This document shows, one piece after another, positions 1 through 57,487 of a stretch of DNA of 57,487 nucleotides. Position numbers and translations under genes: made by a program. The stretch comes from an uncultured Flavobacteriales bacterium (lineage in GTDB: Bacteria > Bacteroidota > Bacteroidia > Flavobacteriales_D > Sanyastnellaceae). The notes under the pieces were generated by a model. That model had not been told where the DNA came from. It worked only from the letters and a program-made list of their open reading frames with translations, and did no database searches. Location of the stretch: NCBI GenBank assembly GCA_905480095.1, contig CAJQPF010000040.1:1-57487 (forward strand). Direction: 5' to 3'. Numbering within the stretch: the stretch's first letter is position 1; each line of letters opens with the position of its first letter.

Positions 1-444
1 GGTATTTGTAACGGATTTCAAATACTCTGCGAGGCGGGGCTTCTACCAGGCACACTCATGCACAATGAAAGTAGAAAGTTCATCTGCAAAAACATTCATC
101 TCATTCCCGCTTCACATTCGGCATCTATTTCGTCAGAATTAGACCACTCGATTCCATTAATAATCCCTATTGCACATGGTGAGGGCAACTACTTTCTTCC
201 AAAAGAAGAACTTGAAGCACTCGAAGAAAATGATCAAGTCATTTTCCGCTATTGTGACGAAAATGGAAAGGTCAGCAATGCATCTAATCCAAACGGTTCG
301 ATCAACAATATTGCTGGTGTTTGTAACGTTGATAAAAACGTGTTCGGTATGATGCCCCACCCTGAACGAGCCTGCTCTGAAGACCTCGGAAACTCTGATG
401 GTGTTGCAATACTACGTGGACTTGTTGAGCTTATCGACGCATAA
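1..444 (+). CDS. purQ: Phosphoribosylformylglycinamidine synthase glutamine amidotransferase subunit PurQ, 3' portion (5' truncated by window)
   Basis: Frame open from base 1: GICNGFQILCEAGLLPGTLMHNESRKF (class I GATase nucleophile motif) ... PIAHGEGNYF ... GMMPHPER. Confidence 0.93.
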   Translation, partial: GICNGFQILCEAGLLPGTLMHNESRKFICKNIHLIPASHSASISSELDHSIPLIIPIAHGEGNYFLPKEELEALEENDQVIFRYCDENGKVSNASNPNGSINNIAGVCNVDKNVFGMMPHPERACSEDLGNSDGVAILRGLVELIDA

Positions 445-462
445 CTATCTAGGTACAATATC

Positions 463-2427
463 ATGAAACCATTTCCCGCCGGACCTTTTTTAGAAAAGAT
501 TAAAATTCCCGCAGACTTGCGAGAAAATTTTAAGCCGGAGGAGTTAGAACAAGTTTGTACAGAACTGCGTCAGTTTATTATCGATGTGGTCTCGGAAAAA
601 GGAGGTCATTTTGGAGCAAGTTTGGGCGTCGTAGAACTTACCGTAGCTCTTCATTATACGTTTAACACGCCTGAAGACCAAATAGTCTGGGACGTTGGTC
701 ACCAAGCTTATGGTCATAAAATCTTAACAGGACGCCGCGAAAATTTTCATACAAATAGAAAGTACAAGGGGCTAAGTGGTTTTCCTAAAAGATCGGAAAG
801 TGAATATGACACTTTCGGCGTTGGACACAGCAGCACCAGTATCTCAGCTGCGCTTGGCATGGCTGTTGGTTCACGATTGAATGCAGACAGAGACCGACAC
901 CATATTGCTGTGATCGGAGACGGGGCAATGACTGCAGGACTGGCCTTTGAGGGTTTAAATCACGCTGGAATTGAGGACAGCAACCTGCTCGTTATTCTAA
1001 ACGACAATTGTATGTCCATCGACCCCAACGTTGGTGCCTTAAAAGAATACCTCACCGACATCACCACTTCACACACTTACAACAAAGTGAAAGATGAGGT
1101 TTGGCATCTGCTGGGACAAATCTCAAAGTTTGGCCCCAATGCACAAGCGGTGGTTCAAAAAGTAGAAAATGCAATCAAGTCCGCAATTCTCAAACAAAGC
1201 AATCTGTTTGAGTCATTAAACTTTCGTTATTTCGGTCCGGTTGACGGTCACAATGTTGAGCATTTAAACAAAGTTCTCGCCGATTTAAAGGACATCCCAG
1301 GCCCCAAATTGTTGCACTGCGTCACTCGAAAAGGCGCGAAATACGAACCTTCCGAATTAGGAAGCCCCACGAAATGGCACGCACCCGGATTGTTTAACAA
1401 GGAAACTGGGGAAAGTATTCAAACGACTGAAGTCGATACGGGTCCCAAACCTCCGAAATTCCAGGATGTTTTCGGCCAAACCATCATCGATTTAGCCAAG
1501 AAAAACAGACGTATTGTCGGCGTCACGCCAGCAATGCCCTCGGGCTGTTCATTAAAGATGATGATGGAGCAAATGCCTGACAGAGCATTTGATGTAGGTA
1601 TCGCTGAACAACATGCTGTTACATTCAGTGCCGGAATGGCAACAAGAGGGCTCATCCCGTTTTGTAATATTTACTCGAGTTTTATGCAACGTGCTTATGA
1701 TCAGGTGGTGCACGATGTTGCACTCCAAAACTTACATGTTGTTTTTTGTCTTGACAGAGCTGGTGTTGCTGGAGCCGATGGGCCTACGCACCATGGTGCA
1801 TTTGATTTGGCATATATGAGATGCATCCCCAACATGGTGGTGGCAGCCCCTATGGATGAAATCGATTTAAGAAATATGATGTTTACCGCATCGGAGAAGC
1901 ATCGTGGCCCCTTGTCGATTCGTTATCCCAGAGGGACTGGTTCTATCGCAGATTGGAGACATGAATTTTCTGAGATTGCCATTGGAAAAGGCCGCAAATT
2001 GAAGCCGGGAGATGACATTGCACTATTAAGTATAGGAGCCATAGGAACTGAAGCTCAGAAAGGGATCGCAGAAGTCGAGAAGAAAGGAATTTCTGTGGCA
2101 CATTACGACATGAGATTTGTGAAACCCCTTGACGAAATAATGTTACATGAAATTTTCGGCAGATTTAAATCCGTCATTACAGTAGAGGATGGCACGATTC
2201 AAGGAGGATTCGGATCTGCAGTGATCGAATGGATGGCCGAACAGGGGTATCATGCAAAAGTAACGAGATTGGGCATGCCAGACCGATGGGTAGAGCATGG
2301 AACTCAGGCGGAGCTTTATGCTGAATGTGGATACGATGCAAAAGCCATTGCTGCTCAACTTTGTGAAGCGAGTGAAAGACTTAAAATGACTGTGGACTTG
2401 CGTGACAACAATGCTCAGAGTGCATGA
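463..2427 (+). CDS. dxs: 1-deoxy-D-xylulose-5-phosphate synthase
   Basis: 654 aa; GGHFGASLGVVELTVALHYTF, VIGDGAMTAGLAFEGLNHAG, DVGIAEQHAVTFSAGMA, DRAGVAGADGPTHHGAFDLAYMR. Confidence 0.97.
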   Translation: MKPFPAGPFLEKIKIPADLRENFKPEELEQVCTELRQFIIDVVSEKGGHFGASLGVVELTVALHYTFNTPEDQIVWDVGHQAYGHKILTGRRENFHTNRKYKGLSGFPKRSESEYDTFGVGHSSTSISAALGMAVGSRLNADRDRHHIAVIGDGAMTAGLAFEGLNHAGIEDSNLLVILNDNCMSIDPNVGALKEYLTDITTSHTYNKVKDEVWHLLGQISKFGPNAQAVVQKVENAIKSAILKQSNLFESLNFRYFGPVDGHNVEHLNKVLADLKDIPGPKLLHCVTRKGAKYEPSELGSPTKWHAPGLFNKETGESIQTTEVDTGPKPPKFQDVFGQTIIDLAKKNRRIVGVTPAMPSGCSLKMMMEQMPDRAFDVGIAEQHAVTFSAGMATRGLIPFCNIYSSFMQRAYDQVVHDVALQNLHVVFCLDRAGVAGADGPTHHGAFDLAYMRCIPNMVVAAPMDEIDLRNMMFTASEKHRGPLSIRYPRGTGSIADWRHEFSEIAIGKGRKLKPGDDIALLSIGAIGTEAQKGIAEVEKKGISVAHYDMRFVKPLDEIMLHEIFGRFKSVITVEDGTIQGGFGSAVIEWMAEQGYHAKVTRLGMPDRWVEHGTQAELYAECGYDAKAIAAQLCEASERLKMTVDLRDNNAQSA

Positions 2428-2951
2428 TGAATCCTGAAAATAAAGATTTGGACGGAGGCATTCGAAATCGGGTAGAAGAGAGTGGATTAATACAAATAGA
2501 TCTCGGCCAATTAAGCGAAATTAAATGTGTCGAACTTGATTTCACAGACTGGCTTTGGGAGGGAATGATCGTGAAAGAGAAAGAATTTAGGGAGAAGGCA
2601 AAAAACCTAAGACCCGAAAACTATGTCGGGCTTGGTGTCGGGCTTACATGTACTGAAGATGCAATCGTTCCAGACTGGGCTTGGATGCTCGTCTCATCAA
2701 CGCTTTCCACTTCTGAATTTGTTGTTGTGGGTGGATTAGAAAACGCACAGGCAGAATCGTTAAAACGTGCCATTGAGAATTTATCTCCCGACGAATATTC
2801 TGGAAAAAGAGTGGTGATCAGAGGTTGTTCGAATTTCGGTGGTGCGAATTCACTTCTTCAAATTCAACAAAAACTGCAACCCGTCGTCAAGAGTTTAATG
2901 TTTGGTGAGGCGTGCAGTACCGTTCCAATTTATAAAAGTGCGCAACGCTGA
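2424..2951 (+). CDS. DUF2480 family protein
   Basis: 175 aa; IRNRVEESGLIQIDLGQL...VELDFTDWLWEGMIVKEKEFREK resembles the Bacteroidota DUF2480 family; ATGA overlap with dxs. Confidence 0.75.
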   Translation: MMNPENKDLDGGIRNRVEESGLIQIDLGQLSEIKCVELDFTDWLWEGMIVKEKEFREKAKNLRPENYVGLGVGLTCTEDAIVPDWAWMLVSSTLSTSEFVVVGGLENAQAESLKRAIENLSPDEYSGKRVVIRGCSNFGGANSLLQIQQKLQPVVKSLMFGEACSTVPIYKSAQR

Positions 2952-2963
2952 GGTTGAAGATAA

Positions 2964-5795
2964 ATGTTATCCGCTCCATCAAATAAAAAACTATTCTTAA
3001 TAGACGCATATGCCCTTATCTATAGAGCGTACTATGCGTTTATAAAAAGTCCACGTATTAATTCAAAAGGCCTTAACACATCTGCTGTATTTGGATTTAC
3101 AAATGCCATTCTCGAAATTATCAGAGTTGAAAAACCAACCCATATTTCAGTGGTTTTTGACCCGCCTGGAGGGTCCTTTAGAAATGTCATTTACCCTGAG
3201 TACAAGGCAAATAGGGATGAAACGCCTGAGGACATTAAATTAAGTGTGCCCCTCATTAAAAAAGTGCTGGAAGCCCTCCAGATTTCTATAAGAATGGAAA
3301 TGGGTTACGAGGCCGACGATTTGATTGGATATCTCGCAAAAAAAGCAGAGAAAGAAGGGTATGATGTTTATATGATGACACCCGACAAAGATTTTGGGCA
3401 GCTTGTTTCCGACGGCGTAAAGATGTATCGACCCGGAAGAGGAGGTAACCCAGCTGAAATATGGGGACCCGAAGAAATTTGCGCAAGGTTTGGACTCAAT
3501 CGCACCGATCAAGTTATAGATTATTTGGGGCTGATGGGAGATGCATCTGACAACATCCCAGGCGTTCCAGGGGTTGGGGCAAAAACCGCTGCGAAATTAC
3601 TCTGCGAATTCGACAGCATTGATGGATTGTATGAAAATACCGATAAACTGAAAGGCAAGCTAAAAGAAAAAGTGGAGGCGAATCATGAACAAGCGCTCCT
3701 TTCTAGAAAACTTGCGACGATCGTCCTTGATATTCCTGCGGAGGTGAATATTGAAGGCATGGTGAAAAATGAGGTTAACGTCAGTCTTTTGGAAGAAATC
3801 CTCGAAGAATTAGAGTTCCGCACCCTCCTAAAAAAACTTATTCCGAGTGACAACGTCTCGACCGAAACACCGTCAGAACCGCCAGTTCAAACCCATACAA
3901 ACGCGGCAGGACAAGTGAGTATGTTCGGGGACGATTCGGAAGCGTTTTCCACCCCCACGGCATTGCCCCCACCCCCTGTCGATCATGCCCCTCCCCAAAC
4001 AACACAACCTTCAGGGGATTACCAAGTCGCTGACTCGGCTTCAAGTCGCTCAAAGTTGATTGCCAAACTTCAGAAATCATCAGGTTGGGGCTTTCATATC
4101 ATAACGGATGGGTTTAATCCGATGGTGGATAATCTATTGGGGTTTTCGTTTGCAACAAAGCCTGGCGAAGCTTGGTATGTTCCCGTTGTAGATGATGAAG
4201 CTTCATCTATCCTTGAAGCGTTTAAACCACTCCTTGAGGATCAATCAAAAGAAATTACTGCGACAAACTACAAGTTCAGTAGAAAAGTCTTTGGACGTCT
4301 TGGGATTCAACTCTCTAAAAATGTTTTTGATTGTATGATCGCTCACTACCTGCTTGATCCAGACCAAACTCACAAACTAGAAAACCTGGCTGACATTTTC
4401 CTCAATTACAATGCAATGTCACTTGAGGCACTCGTAGGCAAAGGTAAAAGCAGAAAATCTTTTGACGATATTGAACATGAAGTTGTCAGAGACTACGCTT
4501 GTGAATCTGCCGATTTAGTGCTTCGTTTGGCCAAAATATTTAAGGTCGAAATAGAAAATGCTGGCATGACCAAACTTTTGTATGACGTCGAATTACCTCT
4601 GATCTCAATCTTAGCAGATATGGAGCTCACAGGTGTTCGGATTGATGAAGACATGCTGGGGAAGTATAGCATTGATTTGAGCTTACAGATTAAAACACTT
4701 CAAGCTGAGATATTAAAAGAAGCTGGTCTCGAATTTAATATTGATTCTCCAAAACAACTCGGTGACATTCTCTTTGAAACATTGGCAATTACAGAAAAAG
4801 CGAAGAAAACAAAGACAGGACAATACCAAACCGGAGAAGATGTTTTAAGCAAGCTCGTCAACCTCCATCCTATTGTCCCGCTCGTATTAGAATATCGCAA
4901 GATTAAGAAATTGTTGAACACGTATGTCGATCCGCTTCCTAAGTTGGTTCACTCTGAAACTGGACGGATCCACACCTCCTATATGCAGACAGTTGCATCT
5001 ACAGGAAGGCTAAGTTCAAAAGATCCAAATCTTCAGAATATTCCAATCCGCACCGAAGCTGGCAGACAGATTAGGAAGGCATTTATCCCCTCAGATTCTG
5101 ACCATGTATTGCTCGGAGCAGATTACAGTCAGGTCGAATTAAGAGTCGCTGCCGCTATGAGTAAGGACCCTGGGCTATGTGATGCCTTTAGAGAAGGCCA
5201 AGATGTTCACGCCGCAACAGCGGCAAAGGTCTTTTCCGTTGATCTAAAAGCGGTCACCCGAGAACAGAGATCACAAGCAAAGGCCGTGAATTTCGGAATC
5301 CTCTATGGTCAAGGCGCATTTGGTTTGGCAGAAGAGTTAGGAATAAAACGAGGTGAGGCAAAAGAAATCATCAGTGCCTACCACGCACAATTTTCAACAT
5401 TAGAGAAGTTTACCAAAGCGTGTATTGAATTGGCGCGTGAGAAAGAATACGCTGAAACCATTTTTGGACGTCGAAGGAAACTACCGGGAATAAATTCCAG
5501 CAATGGGATGGTCAAGGCCTTCGCAGAACGCAATGCAGTAAACGCTCCTATTCAAGGATCTGCTGCGGACATTATTAAAGTTGCAATGGTGAAGCTCGCA
5601 ACAGCATTAGAAGAAGGTAAATGGAAGTCAAAACTGATTATGCAGGTACATGACGAACTCGTACTCGACGTTCCCAAAGTGGAGTTAGAGATGCTGAGCG
5701 CATTGGTGAAGAGATGTATGGAGGAAGCTGTGGCACTTAATGTCCCTTTAATTGTAGACATAAATTCCGGGAATGACTGGTTAGAAGCTCATTAG
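2964..5795 (+). CDS. polA: DNA polymerase I (5'-nuclease, degenerate 3'-5' exonuclease, polymerase)
   Basis: 943 aa; N-terminal LFLIDAYALIYRAYYAF / YEADDLIGYLAKKAE; polymerase motifs DYSQVELR, RSQAKAVNFGILYG, QVHDELVLDVP. Confidence 0.96.
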   Translation: MLSAPSNKKLFLIDAYALIYRAYYAFIKSPRINSKGLNTSAVFGFTNAILEIIRVEKPTHISVVFDPPGGSFRNVIYPEYKANRDETPEDIKLSVPLIKKVLEALQISIRMEMGYEADDLIGYLAKKAEKEGYDVYMMTPDKDFGQLVSDGVKMYRPGRGGNPAEIWGPEEICARFGLNRTDQVIDYLGLMGDASDNIPGVPGVGAKTAAKLLCEFDSIDGLYENTDKLKGKLKEKVEANHEQALLSRKLATIVLDIPAEVNIEGMVKNEVNVSLLEEILEELEFRTLLKKLIPSDNVSTETPSEPPVQTHTNAAGQVSMFGDDSEAFSTPTALPPPPVDHAPPQTTQPSGDYQVADSASSRSKLIAKLQKSSGWGFHIITDGFNPMVDNLLGFSFATKPGEAWYVPVVDDEASSILEAFKPLLEDQSKEITATNYKFSRKVFGRLGIQLSKNVFDCMIAHYLLDPDQTHKLENLADIFLNYNAMSLEALVGKGKSRKSFDDIEHEVVRDYACESADLVLRLAKIFKVEIENAGMTKLLYDVELPLISILADMELTGVRIDEDMLGKYSIDLSLQIKTLQAEILKEAGLEFNIDSPKQLGDILFETLAITEKAKKTKTGQYQTGEDVLSKLVNLHPIVPLVLEYRKIKKLLNTYVDPLPKLVHSETGRIHTSYMQTVASTGRLSSKDPNLQNIPIRTEAGRQIRKAFIPSDSDHVLLGADYSQVELRVAAAMSKDPGLCDAFREGQDVHAATAAKVFSVDLKAVTREQRSQAKAVNFGILYGQGAFGLAEELGIKRGEAKEIISAYHAQFSTLEKFTKACIELAREKEYAETIFGRRRKLPGINSSNGMVKAFAERNAVNAPIQGSAADIIKVAMVKLATALEEGKWKSKLIMQVHDELVLDVPKVELEMLSALVKRCMEEAVALNVPLIVDINSGNDWLEAH

Positions 5796-5911
5796 ACGCT
5801 AGATACTCTATTTTTACGCTTAACACTTCAACGTGTAGAACTTTTATTGATCGTTTGCGTATAAAAGGAAAGAATCACCAACTTCAGCATCTCAACTCAT
5901 AATATAAATAA

Positions 5912-6820
5912 ATGAGCATTCAATCTATATTTCGTAAAAGTCTCACATTCACAATAGCTGTTGCAGCTTTGTCATGGGGATGTGGCGATTCTAGCACTAC
6001 AAATGGTGCCGCCGATGATCAATCACCTTCAACCGAAGGCGCAACGCCTGCGCAACGCACTAAAACACTCAAGAAAATATTTCGAGCGGCTCCATCTCCG
6101 ATGGAAACTGCAAGAATCATTCAAAAGGAAGGGTTGCCGTTTAATGCCGATTACTTGTGCAGTTTATCTTTGGCTGAACAAGACGGTATGAGCACAGATC
6201 ACGCAATACACCTGGGTCTATATGGCGCAGATGTAAGCTATGCGTCTATCTTCCAAAAAAACGCTGAAGCCCTCCAATATTTGGACGCTGTGAAAACGTT
6301 GAGCAAGGAGCTCGGTGTAGGTTCTGTTCTCAGTGAGGATCTTATCGCTAGAGCTGAAAAGAACAGGGCAAACCGGGACACAATTGTAACAATTGTATCT
6401 AGAGCTTTCTTTGATTTAAACCAACAATTAAAATTCACAGGACACGAAGACCTTTCTGGTTTGGTTGTTGCAGCAGGATGGGTTGAAGGTCTTTATCTCG
6501 CCACAAGAGAATTAGATGGTGCCACCGATGGATTAAAACAACGAATTGCGGAACAAAAACTTATCCTTGAGGACGTGTTAGATTTAATCGACAGCTACTC
6601 TGATTCTCCTGCAATTGAAAGCATGATCTCTCAACTTCAACCCGTACTTGTTGCCTTTGATGGTGTCAATTCTGGTGAAGGAGCAACTCCTACAGTAGAC
6701 AATAAAGAAGGCGTTATTGTGATAAGCGGGGGAAACAAACTTAAGGCTGATGATGAAACAATATCAGCCATTTCAGAGGCCATAGCACTCTTACGTAACA
6801 ATCTCGCGAAAGCGTCGTAA
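5912..6820 (+). CDS. Conserved lipoprotein of unknown function
   Basis: 302 aa; signal peptide and lipobox (AALSWGCGDSS); PSPMETARIIQKEG...HLGLYGADVSYASIFQKNAEALQYLDAVKTLSKELGV. Confidence 0.7.
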   Translation: MSIQSIFRKSLTFTIAVAALSWGCGDSSTTNGAADDQSPSTEGATPAQRTKTLKKIFRAAPSPMETARIIQKEGLPFNADYLCSLSLAEQDGMSTDHAIHLGLYGADVSYASIFQKNAEALQYLDAVKTLSKELGVGSVLSEDLIARAEKNRANRDTIVTIVSRAFFDLNQQLKFTGHEDLSGLVVAAGWVEGLYLATRELDGATDGLKQRIAEQKLILEDVLDLIDSYSDSPAIESMISQLQPVLVAFDGVNSGEGATPTVDNKEGVIVISGGNKLKADDETISAISEAIALLRNNLAKAS

Positions 6821-6821
6821 A

Positions 6822-7250
6822 ATGAAAGCAGAGATGAAATACACAATCCTATTACTTGCGTCATTCGCATTTTTTGCAGCTGAAGCTTCGAGCCAATGCC
6901 GTGCATTTACAAAACGAAATTGTCTTCCTATTATGGAAGAATACACCCAAAACGACAATTACAACGCTGCCGTATTAATTCCTGGCGATTCTGCTGAATT
7001 AGATATGGCGTTCTATGGTGGCGTAAACTACAGAGTTGTGGTTTGCTCTCACCCTGTACTGGGTGCTGTTGAGTTTGGTCTATATGATTCCCAAGGGAAT
7101 TCCATTTGGGAAAACACTGATGGATCAGACCATGTTGACCTCAGTATAGAGAGCACGCAACAATTATCGATTCGCATTTCTGTTCCAGAAAGTGATGCCG
7201 CTCTGATTCACGAAGGATGTGTGTCTATTATGCTTGGTTCGAAAGACTAA
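6822..7250 (+). CDS. Secreted protein of unknown function
   Basis: 142 aa; N-terminal signal peptide (YTILLLASFAFFAAEASS); 1 bp after the upstream lipoprotein gene. Confidence 0.65.
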   Translation: MKAEMKYTILLLASFAFFAAEASSQCRAFTKRNCLPIMEEYTQNDNYNAAVLIPGDSAELDMAFYGGVNYRVVVCSHPVLGAVEFGLYDSQGNSIWENTDGSDHVDLSIESTQQLSIRISVPESDAALIHEGCVSIMLGSKD

Positions 7251-7281
7251 ACGTCACTAAACATCTTAGACATAAATAAGT

Positions 7282-7309
7282 AAAAAGCCCGCTATGATGC
7301 GGGCTTTTT
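7282..7309. terminator. Rho-independent-type terminator, possibly bidirectional between convergent genes
   Basis: AAAAAGCCCGC-TATGAT-GCGGGCTTTTT perfect stem. Confidence 0.85.
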
Positions 7310-7356
7310 AATGAAATCATAAATGAACTTGTAGATTTGCCGGAGGAAAGACGGAA

Positions 7357-9456
7357 CTACTTAATCATCCAAGTCAGAGAGCGGCATATGCCCTCAGACT
7401 CAACGACGACAAAGTAGGTGCCTCGGGTTAATTTCATGGGTGATAAGGAGAAGTTGTGATTTCCTGCTGGAAGTGAGCCTTCAAAGACTGCGTCTACAAT
7501 TCTGCCCATCGCATCATAAATAACAATTCGGGTATCTTGACTTAACAGAGTCGTATAGCTTAATGAGGACGCTCCATCTGTAGGGTTTGGAAAAAGTGAC
7601 AACTCTGGGTCCATCGACCAATGTTGTACTGCAAGCATCGAAGAATCATAAGCAGTAATGTTAATGTCATCTAGAAAGATGTCATTGCCTAATCTACTTT
7701 CAAACTCAAACATAACCCTGAAGTTGGATGTCATGTATTGCGATTGGTTTAAAATAAGCGTGAACTCATTCCACTCATCGGCACTTTGCGGTACGAAAGG
7801 ATAATAATGCGGGGGCGCTGAAGGAAGAGTCGTATACCCTCTGTGCATCTTTCGAAGATCCCAGTCATCTCCACAGTCACCAGTTACACTGATTCTTAAC
7901 CGGTCATCTGTGTCATCTTCTTCACTGGTCCCTTTAAAGCAATAAGCCCATTTGTAGTCAATTCTAACCTCTGAAGCGGCCGACAGATCGATGGTGCTGG
8001 TCAACAAGAAATCCTTATTAAACTCAATGTCATTCCCCCAATTTGCAAGGTGAAGAGCGCGTGTGCCTGAAAAAGATGCATCTTCTGTCATTTCCCAGCC
8101 ACCGTCATTTAATTGATCGATGACATACCAATCTTCTGATGGAAACGAAGCTGCTTCAAATCCTTGAACTGCAGGACTATCCATCAATCCTGATGCAAGA
8201 ACTGTGATGCTTGTAGGTTCAGATGACAGAGATTCAAAACCATTGCTTACTGTCAAAACAACGTCATACGTGCCAGCATCATTGAAAATATGATACAGAT
8301 CATCGTGGATTCCTTGTTCCGATCCAGAGATGGCACTTCCATCAGCAAAGTCCCAAGACCAGTTGTTCACGTCGTGAAAACTCTCGTCCATGAAATGAAT
8401 ACTGTCTCCTACACAAATCACCTGTTCATCGACTGAAAATAATGCCTCACATAAGAGTGGGTCTCCCTCAAGACCTGTAGCTATTAGATTCGCTTGAGTC
8501 GAAAGCTGATTACGTTGGGCGACAGAAGATAGGGCTGCAGTTCGAAGGCGTGTTTTTTGGCCTTCAGTAAACATTCGGCCACAGTACGCATACTCCATGT
8601 AGTTCTGAACGTTGTCAAGTGAACCACATGAAACACCGTCTAAATTACAAACAGTCCAACCTTTGCTGTTGGGGGTGTCAGATACATTGTCATCATTTTC
8701 ACAGTTGTCTTCCTCGCCGGGTGTATTTGAATTACCCCACAAATGACGGAGGTTTAACCAATGCCCAATTTCGTGAGACAAGACCCTTGACCGAAAATTG
8801 TTACTTGTTCCAATCGAACCTGTATATGACGCTTGTATTACAATGCCGTCCATATCTGAGTTGTTTAAACCATTGACTGAACCGGGATATAAACTGTAGC
8901 CTGCTGCACCGGATGCATCAGAACACACCCAAACATTTAAGTACTTATTTCTGGGCCATTGAATCAGCAATTTCATGTCCTCTTCGCCAACATACGTTTC
9001 AAGACTCACAATGCGATTTATGCCTGAGTGACAAACGCCATTAGGATCCTTTCGGGCCAATTTAAATTGTATCTGAACATCCCCAATAACATCCTCAAAC
9101 GCTGACACAACTTGATCAAGATCCGTGTTCAATGCATTAAAGTCCCTGTTTACAACCTCTAGAGCATCGTGAATTTGAGCTGACGAAATATTCTCAGGAC
9201 CATTGTTGTGAATCACGTGAAATACGACAGGGATTGTCAGAACTTCATCGCGCGCTCCCGAATTTTGATAAAGCGCTGTTTCCCGTTCAAGTTGCGAAAA
9301 TGCAAGAGACTGATTTTGGAGCCTTTCCGGAGTCATGCCGAATGTCCTTACAGTTGCTTCATGAATCCCACATTTCTTCAATTCTTGCGATGAAGCAGAG
9401 AACATTATCGTGGTCGCCAAAGCAGCTGAAATGAGAAACCTATTGCTATAATACAT
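7357..9456 (-). CDS. Secreted M43-type zinc metalloprotease with PKD-like domain and T9SS type A C-terminal sorting domain
   Basis: 699 aa; HEIGHWLNLRH zinc motif; VDEQVICVGDSIHF...WDFADGSAISG...AGTYDVVLTV (PKD); C-terminus LFPNPTDGASSLSY...RGTYFVVVESEG. Confidence 0.88.
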   Translation of the reverse strand: MYYSNRFLISAALATTIMFSASSQELKKCGIHEATVRTFGMTPERLQNQSLAFSQLERETALYQNSGARDEVLTIPVVFHVIHNNGPENISSAQIHDALEVVNRDFNALNTDLDQVVSAFEDVIGDVQIQFKLARKDPNGVCHSGINRIVSLETYVGEEDMKLLIQWPRNKYLNVWVCSDASGAAGYSLYPGSVNGLNNSDMDGIVIQASYTGSIGTSNNFRSRVLSHEIGHWLNLRHLWGNSNTPGEEDNCENDDNVSDTPNSKGWTVCNLDGVSCGSLDNVQNYMEYAYCGRMFTEGQKTRLRTAALSSVAQRNQLSTQANLIATGLEGDPLLCEALFSVDEQVICVGDSIHFMDESFHDVNNWSWDFADGSAISGSEQGIHDDLYHIFNDAGTYDVVLTVSNGFESLSSEPTSITVLASGLMDSPAVQGFEAASFPSEDWYVIDQLNDGGWEMTEDASFSGTRALHLANWGNDIEFNKDFLLTSTIDLSAASEVRIDYKWAYCFKGTSEEDDTDDRLRISVTGDCGDDWDLRKMHRGYTTLPSAPPHYYPFVPQSADEWNEFTLILNQSQYMTSNFRVMFEFESRLGNDIFLDDINITAYDSSMLAVQHWSMDPELSLFPNPTDGASSLSYTTLLSQDTRIVIYDAMGRIVDAVFEGSLPAGNHNFSLSPMKLTRGTYFVVVESEGICRSLTWMIK

Positions 9457-9527
9457 CTAAAACTATGTTGGTGTTTGCTTGCGGGGAGAACTAAGATACA
9501 ACACAAGAATGATAGTTGTCAGTGAGA

Positions 9528-10001
9528 TCATTGACTTTTCTCTAGCCTAAAGCCTATATCAGTGACACCCGACAACGGATCTTGCCTCATTCCATGGACC
9601 ACTTTCAATCGGTATTTTCCATCTAGAGGAAACTCAAAATTCTCTTGGAACGACACCCTGTGATCAATGATATCACCTATGCCAGAACCATACCATCGGC
9701 CTCTTTCATCTGCAAGTTGACATGCCAGCGTATCTCGTCGTTGATTGCCATTGGGGAATGTGAAGTCAAGAAACAAATAGAGATTGGAATATGGATAGTC
9801 GGAATTATGACGTATATCTAAAAACGCATCATATTTCAAATCAAGATCCACGATATCCCATTCAAATGAAGCGTTGTCAATGGCGAACCAACCATCAGGG
9901 TCAATCTCTACAGCGCTATTTGATATGGGAAGGTCACCACAAGAATTAAAACATATTAGCCCAAGTGTGAGATAGAATATTGCTTTGGGGTGATGCAACA
10001 T
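9528..10001 (-). CDS. gldH: Gliding motility lipoprotein GldH
   Basis: 157 aa; lipobox (LICFNSCGD); FPNGNQRRDTLACQLADERGRWYGSGIGDI; upstream partner of ricT as in other Bacteroidota. Confidence 0.85.
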   Translation of the reverse strand: MLHHPKAIFYLTLGLICFNSCGDLPISNSAVEIDPDGWFAIDNASFEWDIVDLDLKYDAFLDIRHNSDYPYSNLYLFLDFTFPNGNQRRDTLACQLADERGRWYGSGIGDIIDHRVSFQENFEFPLDGKYRLKVVHGMRQDPLSGVTDIGFRLEKSQ

Positions 10002-10003
10002 GT

Positions 10004-11200
10004 TTACTTTGAAGATTTAGGTTTGGGGCTGCCTCTTCTATGGTCCTTTCTCTTATTTCGATTGCCGCCCATTTTCTTTCCCGCAGACCTAGACTTCTTT
10101 CTTTTTTTAACGTCAAAGCGAGTAAGGTCATCTTGACCGACAACATTGCTGTAAGTCTTTGAGACTGCATCAGGCAATTCTTGAATGGCAAATTGCGAGA
10201 GTGAATCAATGCGTTCACCCTTGTCAGATTTTGCAATCAGTTGTTTGGCTTGATCTAACGGAACAGGAACGGGCCCCCCACCTTTATCTCCAAGCTCCAA
10301 AAAGTAAACCACTCGTTTGAAAATGTCCATCTTAAAAATAACGGCTTTTCCTTTAGAGACTTGAATTTTTGTGTTGGGAGATGGAAAATCATTCACCGCT
10401 TCAACATATTGGTCCAACTCAAAGTTTAAACAACACTTTAATTTCCCACATTGCCCCGCCAATTTTACTGGGTTTAGGGCCATCTGCTGATATCGCGCTG
10501 AACTGGTGGATACAGATCTGAAATCAGTCAACCAAGTGGAACAACAAAGCTCCCTGCCACAAGATCCGATACCACCTACTCTTGCCGCCTCCTGACGGGC
10601 ACCTATTTGACGCATATCAACCCTTATGTTAAACGTTGCAGCGAGTTCTCGCACAAGCTCACGGAAATCTACGCGTTCCTCAGCGATGTAATAAAATGTC
10701 GCCTTTTTCTCATCGCCTTGGAATTCGACATCGGTCAGTTTCATAGGGATTTTGAGACGTTTTATAATCTCTCTTGACTTCAGCCGCGTTTCATCTTCTC
10801 TCTGCCTCGCACTTTGCCAAATCTCTATTTCTTCTTTCGTGGACTTATGAAGTATTTTCTTTACTTCGTGATCGTCTCTCACTTTTTTAATCGACATCTG
10901 TGTCCGAACCAATTCACCTGTTAGAGAAACGACTCCAACGTCAATGCCCGGATTTAAATCAATGGAAACAACATCTCCTACGTAATAAGTGTCTTTCGAT
11001 TTGCGTCTAAAAAAACCTTTTCGGTTGTTTTTAAATCGAACTTCAACGACATCAAATAGTGAAGTCCCTGCAGGGAGCGCAATGCCCTCAAGCCAATCAA
11101 ATGTAGTTTTCCCACCCGTACCACACGTTCCACAACTTCCGTTGTTTTTACAACCTTTCGGCAGACCATCGGCCCCTGAACTACAGCTACTACATCCCAT
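10004..11200 (-). CDS. ricT: RicT/YaaT (PSP1 domain) protein with Cys-rich N-terminus
   Basis: 398 aa; IGARQEAARVGGIGSCGRELCCSTWL...GQCGKLKCCLNFE signature. Confidence 0.88.
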   Translation of the reverse strand: MGCSSCSSGADGLPKGCKNNGSCGTCGTGGKTTFDWLEGIALPAGTSLFDVVEVRFKNNRKGFFRRKSKDTYYVGDVVSIDLNPGIDVGVVSLTGELVRTQMSIKKVRDDHEVKKILHKSTKEEIEIWQSARQREDETRLKSREIIKRLKIPMKLTDVEFQGDEKKATFYYIAEERVDFRELVRELAATFNIRVDMRQIGARQEAARVGGIGSCGRELCCSTWLTDFRSVSTSSARYQQMALNPVKLAGQCGKLKCCLNFELDQYVEAVNDFPSPNTKIQVSKGKAVIFKMDIFKRVVYFLELGDKGGGPVPVPLDQAKQLIAKSDKGERIDSLSQFAIQELPDAVSKTYSNVVGQDDLTRFDVKKRKKSRSAGKKMGGNRNKRKDHRRGSPKPKSSK

Positions 11201-11255
11201 CGTGCAACGAAGATACGTTTTTCACGTCCAGCATTTTGCCTTTGCTTCCTCTTTA

Positions 11256-12383
11256 TTAGATCTCTGTCCGTAATCGCATATGAACCTGAATACTCAGATC
11301 AAAAAAAACAACTTTGGCATTGACATTTCCAGAAATATCCTTGTGTGCATCTTCGAGTAAAGCACGCAATGAAACAACATTCTTCTCGTGAATGAATCTC
11401 TGAAATTTCGATATAAACACTGTTTCTCCTTTTGTTAATCGAATCAATGAATCTGCGCCGTAGTTGCCTAAAATACATTGACGTACCATATGTAAAGCAT
11501 AGGTTAAAAACCGCTTTTGTGATTCCCGACCAGGAGAAGCGAAATCGTTTGCCGCTTTTAGTAGTGCCACTCCATCGCGGGCCCAACAGGCACGCATCCA
11601 GGCAGAGAACAGTTCCAAATCAGGCGTTTCGTCTCCAGATTTAGAGAGTCGAACAGCAGCAGAGATATTTCCCTCTGTGACATGGGCCCACCCCAGTGCA
11701 CTCTCGGAGGAAATCCCCGCAACCTTCGCAATACCTTCCGCAGCTTCTGCGTCTGTAAGTCTTGGGATATGAATACGTTGAAGTCGGGACAGAATTGTGG
11801 GAAGAAGTCTGTCAGAATTTTGCGAAACAAATAAAATGACTGTTTTATCTGTGGGCTCTTCGATCAGTTTGAGCAATTTATTTGCGGTGTCAACGCGCAT
11901 CGTTTCTGGCAACCAGAAAATCAGAATTTTGAATCCGCCATAAAAAGACTTAAGGCCTAATTTTCGATTAATCTCAAGTGCTTCATCTACAGAAATAAAC
12001 AACTGTTTTTTATCTGCTCCGATTTTTGAAAGCCAATCCTCTAATCCAATATACCCCGACTCAAGCATGCACTCTCTCCAAAGTATTTGAAATGGGTCTG
12101 ACGTTGAGCGTCCACTTCCGTCTTTTTTGAAAAAGGGGAAGGTCCAATGCAGATCAGGATGTTGGAGGTTCAGATGTGCCTTACAGGAATCGCATATTCC
12201 ACAAGAGTCACTTTCTGATGGGTTTTCACAGTGTAAATATTGGGCATATGCTCTTGCAAGAGCGAGTGATCCAGAGCCCTCACTCCCATCAAAGAGTTGG
12301 GCATGAGCGATTTTGTGAGATCTCGCGCCTTCGCGTAGCAAAGAAGATATGTGGGTTTGGCCTAAAACCTCTGAAAACTGCAT
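11256..12383 (-). CDS. holB: DNA polymerase III delta' subunit-like ATPase
   Basis: MQFSEVLGQTHISSLLREGARSHKIAHAQLFDGSEGSGSLALARAYAQYL...CGICDSCK...ANKLLKLIEEP; upstream M at 12410 also possible. Confidence 0.85.
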   Translation of the reverse strand: MQFSEVLGQTHISSLLREGARSHKIAHAQLFDGSEGSGSLALARAYAQYLHCENPSESDSCGICDSCKAHLNLQHPDLHWTFPFFKKDGSGRSTSDPFQILWRECMLESGYIGLEDWLSKIGADKKQLFISVDEALEINRKLGLKSFYGGFKILIFWLPETMRVDTANKLLKLIEEPTDKTVILFVSQNSDRLLPTILSRLQRIHIPRLTDAEAAEGIAKVAGISSESALGWAHVTEGNISAAVRLSKSGDETPDLELFSAWMRACWARDGVALLKAANDFASPGRESQKRFLTYALHMVRQCILGNYGADSLIRLTKGETVFISKFQRFIHEKNVVSLRALLEDAHKDISGNVNAKVVFFDLSIQVHMRLRTEI

Positions 12384-12410
12384 GGTGGCAAGGTAAGTCG
12401 TGACAGACAA

Positions 12411-14870
12411 TTAGAAGATGGCATGGAGCGTGAGATATGCACCACGACCAGGAGCGGAAATGCCTGATGCAAAAGATTTGTAGTGCAAATCGAAAATATT
12501 CGACACCCCTAACTGGAGATTAAGATTTGCATGCATTAGAATATGCGACTCTAGATTAAGTGTCCACCAAGAGGGCGTCCCGTGTCCTAAAGCCTCTTGA
12601 ATGTTGTCTGTACTCCCTGGACCGTAATCATCGATGTTTTTTGCCCCACTGTATAAAGCGTAAGCTTCTAGGGACCACTTGTTTTTTGAATAGGCCAGCG
12701 ATGTTTTTCCAAAAGTTGGGGGAATGTGCGCAAGAGGTGGATTGTTAGACTCCAAACTAAATCCCTTGGTAAAGTTCAGTGAAGTTTTAAAAGTAATGTG
12801 ATCCACAATGGGATAGCTCACTTCAAAAGTTGACCCTCTGATGATGGCGTTCCCGGAATTTTCATTGCGCTGAATTCTAGAAAACGCCCCATCAACCTCT
12901 AATGAATCTAATCCATCTAGCGTTGAATTAACGGGGGTAATTATTTCCGTCCAAAGGCTGACAAACCCAGCAATAGAAACGGATAAACCTGAAGATGGAT
13001 GTCGCCAAGTGATACTTTCATCAAGGCTATATAAATACTCCGCATTGAGCGAATCATTAGGCACAAGCACATATCCTCCTTTCTCTCTAACCTTTGCTGC
13101 ATCATCTATGTTTGGGTGTCTAAATCCGGATGACAGGGATGAAATAGACGACACATTTGCTCCCAAAGGTATCTCTGCGGCGATACTCCCAGTTAAAGCG
13201 CCATTTGCTGATTGTAATTCTGAAAAGGGCAACTGAAGAGACGCTGTGGGAAAGTATCTCGCGTCAAATGAAGTAAAGCTATATCTCAAACCGAAGTGAA
13301 ATTCTTTCTCCCCCAACGATCTCTTTGCAGAAGTAAACGCCCCAAACGTGCGCATGTTACTGCCTGCATTCGGGTATCTTGTCACAAGCGCACCTCCAAA
13401 GTCTGGGTCAACAATATCTAGCCCATCTGCGTGTTGGGCTTCGACAGTGGATTCAACCGCGTTTAATTGTCCATCAAATCCCGCTTCAAACTTCCAACCG
13501 TCACCCCTGAAAGGCGATGATTTCCAAATAGAAGACATGGACAGTACCTCAACTTTCTCTTCTTGCACCGTTCTAAAAGGAGATCCAAAGAGTCGTTTTA
13601 TACGAGATTCAGAAATCTTCTGAAAAGCAAAAGTGGTGTGGAGCGACCCGGGGATTCCCAAATACTGTTCCCAAGTGACAGCAGTCATGAGTCTTTCTTG
13701 AGGACCATAATTCCATTCTGCCCATCTTAAGCCATCTCCTGACAAGTCATTGATCTTATCAAACCTGGGGATGTTTGAGCTCTTACTGTACTGAACGTTG
13801 GTTTCAATGGCACCTCCCGGTATGCCCAATCTTAATTTATGCAAGAAGTCATTTTGCGTGTAACCTGTGGGACTTTGTTTTTTGGGGTCAGGGTTAGAAA
13901 TTAAGGAGTCTACGCCATTGATTCTTGTGGCGATGAATGGTACCAACCCCCATGTACTGTCACCGTGTGCGCGCCATGAACCCATAGATAAATCGCCAAA
14001 TTCTGATTGACTAAACGATATGACTGTCCCCCATCTGGGTCCTCCTGCCTCAGCTTTCGCATTAATATTGTAGGCGTTATTGACCGATCTATATTGTGCT
14101 GAAATCAATCCAGAATAACTTGGTTCAGAAGGATTGCTTCTGAACCGTGGTCGTTTTGTCTTAAAGTGGACGACTCCCCCTAATGCATCACTGCCAAACC
14201 TCACACTGTTTGGCCCCATAATCACTTGGATTTGTTCTAGGGTATTGGGGTCTACGGTAATTATATTCTGAAGATGGCCTGAACGGTAAATTGCATTATT
14301 CATCCGCACACCGTCCACAACCAAAAGCACTCTGTTTGCCTCGAAGCCTCTCAACACAGGTGACCCACCTCCTTGTTGACTTTGTTGCACGTGAATCTGA
14401 CCTGAACTCTGCAACAACTCCGCTGTATTGCCTGGTGGCAAACCATTTTCTATGGCCGAGGCACCGATTGAAGTGACCCTGTGTAACCCCAAATCATCTG
14501 CCGCATCGGGAACTATATTTGACAAGATCTGAACCTCTTCTAAACTGAATGGGCTCTCATCCATACGCAAGAATTTTCCGATGATTTCTCCTGGTAAAAT
14601 CATTCGCATTTCATATCCCATACTCCTAAACATCAACGTGTCCGATGGATTTCTTGTAGGAAGGGAAACAAGTCCATCCGCATCAGAGATCACCTGCTCC
14701 GACGTTGAAATATTCACAACCGATACAAAAGGGATCGGTATGGAACCGTTTACAACGCGAACCTCTTGAGCATAAACAGATGCAGACATTCCTACAGACA
14801 GCACCATAAAACCAAAGAATAACCTTAAGTTTGACGTCAGTCTAGTTTGAAAATATTGTCTCAAGTACAT
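12411..14870 (-). CDS. TonB-dependent receptor
   Basis: 819 aa; plug motifs SPVLRGFEANRVLLVVDGVRMN, IQVIMGPNSVRFGSDALGGVVHF; C-terminal beta-barrel LQLGVSNIFDLHYKSFASG. Confidence 0.92.
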   Translation of the reverse strand: MYLRQYFQTRLTSNLRLFFGFMVLSVGMSASVYAQEVRVVNGSIPIPFVSVVNISTSEQVISDADGLVSLPTRNPSDTLMFRSMGYEMRMILPGEIIGKFLRMDESPFSLEEVQILSNIVPDAADDLGLHRVTSIGASAIENGLPPGNTAELLQSSGQIHVQQSQQGGGSPVLRGFEANRVLLVVDGVRMNNAIYRSGHLQNIITVDPNTLEQIQVIMGPNSVRFGSDALGGVVHFKTKRPRFRSNPSEPSYSGLISAQYRSVNNAYNINAKAEAGGPRWGTVISFSQSEFGDLSMGSWRAHGDSTWGLVPFIATRINGVDSLISNPDPKKQSPTGYTQNDFLHKLRLGIPGGAIETNVQYSKSSNIPRFDKINDLSGDGLRWAEWNYGPQERLMTAVTWEQYLGIPGSLHTTFAFQKISESRIKRLFGSPFRTVQEEKVEVLSMSSIWKSSPFRGDGWKFEAGFDGQLNAVESTVEAQHADGLDIVDPDFGGALVTRYPNAGSNMRTFGAFTSAKRSLGEKEFHFGLRYSFTSFDARYFPTASLQLPFSELQSANGALTGSIAAEIPLGANVSSISSLSSGFRHPNIDDAAKVREKGGYVLVPNDSLNAEYLYSLDESITWRHPSSGLSVSIAGFVSLWTEIITPVNSTLDGLDSLEVDGAFSRIQRNENSGNAIIRGSTFEVSYPIVDHITFKTSLNFTKGFSLESNNPPLAHIPPTFGKTSLAYSKNKWSLEAYALYSGAKNIDDYGPGSTDNIQEALGHGTPSWWTLNLESHILMHANLNLQLGVSNIFDLHYKSFASGISAPGRGAYLTLHAIF

Positions 14871-15579
14871 CGTAACATTTTATTTTTCTAAGACCTGCAT
14901 GGTGCAGTTGGATAAACATCACCATCCCTAACAAAAGTTCTTTTTTGTCTGATTTCTCTAGTCTTAACTCCCGCATCATATCAAACTTCATGCCCGGAAT
15001 ACCCATCATTTTTTTCACAAGACTTGACTTTAAATAATGTGACTCTTTCGAGAGGTTCATTTGGACACCTGACCATTCGCCAGAATCTAGATTCAAGCTC
15101 CCTGATGATATCGATGAGACATCATCAAGTTCTTCGGGCATTAATCCCAAAATTTGCACCAAATTCGCCAAAAAATAGATGTGAAGATTGGCCACTGAAT
15201 CTTCTGTTTCTAACAATTCCACAGTTTCCCAAACCAGCTTAAAGACCTCAGGCATAGGTGCGTCCTCAGAAATTGATTTATCTAGCACTTCAGCGATGAA
15301 AAATGCAACCGCTGACCTTCTGGCATCACTTAGGATATGAATGGCTGGCAATGCCCTTGATGCTTCTGAAAAAGTCCCCAAACCGTCTTGCTTTTTCCTT
15401 CTGAAATTTGCAAGCTCCACAGCAGAGAGGGGATGCCATATCGCTTTGGGAGATTTCTTCCCCGTCCTGACCCACAAAGGAATCATTCCCTGACCTTCAG
15501 ACAACACCCGCACCACCCTGCTCGTATCGTTATATGGAATGCTCCCAATCACGATCGCTTTGATGGTTGAAGCGTTCAA
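14842..15579 (-). CDS. recO: DNA repair protein RecO
   Basis: 245 aa; KAIVIGSIPYNDTSRVVRVLSEGQGMIPLWVRTGKK N-terminal OB-fold signature. Confidence 0.85.
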   Translation of the reverse strand: MNASTIKAIVIGSIPYNDTSRVVRVLSEGQGMIPLWVRTGKKSPKAIWHPLSAVELANFRRKKQDGLGTFSEASRALPAIHILSDARRSAVAFFIAEVLDKSISEDAPMPEVFKLVWETVELLETEDSVANLHIYFLANLVQILGLMPEELDDVSSISSGSLNLDSGEWSGVQMNLSKESHYLKSSLVKKMMGIPGMKFDMMRELRLEKSDKKELLLGMVMFIQLHHAGLRKIKCYDVLETIFSN

Positions 15580-15580
15580 G

Positions 15581-17569
15581 TTATTTAGAAATATCGGTAG
15601 GTTCTACCCAATCTCCCTCACCCTTGATTAGTTCAATTAATTCCTTCACGCCCTCCGCTTCAGATACGTTCTTTTTCACAACGACTCTCTCTCTGTAGAG
15701 CGTGATTTTCCCTGGGCCCGTCCCGACATAACCATAATCTGCATCTGCCATCTCACCAGGGCCATTCACGATGCAGCCCATAATTCCAATTTTAAGACCT
15801 TTAAGGTGACCCGTTGCATTTCGGATTTTGGCCGTGGTTTCTTCCAAATCAAAGAGCGTTCTTCCGCAGCTCGGACAAGAGATGTATTCAGTTTTTGAAA
15901 TTCTTGTTCTCGTGGCCTGCAAAATGCCAAATGCCAAGTTGTTTCTATCTACCAAACTCACGCCTTCCCCGTCCACCCAAACGCCATCACCTAATCCATC
16001 AATCAACACTCCGCCCAAATCTGTCGACTGAAATAACGTGAATTGTTCTTTATCTAAGCCATCAAGTTTTCTGTGAAGAATCACAGGAACTTTACTCTCC
16101 AATTCATCGAGCCTCATGACAGAAGTCCTCAAATCAATCATGGCATTGATTTGATTGGTCTCAAGAATCAGAACGACATCTCCTTTTCTGAAACTGTCTA
16201 TCAAATCCTTGGTCAAATCCTTTCTTTGGACGCGTATAAAGTGAATGACACCCTTTTCCTGCAACAAACCGTCACGCCAAGAGCCTCCTTGATTCCATTC
16301 ATCAATGGACCAAACTGGATAATGTCTTTCCACGTCATCTATGCCACGCGCCTTTTTTTCCCAATCTGCGCCATTCATTAAAACCATAAGCGTCCCCGGC
16401 AGCTTAAACGGGACAACTTGCGAATCTGTAAATATGGCATCACAGGCAGTGTCCAAAATATTCCACTTGTCATCCACAACAGAGTATCTATATCCCGCCC
16501 CCATCAGATTGATCGGCGCAAGTGATGCTTTGTTGGTCATCGTTTGTAGAACAATGGGGACACTTTTCCCTCCGATTGTCCCTACCCCGTCTGTTTCCCT
16601 ACGTGTATAATTAAACGGATCGACCGAAATCGCTACAGGTTCTATATCGTGAATCCCTTCCGATGTCTGGCGGTTTTTATATTTATCGACGAGAACTCGG
16701 GCAACAGGAAGCTCGTTCTCAGGGGCCTCTGTTAACGAAACTCGGATTGTATCCCCGATTCCATCTTCAAGCAATGTCCCTATTCCAACCGCTGACTTAA
16801 TTCGACCATCCTCACCATCTCCAGCCTCTGTAACGCCAAGGTGCAAAGGGTAATTCATCCCTTCCTCTCCCATGCGTTTCACGAGAAGTCGATACGCCTG
16901 CACCATCACAATCGTATTCGAAGATTTCATCGAAATGACCATGTCATAGAATTCACACGATTCTGCGATTCTTAAAAACTCAAGCGCACTCTCAACCATT
17001 CCTAATGGCGTATCGCCATATCGGCTTGTAATCCTGTCAGAAAGTGATCCATGATTCGTCCCTATTCGAATCACGCGCTTCAGCTCTTTACATTTCAGAA
17101 CGAGCGGCGTAAACTTTTCTTTGATTCGCTCGAGCTCTTGCGCATAAGATATATCCGTGTATTCGTGGTGGTCAAATTTCTTTTTATCTGCATAATTCCC
17201 AGGATTAACCCTCACCTTTTCGACAAAATCTGCAGCACGCAATGCGGCGTTTGGGGTGAAGTGGATATCCGCAACAATGGGCGTGTCATGCCCTTGCTTT
17301 CTCAAGTCCTTGGAGATGTGTTCCAAAGCATCTGAATCCTTGATGCTTGGCGCAGTTAACCGTACGAGTTCGCTTCCCGCATTAATCATGCTGACGCATT
17401 GCGCCACACTCGCTGAAACATCTTGCGTATTTGTGGTCGTCATCGACTGAATGCGTATCGGCGCATCGCCACCTAACGTCAAATCACCAATACGTACTTC
17501 TCTCGAGCATCTTCTCAGATAGGCAAAAGGAGAGGGCGTATAACTATACGCTGAGCTTGATTTAGGCAT
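15581..17569 (-). CDS. ispG: 4-hydroxy-3-methylbut-2-enyl diphosphate synthase (long, insert-containing IspG)
   Basis: RIQSMTTTNTQDVSASVAQ; EYISCPSCGRTLFDLEE...IGIMGCIVNGPGEMADADYGYVG; start M at 17569 preferred, ORF extends to 17596. Confidence 0.95.
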   Translation of the reverse strand: MPKSSSAYSYTPSPFAYLRRCSREVRIGDLTLGGDAPIRIQSMTTTNTQDVSASVAQCVSMINAGSELVRLTAPSIKDSDALEHISKDLRKQGHDTPIVADIHFTPNAALRAADFVEKVRVNPGNYADKKKFDHHEYTDISYAQELERIKEKFTPLVLKCKELKRVIRIGTNHGSLSDRITSRYGDTPLGMVESALEFLRIAESCEFYDMVISMKSSNTIVMVQAYRLLVKRMGEEGMNYPLHLGVTEAGDGEDGRIKSAVGIGTLLEDGIGDTIRVSLTEAPENELPVARVLVDKYKNRQTSEGIHDIEPVAISVDPFNYTRRETDGVGTIGGKSVPIVLQTMTNKASLAPINLMGAGYRYSVVDDKWNILDTACDAIFTDSQVVPFKLPGTLMVLMNGADWEKKARGIDDVERHYPVWSIDEWNQGGSWRDGLLQEKGVIHFIRVQRKDLTKDLIDSFRKGDVVLILETNQINAMIDLRTSVMRLDELESKVPVILHRKLDGLDKEQFTLFQSTDLGGVLIDGLGDGVWVDGEGVSLVDRNNLAFGILQATRTRISKTEYISCPSCGRTLFDLEETTAKIRNATGHLKGLKIGIMGCIVNGPGEMADADYGYVGTGPGKITLYRERVVVKKNVSEAEGVKELIELIKGEGDWVEPTDISK

Positions 17570-18188
17570 CTTCGCTTGATTGAGATGTGCTTGCAAAAAA
17601 CGTCTTCTGATTCAGAATAATCCAAATTACAGCGATTGAAATCGAGGCATCGGCCACGTTCCAAATGGGTGGAAACACTTCTGCGCCTGCCATCATTTGC
17701 GGCATCCAAGATGGCCAGGTAACAGTGAAGTGGAACATATCTACAACGTTCGCCATAAGCCACGGTGCATATCCATCTTCCATTCCAAAATGGGCCACAG
17801 TCCCCCATCCCGAATGAGAGAATAAGCGCCCATACACTGCACTGTCAATAATGTTTCCTATTGCACCTGCCCAGATCATGGAGATACTGACCAAAAGACC
17901 TGGGTGGGATTTTCTTTCGATGAGTTTATATAAATAAACCCCAATTCCGACAGAAGCAATGAGACGAAAACTCGTTAAAAGGAGTTTCCCAGCAACTCCA
18001 GGAAGTGCCCAACCAAAGGCCATCCCATCATTTTCGATAAATTGGAATTCAATAAGACCAGGAATAATATCGACGCGCTCACCAATTGTGAAGTTGAGCT
18101 TGATATATATTTTCAGGAGTTGATCTATGAGCAGAAGAGGCACTACAATCAGTAGCGGAAAGGCCCATCCGAAAATTTGTTTTCGCAT
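17562..18188 (-). CDS. lspA: Lipoprotein signal peptidase
   Basis: 208 aa; four TM-like segments; GAIGNIIDSAVYGRLF and WNVADASISIAV catalytic Asp motifs. Confidence 0.93.
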   Translation of the reverse strand: MRKQIFGWAFPLLIVVPLLLIDQLLKIYIKLNFTIGERVDIIPGLIEFQFIENDGMAFGWALPGVAGKLLLTSFRLIASVGIGVYLYKLIERKSHPGLLVSISMIWAGAIGNIIDSAVYGRLFSHSGWGTVAHFGMEDGYAPWLMANVVDMFHFTVTWPSWMPQMMAGAEVFPPIWNVADASISIAVIWIILNQKTFFASTSQSSEDA

Positions 18189-18209
18189 CTCAGCGTAGAA
18201 TATCTTCGG

Positions 18210-18581
18210 TTATTGTCTTTGCTTAGCTTCCATAGAAAGGGTCGCGTGCGGTACCAGTCGAAGGCGTTCTTTTGGAATTAACTTCCCTGTAACGCGGCAA
18301 ATACCATATGTTTTATTCTTAATTCTAAGAAGCGCATTCTGAAGATTTTGGATAAATTTTTCCTGTCTTGCAGCCAAAGCAGCCGTTTCCTCTCGACTCA
18401 TTGTTTCAGATCCGTCTTCCATCATTTTAAATGTTGGAGCAGTATCCTCTGTTGTGTTGTCGTCTTTATGCGACATCGAAGCACGCAACTGATCTAAATC
18501 CTCTTGGGCAAGTGCCAATTTATTTATAATTAGTTCCTTGAATTCATTAAGATCTGCTTCAGAGTATTTTGTTTCTGCCAT
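18210..18581 (-). CDS. DksA/TraR-like regulator
   Basis: 123 aa; IQNLQNALLRIKNKTYGICRVTGKLIPKERLRLVPHATLSMEAKQ. Confidence 0.85.
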   Translation of the reverse strand: MAETKYSEADLNEFKELIINKLALAQEDLDQLRASMSHKDDNTTEDTAPTFKMMEDGSETMSREETAALAARQEKFIQNLQNALLRIKNKTYGICRVTGKLIPKERLRLVPHATLSMEAKQRQ

Positions 18582-18593
18582 AATACCAGCTTT

Positions 18594-21500
18594 TTAATTT
18601 TTAACAACGTGAACTCTGACACTAACGCCCTCATCAAGTTCAATTTCAACAGCCTCAGCATCGTCTTGCCAATCGACATTTTCCGCCAAAGTTTGAGTTC
18701 GAATATACTCCAAATTTTCTTGTAACTGAACGCTTATATTTTCCACAGCACTGATCGACAACTTTATTCTGTCAGTGACCTCTAGTCCGATGTCTTTTCG
18801 AACGTTCTGTACTCTATTCACCAATTCTCTTGAAAGGCCTTCGGCTCTAAGTTTATCGTCTATCGTAATGTCTAATGCAACTGTCAACCCTCCTTCGCTA
18901 GAGACAAGCCATCCAGGGATGTCCTCCGTCGAAATTTGAACGTCGCTCAGAATAATGTCGACATCTCCCAGCGCATCTGACGGAGAGATTGTTAATTGAC
19001 CTGCTTTCTCAAGCTGATCAACTGCCTCAATAGGCAATGCATTGACCGCAGCGGCAATCGCCTTCATGCGCTTCCCATGTTTGGGCCCCAAGGCCTTAAA
19101 GTCAGGCTTCATACGTTTAACTATGCCTCCTCCATCTCGGAGTATCTCGACCTCTTTTACATTGACTTCAGATCTGATCAAATCTTCTATCGCTGAGAGA
19201 CGTGAAGCAGAAATCTCATCAAGAACAGGCACCATAATTCGTCTTAAGGGTTGTCTCACTCGAATGCGTTCGCGTTTACGTAAACTCAAAACCTGTGACG
19301 ATAGTTTTCGTGCAAGTTCCATTCTTAGTTCGAGCTCGCCATCTATGATTGCATCGTCTGAAATTGGGAAATCGGCCAAGTGGACTGAATTTTTTGCTCC
19401 CTCATTCGATGTGCCTAACCCCTCATTCAAGTCACGATAGAGTCTGTCCATAAAGAATGGCGCGACCGGAGACCCTAATATAGATGTGGTACGTAGACAG
19501 TCACACAACGTTTGATATGCGCTGATCTTATCTGCGTTCATAGACCCCTTCCAGAAGCGTTGACGGTTGAGACGTACATACCAGTTACTTAAGTCGTCAA
19601 TGACAAAACTTTGCAGGATGCGGGTCGCGCGAGTCGGTTCCAAATCTTTATAGGCCTGATCGACCAATTTAGAAACGGTATGCATCCTAGACAGAATCCA
19701 TCTGTCAATTTCAGGTTTTTCATTGTGTGGTATTTGTGGCTCGTGTCCTGTAAGACCATCGATGTTTGCATACAAGGCAAAGAAATTAAACGTGTTGTGA
19801 AGCGTCCCAAAAAACTTTCTTGTCACCTCGCCAATGCCCTCAAGATCAAATTTCAGGTTGTCCCAAGGTTGTGCGTTGCTGATCATATACCAACGGGTCG
19901 CATCGGGTCCATACTTTTCCAAAGTCGAAAACGGATCTATCGCATTGCCCAGGCGTTTGGACATCTTTACGCCATTCTTATCAAGAACAAGACCGTTTGA
20001 GATGACATTTTTATACGCTACTTTATCAAACACCATTGTAGAAATGGCGTGAAGCGTATAGAACCAACCGCGGGTTTGGTCTACGCCTTCAGCAATAAAA
20101 TCAGCTGGATAAGCACCCTCATGATCAACTTTATCTTTGTTTTCAAACGGGTAATGCCATTGTGCATAAGGCATTGAGCCAGAATCAAACCAAACATCTA
20201 TCAAATCTGACTCACGCGTCATCGGAGACCCGTCTGACGCTTTTAAAACGATTTCATCCACGACATGCTTGTGTAAATCAAACAACGCGTAGTTCTCTTT
20301 TGACATGTCACCCGCATTGAACTTATCAAGTGGATTGGAGACCATAAGCCCTGCTTCCATTGATTCCTCACATCTTATCGCCAACTCTTCTACGGACCCA
20401 ATACACACTTCTTCAGAACCATCCTCTGTTCGCCAGATCGGTATTGGAATGCCCCAAAATCTAGAACGACTTAAATTCCAATCATTTAGATTCTCAAGCC
20501 ACTTGCCAAATCTACCAGTTCCCGTGCTCTCCGGTTTCCAATTGATCGTCTTATTCAACTCGGTCATCCGTTTTTTTGCATCCGTCGCTTTGACAAACCA
20601 TGAATCAAGAGGGAAGTACAAAATCGGCTTATCTGTTCTCCAACAATGGGGATAGCTGTGAGAATATTTCTCAACTTTAAATGCTTGTCCTCTCGTTTTT
20701 AGATCAATCGCAATTTCTACATCGACAGATTTCTCTGGCGCCTCACCCTCATTGTAATATTCATTCTTTACAAATCTGCCTGAAAATGGACCATAACCTT
20801 CTCTAATGCGCCCTTGCATATCAACCAGTGGAACGCCATGACCTGCTCCATCATCTACAAGCATCGGCGGCACACCGGCAGCTTTGGCCACCATTGCATC
20901 GTCAGCGCCAAACGTTGGCGCAGTATGAACGATTCCCGTTCCATCTTCAGTCGTCACGAAATCTCCCGCAATAATTCGAAATGCGTCTTCAGGATGCGCC
21001 ATCGGTGTGGCCCAGTTCATGAGTTGGATGTATTTCATCCCCACCAAATCAGACCCTTTACAACGTCCCACAACATCGTGTTCAGGACCTTTTGCAAATT
21101 GTTTCTCTAAAAGGTTTTCCGCAAGAATGACGAAACCTTCAGCATCTGTATATCTGTTTTTTGTACGGACAACAACATAGTCAATCTTTGAACCAACTGT
21201 AAGCGCCGTATTCGAAGGCAAAGTCCATGGGGTTGTGGTCCATGCCAAAAAATCTACTGGCAATTCGCCCAAGTCAGATTGCCCACAGAGATCTAGCACC
21301 TTTTTCCTGCTGTCCTCGTCTGCCCGAAACTGAGCAACGACCGTGGTGTCCATCACGTCGCGATATGTGCCTGGCTGATTAAGTTCATGAGAACTCAAAC
21401 CTGTTCCGGCCATGGGACTATAGGGCTGAATCGTATACCCTTTATAAATCAGTTTTTTCTTGTAGAGTTCTGACAAAAGCCACCAAACAGACTCAATGTA

Positions 21501-21968
21501 TTTGTTTTCATACGTCACATATGGAGATTCCATATCTACCCAATAGCCCATTTTCTTTGTGAGATCATTCCAAACCCCAGTGTATTTCATGACGGCCTTA
21601 CGGCATGCATTGTTGTATTCTTCGACTGAAATTTTCTTTCCAATGTCTTCCTTCGTAATCCCTAACTCCTTCTCTACCCCGAGTTCAACAGGCAAACCGT
21701 GAGTGTCCCATCCGGCCTTTCTATCCACTCGCTTCCCCTTGAGTGTGGCGTACCTACAGAAAATATCTTTAATAGAACGCCCCATGACGTGATGAATACC
21801 GGGCATCCCATTTGCTGAAGGCGGACCCTCATAAAAAACATATGGGTTGTCGGCTGGGCGAGAATCTATGCTCGCCTGAAATGTGTTTTCGCGCTCCCAA
21901 ATCTCAAGCACTTCTTGTGCAATGCTTGGGAGGTTTAGTGAACCACGTTCTGGAAATCCTTTCGACAT
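18594..21968 (-). CDS. ileS: Isoleucine--tRNA ligase
   Basis: [24 protein letters not shown] (HIGH region), [33 protein letters not shown]; ORF extends to 22001. Confidence 0.97.
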   Translation of the reverse strand: [1124 protein letters not shown]

Positions 21969-22022
21969 CAAAATAACTGTTGGGTTTTGCGAAGATAACA
22001 CCCTTGAATTAAGGAAATGCGC

Positions 22023-23465
22023 TTAGACCCGAACGAGTTTAAGCATATTCGTCATCCCCGTATCAGCAATAGGCATAGAGGCCACATGTACTACAAAATC
22101 ACCCTCTTTCACATTGCCATCTTTAAATAACAAATACTTGATATCTGCAATCGTGTGATCTGTGCTTACCATCTTCTCGTAAAAGACCGTCTTTACCCCC
22201 CAAACCAAATTCATTTGATTCAATACTTCTCTGTTAGACGTAAACATGAAAATGGTGGCTTTGGGTCTCTGACTGCTGACTTTTTGAGCTGTATAGCCCG
22301 AATAAGTCATCGTGACGATTGCGCTGGCCTTCGTCCTTCTGGCGAGGCGACAAGCGTTGTAACAAATTGAATCAGAGATAAAGCGCTCATCATCAGGGTT
22401 ATACGGAGGCCGTTCGTTAAAAGGCTTTTGATTGTTCGCTTCCATAGAATTGATGATTTGCGTCATGGCCCTTACTGCATGTATTGGATATTTTCCAACA
22501 CTCGTTTCTGCAGACAGCATCACGGCATCTGTACCGTCAAGTACCGCATTTGCAACATCATTCACCTCAGCCCTGGTCGGTGTGGCGCTTTCTATCATGC
22601 TCTCCATCATTTGGGTTGCCACAATGACCGGCCTCCCCAATGTCAGACATTTGGAAATGATGTCCTTCTGAATAAGCGGAACATCTTGCATGGGGACTTC
22701 GACGCCGAGGTCCCCTCTGGCAATCATCACCGCATCCGCTGCTTCTAAAATGGCATCTAAGTCGATGATGGCTTCGGGCTTTTCAATTTTCGCCACGACC
22801 CTCGCATGCTTGTTGTGCTTTTTAATGATGCTTTTCAGCGCATTGATGTCACTGGCGCTCCGAACAAATGAGAGTCCTATCCAATCGACATTTTCTTCGA
22901 GCGCAAAAGCAAGATCTTTTTCGTCCTTCTTAGTAATGCAGGGAAGTGAAATCTTTGTCTGGGGGAGGTTTAATCCTTTTCGTGAACTTAGATTTCCGCC
23001 GTGAATGACTTTACAAATAACTTCTGATTTTCCGTCAGTTGAAATGACTTCAAGTCGGAGCTTTCCGTCGTCGAGTAAGATGGGCTCACCTGCTTTTACA
23101 TCTTCTGCAAATTGTTCATAGTCGGTATAAAGGACTTTATCTGTCCCTTCTCCAGCGCCTACTTTGATGACGAGCTGGTTGCTTTCAACAAGCTCTGTTT
23201 GGCCACCCTCGATTTCACCCACCCTAAGCTTGGGACCTTGAAGATCAATTAAAATAGCCGTGCTTGTGTTCAGATCTCTATCCAGTTTACGGATGTTCGT
23301 AATCACTTCCTTGTGAGCCTTATGATCTCCATGAGAGGAGTTTATTCTCACAACATTCATCCCGGCCAGCAACAGTTGCTCTAGCATCTCTGGAGAAGAT
23401 GTCGCAGGACCGATTGTCGCTATAATTTTTGTGAGTTTACTTGGAAATAATGATTGCTTATTCAT
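22023..23465 (-). CDS. pyk: Pyruvate kinase
   Basis: 480 aa; TKIIATIGPATSS, MNVVRINSSHG, DAVMIARGDLGVEVP, VIVATQMMESMI. Confidence 0.97.
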   Translation of the reverse strand: MNKQSLFPSKLTKIIATIGPATSSPEMLEQLLLAGMNVVRINSSHGDHKAHKEVITNIRKLDRDLNTSTAILIDLQGPKLRVGEIEGGQTELVESNQLVIKVGAGEGTDKVLYTDYEQFAEDVKAGEPILLDDGKLRLEVISTDGKSEVICKVIHGGNLSSRKGLNLPQTKISLPCITKKDEKDLAFALEENVDWIGLSFVRSASDINALKSIIKKHNKHARVVAKIEKPEAIIDLDAILEAADAVMIARGDLGVEVPMQDVPLIQKDIISKCLTLGRPVIVATQMMESMIESATPTRAEVNDVANAVLDGTDAVMLSAETSVGKYPIHAVRAMTQIINSMEANNQKPFNERPPYNPDDERFISDSICYNACRLARRTKASAIVTMTYSGYTAQKVSSQRPKATIFMFTSNREVLNQMNLVWGVKTVFYEKMVSTDHTIADIKYLLFKDGNVKEGDFVVHVASMPIADTGMTNMLKLVRV

Positions 23466-23887
23466 TCTGTATATATATCTAGTTCAAACATCGCCTCTAA
23501 AGCACCTGATTTCTCAGGATTCAAAAAAGTTACCATTGTAACAAGGTTCGAATTTCTAATTCTGTTAATGACATTTTCTGACGCCATAATGCCATGGCCT
23601 AATCTAAGTAAATAATCTAAAGAAGAAGCGCCAGGTGCTAAAACCCCCTCAGGGACACGGTTTAGAATTAACGCAATATCCAAACCTTCTTCTTCATTAC
23701 AATATCGCAACACGATGTGTCTTGTTACAATATTCTTGATTTTTGACTCAATCTCTCTATCGAACGCTAAATTCCATCCAAAGATTCGATTTAATTCCCA
23801 TGCCATACGATGACTTCCCACATGTGACCCCATCCCTAAAAGATCGAAGTCACACTCAATTTCCATATCGAGTTGAAGCTTTGCCAT
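23462..23887 (-). CDS. IPExxxVDY family protein
   Basis: MAKLQLDMEIECDFDLLGMGSHVGSHRMAWELNRIFGWNLAFDREIE; located between rnc and pyk. Confidence 0.65.
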   Translation of the reverse strand: MAKLQLDMEIECDFDLLGMGSHVGSHRMAWELNRIFGWNLAFDREIESKIKNIVTRHIVLRYCNEEEGLDIALILNRVPEGVLAPGASSLDYLLRLGHGIMASENVINRIRNSNLVTMVTFLNPEKSGALEAMFELDIYTE

Positions 23888-23908
23888 GGGCACGAAGATA
23901 ATCGGTCG

Positions 23909-24652
23909 TTATGAATTATCACTTGGTTCTTTGGATTCTTCTTCCATAAATACATGCTTCCAACCCATTCTAGATGCTTCGCGTTCCGCAATTTTCTTAG
24001 ACCGGCCCGTCCCAGACCCAATACAAGAATCATCCGCAAAAACCTCCACTTCATACGCATTTTCACCATCAACAATAAACGCTTTGACAACATTGTATGT
24101 TAGGGTAACTCGTTGTTTTTGAGCCCAATGATGAAGTTGACTTTTAAAATCCGTGGTTTCATGGATTTTCTCGTCTAAACCAAAGCGTTTTAAGAGGTTG
24201 ATCAGGGCTTTATTTGTTTGAACATAACCAAAGTCCAAATACAATGCGCCTATTAGAGCCTCCATTGCGTTGCCCACCATTGTAGGTCTGATATCTTCAC
24301 GTCGCATCTTCACTTCTAACAAGCCCTCTAGATCTATAAACTCTCCCAATAAATTAATGTTTTTTCTGCTTACAATCTTTGACTTGCGCTGTGTAAGAAG
24401 GCCCTCTTGTGCTTCAGGATCCTTGTCATACAAATATGCCGCAACACTAAGGTCAAGCACCGCATCTCCAAGAAACTCAAGACGTTCATTGCTCTTCATC
24501 CCAGAATAATCTCCATCTAAAATAGAGGAATGCCTGAAAGCTTCTTTGTAGTAAGAGATGTTTTTGACGCGAAGCCCAAAATGATGCCGCACCAATTTTT
24601 TGATAAGACTGGCCGAGGGATCATTTTCTAAAAATCGGCGAAGCAGTTGCAT
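23909..24652 (-). CDS. rnc: Ribonuclease III
   Basis: NERLEFLGDAVLDLSVAAYLY signature; C-terminal dsRBD SGTGRSKKIAEREASRMGWKHV; start MQLLRRF at 24652 preferred. Confidence 0.95.
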   Translation of the reverse strand: MQLLRRFLENDPSASLIKKLVRHHFGLRVKNISYYKEAFRHSSILDGDYSGMKSNERLEFLGDAVLDLSVAAYLYDKDPEAQEGLLTQRKSKIVSRKNINLLGEFIDLEGLLEVKMRREDIRPTMVGNAMEALIGALYLDFGYVQTNKALINLLKRFGLDEKIHETTDFKSQLHHWAQKQRVTLTYNVVKAFIVDGENAYEVEVFADDSCIGSGTGRSKKIAEREASRMGWKHVFMEEESKEPSDNS

Positions 24653-24674
24653 TAGGTCCCTTGGATCTGCTTTC

Positions 24675-25982
24675 CTAGCCGGCGAATTTCTTAAACAATA
24701 CAGAAGCATTGTGTCCTCCGAAACCGAATGTGTTTGACAGTGCAGCGCCTACAGTACGATGTCGTGCTTTATTAAAGGTGAAATCAAGCTTGGGATCTAA
24801 ACCTTCGTCTTCATGTTCAAAATTAATCGTGGGAGGAATAATTCCATGTTCAATCGCCAGAATACATGCCATCGCCTCTATGGCACCTGCGGCACCGAGC
24901 AGATGTCCTGTCATCGACTTTGTTGACGAAATACTTAGTTTATACGCAGCATCCCCAAACACTTTTTGAATGGCTTGGGTTTCAGCGATATCTCCCAAGG
25001 GTGTAGATGTGCCGTGAACGTTCACGTAGTCTACCTCTTCAGGGTTCATTCCTGCATCTTCAAGGGTCGCCCGCATGACGTTTGTAGCGCCTAGCCCCTC
25101 AGGGTGAGGCGCTGTAATGTGATGCGCATCTGCACTCATTCCACCACCTACCATTTCGCAATAAATTTTTGCGCCTCTCGCTTGAGCGTGTTCAAGAGAT
25201 TCGAGAATAATCGCTCCAGCACCTTCTCCTAGGACAAACCCATCACGCGTTTTATCGAAAGGTCGTGAGGCGCGTTTGGCATCATCGTTTCGAGTAGACA
25301 GCGCTTTGAGAGCGTTAAACCCACCTATTCCTCCTTCCGTAACAGCAGCTTCTGAACCACCCGTGACCATAATATCTGCTTTGCCTAATCGAATCAGATT
25401 GAATGAATCAATTAAAGCGTGAGTAGAACTGGCGCAAGCACTTACTGTTGCATAGTTGGGTCCACGAAATCCGTTTCTGATACTTATGTGTCCAGCTGCA
25501 ATATCTGGAATCATCATCGGAATAAAGAAGGGGGAAAAACGAGGTGTTCCGTCTCCCTGATAGTAGTTTTTGGCTTCATCCATAAAGCTTTGAAAGCCTC
25601 CAACCCCTGAGCCCCAGATTACTCCGGCTCTGTCTGGGTTAACCCTAAACTTTTCGGCATTGCTTAATTCTTCTTCGGAACCAGCTTCAAATGTGATGTC
25701 TTCACAGACAATTCCTGCATCGTCAAGCGCCTGTTTCGAACTCACTACAGCATACTGACTGTAGAGATCCATTCTTCTAGAGTCGCGGCGATGTATATGT
25801 TCAAGGGGGTCAAACCCTTTGACCTCACATGCGAATCTGGTTTTGAATTTTGAGGCATCAAAACGTGTAATTTCAGCAGCCCCGCTCACGCCGTCAACTA
25901 AATTGTTCCAGAAAGATACGGGGTCATTGCCTAGAGGCGTTAACGCCCCTAAACCTGTTACAACTACACGTTTAAGTTCCAT
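24675..25982 (-). CDS. fabF: 3-oxoacyl-ACP synthase II
   Basis: 435 aa; VVVTGLGALTPLGND, ATVSACASSTHAL, VNVHGTSTPLGD, STKSMTGHLLGAAGAIE. Confidence 0.97.
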   Translation of the reverse strand: MELKRVVVTGLGALTPLGNDPVSFWNNLVDGVSGAAEITRFDASKFKTRFACEVKGFDPLEHIHRRDSRRMDLYSQYAVVSSKQALDDAGIVCEDITFEAGSEEELSNAEKFRVNPDRAGVIWGSGVGGFQSFMDEAKNYYQGDGTPRFSPFFIPMMIPDIAAGHISIRNGFRGPNYATVSACASSTHALIDSFNLIRLGKADIMVTGGSEAAVTEGGIGGFNALKALSTRNDDAKRASRPFDKTRDGFVLGEGAGAIILESLEHAQARGAKIYCEMVGGGMSADAHHITAPHPEGLGATNVMRATLEDAGMNPEEVDYVNVHGTSTPLGDIAETQAIQKVFGDAAYKLSISSTKSMTGHLLGAAGAIEAMACILAIEHGIIPPTINFEHEDEGLDPKLDFTFNKARHRTVGAALSNTFGFGGHNASVLFKKFAG

Positions 25983-25999
25983 AGACGAATGCCAAAGGC

Positions 26000-26236
26000 T
26001 TACTTAGTCGCTTTCTCTATATGCTCCACCGCTTGTCCGACAGTGCTGATATTCTCAGCTTGATCGTCAGGAATTGCGATATTAAATTCTTTCTCAAACT
26101 CCATAATGAGTTCTACTGTGTCGAGAGAATCGGCACCTAAATCGTTTGTGAAGCTTGCCTCTAGCGTTACTTCTCCTGCTTCCAACCCTAGCTTATCAAC
26201 GATGATAGCTGTTACTTTTTCACTGATTTCAGACAT
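26000..26236 (-). CDS. acpP: Acyl carrier protein
   Basis: [17 protein letters not shown]...[23 protein letters not shown]; start MSEISE chosen because the -7 box at 26259-26266 leaves no leader for the M at 26251. Confidence 0.96.
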
Positions 26237-26258
26237 AATAATAGTGTTCAATTTGAGG

Positions 26259-26290
26259 CAAAACTAACCCAATAGTTCACCCTAAAGCAA
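26259..26290 (-). promoter_or_regulatory. Bacteroidota-type promoter for acpP-fabF-rnc
   Basis: Minus strand: TTG-N21-TAGTTTTG, matching the TTG / TAnnTTTG consensus. Confidence 0.6.
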
Positions 26291-26392
26291 CAATAACAAG
26301 AAAGTTTTAACCAAAAAGATGATAATACAAATATCAAACCCATAGAAATCAACCCTAAACGCCCTCAGAACATTCATGTCTTGACGTCATAT

Positions 26393-27040
26393 TCACGAAT
26401 ATTTAATCATAATATCGTTGATGTCCTTGCGATTTAAGTTGGGCACTTCACAATTGTCTGATGGAAAGCCAAAGGGAATATTTAAATACGCCCGTTCATT
26501 CTCAGGCCTCTCTAATATTTCAGCGAGAAACTTCATCGGCGAGGGTGTATGAGTTAACGCAACAAGACCGATTTCATGAAGCGCTGTTAACAAAATCCCC
26601 ACCGCAATTCCCACACTCTCATTGACATAGTAATTTTGAGATTTCCCCGATTGACCAGTCCCATATGAGTGCTTGAATACAACAATTAATCCCGGTGCAT
26701 CTTCAATAAATGGCTTGATTTCGTTTGTGTCGAAGGGCTCCAAATCCTTCATCCACTCTTGACTCATTCTTCCATTGTAGTTTTTATACTCCTCCGCTTC
26801 AGCAGCAACTCTAATTCTCTTTCGAATCTCAGGATCTGTGACCAAACAGAATGACCATGGTTGTTTGTGTGCGCCTGAGGGAGCGGTGCCGGCAGCGGCG
26901 ATGCAGTTGATAACAGCATCCATGGGAACATCATCCGAAGAGAATTGTCGAACACTGCGACGGGTTTTCATTTTCTCAAGGAAGTCATGACTGCGCTTAA
27001 GCATATCTTGTGGTGAGACCCTTTCTGGTTGATACTTCAT
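26393..27040 (-). CDS. Nitroreductase family protein
   Basis: 215 aa; MKTRRSVRQFSSDDVPMDAVINCIAAAGTAPSGAHKQPWSF. Confidence 0.9.
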   Translation of the reverse strand: MKYQPERVSPQDMLKRSHDFLEKMKTRRSVRQFSSDDVPMDAVINCIAAAGTAPSGAHKQPWSFCLVTDPEIRKRIRVAAEAEEYKNYNGRMSQEWMKDLEPFDTNEIKPFIEDAPGLIVVFKHSYGTGQSGKSQNYYVNESVGIAVGILLTALHEIGLVALTHTPSPMKFLAEILERPENERAYLNIPFGFPSDNCEVPNLNRKDINDIMIKYS

Positions 27041-27804
27041 TTGTTTTTATAAGGAGAAGTATCTCTCAGTTTTTGCATCAATTTGGAGGCATATATAAAG
27101 TCATTGAGCGTTTGCGAATCCGAGACCATCATGTCAGCATTGTCACCTTTGAAAGCAATCTCCCCATTGTGGATAAAGTGTATCGTATCTGAAGCTTCAA
27201 TGACGCTGTTCATATCGTGGCTTACAACAACAGTCGTCATGCCATATTCATTCGTAATATCCAAGATCAAATTGTCAATGACAATTGCGGTTTGGGGGTC
27301 CAAACCAGAGTTGGGTTCGTCGCAAAAAAGATATTTAGGATTCATTGAGATGGCACGAGCGATCCCTACTCTCTTTTGCATTCCGCCACTCAGTTCTGCA
27401 GGAAACTTATCTCCCTGGCCTTCAAGTTCAACGCGCGACAAACAATCTTGGACTCTGGCAGACATGCTTGCCTCGTCCATATCACTGAACATCTTTAGCG
27501 GGAATTTGATGTTTTCAGAAACTGTCATTGAGTCAAACAATGCCCCGCCTTGAAATAACATTCCTATTTCTTTTCTAATCTCTTTTCGTTCCTTTCTGTT
27601 CATTACAGTAAAGTCACGTCCATCAAAAAATACATGGCCTAAATCTGGCTCTAGCAATCCTACTGTACACTTGGTAAGGACACTTTTGCCTGAACCGGAT
27701 CTTCCTATGATAAAGTTGACCTTGCCTTTTTCGAACGTCGCGCTCACATCTTTTAAAACGTGAGTGCCTCCAAACGATTTTGATATGTTTTTTACTTCAA
27801 TCAA
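27037..27804 (-). CDS. ABC transporter ATP-binding protein (Mla/MlaF-like)
   Basis: 255 aa; IIGRSGSGKSVLTKC Walker A, ELSGGMQKRVGIARAI signature, YLFCDEPNSGLDP Walker B. Confidence 0.92.
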   Translation of the reverse strand: MIEVKNISKSFGGTHVLKDVSATFEKGKVNFIIGRSGSGKSVLTKCTVGLLEPDLGHVFFDGRDFTVMNRKERKEIRKEIGMLFQGGALFDSMTVSENIKFPLKMFSDMDEASMSARVQDCLSRVELEGQGDKFPAELSGGMQKRVGIARAISMNPKYLFCDEPNSGLDPQTAIVIDNLILDITNEYGMTTVVVSHDMNSVIEASDTIHFIHNGEIAFKGDNADMMVSDSQTLNDFIYASKLMQKLRDTSPYKNK

Positions 27805-27813
27805 GCTGAGAAA

Positions 27814-28566
27814 TTATGTAAGAAGAAGTTTTGTGAGAACGAGGTTTGTAAGCATGATGATAACGACACTATATACCACCGCCTTGGTACTCGATTTCGC
27901 AACTTCTATCGCACCACCAGAGGTAAAGTATCCGTGATAGGCGGAGACAGAGGTCATGATCAAGGCAAAAATAGTGGTCTTAATCAATGCGTAAACGACA
28001 TCGTATGAGGCAAAGTCTACTTGGAGACCATACTCGAAGTCTGCCATACTGCTCACCCCCGTGATAAGGGCTATAACTGCGCCAGATGACACGCCCAATG
28101 CCATGCTCATTATGACGAGGACTGGAATACATATAAAACCCGCGATGATCTTAGGTAAAACAAGAAATCCGGCACTATTCACCCCCATGATTTCGAGTGC
28201 ATCAATCTGTTCTGTCACACGCATTGTACCGAGCTGTGAAGCAATGTTTGAGCCAATCTTTCCTGCCAGAATAACAGGAATAAGTGTCGGCGAAAACTCT
28301 AAAATCATGGTTTGGCGTACCGTAAAACCTATCGTATAAACTGGGATCCAACCACTGATCTGATGGGCGGTCTGCAAGCACATTACGGCTCCCATGAAAA
28401 CACTCAAAAGCGCCACAATCCCTATGCTTTCAATACCTATTATTGACATTTCTTTCACCAATTGTCGACGAAAAATCTTGCCTTTTTCGGGTCTATGCAA
28501 TACTGTGGCCATAAACCGCGTATATCTTCCTATGTTAAAGATGATGCCCACAGCGCTAAGGTACAC
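27814..28566 (-). CDS. MlaE-family ABC transporter permease
   Basis: 250 aa; VRQTMILEFSPTLIPVILAGKIGSNIASQLGTMRVTEQIDALEIMGVN. Confidence 0.92.
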   Translation of the reverse strand: MYLSAVGIIFNIGRYTRFMATVLHRPEKGKIFRRQLVKEMSIIGIESIGIVALLSVFMGAVMCLQTAHQISGWIPVYTIGFTVRQTMILEFSPTLIPVILAGKIGSNIASQLGTMRVTEQIDALEIMGVNSAGFLVLPKIIAGFICIPVLVIMSMALGVSSGAVIALITGVSSMADFEYGLQVDFASYDVVYALIKTTIFALIMTSVSAYHGYFTSGGAIEVAKSSTKAVVYSVVIIMLTNLVLTKLLLT

Positions 28567-28589
28567 GTAACTATTCCTAACTTCACCCC

Positions 28590-28733
28590 ATGAATAAACG
28601 ACTTGTCAATCATATTTTGTTATGCACTTTTGTTCTCGTTTCATCGCTCACGTTATTAAGTGGATGCGCATCGACGAAGGGCTGCGGGACATGTGATGCT
28701 TATGGGTGTGTCGACATTGACAATCATGAATAA
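28590..28733 (+). CDS. Small (47 aa) lipoprotein, not in the supplied ORF track
   Basis: MNKRLVNHILLCTFVLVSSLTLLSGCASTKGCGTCDAYGCVDIDNHE*; lipobox LLSGC; stop overlaps the manC start (ATGAATAA). Confidence 0.7.
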   Translation: MNKRLVNHILLCTFVLVSSLTLLSGCASTKGCGTCDAYGCVDIDNHE

Positions 28734-29799
28734 GCCCGAAAATACATTTGCCATCATCATGGCGGGAGGAATAGGTAGCAGGTTTTGGCCGATGTCTAGA
28801 ACTTCTAAACCCAAACAATTTCTTGATATTCTAGGCACTGGACAATCGCTTATCCAGATGACGTACTCAAGACTTTCTAAGGTTGTTCCCCCTTCAAATA
28901 TTCTCGTCGTGACAAATGAGCGTTACCGCGCTCAAGTTGAAAGTCACCTGCCTTTAATCCCCTCCGCAAACATTCTCTGTGAACCCCACATGCGCAATAC
29001 CGCGCCGTGTATCGCATATGCAAATGCTGTGATTGCCAACCGCATGCCGTCCGAAACAGATCCTTCCGAAATTGGAATCATTGTCGCTCCTTCAGACCAC
29101 CTCATCCTAGATGCTTCAGAATTTGAGCGCATCATTTCAATGGCCCTTACAAATGCATGTTCAACGTCATCCTTGATCACTCTTGGAATAAAGCCAACAC
29201 GCCCCGATACCGGATACGGGTATATTAAATACTCTGGTAAAAATGACATCGCACAGGTAGAGAGATTTACTGAAAAACCGGATCTCGAAACTGCCAAATC
29301 CTTTCTTTCCCAGGGTGACTATTGTTGGAACAGTGGCATTTTTGTGTGGTCTTTAAAAAGCATCTCAGAATCCTTCTCAACTCACCTCCGCGTATTGTCA
29401 GAAGCTTTTAGTGGTGCGAAACTTTGGGGAAAACCCGGTGAGGTCGATGCGATTTACGACAAATGTGAATCAATATCTATCGACTACGGAATTCTCGAAA
29501 AATCATCCGAAGTTCGCGTGATTACTTGCGAATTTGGCTGGTCTGATCTCGGAACATGGACGTCTATTTCAAACCATTTAGGAACCGATTCAAACGGAAA
29601 CAGTTCCAGTGGAACACATTTATATTCATCTGAATCATCTGGAAACATCGTCGTATCAGATGACAACAAACTGATCGCCATCAGGGGGCTTAAGGACTTT
29701 ATCGTTGTTGATACCCCTGATGCGTTGCTGGTTTGTCCTAAATCTGACGAACAGTGGGTGAAAGATCTCGTGGGTGAATTGAACGAGGGAAATAAATAG
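28726..29799 (+). CDS. manC: Mannose-1-phosphate guanylyltransferase
   Basis: MNKPENTFAIIMAGGIGSRFWPMSRTSKPKQFLD; YGYIKYSGKND...VERFTEKPD; ORF track start at 28660 is a longer extension. Confidence 0.93.
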   Translation: MNKPENTFAIIMAGGIGSRFWPMSRTSKPKQFLDILGTGQSLIQMTYSRLSKVVPPSNILVVTNERYRAQVESHLPLIPSANILCEPHMRNTAPCIAYANAVIANRMPSETDPSEIGIIVAPSDHLILDASEFERIISMALTNACSTSSLITLGIKPTRPDTGYGYIKYSGKNDIAQVERFTEKPDLETAKSFLSQGDYCWNSGIFVWSLKSISESFSTHLRVLSEAFSGAKLWGKPGEVDAIYDKCESISIDYGILEKSSEVRVITCEFGWSDLGTWTSISNHLGTDSNGNSSSGTHLYSSESSGNIVVSDDNKLIAIRGLKDFIVVDTPDALLVCPKSDEQWVKDLVGELNEGNK

Positions 29800-29813
29800 T
29801 CCGACTCAATACC

Positions 29814-31211
29814 TTACGTATTGCCGATCATATTTCCAGGAACGACCCAAGCATCATATTCTTCTCCAGTGAGGTAGCCCAGCGAAAGTGCCGCTTCACG
29901 AAGGGTTGTGCCTTCTGCATGTGCTTTACCAGCGATTTCAGCCGATTTATAGTAGCCGATTTTTGTGTTGAGGGCCGTGACGAGCATCAGGCTGTTCTCG
30001 ACAAGTTCGGAGATACGAGATTCGTTCGCCGTGATGCCTTCAACACAATTCTTTGCAAAAGAACGTGCACTGTCGCCAAGTAGTCTCGCAGATTCTAGGA
30101 TGTTTCGTGCCATCATAGGCTTGAATACATTGAGTTCATAATGACCTTGGGTTCCGCCCACAACAATCGCAACATCGTTCCCCAGCACTTGAGCACACAC
30201 CATGGTGATCGCTTCGCATTGGGTGGGGTTTACTTTTCCAGGCATAATCGAAGAACCTGGCTCGTTTGCTGGAAGTTGTAGTTCACCGATTGCTGAGCGA
30301 GGACCCGAGCCCATCATTCTGATGTCGTTGGCAATCTTATTCAGGGAGACCGCAAGCTGGCGGAGTGCTCCATGAGACTCTACAACCGCATCGTGGGCGG
30401 CAAGCGCTTCAAACTTGTTAGGTGCAGTTACAAAGGGGTGCGTCGTCGATGACGCAATGTGAGCAGCAACAGTTTCAGAATAGCCAGAAGGCGTATTGAT
30501 CCCTGTTCCAACAGCTGTCCCTCCTAAAGCGAGCTCGGAAAGATGTGTCAATGAGGAGCGAAGCGCACGCATACCATAGTCCAATTGGGCCACATATCCT
30601 GAAAATTCCTGACCGAGCGTCAGAGGCGTTGCGTCCATCAGATGGGTGCGCCCGATTTTCACAATCGAATCGAACGCTTTTGATTTCGCCGCAAGGGCAT
30701 CGCGAAGTATTTGTATGCCTGGCAAGGTGTTCTCTACAATCAACGAATACGCCGCGATATGCATCGCCGTTGGAAATGTGTCATTCGAAGATTGACTCTT
30801 ATTTACATCGTCATTGGGATGAACTGGGCGCGTGCCCGTTCCAAGCGTGCCGCCTGAAAGTTGATGGCATCTGTTGGCGATAACTTCATTCACATTCATA
30901 TTTGACTGCGTGCCGGAACCTGTTTGCCAAACAACAAGAGGAAACTGATTGTCGTGCTTTCCGTCAAGAATTTCACCACATGCGGTAGAAATTAGGTCTC
31001 TGGTTTCTTCAGATAAAATGCCACACTCGCAGTTGGTGATTGCGGCCGCACGTTTAAGATGGGCGAAAGCATACACGATCTCGAGTGGCATAGAAGAGGA
31101 AGGGCCTATGCGGAAGTTGTTGCGTGAACGTTCTGTTTGTGCGCCCCAAAGTACATGAGACGGTACTTTTACTTCTCCGAGCGTGTCTTTTTCAATGCGG
31201 AAATCTGACAT
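29814..31211 (-). CDS. fumC: Class II fumarate hydratase
   Basis: 465 aa; [16 protein letters not shown] signature, [20 protein letters not shown]. Confidence 0.96.
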
Positions 31212-31251
31212 GATGTTTATCGTAGTGACGTTTATTTAGTGGGAAATGCTG

Positions 31252-32358
31252 TTATACTTTATCGATGTTTGATGCTGCGCCAGCCTTCATAAGGTAAGCC
31301 TTGAGGAATCCGTCAATGTCTCCATTCATCATGGCATCGACATTGGATGTTTCAAAGCCTGTGCGAACGTCTTTCACCATTTTATATGGCTGCATGACGT
31401 AAGAACGAATCTGCGAACCCCACTCTATTTTCATTTTTCCGGCTTCAATTTCGTCGCGCGCTTCGTTGAGACGGGATCGTTCGAGTTCAAAAAGTTGAGA
31501 TTTTAGAAGTTGCAACGCTTTCTCTCTGTTGCCAAGTTGAGATCTGGTTTCTGTGTTTTCAATGACAATCCCTGTAGGAGCGTGTCGGACTCTGACACCT
31601 GTTTCGACCTTGTTTACGTTTTGGCCTCCCGCACCACCTGAACGGAAAGTATCCCACGTAATATCAGCTGGATTAATCGTAATTTCTATAGAATCATCTA
31701 CGAGAGGGTACACGTAAACTGAGGCAAAAGATGTGTGGCGACGCGCTTGGGAATCAAAGGGTGAAATCCGCACGAGACGGTGAACCCCATTTTCACCTTT
31801 AAGCATTCCATAAGCGAACTCCCCTTCAAATTCTAGGGTCACTTGCTTAATGCCAGCGGGGTCGCCCTCTTGAAGCTGAAGTTCACGGACCTTAAATCCT
31901 GCCTTATCGCCATACATCCTGTACATCCTCATCAGCATTGATGCCCAATCGCATGATTCAGTTCCACCAGCACCTGAAGTAATCTGCATCACGGCATTAA
32001 GTGAATCTTCTTCGGCCGAAAGCATGTTTTGAAATTCGAGGTCCTCGATGACCACCAAAGATGATTGATAAGCCGCATCTACTTCTGCAGGATCTTCTTC
32101 ACCTGCTTTCATGAACTCAAACAGAACATGCAAATCCTCAACCTTTGAAGCACAATCGTCAAACTTGATCACCCAGGATTTCTTTGAACGGATTTGTTTC
32201 ATGACCTGTTCAGCGTTCTTGGAATCATTCCAAAAGTCAGGATCTTGAGTTTGCTTCTCATCATCCATAACTTCAATTCTCTTTTGTTCAATGTTTAAGT
32301 AACCCTTAAGGGCATCGACACGAGTAGAAAGCGCTTCGATAGAATCAATAGTAAGCAT
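31252..32358 (-). CDS. prfB: Peptide chain release factor 2
   Basis: 368 aa; RSGGAGGQNVNKVETGVRVRH (GGQ motif), QDPDFWNDSKNAEQVMK. Confidence 0.95.
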   Translation of the reverse strand: MLTIDSIEALSTRVDALKGYLNIEQKRIEVMDDEKQTQDPDFWNDSKNAEQVMKQIRSKKSWVIKFDDCASKVEDLHVLFEFMKAGEEDPAEVDAAYQSSLVVIEDLEFQNMLSAEEDSLNAVMQITSGAGGTESCDWASMLMRMYRMYGDKAGFKVRELQLQEGDPAGIKQVTLEFEGEFAYGMLKGENGVHRLVRISPFDSQARRHTSFASVYVYPLVDDSIEITINPADITWDTFRSGGAGGQNVNKVETGVRVRHAPTGIVIENTETRSQLGNREKALQLLKSQLFELERSRLNEARDEIEAGKMKIEWGSQIRSYVMQPYKMVKDVRTGFETSNVDAMMNGDIDGFLKAYLMKAGAASNIDKV

Positions 32359-32376
32359 GTCACAAAAGTAGCTAAC

Positions 32377-32817
32377 TTAAGATGAGGAGTCTAAGACCTC
32401 CATGATGAGTTCTAAAGGGAATCCTCTTGATTGCAGATATCTGATTAAACGCGGTTTATTCGATTGACGTTCGAAAGGCTCTGTTTTTTGACGAATGGAA
32501 ATGACTTCAACTAGCTTTTCCTTGATAATTAAAGGCGTAAATGGCATTAAAGTTGAAGAAATTTCACCCGAAGAACACCCCTTTAAAAACAAGCCCTCTT
32601 TTATTTTTAACGGGCCCCAATTCTTGAGTACAAAATGATCGTGCGTGAAGGCACTCATAAAACGTGTTTGGTTGACAAAGTCCGTAGACTCAAGTAAAGA
32701 AAGGTATTCTTCGGCTTCAGAGGAGGGGACATCAAGTTCTGACAAACGTTTCAACACCTCCCCTCGTGAACGTTCAGAACGGGCACACCAACGTCTTGTT
32801 TTTTCCTTCCAATTCAA
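32377..32817 (-). CDS. recX: Regulatory protein RecX
   Basis: 146 aa; CARSERSRGEVLKRLSELDVPSSEAEEYLSLLESTDFVNQTRFMSAF. Confidence 0.8.
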   Translation of the reverse strand: MNWKEKTRRWCARSERSRGEVLKRLSELDVPSSEAEEYLSLLESTDFVNQTRFMSAFTHDHFVLKNWGPLKIKEGLFLKGCSSGEISSTLMPFTPLIIKEKLVEVISIRQKTEPFERQSNKPRLIRYLQSRGFPLELIMEVLDSSS

Positions 32818-32919
32818 TGCTTAACTGTTTTATTCGACGATATAGAATGAATATTAAAGCGCAAGGTGGTTGAGATTTACGATATTTGCAAAACTAATTA
32901 CACCCATTTTATATCCGTT

Positions 32920-34632
32920 ATGCGGTCTGAACTTTTGCAACGTATCCAGGATTTACTCGGCAACGAGGATCTGGAAGCCATCCGAAAAGATGTGCGCAGT
33001 GCCATACAATCCTTCCATGCTCTCACTCAAGATGAAGTAAGGCGTCAACGTGATGCCTGGGAAAAAGAGGAGCACGAAATTGATGATTCTTTCCTTTACA
33101 AGCCTTCTGAAGACGACGCTTTGTTTGAGGAACTTTCAAAGCAGTATAAAGAACGAGAGAAAGCTTGGAAGGCCCAAATAGGCGAAGAACAGAGGTCGAA
33201 TCTCACCTTAAAAGAAGGGTTGCTCGCGGAACTGAGGTCAGTCATACAAGAGGAGGAGAATATTGGAAAAGCGTTCAGTTCTTTCAATGAAGTCAGAGAG
33301 AAGTGGGAAAAGGTTGGTGATGTCCCGGGTGACAAATACAAAGATGTGCATGATGAGTATCATCGCCTTAGAGATGAGTTTTTCTACAACATCAATATTT
33401 ACAAGCAACTTCAAGATCACGATTTACAGATCAACAACAAGAAGAAGTTAGATCTTACAGAAAAAGCCAAAGCACTGACAGCCATTGAAAATCTCAAAGA
33501 GAGAGAAAAGGCTGCACGTGATTTACAAAAACAGTGGCTTGATGTCGGTCCTTCGCCGAGGGAAACCTATCAAGAGATGGCAGATACGTTTTTCAGCATC
33601 ACACGCCCCGTCTTTGATGAAGTGAAGGCGCATTACGATAAAATTCGTGAAGGTTTTGTGGAACATAAGGTGGCCAAAGAAGCTGTCATCGAAAATTTGA
33701 GGACCCTACTCACTGAAGAGGTCGAAGGGAACGCTAAGGCTTGGCAAGGGGGCACCAAAAAGGTGATTGAAATGCAGGGTAAGTGGAAAGAGATTGGGTT
33801 TGCAGGAAAAGAGCACAACGAATCTTTGTGGAAGCAATTCCGAGAACTTTCTGATGTATTCTTCGAGAAAAGACAGGTCTTTTACGACAAGATGAAAGCG
33901 GAAGGGGTAGAGGTGAAAAAGGCGAAAATTGAACTTTGTGAGAAGGCTGAGGCACTGAAAGAAAGTACGGATTGGAAGGACACCACACTGACAATGTTAC
34001 AACTTCAGAAGTCTTGGAAAGCGTGCGGTTCATGCTCTCCTGGAGACGAACATCGACTGTGGCGACGGTTTCATAAAGCTCAGGATGTCTTTTTTAAAGC
34101 AAAAAAAGAACAATTCGCTGAAAGGAATAAAGAAGAGAAAGCAAACTTAATCCTGAAAAATGCGCTCTTGGAGAAAGTAGAAGGATTTAAGGTGACAGAG
34201 AACCGCTCTGAAGACTTAAACACATTAAAAACATTTTCTACTGAGTGGAGAAAAGTCGGATTCGTACCTCGCAAGGTCTTTGAACAAATCTCTGATCGTT
34301 TCACAAAAGCAATGGACAAGCACTACGACGCGTTAAGTGCTCAGAAGTCTGAACGTTCGGTTGCCAGTTATCAAAACCATATCAATCGCCTCACCAAAGG
34401 TGACACTCGAGGAGGTGATGGTGGCTTGAGACGTGAGCAATCTATTCTTCGTGATAAGATCAGTCGTTTGAATACGAGAATCATTCAGACCGAAGAAAAT
34501 ATGGAACGTTTCACAGGAAAGGGAGCGCAATCCATTCGGGATCAAGCAGAAAAGTCAATCAAAAGCTACAAGCGCGAAATTGATGAAATGAAAGCGAAGC
34601 TGAAGATGTTGCGTGAAGCGTCCGAAAATTAA
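32920..34632 (+). CDS. DUF349 domain-containing protein
   Basis: Repeated W-K-x-x-G / FxxxxxxF units (VREKWEKVGDVPGDKYKDVHDEYHRLRDEFF; MQGKWKEIGFAGKEHNESLWKQFRELSDVFFEKR); ATG at 32920 preferred over GTG at 32866. Confidence 0.85.
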   Translation: MRSELLQRIQDLLGNEDLEAIRKDVRSAIQSFHALTQDEVRRQRDAWEKEEHEIDDSFLYKPSEDDALFEELSKQYKEREKAWKAQIGEEQRSNLTLKEGLLAELRSVIQEEENIGKAFSSFNEVREKWEKVGDVPGDKYKDVHDEYHRLRDEFFYNINIYKQLQDHDLQINNKKKLDLTEKAKALTAIENLKEREKAARDLQKQWLDVGPSPRETYQEMADTFFSITRPVFDEVKAHYDKIREGFVEHKVAKEAVIENLRTLLTEEVEGNAKAWQGGTKKVIEMQGKWKEIGFAGKEHNESLWKQFRELSDVFFEKRQVFYDKMKAEGVEVKKAKIELCEKAEALKESTDWKDTTLTMLQLQKSWKACGSCSPGDEHRLWRRFHKAQDVFFKAKKEQFAERNKEEKANLILKNALLEKVEGFKVTENRSEDLNTLKTFSTEWRKVGFVPRKVFEQISDRFTKAMDKHYDALSAQKSERSVASYQNHINRLTKGDTRGGDGGLRREQSILRDKISRLNTRIIQTEENMERFTGKGAQSIRDQAEKSIKSYKREIDEMKAKLKMLREASEN

Positions 34633-34643
34633 AAGAGATTCTT

Positions 34644-35345
34644 TTAGAGACTGTCTGTGAGACCTACTTTCGCTTGAGAAGCATGTCCACCACTCCATTT
34701 CGTTGACTTTATTTCTGTTTTTTCGGGAAGTGCCTGAACAGTATACCCCTCCTTTTTAAGCCATTTGAGATATTCGGGAAGTGCATAAAGTAATCTGGGG
34801 GCCGCTTTTTCGCTGTCGTGAAAAACGACAATTGAACCAGGGCGAGTGAGTTTCTGTAACGATTTTAAACAATCTCCTCCAGATCGAGATCTGTCGAAAT
34901 CTCCTGAAAGCACATCCCACATGACAACTTGAGTACGTGAAGAGAGTGCGCGAGCTTGATTAGGAGTAATGCGGCCATATGGAGGTCGGAACCTGCTTGT
35001 GACACCTAACTCTTCTTCACATTCTAAATAACTCCTTAAATAAGATTTATTTGAGGTTGACCAGCCACTCTCATGTCCTTGGCTGTGATTCGCCACTTCA
35101 TGTCCAGCAGATCTTATATTCTTAACAATTTCTGGATGTTTTGCCGCTTGGTTTCCAACGCAGAAAAAAGTCGCCTTTAAATCGCCATGCTCCTTTAACA
35201 GTTCGATCACCCATGGCGTAAGGTGGGGATGGGGGCCGTCGTCAAAAGTTAAGAAAACCTCTTTTTTAGTGCCGTTAGAAGGAACTCGCCAAAGAACGGA
35301 CTTAACCATGCTGTGCACAGTTTGTGGTGTACGTGTCATATACAT
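34644..35345 (-). CDS. Polysaccharide deacetylase (NodB-type) family protein
   Basis: 233 aa; EVFLTFDDGPHPHLTPWVIELL, HEVANHSQGHESGW, RFRPPYGRI. Confidence 0.9.
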   Translation of the reverse strand: MYMTRTPQTVHSMVKSVLWRVPSNGTKKEVFLTFDDGPHPHLTPWVIELLKEHGDLKATFFCVGNQAAKHPEIVKNIRSAGHEVANHSQGHESGWSTSNKSYLRSYLECEEELGVTSRFRPPYGRITPNQARALSSRTQVVMWDVLSGDFDRSRSGGDCLKSLQKLTRPGSIVVFHDSEKAAPRLLYALPEYLKWLKKEGYTVQALPEKTEIKSTKWSGGHASQAKVGLTDSL

Positions 35346-35437
35346 TCAATGATTTGACGTCTGAAGTAAAGTGTGGTTGCCTCCATCATTCAAATTGAGT
35401 GAGAATTGAGTACGAAGGATTAACTTTACGCGTCAAT

Positions 35438-38245
35438 ATGGAATACGATTTTCGCAGCATAGAAAAGCATTGGCAAGAAGTATGGAATTCTAACAATTCC
35501 TACAAAGTAGATGAAACTTCGGGAAAGCCTAAGTTTTATGCTTTAGATATGTTCCCCTACCCTTCGGGTGCGGGACTTCACGTCGGACATCCGCTGGGAT
35601 ATATCGCATCAGATATTATCGCACGGTACAAGCGTCACCGTGGATTCAATGTGCTTCACCCCATGGGATTTGACAGCTTTGGTCTACCTGCTGAGCAGTA
35701 TGCAATTGCGACAGGTCAACATCCATCAATCACCACAGAAACGAATATCAGTCGCTACCGCGATCAAATGAAACAAATCGGGTTTTCATTTGATTGGAGT
35801 CGGGAACTGAGAACATCTGACCCCTCCTATTACAGATGGACACAATGGATTTTTGGGATGATTTTCGAAAGTTGGTACGACACTGAAAGCGGAAAAGCGA
35901 AAAATATTTCTGAATTAAAAGACGCATTTTCAAAAAACGGCACCTATTCAGTCATGCCAGCTTGTGATGATGAGTGGTGGAAGCATCTAGAACGCAGCAG
36001 CTACCCACATTTTGGGGAACACTTTTCAGGGGACTTTACCTCTACAGACTGGAATTCAATGTCTGAGGAGGCACAGGAGGGGATTCTAATGCATTTCCGT
36101 CTTGCCTATTTGGCTGATTCGGAAGTGAATTGGTGCGCCGAATTGGGAACTGTTTTGGCAAACGACGAAGTCAAGGACGGCCTGTCAGAAAGAGGCGGAC
36201 ATCCTGTTGAGAGAAAGCGTATGCGACAGTGGATGATGCGCATTTCAGCCTATGCAGATCGGTTGATCTCAGCGCTTGACGATTTAAATTGGACAGACAG
36301 CATAAAAGAGGCCCAAAAAAATTGGGTCGGTCGTTCTGAGGGAGCTTCCCTAAGGTTTTCTGGCGCAGGCAAGGCGAGTCATTCTGTTATAGAAGTTTTT
36401 ACAACGCGCCCCGACACAATTTTCGGCGTGAGTTTTATGGTCCTCGCCCCAGAACATGAACTCGTGTCAGTGTTCACATCAAATGAGCAAAAGAAAGACG
36501 TCGAAGAATACGTTTTGGCTGCTTCTCGTAAAAGTGAACGTGAGCGCCAGGGAGAAAAAGAAATTACCGGAATCGCACTTGGCGGACATGTGATACATCC
36601 GTTAACCGGAAATGAAGTTCCAGTTTATATCGCAGACTACGTGCTGGCAGGATATGGGACAGGAGCGATTATGGCTGTTCCAGCAGGAGATGAGAGAGAT
36701 TGGAAGTTTGCAAAACATTTTTCCATAGATATCCCCTCTATTTTTGATGGTTTCGATACCGAACAAGCAGTGTGTACTGATGAAAATGCAAAATTAAAAA
36801 ATTCTGGCAACCTGAACGGTCGCGCAAAAAAAACAGCGATCCCCGCAGCGATAGACATGCTTATAGAAAAGGGAATTGGAGAACGAAGAATAAACTACCG
36901 ACTCAGGGATGCAGTGTTCTCAAGGCAACGCTACTGGGGGGAGCCCTTCCCTATTTGTTACGAAGGTGACATCCCAAGGCTAATCAAAGATGAAACGATT
37001 ACACTTCCAAAAGTTGACGCCTACCTGCCTACTGAAGATGGTGAGCCACCATTGGCACGCGCAAAAAAAGAGGATTGGAAAGTCTTTGAAGGCGATCGAA
37101 TGGAGACAAATACAATGCCGGGATGGGCTGGATCATCTTGGTATTTCCTCAGGTATATGGATCCACACAACGATCAAGAGTTCTGCGCTCGGGAAAAGAT
37201 TGATTATTGGGGACAAGTAGATCTTTATGTGGGAGGTGCTGAACATACGACTGGGCACTTGTTATACTCACGGTTTTGGACCAAATTTTTATACGACATA
37301 GACCAAATACCATTCGATGAACCTTTCAAAACAATGGTCAACCAAGGTATGATTCTCGGGCGATCAAGTTTTGTATATCGCATTCAAGGAACCTCGAAAT
37401 TTGTAACATCCGAACTGAAAAAATCTCATAAAACACAAAGATTACACGTCGATATCTCACTCGTGGAGAATGACAAATTAGATCTTGAAGGCTTTCGCGC
37501 TTGGAGACCTGAGTTCGCCAACGCCGAGTTTATTCTAACTGACGAGGGGACTTACACATGTGGGCATGAAATTGAGAAGATGTCAAAATCGAAATACAAC
37601 GTCCAAACCCCTGACGAGCTTGTCGAAAAGTACGGTGCGGACACCCTCAGGTGTTATGAGATGTTCTTAGGGCCTCTGACTCAATCTAAACCCTGGGACA
37701 CGAAAGGTATTTCAGGGGTTCACAATTTCCTACGTAAGTTCAAGAGGCTTGCAGGTGCATCTCAAGATGTCCCAGCTTCGAAAGCTGAACTTCGAATCGT
37801 TCACCAAACCATAGAGAAGGTGACTGCTGATCTTGAACGCTATGCGTTTAACACTGTGGTCAGCGCTTTAATGATCGCAGTGAACGAACTCAACGATCTC
37901 GACGACACGTGCACATTTTCAGGTCTTCGGCCACTTGTAACATTGCTGAGCCCCTATGCGCCACATTTGGCTGAAACATTGTGGAAAGAAATTGGCGGGG
38001 AGGGATTGGTGATTAATGCTGATTGGCCTAGAGTGAATTCCGAGTATCTCGTTTTAGACGAAGTAACCTATCCGATTTCTTTTAATGGAAAATTGCGATT
38101 TAAACTTACATTTCCATCATCTGCTTCAGCCCAAGAAGTAGAGTCGACAGTAAGGGCTGATGAACGTACAATCACACAGATGGAGGGGCGTGAAATTCGA
38201 AAAATAATCGTCGTTGTGGGGCGAATTGTGAATATTGTTGGGTGA
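35438..38245 (+). CDS. leuS: Leucine--tRNA ligase
   Basis: MFPYPSGAGLHVGHPLGYIASDIIARYKR; EKMSKSKYNVQTPDELVEKYGADTLR; ATG at 35438 preferred over GTG at 35399. Confidence 0.97.
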   Translation: MEYDFRSIEKHWQEVWNSNNSYKVDETSGKPKFYALDMFPYPSGAGLHVGHPLGYIASDIIARYKRHRGFNVLHPMGFDSFGLPAEQYAIATGQHPSITTETNISRYRDQMKQIGFSFDWSRELRTSDPSYYRWTQWIFGMIFESWYDTESGKAKNISELKDAFSKNGTYSVMPACDDEWWKHLERSSYPHFGEHFSGDFTSTDWNSMSEEAQEGILMHFRLAYLADSEVNWCAELGTVLANDEVKDGLSERGGHPVERKRMRQWMMRISAYADRLISALDDLNWTDSIKEAQKNWVGRSEGASLRFSGAGKASHSVIEVFTTRPDTIFGVSFMVLAPEHELVSVFTSNEQKKDVEEYVLAASRKSERERQGEKEITGIALGGHVIHPLTGNEVPVYIADYVLAGYGTGAIMAVPAGDERDWKFAKHFSIDIPSIFDGFDTEQAVCTDENAKLKNSGNLNGRAKKTAIPAAIDMLIEKGIGERRINYRLRDAVFSRQRYWGEPFPICYEGDIPRLIKDETITLPKVDAYLPTEDGEPPLARAKKEDWKVFEGDRMETNTMPGWAGSSWYFLRYMDPHNDQEFCAREKIDYWGQVDLYVGGAEHTTGHLLYSRFWTKFLYDIDQIPFDEPFKTMVNQGMILGRSSFVYRIQGTSKFVTSELKKSHKTQRLHVDISLVENDKLDLEGFRAWRPEFANAEFILTDEGTYTCGHEIEKMSKSKYNVQTPDELVEKYGADTLRCYEMFLGPLTQSKPWDTKGISGVHNFLRKFKRLAGASQDVPASKAELRIVHQTIEKVTADLERYAFNTVVSALMIAVNELNDLDDTCTFSGLRPLVTLLSPYAPHLAETLWKEIGGEGLVINADWPRVNSEYLVLDEVTYPISFNGKLRFKLTFPSSASAQEVESTVRADERTITQMEGREIRKIIVVVGRIVNIVG

Positions 38246-38382
38246 TTTACCAATATAATTTCATTTTTTTATTATAGTATAATTTATCACTGATAATCAC
38301 TGATAATCAGCACTTAGAAGCCTTTTCTGTGCCTACTTCTTATCATATAAACTGATTATATAATTAGACGAAACACATTATT

Positions 38383-38414
38383 TTGTCGATGTAATTAATT
38401 ATGTGTTATATTTG
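38383..38414 (+). promoter_or_regulatory. Bacteroidota-type promoter upstream of the 1204-aa repeat protein
   Basis: TTG (38383-38385)-N21-TATATTTG (38407-38414), matching TTG / TAnnTTTG. Confidence 0.6.
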
Positions 38415-38510
38415 TAATCCGTTCCCTCTTTTGAGAACTCGAAGATTGCGACCTCATTCCCGCAAAATTTTATCCTCGAATAACAAGAGAGAAACGTAAA
38501 TCCTAAAGTC

Positions 38511-41500
38511 ATGAAAAACGACATTCAATCAAACAATTGTACGATGCGTATATTAATTACATTTACTCTAGCACTTTTCTGCTTGACGGGCGCATTTGCT
38601 CAGCTAACACCTTTAAGTTCTATGCTATTCCAACCTGCACCTGAGGGTTACTGGTTGGGCGCGGAAGAATATGCGACACATACAGGCGGTGCGTTAGATG
38701 GCCAAACAACTTGGCGCATCTACATTCATTGTGTGAACGAAACAGATTATTTATCCTCTGTTTCTGGTGATGACAACAATACTTTTGAGCTGAATACGAC
38801 AACATCTTGGTATCAAAATGACTCTGGCGTCACCTTCGGGTCTGAAGCCAATACCGCATTTTATGCTTTTTTGCCTGACCTGGAATATGACAGTTGGTTA
38901 ACGATTGGTGCCGAAGACTCTGACGGAGGAGTGACTGTAAGTTCAATTACCGGTGACACTGACCCGTTTGCTGTTTTCGAAGCGGGAAACAACATGATTA
39001 TTGATGATGGTACCGGTTCTGCATGGTATTCACCTTTCCCAGGAACAGGCGACCTTACCTTGCCTTCCTTTGCGGGATCTGATTTAAAAGTTTTAGTCGC
39101 TCAGGTAACTACGGATGGCACTGTATCAGGTCAAATGCAGTTGCAGGTATTTATGAATGCTGACCAAACAGAAGAGTGGCGTGATGTGCTTCCTATTTTG
39201 TTCTCTAATCCATTAGGATGTACTGATGCGACAGCTTGTAACTACGATTCAGAAGCAACAGTGGATGACGGATCTTGTGAGGGTGTTGCTGAAGGAGCGT
39301 GTAACTGTGACGGTGACGTATTAGATGAATGTGGTATATGTGGCGGATCAGGTATCCCGGAGGGAGACTGTGACTGCGACGGAAACGTACTCGATGAGTG
39401 TGGCACATGTGGCGGATCAGGTATCCCAGAGGGAGACTGTGACTGCGACGGCAACATATTAGACGAGTGTGGCACATGTGGCGGATCAGGTATCCCAGAA
39501 GGGGACTGTGACTGTGACGGTAACGTCCTCGATGAATGTGGCACATGTGGCGGGTCAGGTATCCCAGAGGGAGACTGTGATTGTGACGGAAACGTCCTCG
39601 ACGAGTGTGGCACATGTGGCGGATCAGGTATCCCGGAGGGAGACTGTGATTGTGACGGAAACGTCCTCGACGAGTGTGGCACATGTGGCGGATCAGGTAT
39701 CCCAGAGGGAGACTGTGATTGCGATGGAAACCAGTTAGATGCTTTGGGCGTTTGTGGTGGTTCATGTGCAGCGGATGCTGACGGTGACAACATCTGTGAT
39801 GATGTTGATGACTGTGTAGGTGAACTTGATGAGTGTGGTGTTTGTAATGGCCCTGGAGCTGTTTACGAGTGTGGCTGTTCAGATACTCCTGCAGGCGACT
39901 GCGACTGTGACGGAAACCAGTTAGATGCACTGGGTGTATGTGGTGGAGATTGTGCTGATGATGCCGATTTTGATGGTATCTGTGACGATGTTGACGATTG
40001 TGTTGACCTTACAGGAAACGGTTGTGGAGTAGGAGGTTGTACGGATGCAAACAACCCTGGATTTGATCCATTTGCGACATTTGATGACGGGTCTTGTCTC
40101 ATTGGTGGATGTATGATTGAAGAGGCTTGTAACTATAACATTGAGGCTGAATACCAACAAGCAGGGGCATGTGAGTTTAGTAGTTGTGCTGGATGTACAG
40201 ATGCTTCGGCATGTAACTACGATGCAACTGCGACGATTGAAAATGGTTCATGTACTTACCCTGAAGCGTTCCTCGATTGTGATGGTGAGTGTTTGAACGA
40301 TTCTGATGGTGATGGTGTTTGTGATGAGCTTGAGGTTCTTGGATGTACTGAGCCTGGTAACCCAGCTTACAATCCATCTGCAACAGAAGATGACGGTTCA
40401 TGTTTGGTGGCTGGATGTCTCATTCCATTTGCATGTAACTATGACGCTGCTGCGGATTACATAGATGTGACGCTTTGTGACTTCAGTTCTTGTGTAGGAT
40501 GTACTGACCCAGATGCTTGTAACTACGATTCTGAAGCGACACTATCTTCTGCAGCGTTATGTACATATCCTTCGATTCCTTTCTTGGATTGTGATGGAGG
40601 TTGCGTGAATGACACTGACGGTGACGGCGTGTGTGATGAGCAGGAGATCCCTGGTTGTACTGACGAAGCAGCTGTGAACTTCAACCCTTATGCGACGGAC
40701 GACAATGGCACCTGTATCACATTGGTAGGTGGTTGTGTTCTTCCTTTTGCTTGTAACTACGAACCAGAGGCAGATTACTACTTGCCTGGGTCTTGTGATT
40801 TCTCATGCTTGTTCGGCACAGGAGAAATGGCAGGCGCAGGTTGTATGAATGAGTTGGCGTGTAATTACGGTGCGACGAATGAGCCATGTATGTTCTTCGA
40901 TCCAGAAGGCAATGTCTGTGTTCAAGGTGGATGTACCCATGAGTCGGCGTGTAACTTCGATGCTGAAGCTGTTTACAGCGATGGATCTTGTGACTTCAAC
41001 TCTTGTGCTGTATTCGGATGTAATGTAGCGGGAGCATGTAACTATGATTCTGAGGCTACTCAGAATAATGGCTCATGTAACTTCACGTCATGCTACGGAT
41101 GTACTGATTCTGATGCATTGAACTTCAATGAAGATGCATCTATTGACAATGGTACTTGTGCGATTGAAGGGTGTACAAACTCAGCGGCATGTAATTTCGA
41201 TGCATCTGCTACAGCGGACAATGGGTCTTGTAACTTCACGCAGTGTTATGCACTTGGATGTACAGACGCTACAGCGTGTAACTACGATGCTGAAGCTGGA
41301 GTCAATGACGGAAGTTGTCAGAATGCAGCAGATGGATTCGATTGTAACGGAAACTGCAATACAGATTCTGACAACGATGGTGTTTGTGATGCTGATGAAG
41401 TAGATGGATGTACTGATGCAGGTGCAAACAACTACGATACAGCGGCAACAGATAACGACGGAACATGTACATACAATTCTTACGGTTGTACGAACGATAT

Positions 41501-42125
41501 GGCGTGTAACTTCAACTATCAAGCAAACGACGATGATGGTACGTGTGAGTACAGTTCTTGTTACGGATGTATGAATGAAGGGGCTTGTAACTTCGAAGCA
41601 GAAGCGACACACCCATCTGAATGTACGTACGTATACCCGATGGAGATTTCCGGTTCGGAGACCCCAGTGGTGGGCGTAGAAGAAATGTATACTTACCCAA
41701 TGACTGCAGGTTCTGAATATGTTTGGACTGTAGAAGGCGGAGAGATCCTTTCTGGACTAGGAACGAGTCAAGTGCTGGTGAATTGGACTGAACAGGGTGG
41801 AAGCCTCACTGTAAAAGAGACAAACGCAGACGGTTGTGAAGGATTTGATGTTGTCATAGAGATTGAAACGGTCAGTGGAATCGTTGATCCTACTGCAGCA
41901 TTCAACATCTATCCTAACCCCGCAAACGATGTTGTAGTGGTGGTAAGTCATGACGCTGTGAAGCTTCTTACGATCTACGATGCTACGGGCCGTGTAGTTT
42001 ACTCAGAGCAGCTTAATGCTGGTCGTAGTAACATCGATGTGAGTGATCTGGCAAATGGTGCTTATAGGATCGTTGCTGATGCAAATTCAGGTCGTACCAT
42101 TCAAACGCTTGTGATTAGTCACTAA
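38511..42125 (+). CDS. Large Cys/Asp-rich modular secreted protein with T9SS type A C-terminal domain
   Basis: 1204 aa; signal peptide; about 18 GCTDxxACNYDxxATxDDGSC-like modules; [15 protein letters not shown] array; DGDGVCDE units; C-terminus [14 protein letters not shown]...[24 protein letters not shown]. Confidence 0.88.
39301..39731 (+). repeat. In-frame 69-bp tandem repeat (23-aa unit, about 6 copies)
   Basis: GGTATCCC(A/G)GA(G/A) recurs at 39351, 39420, 39489, 39558, 39627 and 39696, exactly 69 bp apart. Confidence 0.95.
40034..41640 (+). repeat. Array of diverged Cys-rich GC(T/M/L)xxxACNYDxxAxxxxGSC modules
   Basis: Successive modules: [63 protein letters not shown] ... [21 protein letters not shown]. 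Confidence 0.85.
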
Positions 42126-42148
42126 ACCGTAAATAAGAAATTCATAAG

Positions 42149-42178
42149 AAAGGCCCCGCTCCATATGGGGCCTTTTTT
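42149..42178 (+). terminator. Rho-independent terminator
   Basis: AAGGCCCC-GCTCCATAT-GGGGCCTTTTTT. Confidence 0.88.
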
Positions 42179-42262
42179 ACCCATACATATAGCATTTATT
42201 TTTATTTATGTTTGCTAAGTGCTTTAAGTTATTCCTATTTTATATTTCTAAATCATAAAGCC

Positions 42263-43573
42263 ATGAGACTTCTTTTTACAATTGTTATTTTTGCTTTAAG
42301 CTTAAATGCCATATCACAATCAACTAATTATTATTTCAATCCCGACTACAATGGGGATTCTTTTATTGGAATTGATGACATCCTCGGTGTATTGACTGCT
42401 TATGATAATGCTTGGAGTTACAATGCGGAGGACATCGCAAGTGGGGTAAGGGGCTGGACTTGCGGTGATCCATGGAATCATCAGGGTTATTGGTATAATA
42501 CAGTTGAAATTGGTGAAAAATGTTGGTTTCAAGAAAATCTGCGCGCATATCAATTCACGGGTCAATTCGTGGAATATCTAGATTTTTCTAATGAAGAAGG
42601 GGATTGGGTAAACGCCACCACTCCCCTTTGTAGCTATAGTATCCCCAATTTTGATAATCCGGAACAGGCCTTTGGGGACAGTCACTATGTTGATATCAAT
42701 GAGGAACGTAGAATGGAGAAAGGTTTGCTTTATAATTGGTACGCCGTTAATTCAGATTATATATGCCCAACCGGTTGGCATGTCTCTAATTATTTGGATT
42801 GGAGCGAGTTAAGCGGTACGGTAGCACAGACGTTTCAAGATATTTCAGTCTTTGGTACGGGGTTAGATGATGATCATGAATATGTGGGATCTGGTGGATT
42901 TGGACATATCGGGGACGAATTAAAGAGTGCAGACTTCGCAGGCGGTCACTTAGGCTGGACGGAACCGCACGGTGGATCAGATCCTATTTTACCATCTGAT
43001 AATCCCGATGTGAATTTAAGCGGATTTTCTGCAAAAGCCAGCTGGTTTCGTACAAGCCAAATTGACTACCCAGGCTGGAACCATAATCTTCCCAATGGAA
43101 GTTTAACATGGGCAGGTTCAGGAGGCTCTGTGTACCTTTCCCATGATATTGGATATGCAGCCCAGTGGTGGATTGCCGATACAGTCATTACGCCCAACGA
43201 CGCACAATATGGGTTGCCGGTCGGGGACCAACAAGAAGAAGCCTGGGGAGCCTGGAATTACCCGGAGTATCAGAGTGGTAACGAAGTAGGTATGATTGCA
43301 AGGGTTAATGAAAGTTTTAACCTATTAAATGATGTTGATGATATTGTTGACGTTAGGGCCTCTGAAAAATTTGCGGGCTATTCGGTCCGTTGTGTTAAGG
43401 GTTGTGAAATCCGTCCCACATGCTGCGATTGCTGGTGCATCGATCTTGATGTAGACGAAGACGGTATCTGCGATTCCGTGGACGACTGTATTTCAGACGC
43501 CATTGGTGTATGTGGCGGAGAATGTGAATATGATGATGATGGTGATGGGATTTGTGACGAAGAAGAAGATTAA
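42263..43573 (+). CDS. FISUMP (Fibrobacter succinogenes major paralogous) domain protein with Cys/Asp-rich C-terminal tail
   Basis: Signal peptide MRLLFTIVIFALSLNAISQ; GLLYNWYAVNSDYICPTGWHVSNYLDW ... GYSVRCVKG; tail DEDGICDSVDDC...DDDGDGICDEEED. Confidence 0.82.
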   Translation: MRLLFTIVIFALSLNAISQSTNYYFNPDYNGDSFIGIDDILGVLTAYDNAWSYNAEDIASGVRGWTCGDPWNHQGYWYNTVEIGEKCWFQENLRAYQFTGQFVEYLDFSNEEGDWVNATTPLCSYSIPNFDNPEQAFGDSHYVDINEERRMEKGLLYNWYAVNSDYICPTGWHVSNYLDWSELSGTVAQTFQDISVFGTGLDDDHEYVGSGGFGHIGDELKSADFAGGHLGWTEPHGGSDPILPSDNPDVNLSGFSAKASWFRTSQIDYPGWNHNLPNGSLTWAGSGGSVYLSHDIGYAAQWWIADTVITPNDAQYGLPVGDQQEEAWGAWNYPEYQSGNEVGMIARVNESFNLLNDVDDIVDVRASEKFAGYSVRCVKGCEIRPTCCDCWCIDLDVDEDGICDSVDDCISDAIGVCGGECEYDDDGDGICDEEED

Positions 43574-43649
43574 CAGTAACGGCGCCAATTTCTACCGATT
43601 CGACGACTATCGAGATGTCGGCTTTTCTGCTCGTTGCGTCCGGGATTAA
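43572..43649 (+). pseudogene. Remnant of the C-terminus of a second FISUMP domain gene
   Basis: +1 frame relative to the upstream gene: NSNGANFYRFDDYRDVGFSARCVRD*, with no gene body. Confidence 0.6.
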
Positions 43650-43725
43650 AAATTTTAATTATAGCGGCGCAGTCGCGCGTTAGCAAATCACGAGCCGTGG
43701 GTGAGTGCGTGGAGTGATGGGGCTG

Positions 43726-46185
43726 TTAACGTTCAATTTGAACTGCAGTAGCTTTGTCTCCGATGAGAAGTAGATAGTTACCTGCAACAATGTCTGTGAA
43801 GTTAAATTCGTGGAGACGAGCTTCTGTGGCGATGAGTACGCCACGAGCTGCTACAGATCCTCTCATGTCAATGAGTCTCCAATCAGAAGTACCCATCAGT
43901 GCTTTTGGAAGTTTGCAAGTGAATTGGCCCGTACTTGGATTGGGGAATGCAAACAACCCATCTGTAAGATCGCTATCTTCGTTTATGAGCTCTTCTAAGC
44001 CCACTGAGACGTTTATCTCTATGCATACTTGCTCTCCGATGCACCCGAAGGCGTTCGTTTCTTGTACACATACAAATCCAGGTCCTTCAGTTGCCCAAAG
44101 CAGGGATATTGCAAAAATATCCGACACCACTAAGGAGTCAGCACCCGAGAAGGTCCATTCGTAGGAACTTCCAGCCGTATATGAATATTCGTACACGCTA
44201 GAATCTCCAAACATGACTTCTGTATACCCATCTATTTCACCTTCTACAGGAATGACAGCTGAATTGACGGTGATTTCTTCGGAAACGGTACAGCCATTTT
44301 CATCCTCAACAGAAATGCTGTAATCTCCACCAGAAACAGAGAGCGGATCAATTCCGTCCCAATCAAATGTGAGTTCTCCAGTTCCGCCAGCAGCAGATGC
44401 TGTAACCGTACCTGAATTGGGCTCTGTACAGTTGGGCTCAGTGCTTTCTAATGAAAGTTGAATGGCAGGGGGAGCGAAGATGCTGAATTCAAGCGTCGTA
44501 GAGCAAAGGTTGTCATCGCTGACAGATACAGAATATTCACCTTCAGGAAGAGAACTTGGATCGTAGTTTCCGAAATAAATGTCATAGGGAGGGACCGCGC
44601 CTGTTACAAAAATATCGACAGATCCCTCACTAGAATAGGAACAAAGCGCATCTGATGTTGATTCTACATAAGTCACCAAATCGGTATCTTCATTCACGAT
44701 TTGAACGAAAGGAACACTTTCGTTGCCACAAGCATCTGTTGCAATAAATGTGCGTGTCAGCTCAACTGCAAGAGGGCACGTACCTGGTCCCAATTCTGAA
44801 ACGAGTTCGATATTTACCCCACTGCATAAGTCCTCAGCGAAGGGCATCCCGAAATCTTCAGTTTCAATAGACGATGAGATGACTTGTTCGGGCAGTAACT
44901 CAGTCCAAATCGGTCCACTTTCGTCATTGACTTCAATGACCTGTTCTACCGTAGCGCTGTTTCCACAAGCATCAGTGGCTGTCACCAAACGATATATAGA
45001 ATATCGTCCTTCACATTCACCCATTAGAATCGACTCTTCATCAATATCATAGGTCACAGGGGAGCTGCAAGCATCTTGGGCCACAGCGTTTTCGAATTCA
45101 GGAAGAATCGGGCACGTGGTCGAAATGGGCGCCGTTCCTCCGACAAAGGATGGAGGCGTATTGTCAATCACGTTAATCGTTTGAGAATATTCAACCTGCC
45201 TGTCCATGCAGTCTGTGCCAAGCCAGTGACGAACAATCGTGTAATTGCCAGGGCAACTTCCCTCGATTGTCGTTTCATCCATCTCAACAGTTACGGTCCA
45301 TTCTGCGGCATAACAATTCCCATCGGGGTTGTGTTGTTCCTCAAACTCCGAAGCGAAAGAAGAGATACTCGCATATACAGTAGGCGGGGAGGGGACGTTT
45401 GAACAGGTGACATCCATGTCATCAGGAGCATTGTTGAAAGTTGGAAGGAGGTTGTTGCCGTTGCAGTCTTCATCACTATTTGCATATGCACATGATCCAT
45501 CATTATCTGTTGCGAGAATCATGAAATTACAAGCAAATGTGTCTGTACATCCTCCGATTTCAAACATGTCACAAATCCCATCAGCATCAGTGTCGGTAAT
45601 ACAATCTCCGAAACAATCATATCCGAAGGAAGGGTATTCACAAAATGAGTTGTCTTCAAATGAAGCATCTGGGTTGAAATTACATGCTAACGGGTCCATG
45701 CAATCCCCTTGATCACATACGCCAAATAATATAATGTCTAAATCATAATTTGCACTGGCACTCCCAAAGTTCCATCCATTTTGCAAATCAAAAAACCACG
45801 TCCCATCTCCGCTGATTCCAGCAGCCACGGCACTCACTGTATAAGTGTAAAATCCATTTGCACTAGAGGTCCAGCTTGTGGGGAAATCAATATCATAACA
45901 TGTTGAAGGCGGGTTAATGTTATATCCTTCACCGGCCATGCAGTTTCCGTTTGCACCAGTAATGACTGCAATCATATCCGCAGGCCATTCACCGCCACCT
46001 GCAGAAAAATTAAGGTTAAACTGTATTTGAGTGAGTGTTCCTGTTAAGAACATGTTTTGGCTTGTGCTCTGTCCCCCTCCAAGCGTTACATCAAAACTCA
46101 CAGTTGTATTGCATTGACTTTGTCCCATAAAAGGGATGGTCATGAGTGCCATTGCCACAATTAAATGCCTGAATATTAATTTCAT
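43726..46185 (-). CDS. Secreted HYR-like/modular protein with T9SS type A C-terminal domain
   Basis: 819 aa; signal peptide; GDCMDPLACNFNPDASFEDNSFC and GCTDTFACNFMILATDNDGSC modules; DACGNSATVEQVIEVND; C-terminus LFAFPNPSTGQFTCKL...IVAGNYLLLIGDKATAVQIER. Confidence 0.82.
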   Translation of the reverse strand: MKLIFRHLIVAMALMTIPFMGQSQCNTTVSFDVTLGGGQSTSQNMFLTGTLTQIQFNLNFSAGGGEWPADMIAVITGANGNCMAGEGYNINPPSTCYDIDFPTSWTSSANGFYTYTVSAVAAGISGDGTWFFDLQNGWNFGSASANYDLDIILFGVCDQGDCMDPLACNFNPDASFEDNSFCEYPSFGYDCFGDCITDTDADGICDMFEIGGCTDTFACNFMILATDNDGSCAYANSDEDCNGNNLLPTFNNAPDDMDVTCSNVPSPPTVYASISSFASEFEEQHNPDGNCYAAEWTVTVEMDETTIEGSCPGNYTIVRHWLGTDCMDRQVEYSQTINVIDNTPPSFVGGTAPISTTCPILPEFENAVAQDACSSPVTYDIDEESILMGECEGRYSIYRLVTATDACGNSATVEQVIEVNDESGPIWTELLPEQVISSSIETEDFGMPFAEDLCSGVNIELVSELGPGTCPLAVELTRTFIATDACGNESVPFVQIVNEDTDLVTYVESTSDALCSYSSEGSVDIFVTGAVPPYDIYFGNYDPSSLPEGEYSVSVSDDNLCSTTLEFSIFAPPAIQLSLESTEPNCTEPNSGTVTASAAGGTGELTFDWDGIDPLSVSGGDYSISVEDENGCTVSEEITVNSAVIPVEGEIDGYTEVMFGDSSVYEYSYTAGSSYEWTFSGADSLVVSDIFAISLLWATEGPGFVCVQETNAFGCIGEQVCIEINVSVGLEELINEDSDLTDGLFAFPNPSTGQFTCKLPKALMGTSDWRLIDMRGSVAARGVLIATEARLHEFNFTDIVAGNYLLLIGDKATAVQIER

Positions 46186-46223
46186 ATCGATTGTTTATTC
46201 ATATCTCTAGACTGCAATTTACT

Positions 46224-46264
46224 TAAAAAAAAAGCCGGAACACCCTTTTCAGGTATTCCGGCTT
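46224..46264 (-). terminator. Rho-independent terminator for the minus-strand gene ending at 46284
   Basis: Minus strand: AAGCCGGAATACC-TGAAAAG-GGTGTTCCGGCTTTTTTTTT. Confidence 0.8.
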
Positions 46265-46283
46265 AATTAACAGATGTGATCTA

Positions 46284-47447
46284 TCAACATGCGGTACCGA
46301 ATACCGACAGTAATTCTAGCAAATCACTCACAGTTGTTATTCCGTCACCATTAATATCTGTTGTACATCCAGAAGTACATCCAAATTCAGATAGGATTAA
46401 CAACAAGTCTGCAACGGTGACGCTACTGTCACTATTTAAGTCGCCAAAGCAGTCCACAATAGGGTTACAGCTTCCGTCGTCGTAATCTGCTGCTGCATTG
46501 TAGTTAGACGCAGCGCTATCCGTACAACCTCCAAGTCCGACCGTCACAGTCCCAACCATGCCTAGCGCAGCGTGCTGTCCGATAGAACAGTCGTAAGTAT
46601 AGACCCCAGGAATTGTAAATGTGTGTGAACCCATGCATACACCGGAAGGGCTGCCAGATATAGCCGGCAATGAGAATGCTTCTGGATTTCCAAATGAGAG
46701 ATCTGTTTGAGAGTCTACGTTTCCATTCACATCGTGAAATCCACCATAGTTGACCCAGTAAACAAGGGTGCCAACATCGACGCTTAAGTCTGTTTCTGTG
46801 TAGGAATAGCTAATGGTTGCAACCTCAATACCATCAAGGTTACATGGATTTAGAATGCATGACCCATCATCTATTACAGCTTCAGGGTTATAATTTGTAG
46901 CATTGACATCCATACATCCTTCAACACCAAAATCAATAAATAGAGAACCGAACATTTGTTCTTGTCCAAATGGAAATCCAAAGACCGTTGTCCACCCTTT
47001 TACGGTGATGTCAGCCCTAAAATTGCCTGATATAGTAGGTGTCCCTTCGAGACTGGCACAATATTGATTTCCACCATGAAAAGAGCATGGGTAATTTGAA
47101 TCGCCATTGTTGTTGCATACAACTTGTAATCCCAATTCATCCAATGTATAAGAAGTAAGAGTGTCATCTAAATCTACCATGACAAGACTCACTAACTCAA
47201 TAGAATCAAGTAATGCAGTTGGCGCAAAAGGGAGGGTAGAATCAATTTCAAGAACGTAGGTTGGGATTAAGAGATGCAGAACATCATAATATGGTTCGTC
47301 AGTAATTCCAGGCTCAAATTGTTCGCCTTGACTTGGGTCAGGTGAGCTTCCATATGTTTCACTTCCGAAATCAAAATCTGCAGTACATTGACCTGATACA
47401 GATCCAAGAATAAAGATGGCGAAAAAGCCGATGAGTATATTTTTCAT
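46284..47447 (-). CDS. Secreted protein with cupredoxin-like domain and C-terminal dockerin-like EF-hand pair
   Basis: Start MKNILIGFFAIF (ORF extends to 47492); GGFHDVNG ... YTYDCSIGQHAALGMVGTVTV; C-terminus DLNSDSSVTVADLLLILSEFGCTSGCTTDINGDGITTVSDLLELLSVFGTAC*. Confidence 0.78.
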   Translation of the reverse strand: MKNILIGFFAIFILGSVSGQCTADFDFGSETYGSSPDPSQGEQFEPGITDEPYYDVLHLLIPTYVLEIDSTLPFAPTALLDSIELVSLVMVDLDDTLTSYTLDELGLQVVCNNNGDSNYPCSFHGGNQYCASLEGTPTISGNFRADITVKGWTTVFGFPFGQEQMFGSLFIDFGVEGCMDVNATNYNPEAVIDDGSCILNPCNLDGIEVATISYSYTETDLSVDVGTLVYWVNYGGFHDVNGNVDSQTDLSFGNPEAFSLPAISGSPSGVCMGSHTFTIPGVYTYDCSIGQHAALGMVGTVTVGLGGCTDSAASNYNAAADYDDGSCNPIVDCFGDLNSDSSVTVADLLLILSEFGCTSGCTTDINGDGITTVSDLLELLSVFGTAC

Positions 47448-47482
47448 TTTTCTATTTTTATGTGGTATAAAGATAAGTTTAG

Positions 47483-49354
47483 TTATGGACAAATCGTTCC
47501 GAATACAGCGAGAATTTGAAGTAAATCAGCGACGCTGACCAAATCATCTTCGTTGAGGTCGGTTTCGCAATTTGAAGTACATCCAAATTCTGCAAGAAGC
47601 TCAAGTAAATCTGTAACAGTAATAACACCATCATTGTTGAAATCACCAAAGCATGTTGCGTATATGCAACTCTCATCATTTACTGTGGCACTTGGATCGT
47701 AGTTGTCAGCCATAGGGTCTGTACAACCTGAAATCGTTAGAATCTCATCATCTTCTATAATTGTGTTGCAATCGTTATCTATTCCGGACAACGTGCCAGC
47801 GCCACCTGGAAACATTAATGCCTCAAGGTCATTGCAGTCTTCACTGTTAAAGGCATATGGAGTGGTGTTTGAAGGGTCACATCCGTTGACAGGGGAGTTG
47901 ATGTCTCCATACCCATCTCCATCAAGGTCAGCCCAAACATCAAGTCCCTCAAAAACGGTAATGGTTTCGGTGTCAAAAAATTCTGCACTGATTGTTTCAG
48001 TAATATTTATCACAGCAACATTTCCACCTCCATAAATAGTGTAAGCACCTGCGCCAGTTGCAAAAAAACTTGTTGAACCTAAGTTGTCATCACTGGTGAA
48101 TGGGCCATCTTGATCGTAAAAGGTCACATTATAGTTTTCTCCATATGTTAATGCAATATTTAAGTCATTAAAATTTGCAGTCATTTGATCAGTAACAACA
48201 GATGATGTATACGATATGTCACCATTTAACACGAAATAGGGGTCAGGGTTGCCTAATCCAAAGAAGTCTTCAGCATCACCTCCCCAGCCATCACCAAGTT
48301 GTATAATTTCTAATGAGGTGAGTGTTAACTGAGTTACAGTCGTAGCTAATGAAATCGTGTATGATCCTGGCTCATCATACAAAACACTGGGATTAGAAGT
48401 GTTTAAAACACAACCATTTGCAAGATTATTCTCGTCAATGGTAAAGTTATGGATCGCATTCCCGCCAAAATTTCCACCTTCAACTATTTGAGCAAGGATG
48501 TTTCCACTTCCATCCGTGAGTAAATAGCTTCCTATGACCCCTTCGAATTGCATGCCATCTCCATAACTGTCATTAATGCTTAATGTATAGCTTCCTGGTC
48601 CCACACATATTTGTTCATTATAAATTGTTTGGGCCTCTGAATAGGGGCCCCCAGAGATTATCAAGTCTCCATTAGAATTTGTGACAATCCATGTCGTTTC
48701 TGCTGGGTAATTGTCCGTTAAAATTTCCAGATTGATCACAGAACCATTTGATGGTCCCCCAAAATCCCAATTGTATGATACGCCTGCACCAGTGATGAGG
48801 TTTTCAATATCAACATTTAAGGGTGAACACCCAGAATTTTCAGAGACATTAAAGCTCGCATTTCCACCTCCAGAACCTTGAAGAATGCTAAGGGGGAGTG
48901 AAAAGCTTTCACTCAGGCTCTGAGTGATGCCAAAGACAGAAGCCACCACCGCTACATTAATGGTTACAAAGTACTCGCCAGCAGCAAGAGGAACGCCACA
49001 TATTGTAGCACAGCCGTATTCTTCACCGTTTGAAGGATAGTAAACGCCGTTAGGGTTGCTCGGAGTCAATGATAATCCAAAAGGGAGACCTGTTATGCTT
49101 GTGATAGTAATGCTCTCTAATGTTGCGGAAAGTCCAGATCCTGGGTCAACAACTGAGGCAGGCATGTTGAAAGTTGCAGTAGACAAATATTCTACACCTG
49201 TTGTTCCGTCTGGAAAAGCAGTAGGACAAAGTACAGGAAAGCCATCAGCAACACATGTGTAATCAGGAGTGCAAGATGAACATTGAGAAAATGCAGAAGC
49301 GGAGACCATCATGATGGTCGCCGCTCCGAGCAGTTGAATATATTTAAAAGTCAT
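47483..49354 (-). CDS. Secreted multidomain protein with MopE-like metal-binding motif and C-terminal dockerin-like EF-hand pair
   Basis: 623 aa; signal peptide; LTDNYPAETTW...INDSYGDGM module; WADLDGDGYGDINSPVNGCDPS...GIDNDCNTIIED; C-terminus DFNNDGVITVTDLLELLAEFGCTSNCETDLNEDDLVSVADLLQILAVFGTICP*. Confidence 0.78.
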   Translation of the reverse strand: MTFKYIQLLGAATIMMVSASAFSQCSSCTPDYTCVADGFPVLCPTAFPDGTTGVEYLSTATFNMPASVVDPGSGLSATLESITITSITGLPFGLSLTPSNPNGVYYPSNGEEYGCATICGVPLAAGEYFVTINVAVVASVFGITQSLSESFSLPLSILQGSGGGNASFNVSENSGCSPLNVDIENLITGAGVSYNWDFGGPSNGSVINLEILTDNYPAETTWIVTNSNGDLIISGGPYSEAQTIYNEQICVGPGSYTLSINDSYGDGMQFEGVIGSYLLTDGSGNILAQIVEGGNFGGNAIHNFTIDENNLANGCVLNTSNPSVLYDEPGSYTISLATTVTQLTLTSLEIIQLGDGWGGDAEDFFGLGNPDPYFVLNGDISYTSSVVTDQMTANFNDLNIALTYGENYNVTFYDQDGPFTSDDNLGSTSFFATGAGAYTIYGGGNVAVINITETISAEFFDTETITVFEGLDVWADLDGDGYGDINSPVNGCDPSNTTPYAFNSEDCNDLEALMFPGGAGTLSGIDNDCNTIIEDDEILTISGCTDPMADNYDPSATVNDESCIYATCFGDFNNDGVITVTDLLELLAEFGCTSNCETDLNEDDLVSVADLLQILAVFGTICP

Positions 49355-49398
49355 GGTTCAGTTTTATGTGTATTAAGAGTACACAAGATACTGAAAAA

Positions 49399-51816
49399 TT
49401 AACAAGTTGTACCAAATGCTGCAAGTAGCAGTAAGATATCTGAAACGTTCACATACGTATCGCCATCTACATCAGCTGTACAGCCTGACAAACATCCGAA
49501 TTCAGACAGAACAAGTAATACGTCAGCAACTGTAATGACGCCATCTCCATTGATGTCACCTGTACATGTACAAGATTCGTAATCACAGAGCTCGTAATCT
49601 GTGGCTGATGCTACGTAGTTGCAGGCTTCAGGATCATCACACCCAGCAATTTCATTTTCATCACATACGCCATCATTGTCAGAATCGTTGTTACATACAC
49701 AGTAACATTCTTCAATAATTAGACAATTCACTTCATCCACTTCAGTAAAGAAAGCAGTGTATGTCGCAGGATCAGTAAACGAACATTCGCAATCTGTTAC
49801 TATTAAATCAAATTCTTCACATGCATCACAGATTCCATCTTCATCGAGATCTTGTATACAGTTTCCACCACAGTCATATCCAATGGCAGCGTAAGTACAG
49901 CTTCCGTCATCAATTGTGGCCTCTGAATTGTAATTACATGCTTGATTATTCGTACACCCAGCTGTGGAGCCAGCAGTCACACAAAAATTAGTGGTCTCTG
50001 TAGAGACGAATTCACCCCCTGAAACCAACGTGTTTCCATCTGATGTTATGCTGTAGTTTCCTTCTCCATATGCACAGCAAATCCCATCTCCGTAACTGTC
50101 ATTGATTGTGACATCATAACATCCAGTGGCCACACATGCTGAGGACGTAAAAGTCGTGCCATTGGAAGCGTAAGGGCCGCCAGACATGATTGTCGCTCCC
50201 GAAGCGTCTGTGACGCTCCATGTCGTTTCATCGGGGTAGTTGTCTGTGAGTATAGTGAAAATCACTTCTACACCATTCCCGATACAAGACCCATCATCAA
50301 TGGTTGCAGATGAACCATAGTTGCATGAGGTGGGGTCAGTACATCCTGTACATGAACTGCCATCTCCACCACAAATTCCACACACATCATTGTCTACACA
50401 ACTTCCATTGTCTGAGGTTGCTTCAGGGTCGTAGTTACACGCAGTTGAGTCTGTACAACCAGCACCAGGAACGGCATTCGTCGGGTAGCTGTCAAGTGTG
50501 TTTACGCCTGTATTTAAAGGATCTAAGTATTGAGACGCACCAAGGCCCCAACTCACGTTGAATCTTCCGTAGAAATCATATGCACCATTATTTACAGAGC
50601 CGGAACACGCGGCAGCTCCGCCGTAAAGTTGACCTATAATGCGGTGATTCTGATCAAAAAGTGGTGAGCCAGATGATCCGGGTTCAGTCACTCCCAACTC
50701 CCACTCATCAATCCACCAAACCTGAGCACCTCCAGTACTACTTTGGTAAGGCGCATCGTTTTCAAAACAGATTTTTTTAAGATCGCCACTTGGGTGATGA
50801 ATTCCTACAGCAGACGAAGGTGTCGATCCAGAATGATCCCAACCGGCATATTCAACATTGTAGCTTGCTGGTGGAGTCGAACTCAACTCAATAAGCGCAA
50901 AATCAGACCCCCCGTTTTGAACAAGGAGTGTGCCTCCAGACACGCTTTGGTTTGTAGGGCCTGTTGTGCCAGAACATGAACTGCTTTCATGGTTGAAATA
51001 ATACACCCATGTATTGGGGGTTCCGATACAGTGATTTGCCGTTAGAAAATAAGGTGTGCCATCGTTTGCTGTGTTGTTGATCATCGCACCTGTGCAATAA
51101 GCAGATCCACCATTTACAATTAACGCGACAGATCTTTTTTCTGTTTGCCAGTCAGCGCCTTCTGGACAATTAACATTGATGTTACAAGCACCAGAGTTTC
51201 CAAACGGTCCCAATCTTTCAACCATTTCAGCCAAAACAGCTTCTTGGTGATTCAAAAGGGAACGGTATCCGTGAATGACTTGATTCACTTCGATCTCACC
51301 CATTCCATGCGATGCGGGTGATTCGTGGTATTCTAGAATCATAGAAGAGCCATCGAGTACCCCAAGTGAGAGCCCCTCCCAATCTTTGTTGTTTTCTTGT
51401 GTAAAAGAACCTAGAAAAGCTGTTCTTTGAGCGTTGTAGACGTAAAGTTGCGCTTCTTTTGGCAACACAAATCTTGAAAGCATGAAGCTTACATTTAGTG
51501 CATTGGGGCAATTAAAGCCAAGCCTCCATACGTGCTTGCCATCTTCGAACGTCCAAGTACCTGAATTTTCAAGATTGAAAGCCACTTCTTGCTCAACACC
51601 AAATCTCCATGGCGCTTCTTTGTGTTGGTCAGTAACTGCATCTTCTAAAGCAAGAGCGGCGAGGTCAACGTCGGGCATCTGTTGCATCTCAATTACAGGT
51701 TGATAAGTAGCATCTTCCCAATTTAATGGTGATCCTCCGTGGGAAATTTGTGCGATTGTTGCAGTAGAGAAAATGACTCCTAAAAGTAAAAGGAATATGT
51801 TTTTACAGTTGTACAT
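49399..51816 (-). CDS. Secreted lysyl-endopeptidase-like trypsin-fold serine protease with Cys-rich modules and C-terminal dockerin-like EF-hand pair
   Basis: Start MYNCKNIFLLLL preferred (ORF to 51846); AYCTGAMINN...PYFLTANHC, SDFALIEL, TEPGSSGSPLFD catalytic motifs; GCTDSTACNYDPEATSDNGSC; C-terminus DINGDGVITVADVLLVLSEFGC...VSDILLLLAAFGTTC*. Confidence 0.85.
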   Translation of the reverse strand: MYNCKNIFLLLLGVIFSTATIAQISHGGSPLNWEDATYQPVIEMQQMPDVDLAALALEDAVTDQHKEAPWRFGVEQEVAFNLENSGTWTFEDGKHVWRLGFNCPNALNVSFMLSRFVLPKEAQLYVYNAQRTAFLGSFTQENNKDWEGLSLGVLDGSSMILEYHESPASHGMGEIEVNQVIHGYRSLLNHQEAVLAEMVERLGPFGNSGACNINVNCPEGADWQTEKRSVALIVNGGSAYCTGAMINNTANDGTPYFLTANHCIGTPNTWVYYFNHESSSCSGTTGPTNQSVSGGTLLVQNGGSDFALIELSSTPPASYNVEYAGWDHSGSTPSSAVGIHHPSGDLKKICFENDAPYQSSTGGAQVWWIDEWELGVTEPGSSGSPLFDQNHRIIGQLYGGAAACSGSVNNGAYDFYGRFNVSWGLGASQYLDPLNTGVNTLDSYPTNAVPGAGCTDSTACNYDPEATSDNGSCVDNDVCGICGGDGSSCTGCTDPTSCNYGSSATIDDGSCIGNGVEVIFTILTDNYPDETTWSVTDASGATIMSGGPYASNGTTFTSSACVATGCYDVTINDSYGDGICCAYGEGNYSITSDGNTLVSGGEFVSTETTNFCVTAGSTAGCTNNQACNYNSEATIDDGSCTYAAIGYDCGGNCIQDLDEDGICDACEEFDLIVTDCECSFTDPATYTAFFTEVDEVNCLIIEECYCVCNNDSDNDGVCDENEIAGCDDPEACNYVASATDYELCDYESCTCTGDINGDGVITVADVLLVLSEFGCLSGCTADVDGDTYVNVSDILLLLAAFGTTC

Positions 51817-51922
51817 GACGATAATGGTTTTCGATTCGTTCGACATAAAGACGCTTACATCATCAATAAGTTGCGTGAGAACTTAATTTAAGTTAAATTG
51901 TAAAAGTTATAACTGATACAGT

Positions 51923-53653
51923 ATGAGATGTTTCACCGGATATTTAAACTTTAAAAAACATATTTGGCTATGTTTTTTTCAGGTTTTTATGTCATGTCTG
52001 TGTCTTCCATCAGTAAATGCACAATTTGTAAATGCATCCAATGATTTGCAATTGTTCACAGATCATACCGGTGGATTTTTAGGTTCAGGTTTAAGTTTTG
52101 CTGATTTTAATGGAGATGATATTGATGACCTCACCTTTGGTCATCATGCAGGTCAAATCAGATATTATCAAGGAGATGGGGTAGGGTTTGAAGAAATCCA
52201 ATTGAATATTGACAATGGTGTCAACGAGTCAAAATCAGTTCTATGGGCTGATATTGACAACGATGGAGATCAAGATTTACTCATTACAAATCGCAATGCC
52301 TCCAATCGACTTTGGATGAATAGTGGAAACATGCAGTTCACAGATATTACATCCTCATGTGGGATTTCAACATCCAGTATTTCAAGAAGTTATGGTGCTT
52401 CTTTTGGAGATTATGACAATGATGGATTCATTGATTTGTACATATGTAATTATCATACAGACGTCATCAACATTAAAAATGAACTGTATCACAACAATGG
52501 TGATGGGACTTTTACCGATGTTACGGTCTCTTCAGGTGTAGGAAATGGTTTGCAACAATCTTTTCAAAGTACCTGGATTGATATTGATAAAGATCGCTTT
52601 CTAGACCTCTATGTCATCAACGACAGACTTGATTATCCAAATTCATTTTATCTTAACAATGGAGATGGCACCTTTGTAGATATGGGTCCTGTTTGGGGAG
52701 CTGACTTGGAAATTTATGCGATGAGTTCAACATTTGCGGATTATGATTGTGATGGTGACATGGATTTATACGTTACAAACGGTTCTGCTGGAAATGTCCT
52801 TTTATCAAACAACCTGAATCAGGGCATGGGTTTTGTAGATGTGACGTCATCTTTGGGCGTTGAAGTCAATCAACTTTGTTGGGGTGCTTGTTTTATTGAT
52901 CATCTCAATGACAGTTGGTTAGACTTATATGTAGGCACTGGATTCAGTGTATATACAGACTACCCCAACATCTTTGAAGAATATCCTGCGCTTTCAAATG
53001 CTTTTTTCACCTCCAACGGTACTGGTTCTCTGGATGTTTCTTCAGAATTGTCTGAAGAGTTACAGCATACATTTGCGATGTCAACAGGAGATTTTAACAA
53101 TGATGGATTCCCTGATCTCGTCTCTCACCAAGTAGGGCTAAATGCAAGCGTGATCAGTGCGATTCCAAATGAAAATCACTATCTTAAAGTAAGGCCTCAG
53201 GGTACAACTGTGAACAGAGATGCAATTGGTTCCGAAGTATACGTGTATCATTCTTCAGCAGAAAATACGGGAGTGAATGCAGTCAAACTTGATGTGGTTT
53301 TTTGTGGTGATAAATACCTTAGTCAAAACTCCAGACACCTTCAATTTGGTCTCGGGTCAAGTACTCAAGTGGATTCGGTAGTCATACAATGGCCAGGAGG
53401 TTTCCCAGAAACATTTCTGGGAATTTCCATTGACAGCTCAGTCGTTTTAGTTGAAGGCTCTTCAATTCAAGATTGCCCAAACCCTGCATCTTTCTGTGGT
53501 TCAGGTACGATTTGGGATGAGGCAACACAGACTTGTGTTTCTTTCCAGGAAGATCTGTGTCCGACCGATGTAAATAATGATGGCTTTACATCCATTCAAG
53601 ACTTGCTTGAGCTTTTAGGTCAGTTCGGCACATTATGTCCCACCACTTGGTAA
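51923..53653 (+). CDS. FG-GAP/VCBS repeat protein with ASPIC/UnbV-like C-terminal domain and single dockerin-like motif
   Basis: 576 aa; FADFNGDDIDDLTFG, WADIDNDGDQDLLITN, FGDYDNDGFIDLYICN; RDAIGSEVYVYH...LGSSTQVDSVVIQWPGG; C-terminus DVNNDGFTSIQDLLELLGQFGTLCPTTW*. Confidence 0.82.
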   Translation: MRCFTGYLNFKKHIWLCFFQVFMSCLCLPSVNAQFVNASNDLQLFTDHTGGFLGSGLSFADFNGDDIDDLTFGHHAGQIRYYQGDGVGFEEIQLNIDNGVNESKSVLWADIDNDGDQDLLITNRNASNRLWMNSGNMQFTDITSSCGISTSSISRSYGASFGDYDNDGFIDLYICNYHTDVINIKNELYHNNGDGTFTDVTVSSGVGNGLQQSFQSTWIDIDKDRFLDLYVINDRLDYPNSFYLNNGDGTFVDMGPVWGADLEIYAMSSTFADYDCDGDMDLYVTNGSAGNVLLSNNLNQGMGFVDVTSSLGVEVNQLCWGACFIDHLNDSWLDLYVGTGFSVYTDYPNIFEEYPALSNAFFTSNGTGSLDVSSELSEELQHTFAMSTGDFNNDGFPDLVSHQVGLNASVISAIPNENHYLKVRPQGTTVNRDAIGSEVYVYHSSAENTGVNAVKLDVVFCGDKYLSQNSRHLQFGLGSSTQVDSVVIQWPGGFPETFLGISIDSSVVLVEGSSIQDCPNPASFCGSGTIWDEATQTCVSFQEDLCPTDVNNDGFTSIQDLLELLGQFGTLCPTTW

Positions 53654-53694
53654 TTCGTTCACACCAAACGATATTAGCAAAAATTGATTGAACA

Positions 53695-54417
53695 ATGGGA
53701 AGAGCATTTGAATTTAGGAAGGAGCGGAAGATGAAGCGATGGGCAGCGATGTCAAAAATATTTTCAAGACTCAATAAAGATATTATTATTGCCATTAAGG
53801 ACGGAGGCAATGCTGATCCTGAGACGAACTCTACCTTAAGAGCTGTATTGCAAAACTGCAAAGCAGCAAATATGCCCAAGGACAATATTGCCAGGGCGAT
53901 CAAGAAAGCGACTGACAAAGATACCTCGAACTATAAAGAAGTCACCTTTGAAGGTTATGGTCCCCACGGTGTTGCTGTGTTCGTCGAAACGGCGACAGAT
54001 AACAACAACAGAACTGTAGCGAGCATAAGAAGCGACTTTTCACATAACGGTGGCAACCTTGGAACAACTGGGAACGTTGAGTTCCTGTTTAACAGGGTTT
54101 GTTTTTTCAATGTTAAGAGTGAGGGGCAAGACCCTGAGGACCTCGAACTCGAACTCATCGATTATGGCGCAGAGGAAATCGAAGTCGATGGAGATACAAT
54201 CGTTGTTACGGCTCCTTTTGGTTCATTTGGTGGTCTTCAGAAAAAGCTTGAAGAAATGAATCTTGAGATTGAAGAATCTGGGTTTGATCGATACCCGACA
54301 ACGACTTCTGAACTCAATGCAGAACAAACGCTTGAAGTTGAAAAATTAATTGAGAAATTAGAGGAGAATGAAGATGTCCAAAATGTTTTCCATACAATGT
54401 CCTCTTCGAGTGATTAA
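53695..54417 (+). CDS. YebC/PmpR family transcription/translation regulator
   Basis: 240 aa; MGRAFEFRKERKMKRWAAMSKIFSRLNKDIIIAIKDGGNADPETNSTLRAVLQNCKAANMPKDNIARAIKKA. Confidence 0.95.
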   Translation: MGRAFEFRKERKMKRWAAMSKIFSRLNKDIIIAIKDGGNADPETNSTLRAVLQNCKAANMPKDNIARAIKKATDKDTSNYKEVTFEGYGPHGVAVFVETATDNNNRTVASIRSDFSHNGGNLGTTGNVEFLFNRVCFFNVKSEGQDPEDLELELIDYGAEEIEVDGDTIVVTAPFGSFGGLQKKLEEMNLEIEESGFDRYPTTTSELNAEQTLEVEKLIEKLEENEDVQNVFHTMSSSSD

Positions 54418-54473
54418 GTCGAAAACTCTAAGTGATACGTAACCTTAGCCATAGATTTGCGTATTTTAAGGCT

Positions 54474-57400
54474 ATGTACCGTCAAAATTATATTCATAGG
54501 ATCGTTTTCCCGGTCATCTTATGTGTCCATTTTTTAGGTATAGGAGCATATGCGCAAGAAAATAACTCATGGCAAAATCAACTTCAGGACGTCAATATAT
54601 CTTCCGAGGAAGTGAGGCAAAACTTTGGCTTGACTTGGCCAGAACTTGATGCCGTTCCTCGAAGTAACGGAAAGAAACCATTTGAAAGATGGGCATGGTG
54701 GACAGAACGAAGAACGAAGCCTCATGGGACAAGGCCACCATCAAAAGCATGGTGGGATGCCTCTCAAGAATTAAAGCAAACACTTTTATATCCCTCTTCA
54801 GGGCCTTCTTGGTCTTACATCGGAAATGAAGATATCCCAGTATATGGTGGTGCCGGTAGAGTGAATAATATTGTTGTTTTTGATGGTGGATGGTTGGCGT
54901 GTGCTCCCTCAGGTGGTTTGTGGTTATCTGATGACGAAGGAGAATCATGGAACACAGCAGGGGGAGGTGTAGATGAACTTTCTGCGGTTGGAACCACGGA
55001 TGTCATTGTTGATCCAGACAATCCCAATCATTGGTTTTTGGCAACAGGAGATGGTGATGGAGCAACTACGTATAGTATCGGACTGCTTGAGACATTTGAT
55101 TCAGGCGCAAATTGGACAACGACAGGGTTAGCGATGCCAGAGGGCAACCAGAAAATATTTAAGATTGCCTTTCAGCCCGGCAGTCCCAACGTGGTGTATG
55201 TCTGTTCTAGCACTGGACTATATCGTTCCGAAGACGCTGGCGTATCATTTAATTCTTTGAAAACAGGAATTGTGAGAGATATGGTGATTCATACAGACTC
55301 GACTCACATCCTTACCATTGCATTAGATAATGTCGGCGTTTACAGATCTGTAGATTCAGGTTTATCATGGACAAATATTCCGCTACCCCAGTCTGAAGGT
55401 CTTGGGAGAATGGAACTTGCTTCAAGTGTGTCTCATCCAGATCGCATATATGCTTTCGTTGCAAATTATTTTGCTCAGTCGACCATGGGTGTGTGGCGAT
55501 CAGATGACGGTGGCGTATCCTTTTATCCCACAATGCTTCGCGCAGAGGGAGGTCCAAACCTACATGGTTGGACCAGCGATGGCTCTGATTATTCAGGTCA
55601 GGCTTGGTGGGATATGTGCATCGCTGTTGACCCTTTTGATGAAAACAAAATTGTCTTAGGTGGCGTTAATTTGTGGGAATCTAATGATGGTGGATATTCA
55701 TGGAATTGCGAGGCCCATTGGTCAGGGCAGGGGGAGTACCCTCAGGTTCATGCGGATCAGCACGGTCTGACATTTCTTTCAGACGGTCGTTTGCTCGTTG
55801 CAAATGATGGTGGTGTTTACCTGCGTGACGGCTCAGGCCAATACGCTGACAAATCTGATGGGCTTGACATTGCCCAAATATCTCGTTTGGGGCTCAGTCC
55901 ACACAAACATTCAGATTTGATTTGTGGGACCCAGGACAACGGAACTTCATTATACAATCAAGATGGCTGGCAACGTATTCTCGACGGAGATGGAATGGGG
56001 TGTTTCTTTCATCACTTAGACTCAAATATTCTATTTATGAGTGCGTATTACGGTCTATTATACCGCTCAACAGATGCAGGGAGATCAAATACTCAGATTG
56101 CAAATTACAGCGGTTTCGGTATCAACGAAGTCGGGAATTGGCTTACCCCTTGGTTGGCCAGCCCTCATAACCCGGAGATTATTTATGTAGGGAAGAAATC
56201 GGTGTATCGGTCAGATGACGCTGGTGATACATGGAGCACACTTGGAACGATGAGTGATACCAAAGCAGATGCCATTGCCCTTTCAGCAACAGACCCGAAT
56301 ATGATCCTCGTTGCAAAGCGAGATGAGTTGTGGCGTTCGACAAATGGGTATGATTTCACAGCGCTTTTAAATCTTCCTGATGAAACCATCGGTGATGTAT
56401 TGATTTCTTCATCTGATTCGAATGAGATATGGGTTTGCTTCGGCAGCTATACAAATGCGATGCAGGTATGGGTGTCATATGATGGCGGAGGATCATGGGA
56501 AGATAAATCACTCGGTCTTCAGGCCCTTCCAGTGAACACATTGGTTGAATCACCTGACGGCACAATCTATGCAGGAACTGATTTGGGTGTCTATGCTTAT
56601 GATGAGGTGTCAGGTTGGTCTATTTACGGTGATGGACTTCCACTTACAATCATTACTGATCTTGAAATCCGCACAGCTACAAACCGGTTGGTCGCCGCGT
56701 CTTATGGGAGAGGGGTTTGGGAAGTTGAATTGCCTTCGCTACCATCTTTAGATCTCACTGCATTGGGATTAGACGATTTCGACAAACTTCAATGTAATTG
56801 GGAGTTCACGTGTGCTCCTACGTTTTTAAACTCCGGAACAGACCCAGTGTTTTCTGTTAAATACGCGGTGAATTGGGATGCCAACGAAGCTGTCATTCTT
56901 CATCATTTCACTACCCCATTAAATCCAAATGAAACAATCGTTCTTCCTTTATCATCCCACCAAGTGGACAGTACAGGAACACGAATCATATCCATTCATA
57001 TTCTTGAAGTCAATGGGGGGCTAGACGAAATGGATAACAACAATTCAGTCTATGAAAGCTGTACCGTTTCAGGTTTGGGGTATCGCGGCACTTTGACAGA
57101 ATGGGCAGGATGTAATGCAGAAGACTTAAGATGGTCTCTGGCGTTTGAAGGAGAATCATCAAACATATTAGAATCTACTCCGATACCTGCTGGAGATACG
57201 TTGACTAGAATACTATGCCTTCCCGAGGGGTGTTTGGTTCTTCAATGGGATGATGAGGATGGAGATGGTTGGCTCGATACATATTGTGCTGAGGCGGGTG
57301 GATTTGTTTGGTTAAGTCCATTTGATGAAGTGCTTGCAACAAGTGTCAATTCAGTGTTCTCAACAACGAATTCATTTTCACATTGTGTAGATACACCATG

Positions 57401-57487
57401 GTGTTATTCCGATTTTGATGGAGATGGAGAAAGAACTGTCACAGACCTGTTGTGGGTGCTTTCAGAGTATGGATGTTTGTCAGGCTG
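54474..57487 (+). CDS. Secreted BNR/sortilin-like beta-propeller protein running into a dockerin-like segment (3' truncated by window)
   Basis: Frame open from ATG 54474 to window end (not listed in ORF track); signal peptide MYRQNYIHRIVFPVILCVHFLGIGAYAQ; SDDEGESWNTAGGGV, RSEDAGVSF, VYRSVDSGLSWTNI; last residues CYSDFDGDGERTVTDLLWVLSEYGCLSG. Confidence 0.82.
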   Translation, partial: MYRQNYIHRIVFPVILCVHFLGIGAYAQENNSWQNQLQDVNISSEEVRQNFGLTWPELDAVPRSNGKKPFERWAWWTERRTKPHGTRPPSKAWWDASQELKQTLLYPSSGPSWSYIGNEDIPVYGGAGRVNNIVVFDGGWLACAPSGGLWLSDDEGESWNTAGGGVDELSAVGTTDVIVDPDNPNHWFLATGDGDGATTYSIGLLETFDSGANWTTTGLAMPEGNQKIFKIAFQPGSPNVVYVCSSTGLYRSEDAGVSFNSLKTGIVRDMVIHTDSTHILTIALDNVGVYRSVDSGLSWTNIPLPQSEGLGRMELASSVSHPDRIYAFVANYFAQSTMGVWRSDDGGVSFYPTMLRAEGGPNLHGWTSDGSDYSGQAWWDMCIAVDPFDENKIVLGGVNLWESNDGGYSWNCEAHWSGQGEYPQVHADQHGLTFLSDGRLLVANDGGVYLRDGSGQYADKSDGLDIAQISRLGLSPHKHSDLICGTQDNGTSLYNQDGWQRILDGDGMGCFFHHLDSNILFMSAYYGLLYRSTDAGRSNTQIANYSGFGINEVGNWLTPWLASPHNPEIIYVGKKSVYRSDDAGDTWSTLGTMSDTKADAIALSATDPNMILVAKRDELWRSTNGYDFTALLNLPDETIGDVLISSSDSNEIWVCFGSYTNAMQVWVSYDGGGSWEDKSLGLQALPVNTLVESPDGTIYAGTDLGVYAYDEVSGWSIYGDGLPLTIITDLEIRTATNRLVAASYGRGVWEVELPSLPSLDLTALGLDDFDKLQCNWEFTCAPTFLNSGTDPVFSVKYAVNWDANEAVILHHFTTPLNPNETIVLPLSSHQVDSTGTRIISIHILEVNGGLDEMDNNNSVYESCTVSGLGYRGTLTEWAGCNAEDLRWSLAFEGESSNILESTPIPAGDTLTRILCLPEGCLVLQWDDEDGDGWLDTYCAEAGGFVWLSPFDEVLATSVNSVFSTTNSFSHCVDTPWCYSDFDGDGERTVTDLLWVLSEYGCLSG

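Follow-up and report, generated by a model that had tools for sequence, protein, structure and literature searches.

A dockerin-type C-terminal tail as a probable alternative to the type IX sorting domain on exported proteins of one Bacteroidota family

Tail-bearing genes of the contig

The window, meaning the whole stretch of DNA analysed here (57,487 nucleotides), is the entire contig C40 of a 2.1 Mb Bacteroidota metagenome-assembled genome (MAG). Five exported proteins encoded on it share an F-hand motif, which the sequence-only reading had assigned to exactly these genes; an HMM and a loose regular expression both find it in each of them at the places given. The regular expression recovers eight repeats on the five proteins and none in 100 dinucleotide surrogates, and the HMM E-values of the eight range from 8.6e-16 to 3.2e-13.

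Three of the tails lie on the minus strand and are double. The cupredoxin-like protein (gene 46284-47492; Copper-bind PF00127, 28.3 bits) carries a Cys-capped tail at 46287..46451, with repeats at 46371-46451 and 46287-46367 (E 3.2e-14 and 9.0e-15). In the MopE/PKD-like protein (gene 47483-49354), the tail occupies 47489..47653, with repeats at 47573-47653 and 47489-47569 (E 8.6e-16 and 4.1e-14), and in the trypsin-like (Trypsin_2) protease (gene 49399-51846; PF13365, 33.2 bits) it occupies 49402..49566, with repeats at 49486-49566 and 49402-49482 (E 5.2e-15 and 3.2e-13). The doubling, and the endings FGTAC, FGTICP and FGTTC directly before the stop codon, are as first described. The other two tails are on the plus strand. 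The FG-GAP/ASPIC protein (gene 51923-53653) has a single-hand tail at 53558..53650, whose repeat (53558-53638, E 5.0e-15) is followed by the ending FGTLCPTTW and the stop codon, while the sortilin/BNR-like gene, which starts at 54432 and is cut by the contig end, retains the first F-hand of its tail at 57402..57482 (E 1.7e-15). In a relative (L107), a BNR-type gene at the equivalent site beside YebC has a tail that runs into a second hand and then a stop codon.

A sixth window gene also bears the module. The FISUMP-domain protein (gene 42212-43573; PF09603, 60.4 bits) has a divergent half module at 42344..42403 (plus strand, E 0.037) right after its signal peptide, and the module is therefore not exclusively C-terminal. 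Two neighbours without a tail provide the contrast. One, at 38511-42125, ends in a type A sorting domain of the type IX secretion system (T9SS) at 41907..42116 on the plus strand (TIGR04183, 38.5-44.2 bits, cut-off 23). The other, an exported protein at 43726..46185 on the minus strand, has a PNP..GxY ending that resembles a type A C-terminal domain (CTD) and scores 14.2 bits, below that cut-off; of the two neighbours to which the earlier reading ascribed the domain, the first alone exceeds it. None of the five tail proteins has a type A domain, as the earlier reading had seen for the four complete ones.

Fold and relation to dockerins

The motif had been called dockerin-like, which proved an understatement: PDB sequence matches, an AlphaFold model and Foldseek all place it with dockerins. 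The two-hand tail of the trypsin-like protease, 55 residues long, was modelled with a pLDDT of 94.7 and helices at 13-21 and 41-49, and Foldseek aligned the model to the type II dockerin 2y3n_B with a TM of 0.88 and an rmsd of 1.1. The PDB sequence matches of the tail are dockerins (best E 4.7e-06), and the Asp residues of the calcium loops are conserved. By this modelling the two-hand tail is a true dockerin-type fold. When a dockerin is defined as two tandem calcium-loop F-hands in a dockerin fold, the two-hand tails belong and the single-hand tails, such as that of the FG-GAP/ASPIC protein (model pLDDT 81), do not. The tail probably binds calcium, and its Cys pairs probably staple it through disulfides.

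Family profiles capture the tail in part. The PF00404 cut-off of 22.9 bits is not reached by the two window proteins listed (18.4 and 18.0 bits), and at E <= 0.001 the profile matches 3 of the 44 tail proteins of the genome (best 8.2e-05). The GC-type dockerin profile NF041540 (dockerin_GC), with which NCBI names anchored proteins, matches 15 of the 44 at E <= 0.01 (best 3.7e-08); the individual scores seen, 21.4 bits (the cupredoxin-like protein) and 14.4 bits for window proteins and 25.4 for a relative, all lie below its cut-off of 29. The literature searched contained no paper on this GC type. Like type I and II dockerins (PF00404; PDB 2y3n, 2b59), the tail combines two F-hand calcium loops with helices and tags varied exported cargo. 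It differs in that each hand begins and ends with Cys, the linker is shorter, many forms have a single hand, and the tail abounds in genomes without a recognisable cohesin.

Distribution in the genome and the family

The five carriers in the window are part of a larger set, since Cys-capped tails of one or two hands occur on 44 proteins of the MAG (42 closed at a stop codon, two cut by contig ends). Single-hand tails make up about 20 of the 44, and in 39 of 40 tail proteins counted, the last Cys stands 0-4 residues ahead of the stop codon. The cargo is varied and includes proteases, esterases, a nuclease, cupredoxin, ASPIC and choice-of-anchor B proteins. A crude test found a signal peptide in 29 of the 31 tail proteins with closed 5' ends. 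Calcium-binding and Cys-rich repeats, for example thrombospondin-type and ACNY repeats, are also common in tail proteins.

Across 149 genomes of the phylum, the tail expansion is limited to one family, and all 61 sampled genomes of that family carry TIGR04183 domains, so that the objection that the tail might be equally common in genomes without T9SS largely fails. Relatives were searched with a tail alignment of four close rows. Among 150 closed ORFs of the named relatives, the tail is at the very end in 139 and N-terminal or internal in 11. The tail is thus C-terminal in most carriers, and the objection that the segment might often be internal largely falls. A plasmid search for the tail gave no match. 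The MAG has 44 tails against 58 type A domains, and tail density is inversely related to CTD density across the 61 genomes (rho -0.54; per genus -0.37, p 0.10).

Tail and type A domain in homologous proteins

In the MAG, no tail ORF occurs among the 63 TIGR04183 places or the 17 TIGR04131 places. The comparison was extended to two gene families in the 61 genomes, where every closed, classifiable homologue has either a tail or a type A domain and never both, with some choice-of-anchor B proteins having a third ending instead. Orthologues therefore alternate between the two endings and never combine them, as the proposed exclusivity required. Six ORFs that appeared to have both were rejected, as the HMM matches behind their supposed CTDs were internal and weak (12.8-15.2 bits).

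The trypsin-like family has 48 CTD and 17 tail homologues, and in its tree the tail clade of the window protein (SH-aLRT 98) is nested within a CTD clade. Fourteen genomes, including this MAG, each hold one tail and one CTD paralogue; the pair in this genome, 49399 in the window (tail) and a gene on contig C116 (CTD), is 65% identical. Choice-of-anchor families are named for proteins whose anchor differs between lineages. In choice-of-anchor B, 40 rows have a tail, 40 a canonical CTD and 8 the third ending, with none having both tail and CTD. The third endings, of DGSxEK type, were rejected as divergent CTDs because four of four tested had no TIGR04183 match at their ends, and counts are therefore given with and without them: the tree requires two changes without the third ending and three with it. 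Homologues of both families in genera g87 and g102 have a CTD wherever the ending is readable. Switching from CTD to tail took at least two changes in each of the two trees, a number so small that the substitution is not hugely replicated. The tail and the type A domain (TIGR04183, PF18962) hold the same position on homologues, serve similar cargo and number in the dozens per genome, but are unrelated in fold and sequence.

Search for a partner

The earlier reading saw no cohesin in the window, and the wider search agrees for the tail-rich genomes. PF00963 has no match in this MAG and exceeds its cut-off in 5 of the 61 family genomes, with none in the tail-rich, near-closed G159 and G190 or the complete G045, a profile result that divergent cohesins might escape. 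A cohesin partner was accordingly rejected for tail-rich genomes. A conserved single-hand tail gene does adjoin a T9SS-CTD protein in an order-mate family (G041) and in tail-poor genera, in several of which that protein gives a weak cohesin match. This cohesin-like protein occurs only in g90, g91, g94 and g102 and in no tail-rich genus, and its cohesin-like region has no PDB cohesin match by sequence; it is therefore not the partner of the tail expansion. Clustering the neighbours of tail genes revealed no recurrent shuttle, receptor-like or PorV/PorP-like gene.

A surface sorting or retention tag

Because the tail sits where the type IX signal sits in related genes, it is probably a second, previously undescribed address label for reaching or staying on the cell surface. 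Our preferred reading, with a probability of about 0.6, is that the tail is a dockerin-derived, calcium-binding surface sorting or retention tag that replaces the T9SS CTD through a common putative receptor. Its basis is the fold prediction, the genome-wide use, the terminal position, the exclusion and substitution of the CTD and the absence of recognisable cohesins from tail-rich genomes; the surface location and the common receptor are inferred. Tail proteins would cross the inner membrane by Sec, after which the tail would take over the job done by the type A CTD on paralogues, bringing the protein to the outer surface or keeping it there by binding one common putative receptor. That receptor could belong to the T9SS, as a shuttle of the PorV or PorP/SprF kind, or be a surface protein outside it. 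The original proposal of a conserved terminal tag on unrelated exported cargo is borne out in part, the tag being an alternative to the type A domain that is never combined with it; its role may be sorting or attachment.

The minority of N-terminal and internal copies bears on how the tag might work. In FISUMP proteins the module directly follows the signal peptide, where relatives in another, biased sample have a lipobox, as expected of an attachment module. Copies at the N-terminus show more sequence divergence and could serve another role. Since N-terminal and internal copies exist, the tail does not have to act as an export signal at the C-terminus, and their presence favours attachment.

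Known T9SS signals comprise types A, B and C, and these CTD types are already heterogeneous, with differing shuttles (PMC10202324, PMC12618676). A fourth signal class, by which tail proteins would leave through the T9SS with a dedicated shuttle, is a possible though less probable account. The strictly terminal place in most carriers, the swapping with a type A CTD without ever joining one, and the type A domains throughout the family all suit it, but the N-terminal and internal copies do not, nor does a small EF-hand fold of two short helices, where type A domains form an Ig-like beta-sandwich, and PorV or PorP-like genes do not recur beside tail genes. Slightly more doubtful is the specific version in which one marine Bacteroidota family captured a dockerin domain as an EF-hand type IX signal with its own shuttle, parallel to type A in the same cell.

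A genuine cohesin-dockerin system seems unlikely. In it, a scaffold on the cell surface would carry cohesins and gather the tail proteins, in the manner of a cellulosome or of the proposed planctosome. The dockerin fold and sequence would fit, as would the weakly cohesin-matching neighbour in tail-poor genera and the reprolysin-type proteases among the cargo, which accompany non-cellulosomal dockerins in the planctosome model of freshwater Planctomycetes too (PMC6461901). That model, however, includes cohesin-bearing anchor and adaptor proteins, none of which were found here, and both the scarcity of PF00963 and the distribution of the cohesin-like CTD protein argue against it. Least probable is a stabilising cap or calcium-binding filler with no targeting role, comparable to the thrombospondin-type and ACNY repeats. 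Such repeats are plentiful in tail proteins, and dockerin-like modules of no known role are widespread, with Ruminococcus albus having dockerins without cohesins (PMC4081043). Filler would nevertheless not be expected to keep a fixed terminal place, to alternate strictly with the CTD or to spread over some 44 unrelated proteins, and if the T9SS needs a CTD, switched proteins would stay unexported.

Significance

Proteins without a type A, B or C signal are not counted as T9SS cargo. If the surface-tag reading is right, a tag of a different fold stands in for the T9SS signal on dozens of secreted enzymes in this family, and CTD-based estimates of its surface and secreted proteomes may therefore be much too small. 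The paralogue pairs, with a common catalytic part and different endings, are natural test constructs. The tail also raises the question of whether a dockerin domain without a cohesin can serve as a signal for export or for retention at the surface.

A cysteine-capped module at the C-terminus

The motif that the sequence-only reading had placed on five neighbouring genes is confirmed, and an HMM built from its eight repeats re-finds each of them with E values from 8.6e-16 to 3.2e-13. A loose motif expression gives 8 matches in the window and 0 in 100 dinucleotide-Markov surrogates. Three of these tails are double, with two F-hands, one is single, and one is truncated at the contig end. The source MAG comprises 165 contigs and is 83.5% complete, and the window is the entire contig C40; the truncated tail is that of the BNR-like gene. 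In a relative with the same YebC neighbour (L107), the BNR-type gene terminates in a complete double tail.

Across the 2.1 Mb genome, the same HMM matches 83 places, and in the regions fetched the module lies at the end of 44 ORFs (42 closed, 2 cut at contig ends). About half of the tails are double and half single, and a Cys lies 0-4 residues before the stop in 39 of the 40 closed tail ORFs counted. Cys 1, 25, 29 and 55 are invariant in double tails, as are several loop Asp residues, while the Cys at either end is invariant in the single-hand tails of sampled relatives. Putative calcium binding and disulfide formation follow from these residues. The cargo includes proteases (trypsin-like, reprolysin), PHB-depolymerase and PETase-like esterases, the nucleases ExeM and endonuclease I, further enzymes (lysyl oxidase, PQQ dehydrogenase, arylsulfotransferase), cupredoxins, ASPIC proteins and choice-of-anchor B proteins. 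As in the window, tail genes often adjoin one another, two or three per contig (C2, C30, C114, C133, C136, C38).

Structurally, the tail resembles dockerins. Searching its profile against PDB sequences returned dockerins of cellulosomal proteins as top matches (best E 4.7e-06), and an AlphaFold model of the double tail from a 40-sequence alignment (pLDDT 94.7) had the type II dockerin 2y3n_B as its first Foldseek match (TM 0.88, rmsd 1.1 A), with more dockerins next in rank. The single-hand form was modelled with less certainty (pLDDT 81, pTM 0.46). The window proteins listed score under the cut-off for Pfam Dockerin_1, and likewise for the nearest named family, NF041540 (GC-type dockerin).

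Distribution across Bacteroidota

Among 149 phylum genomes, the expansion is limited to the organism's own family, with 55 matches in each of two family genomes; outside it, one order-mate has a single match and three other genomes have weak ones. At E 1e-6, the 61 family genomes carry 0 to 84 repeats. Genera g1, g2, g86, g88, g89, g92, g93, g95 and others are rich, g90, g91, g94 and g99-g102 have 1-18 repeats in nearly all their genomes, and g87 has none, with one match each in two re-searched g87 genomes at a looser threshold. Named relatives are marine Flavobacteriales/Crocinitomicaceae MAGs. In these, the expected C-terminal position holds for 139 of 150 closed ORFs and fails for 11, where the module is not terminal. 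TIGR04183 domains are present in 61 of 61 family genomes, whatever their repeat count. Two adjoining double-tail proteins, one choice-of-anchor B-like, also occur in a record titled Euryarchaeota archaeon SP189 (L132, PBNL01000015.1), which is most probably a Bacteroidota bin that was mislabelled or mixed.

Tail and CTD as alternative endings

By coordinates, the 63 TIGR04183 and 17 TIGR04131 places in the genome include no tail ORF, in agreement with the earlier impression that the four complete tail proteins of the window lack a visible type A T9SS C-terminal sorting domain (CTD). Long tandem repeats of a 21-letter protein motif, together with GCTDxxACNYDxxATxDDGSC repeats, mark the CTD gene at 38511-42125 (especially 39242-39930); ACNY repeats are common to tail-bearing and CTD-bearing proteins.

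The 61 family genomes were searched for homologues of the protease domain encoded in the window and of choice-of-anchor B, and those found were fetched and sorted by their endings; both family trees were built quickly, without bootstrap. The trypsin-like tree holds 48 CTD and 17 tail proteins and none with both, as mutual exclusivity would predict, and its labels must change at least twice. The tail clade that includes the window gene (10 rows, SH-aLRT 98) is nested within a CTD clade, and its sister is a CTD clade covering largely the same genera. Both kinds coexist as paralogues, one each, in fourteen genomes; in this genome, which is among them, the window protease (49399, tail) and its counterpart on C116 (TIGR04183, 27.3 bits) share 65% identity. 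Choice-of-anchor B proteins end in a tail (40), a canonical CTD (40) or a third, unclassified type (8); their tree needs 2 label changes without the third class and 3 with it, one being a g92 tail pair inside a CTD clade. The third ending, LGREVxxxxNQxVFxxYxDGSxEKxF close to the stop, is neither tail nor TIGR04183, is possibly another CTD-like class, and is carried by L157:1432-3723 (own genome, C100), L161, L257, L152 and others. In g87 and g102, the homologues of both families that have readable ends all bear a CTD. With CTD numbers taken from first-look candidates, tail density falls as CTD density rises across genomes (rho -0.54); per genus the trend is not significant (rho -0.37, p 0.10).

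A partner, a shuttle or a sorting signal

In cellulosomes, dockerins normally pair with cohesins. The reported absence of one holds for this genome, where a PF00963 search finds none; among the 61 family genomes, 5 have a match above the cut-off, whereas the near-closed, tail-rich G159 and G190 yield no match, and neither does G045. Ruminococcus albus is a known case of dockerins that lack cohesins (PMC4081043), and non-cellulosomal cohesin/dockerin systems have been proposed in Planctomycetes (PMC6461901). In tail-poor genera, and in G041 of a second family in the order, T9SS-CTD proteins have as neighbour a conserved gene whose product ends in CPTDLNLDGTTDVNDFLIFAPAFGTSCN or a similar sequence; one of these CTD proteins, a large one, has weak cohesin-like and internal dockerin-like segments. 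We considered the conserved gene and this large CTD protein as a scaffold pair. The large protein is confined to g90, g91, g94 and g102 and missing from every tail-rich genus, so the pair does not explain the tail expansion; it may preserve an ancestral single-hand use of the tail. The locus is conserved across two families (L340 on G178:C4, L341 on G183:C46, L342 on G201:C14, L346 on G193:C12 and L358 on G041:C3) and comprises a TonB-type receptor end, a CTD protein, a FISUMP lipoprotein, a ~220-aa membrane protein, a single-hand tail protein of ~590 aa (no Pfam match in either of two tested) and a last CTD protein, which contains Big_7 besides weak cohesin-like and internal dockerin-like segments.

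In FISUMP-domain proteins (window 42344-42403; L118:2695-3528; L048:301-1083; L122:1049-1630), a divergent half F-hand also follows the signal peptide directly. At the conserved locus in other genera, FISUMP proteins are lipoproteins with a lipobox in its place; this N-terminal occurrence of the module, compared in a biased sample, favours an attachment module. As a purely retention module, however, the tail would leave the export of proteins that lost their CTD unaccounted for.

The known T9SS signals fall into types A, B and C (PMC10202324) and have dedicated shuttles (PMC12618676). Among the neighbours of tail genes, no recurrent gene points to a shuttle. Among seven papers from outside subscription journals that mention T9SS, dockerin and sorting, none deals with such a tag, judged by title and abstract. 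Because CTDs are needed for outer-membrane passage by the T9SS (PMC12618676), proteins that have lost theirs must leave by another route or through a T9SS that reads the tail. On its proteins, the tail would take over the job that the CTD does for their paralogues, which makes a role in surface sorting or retention the best-supported reading.
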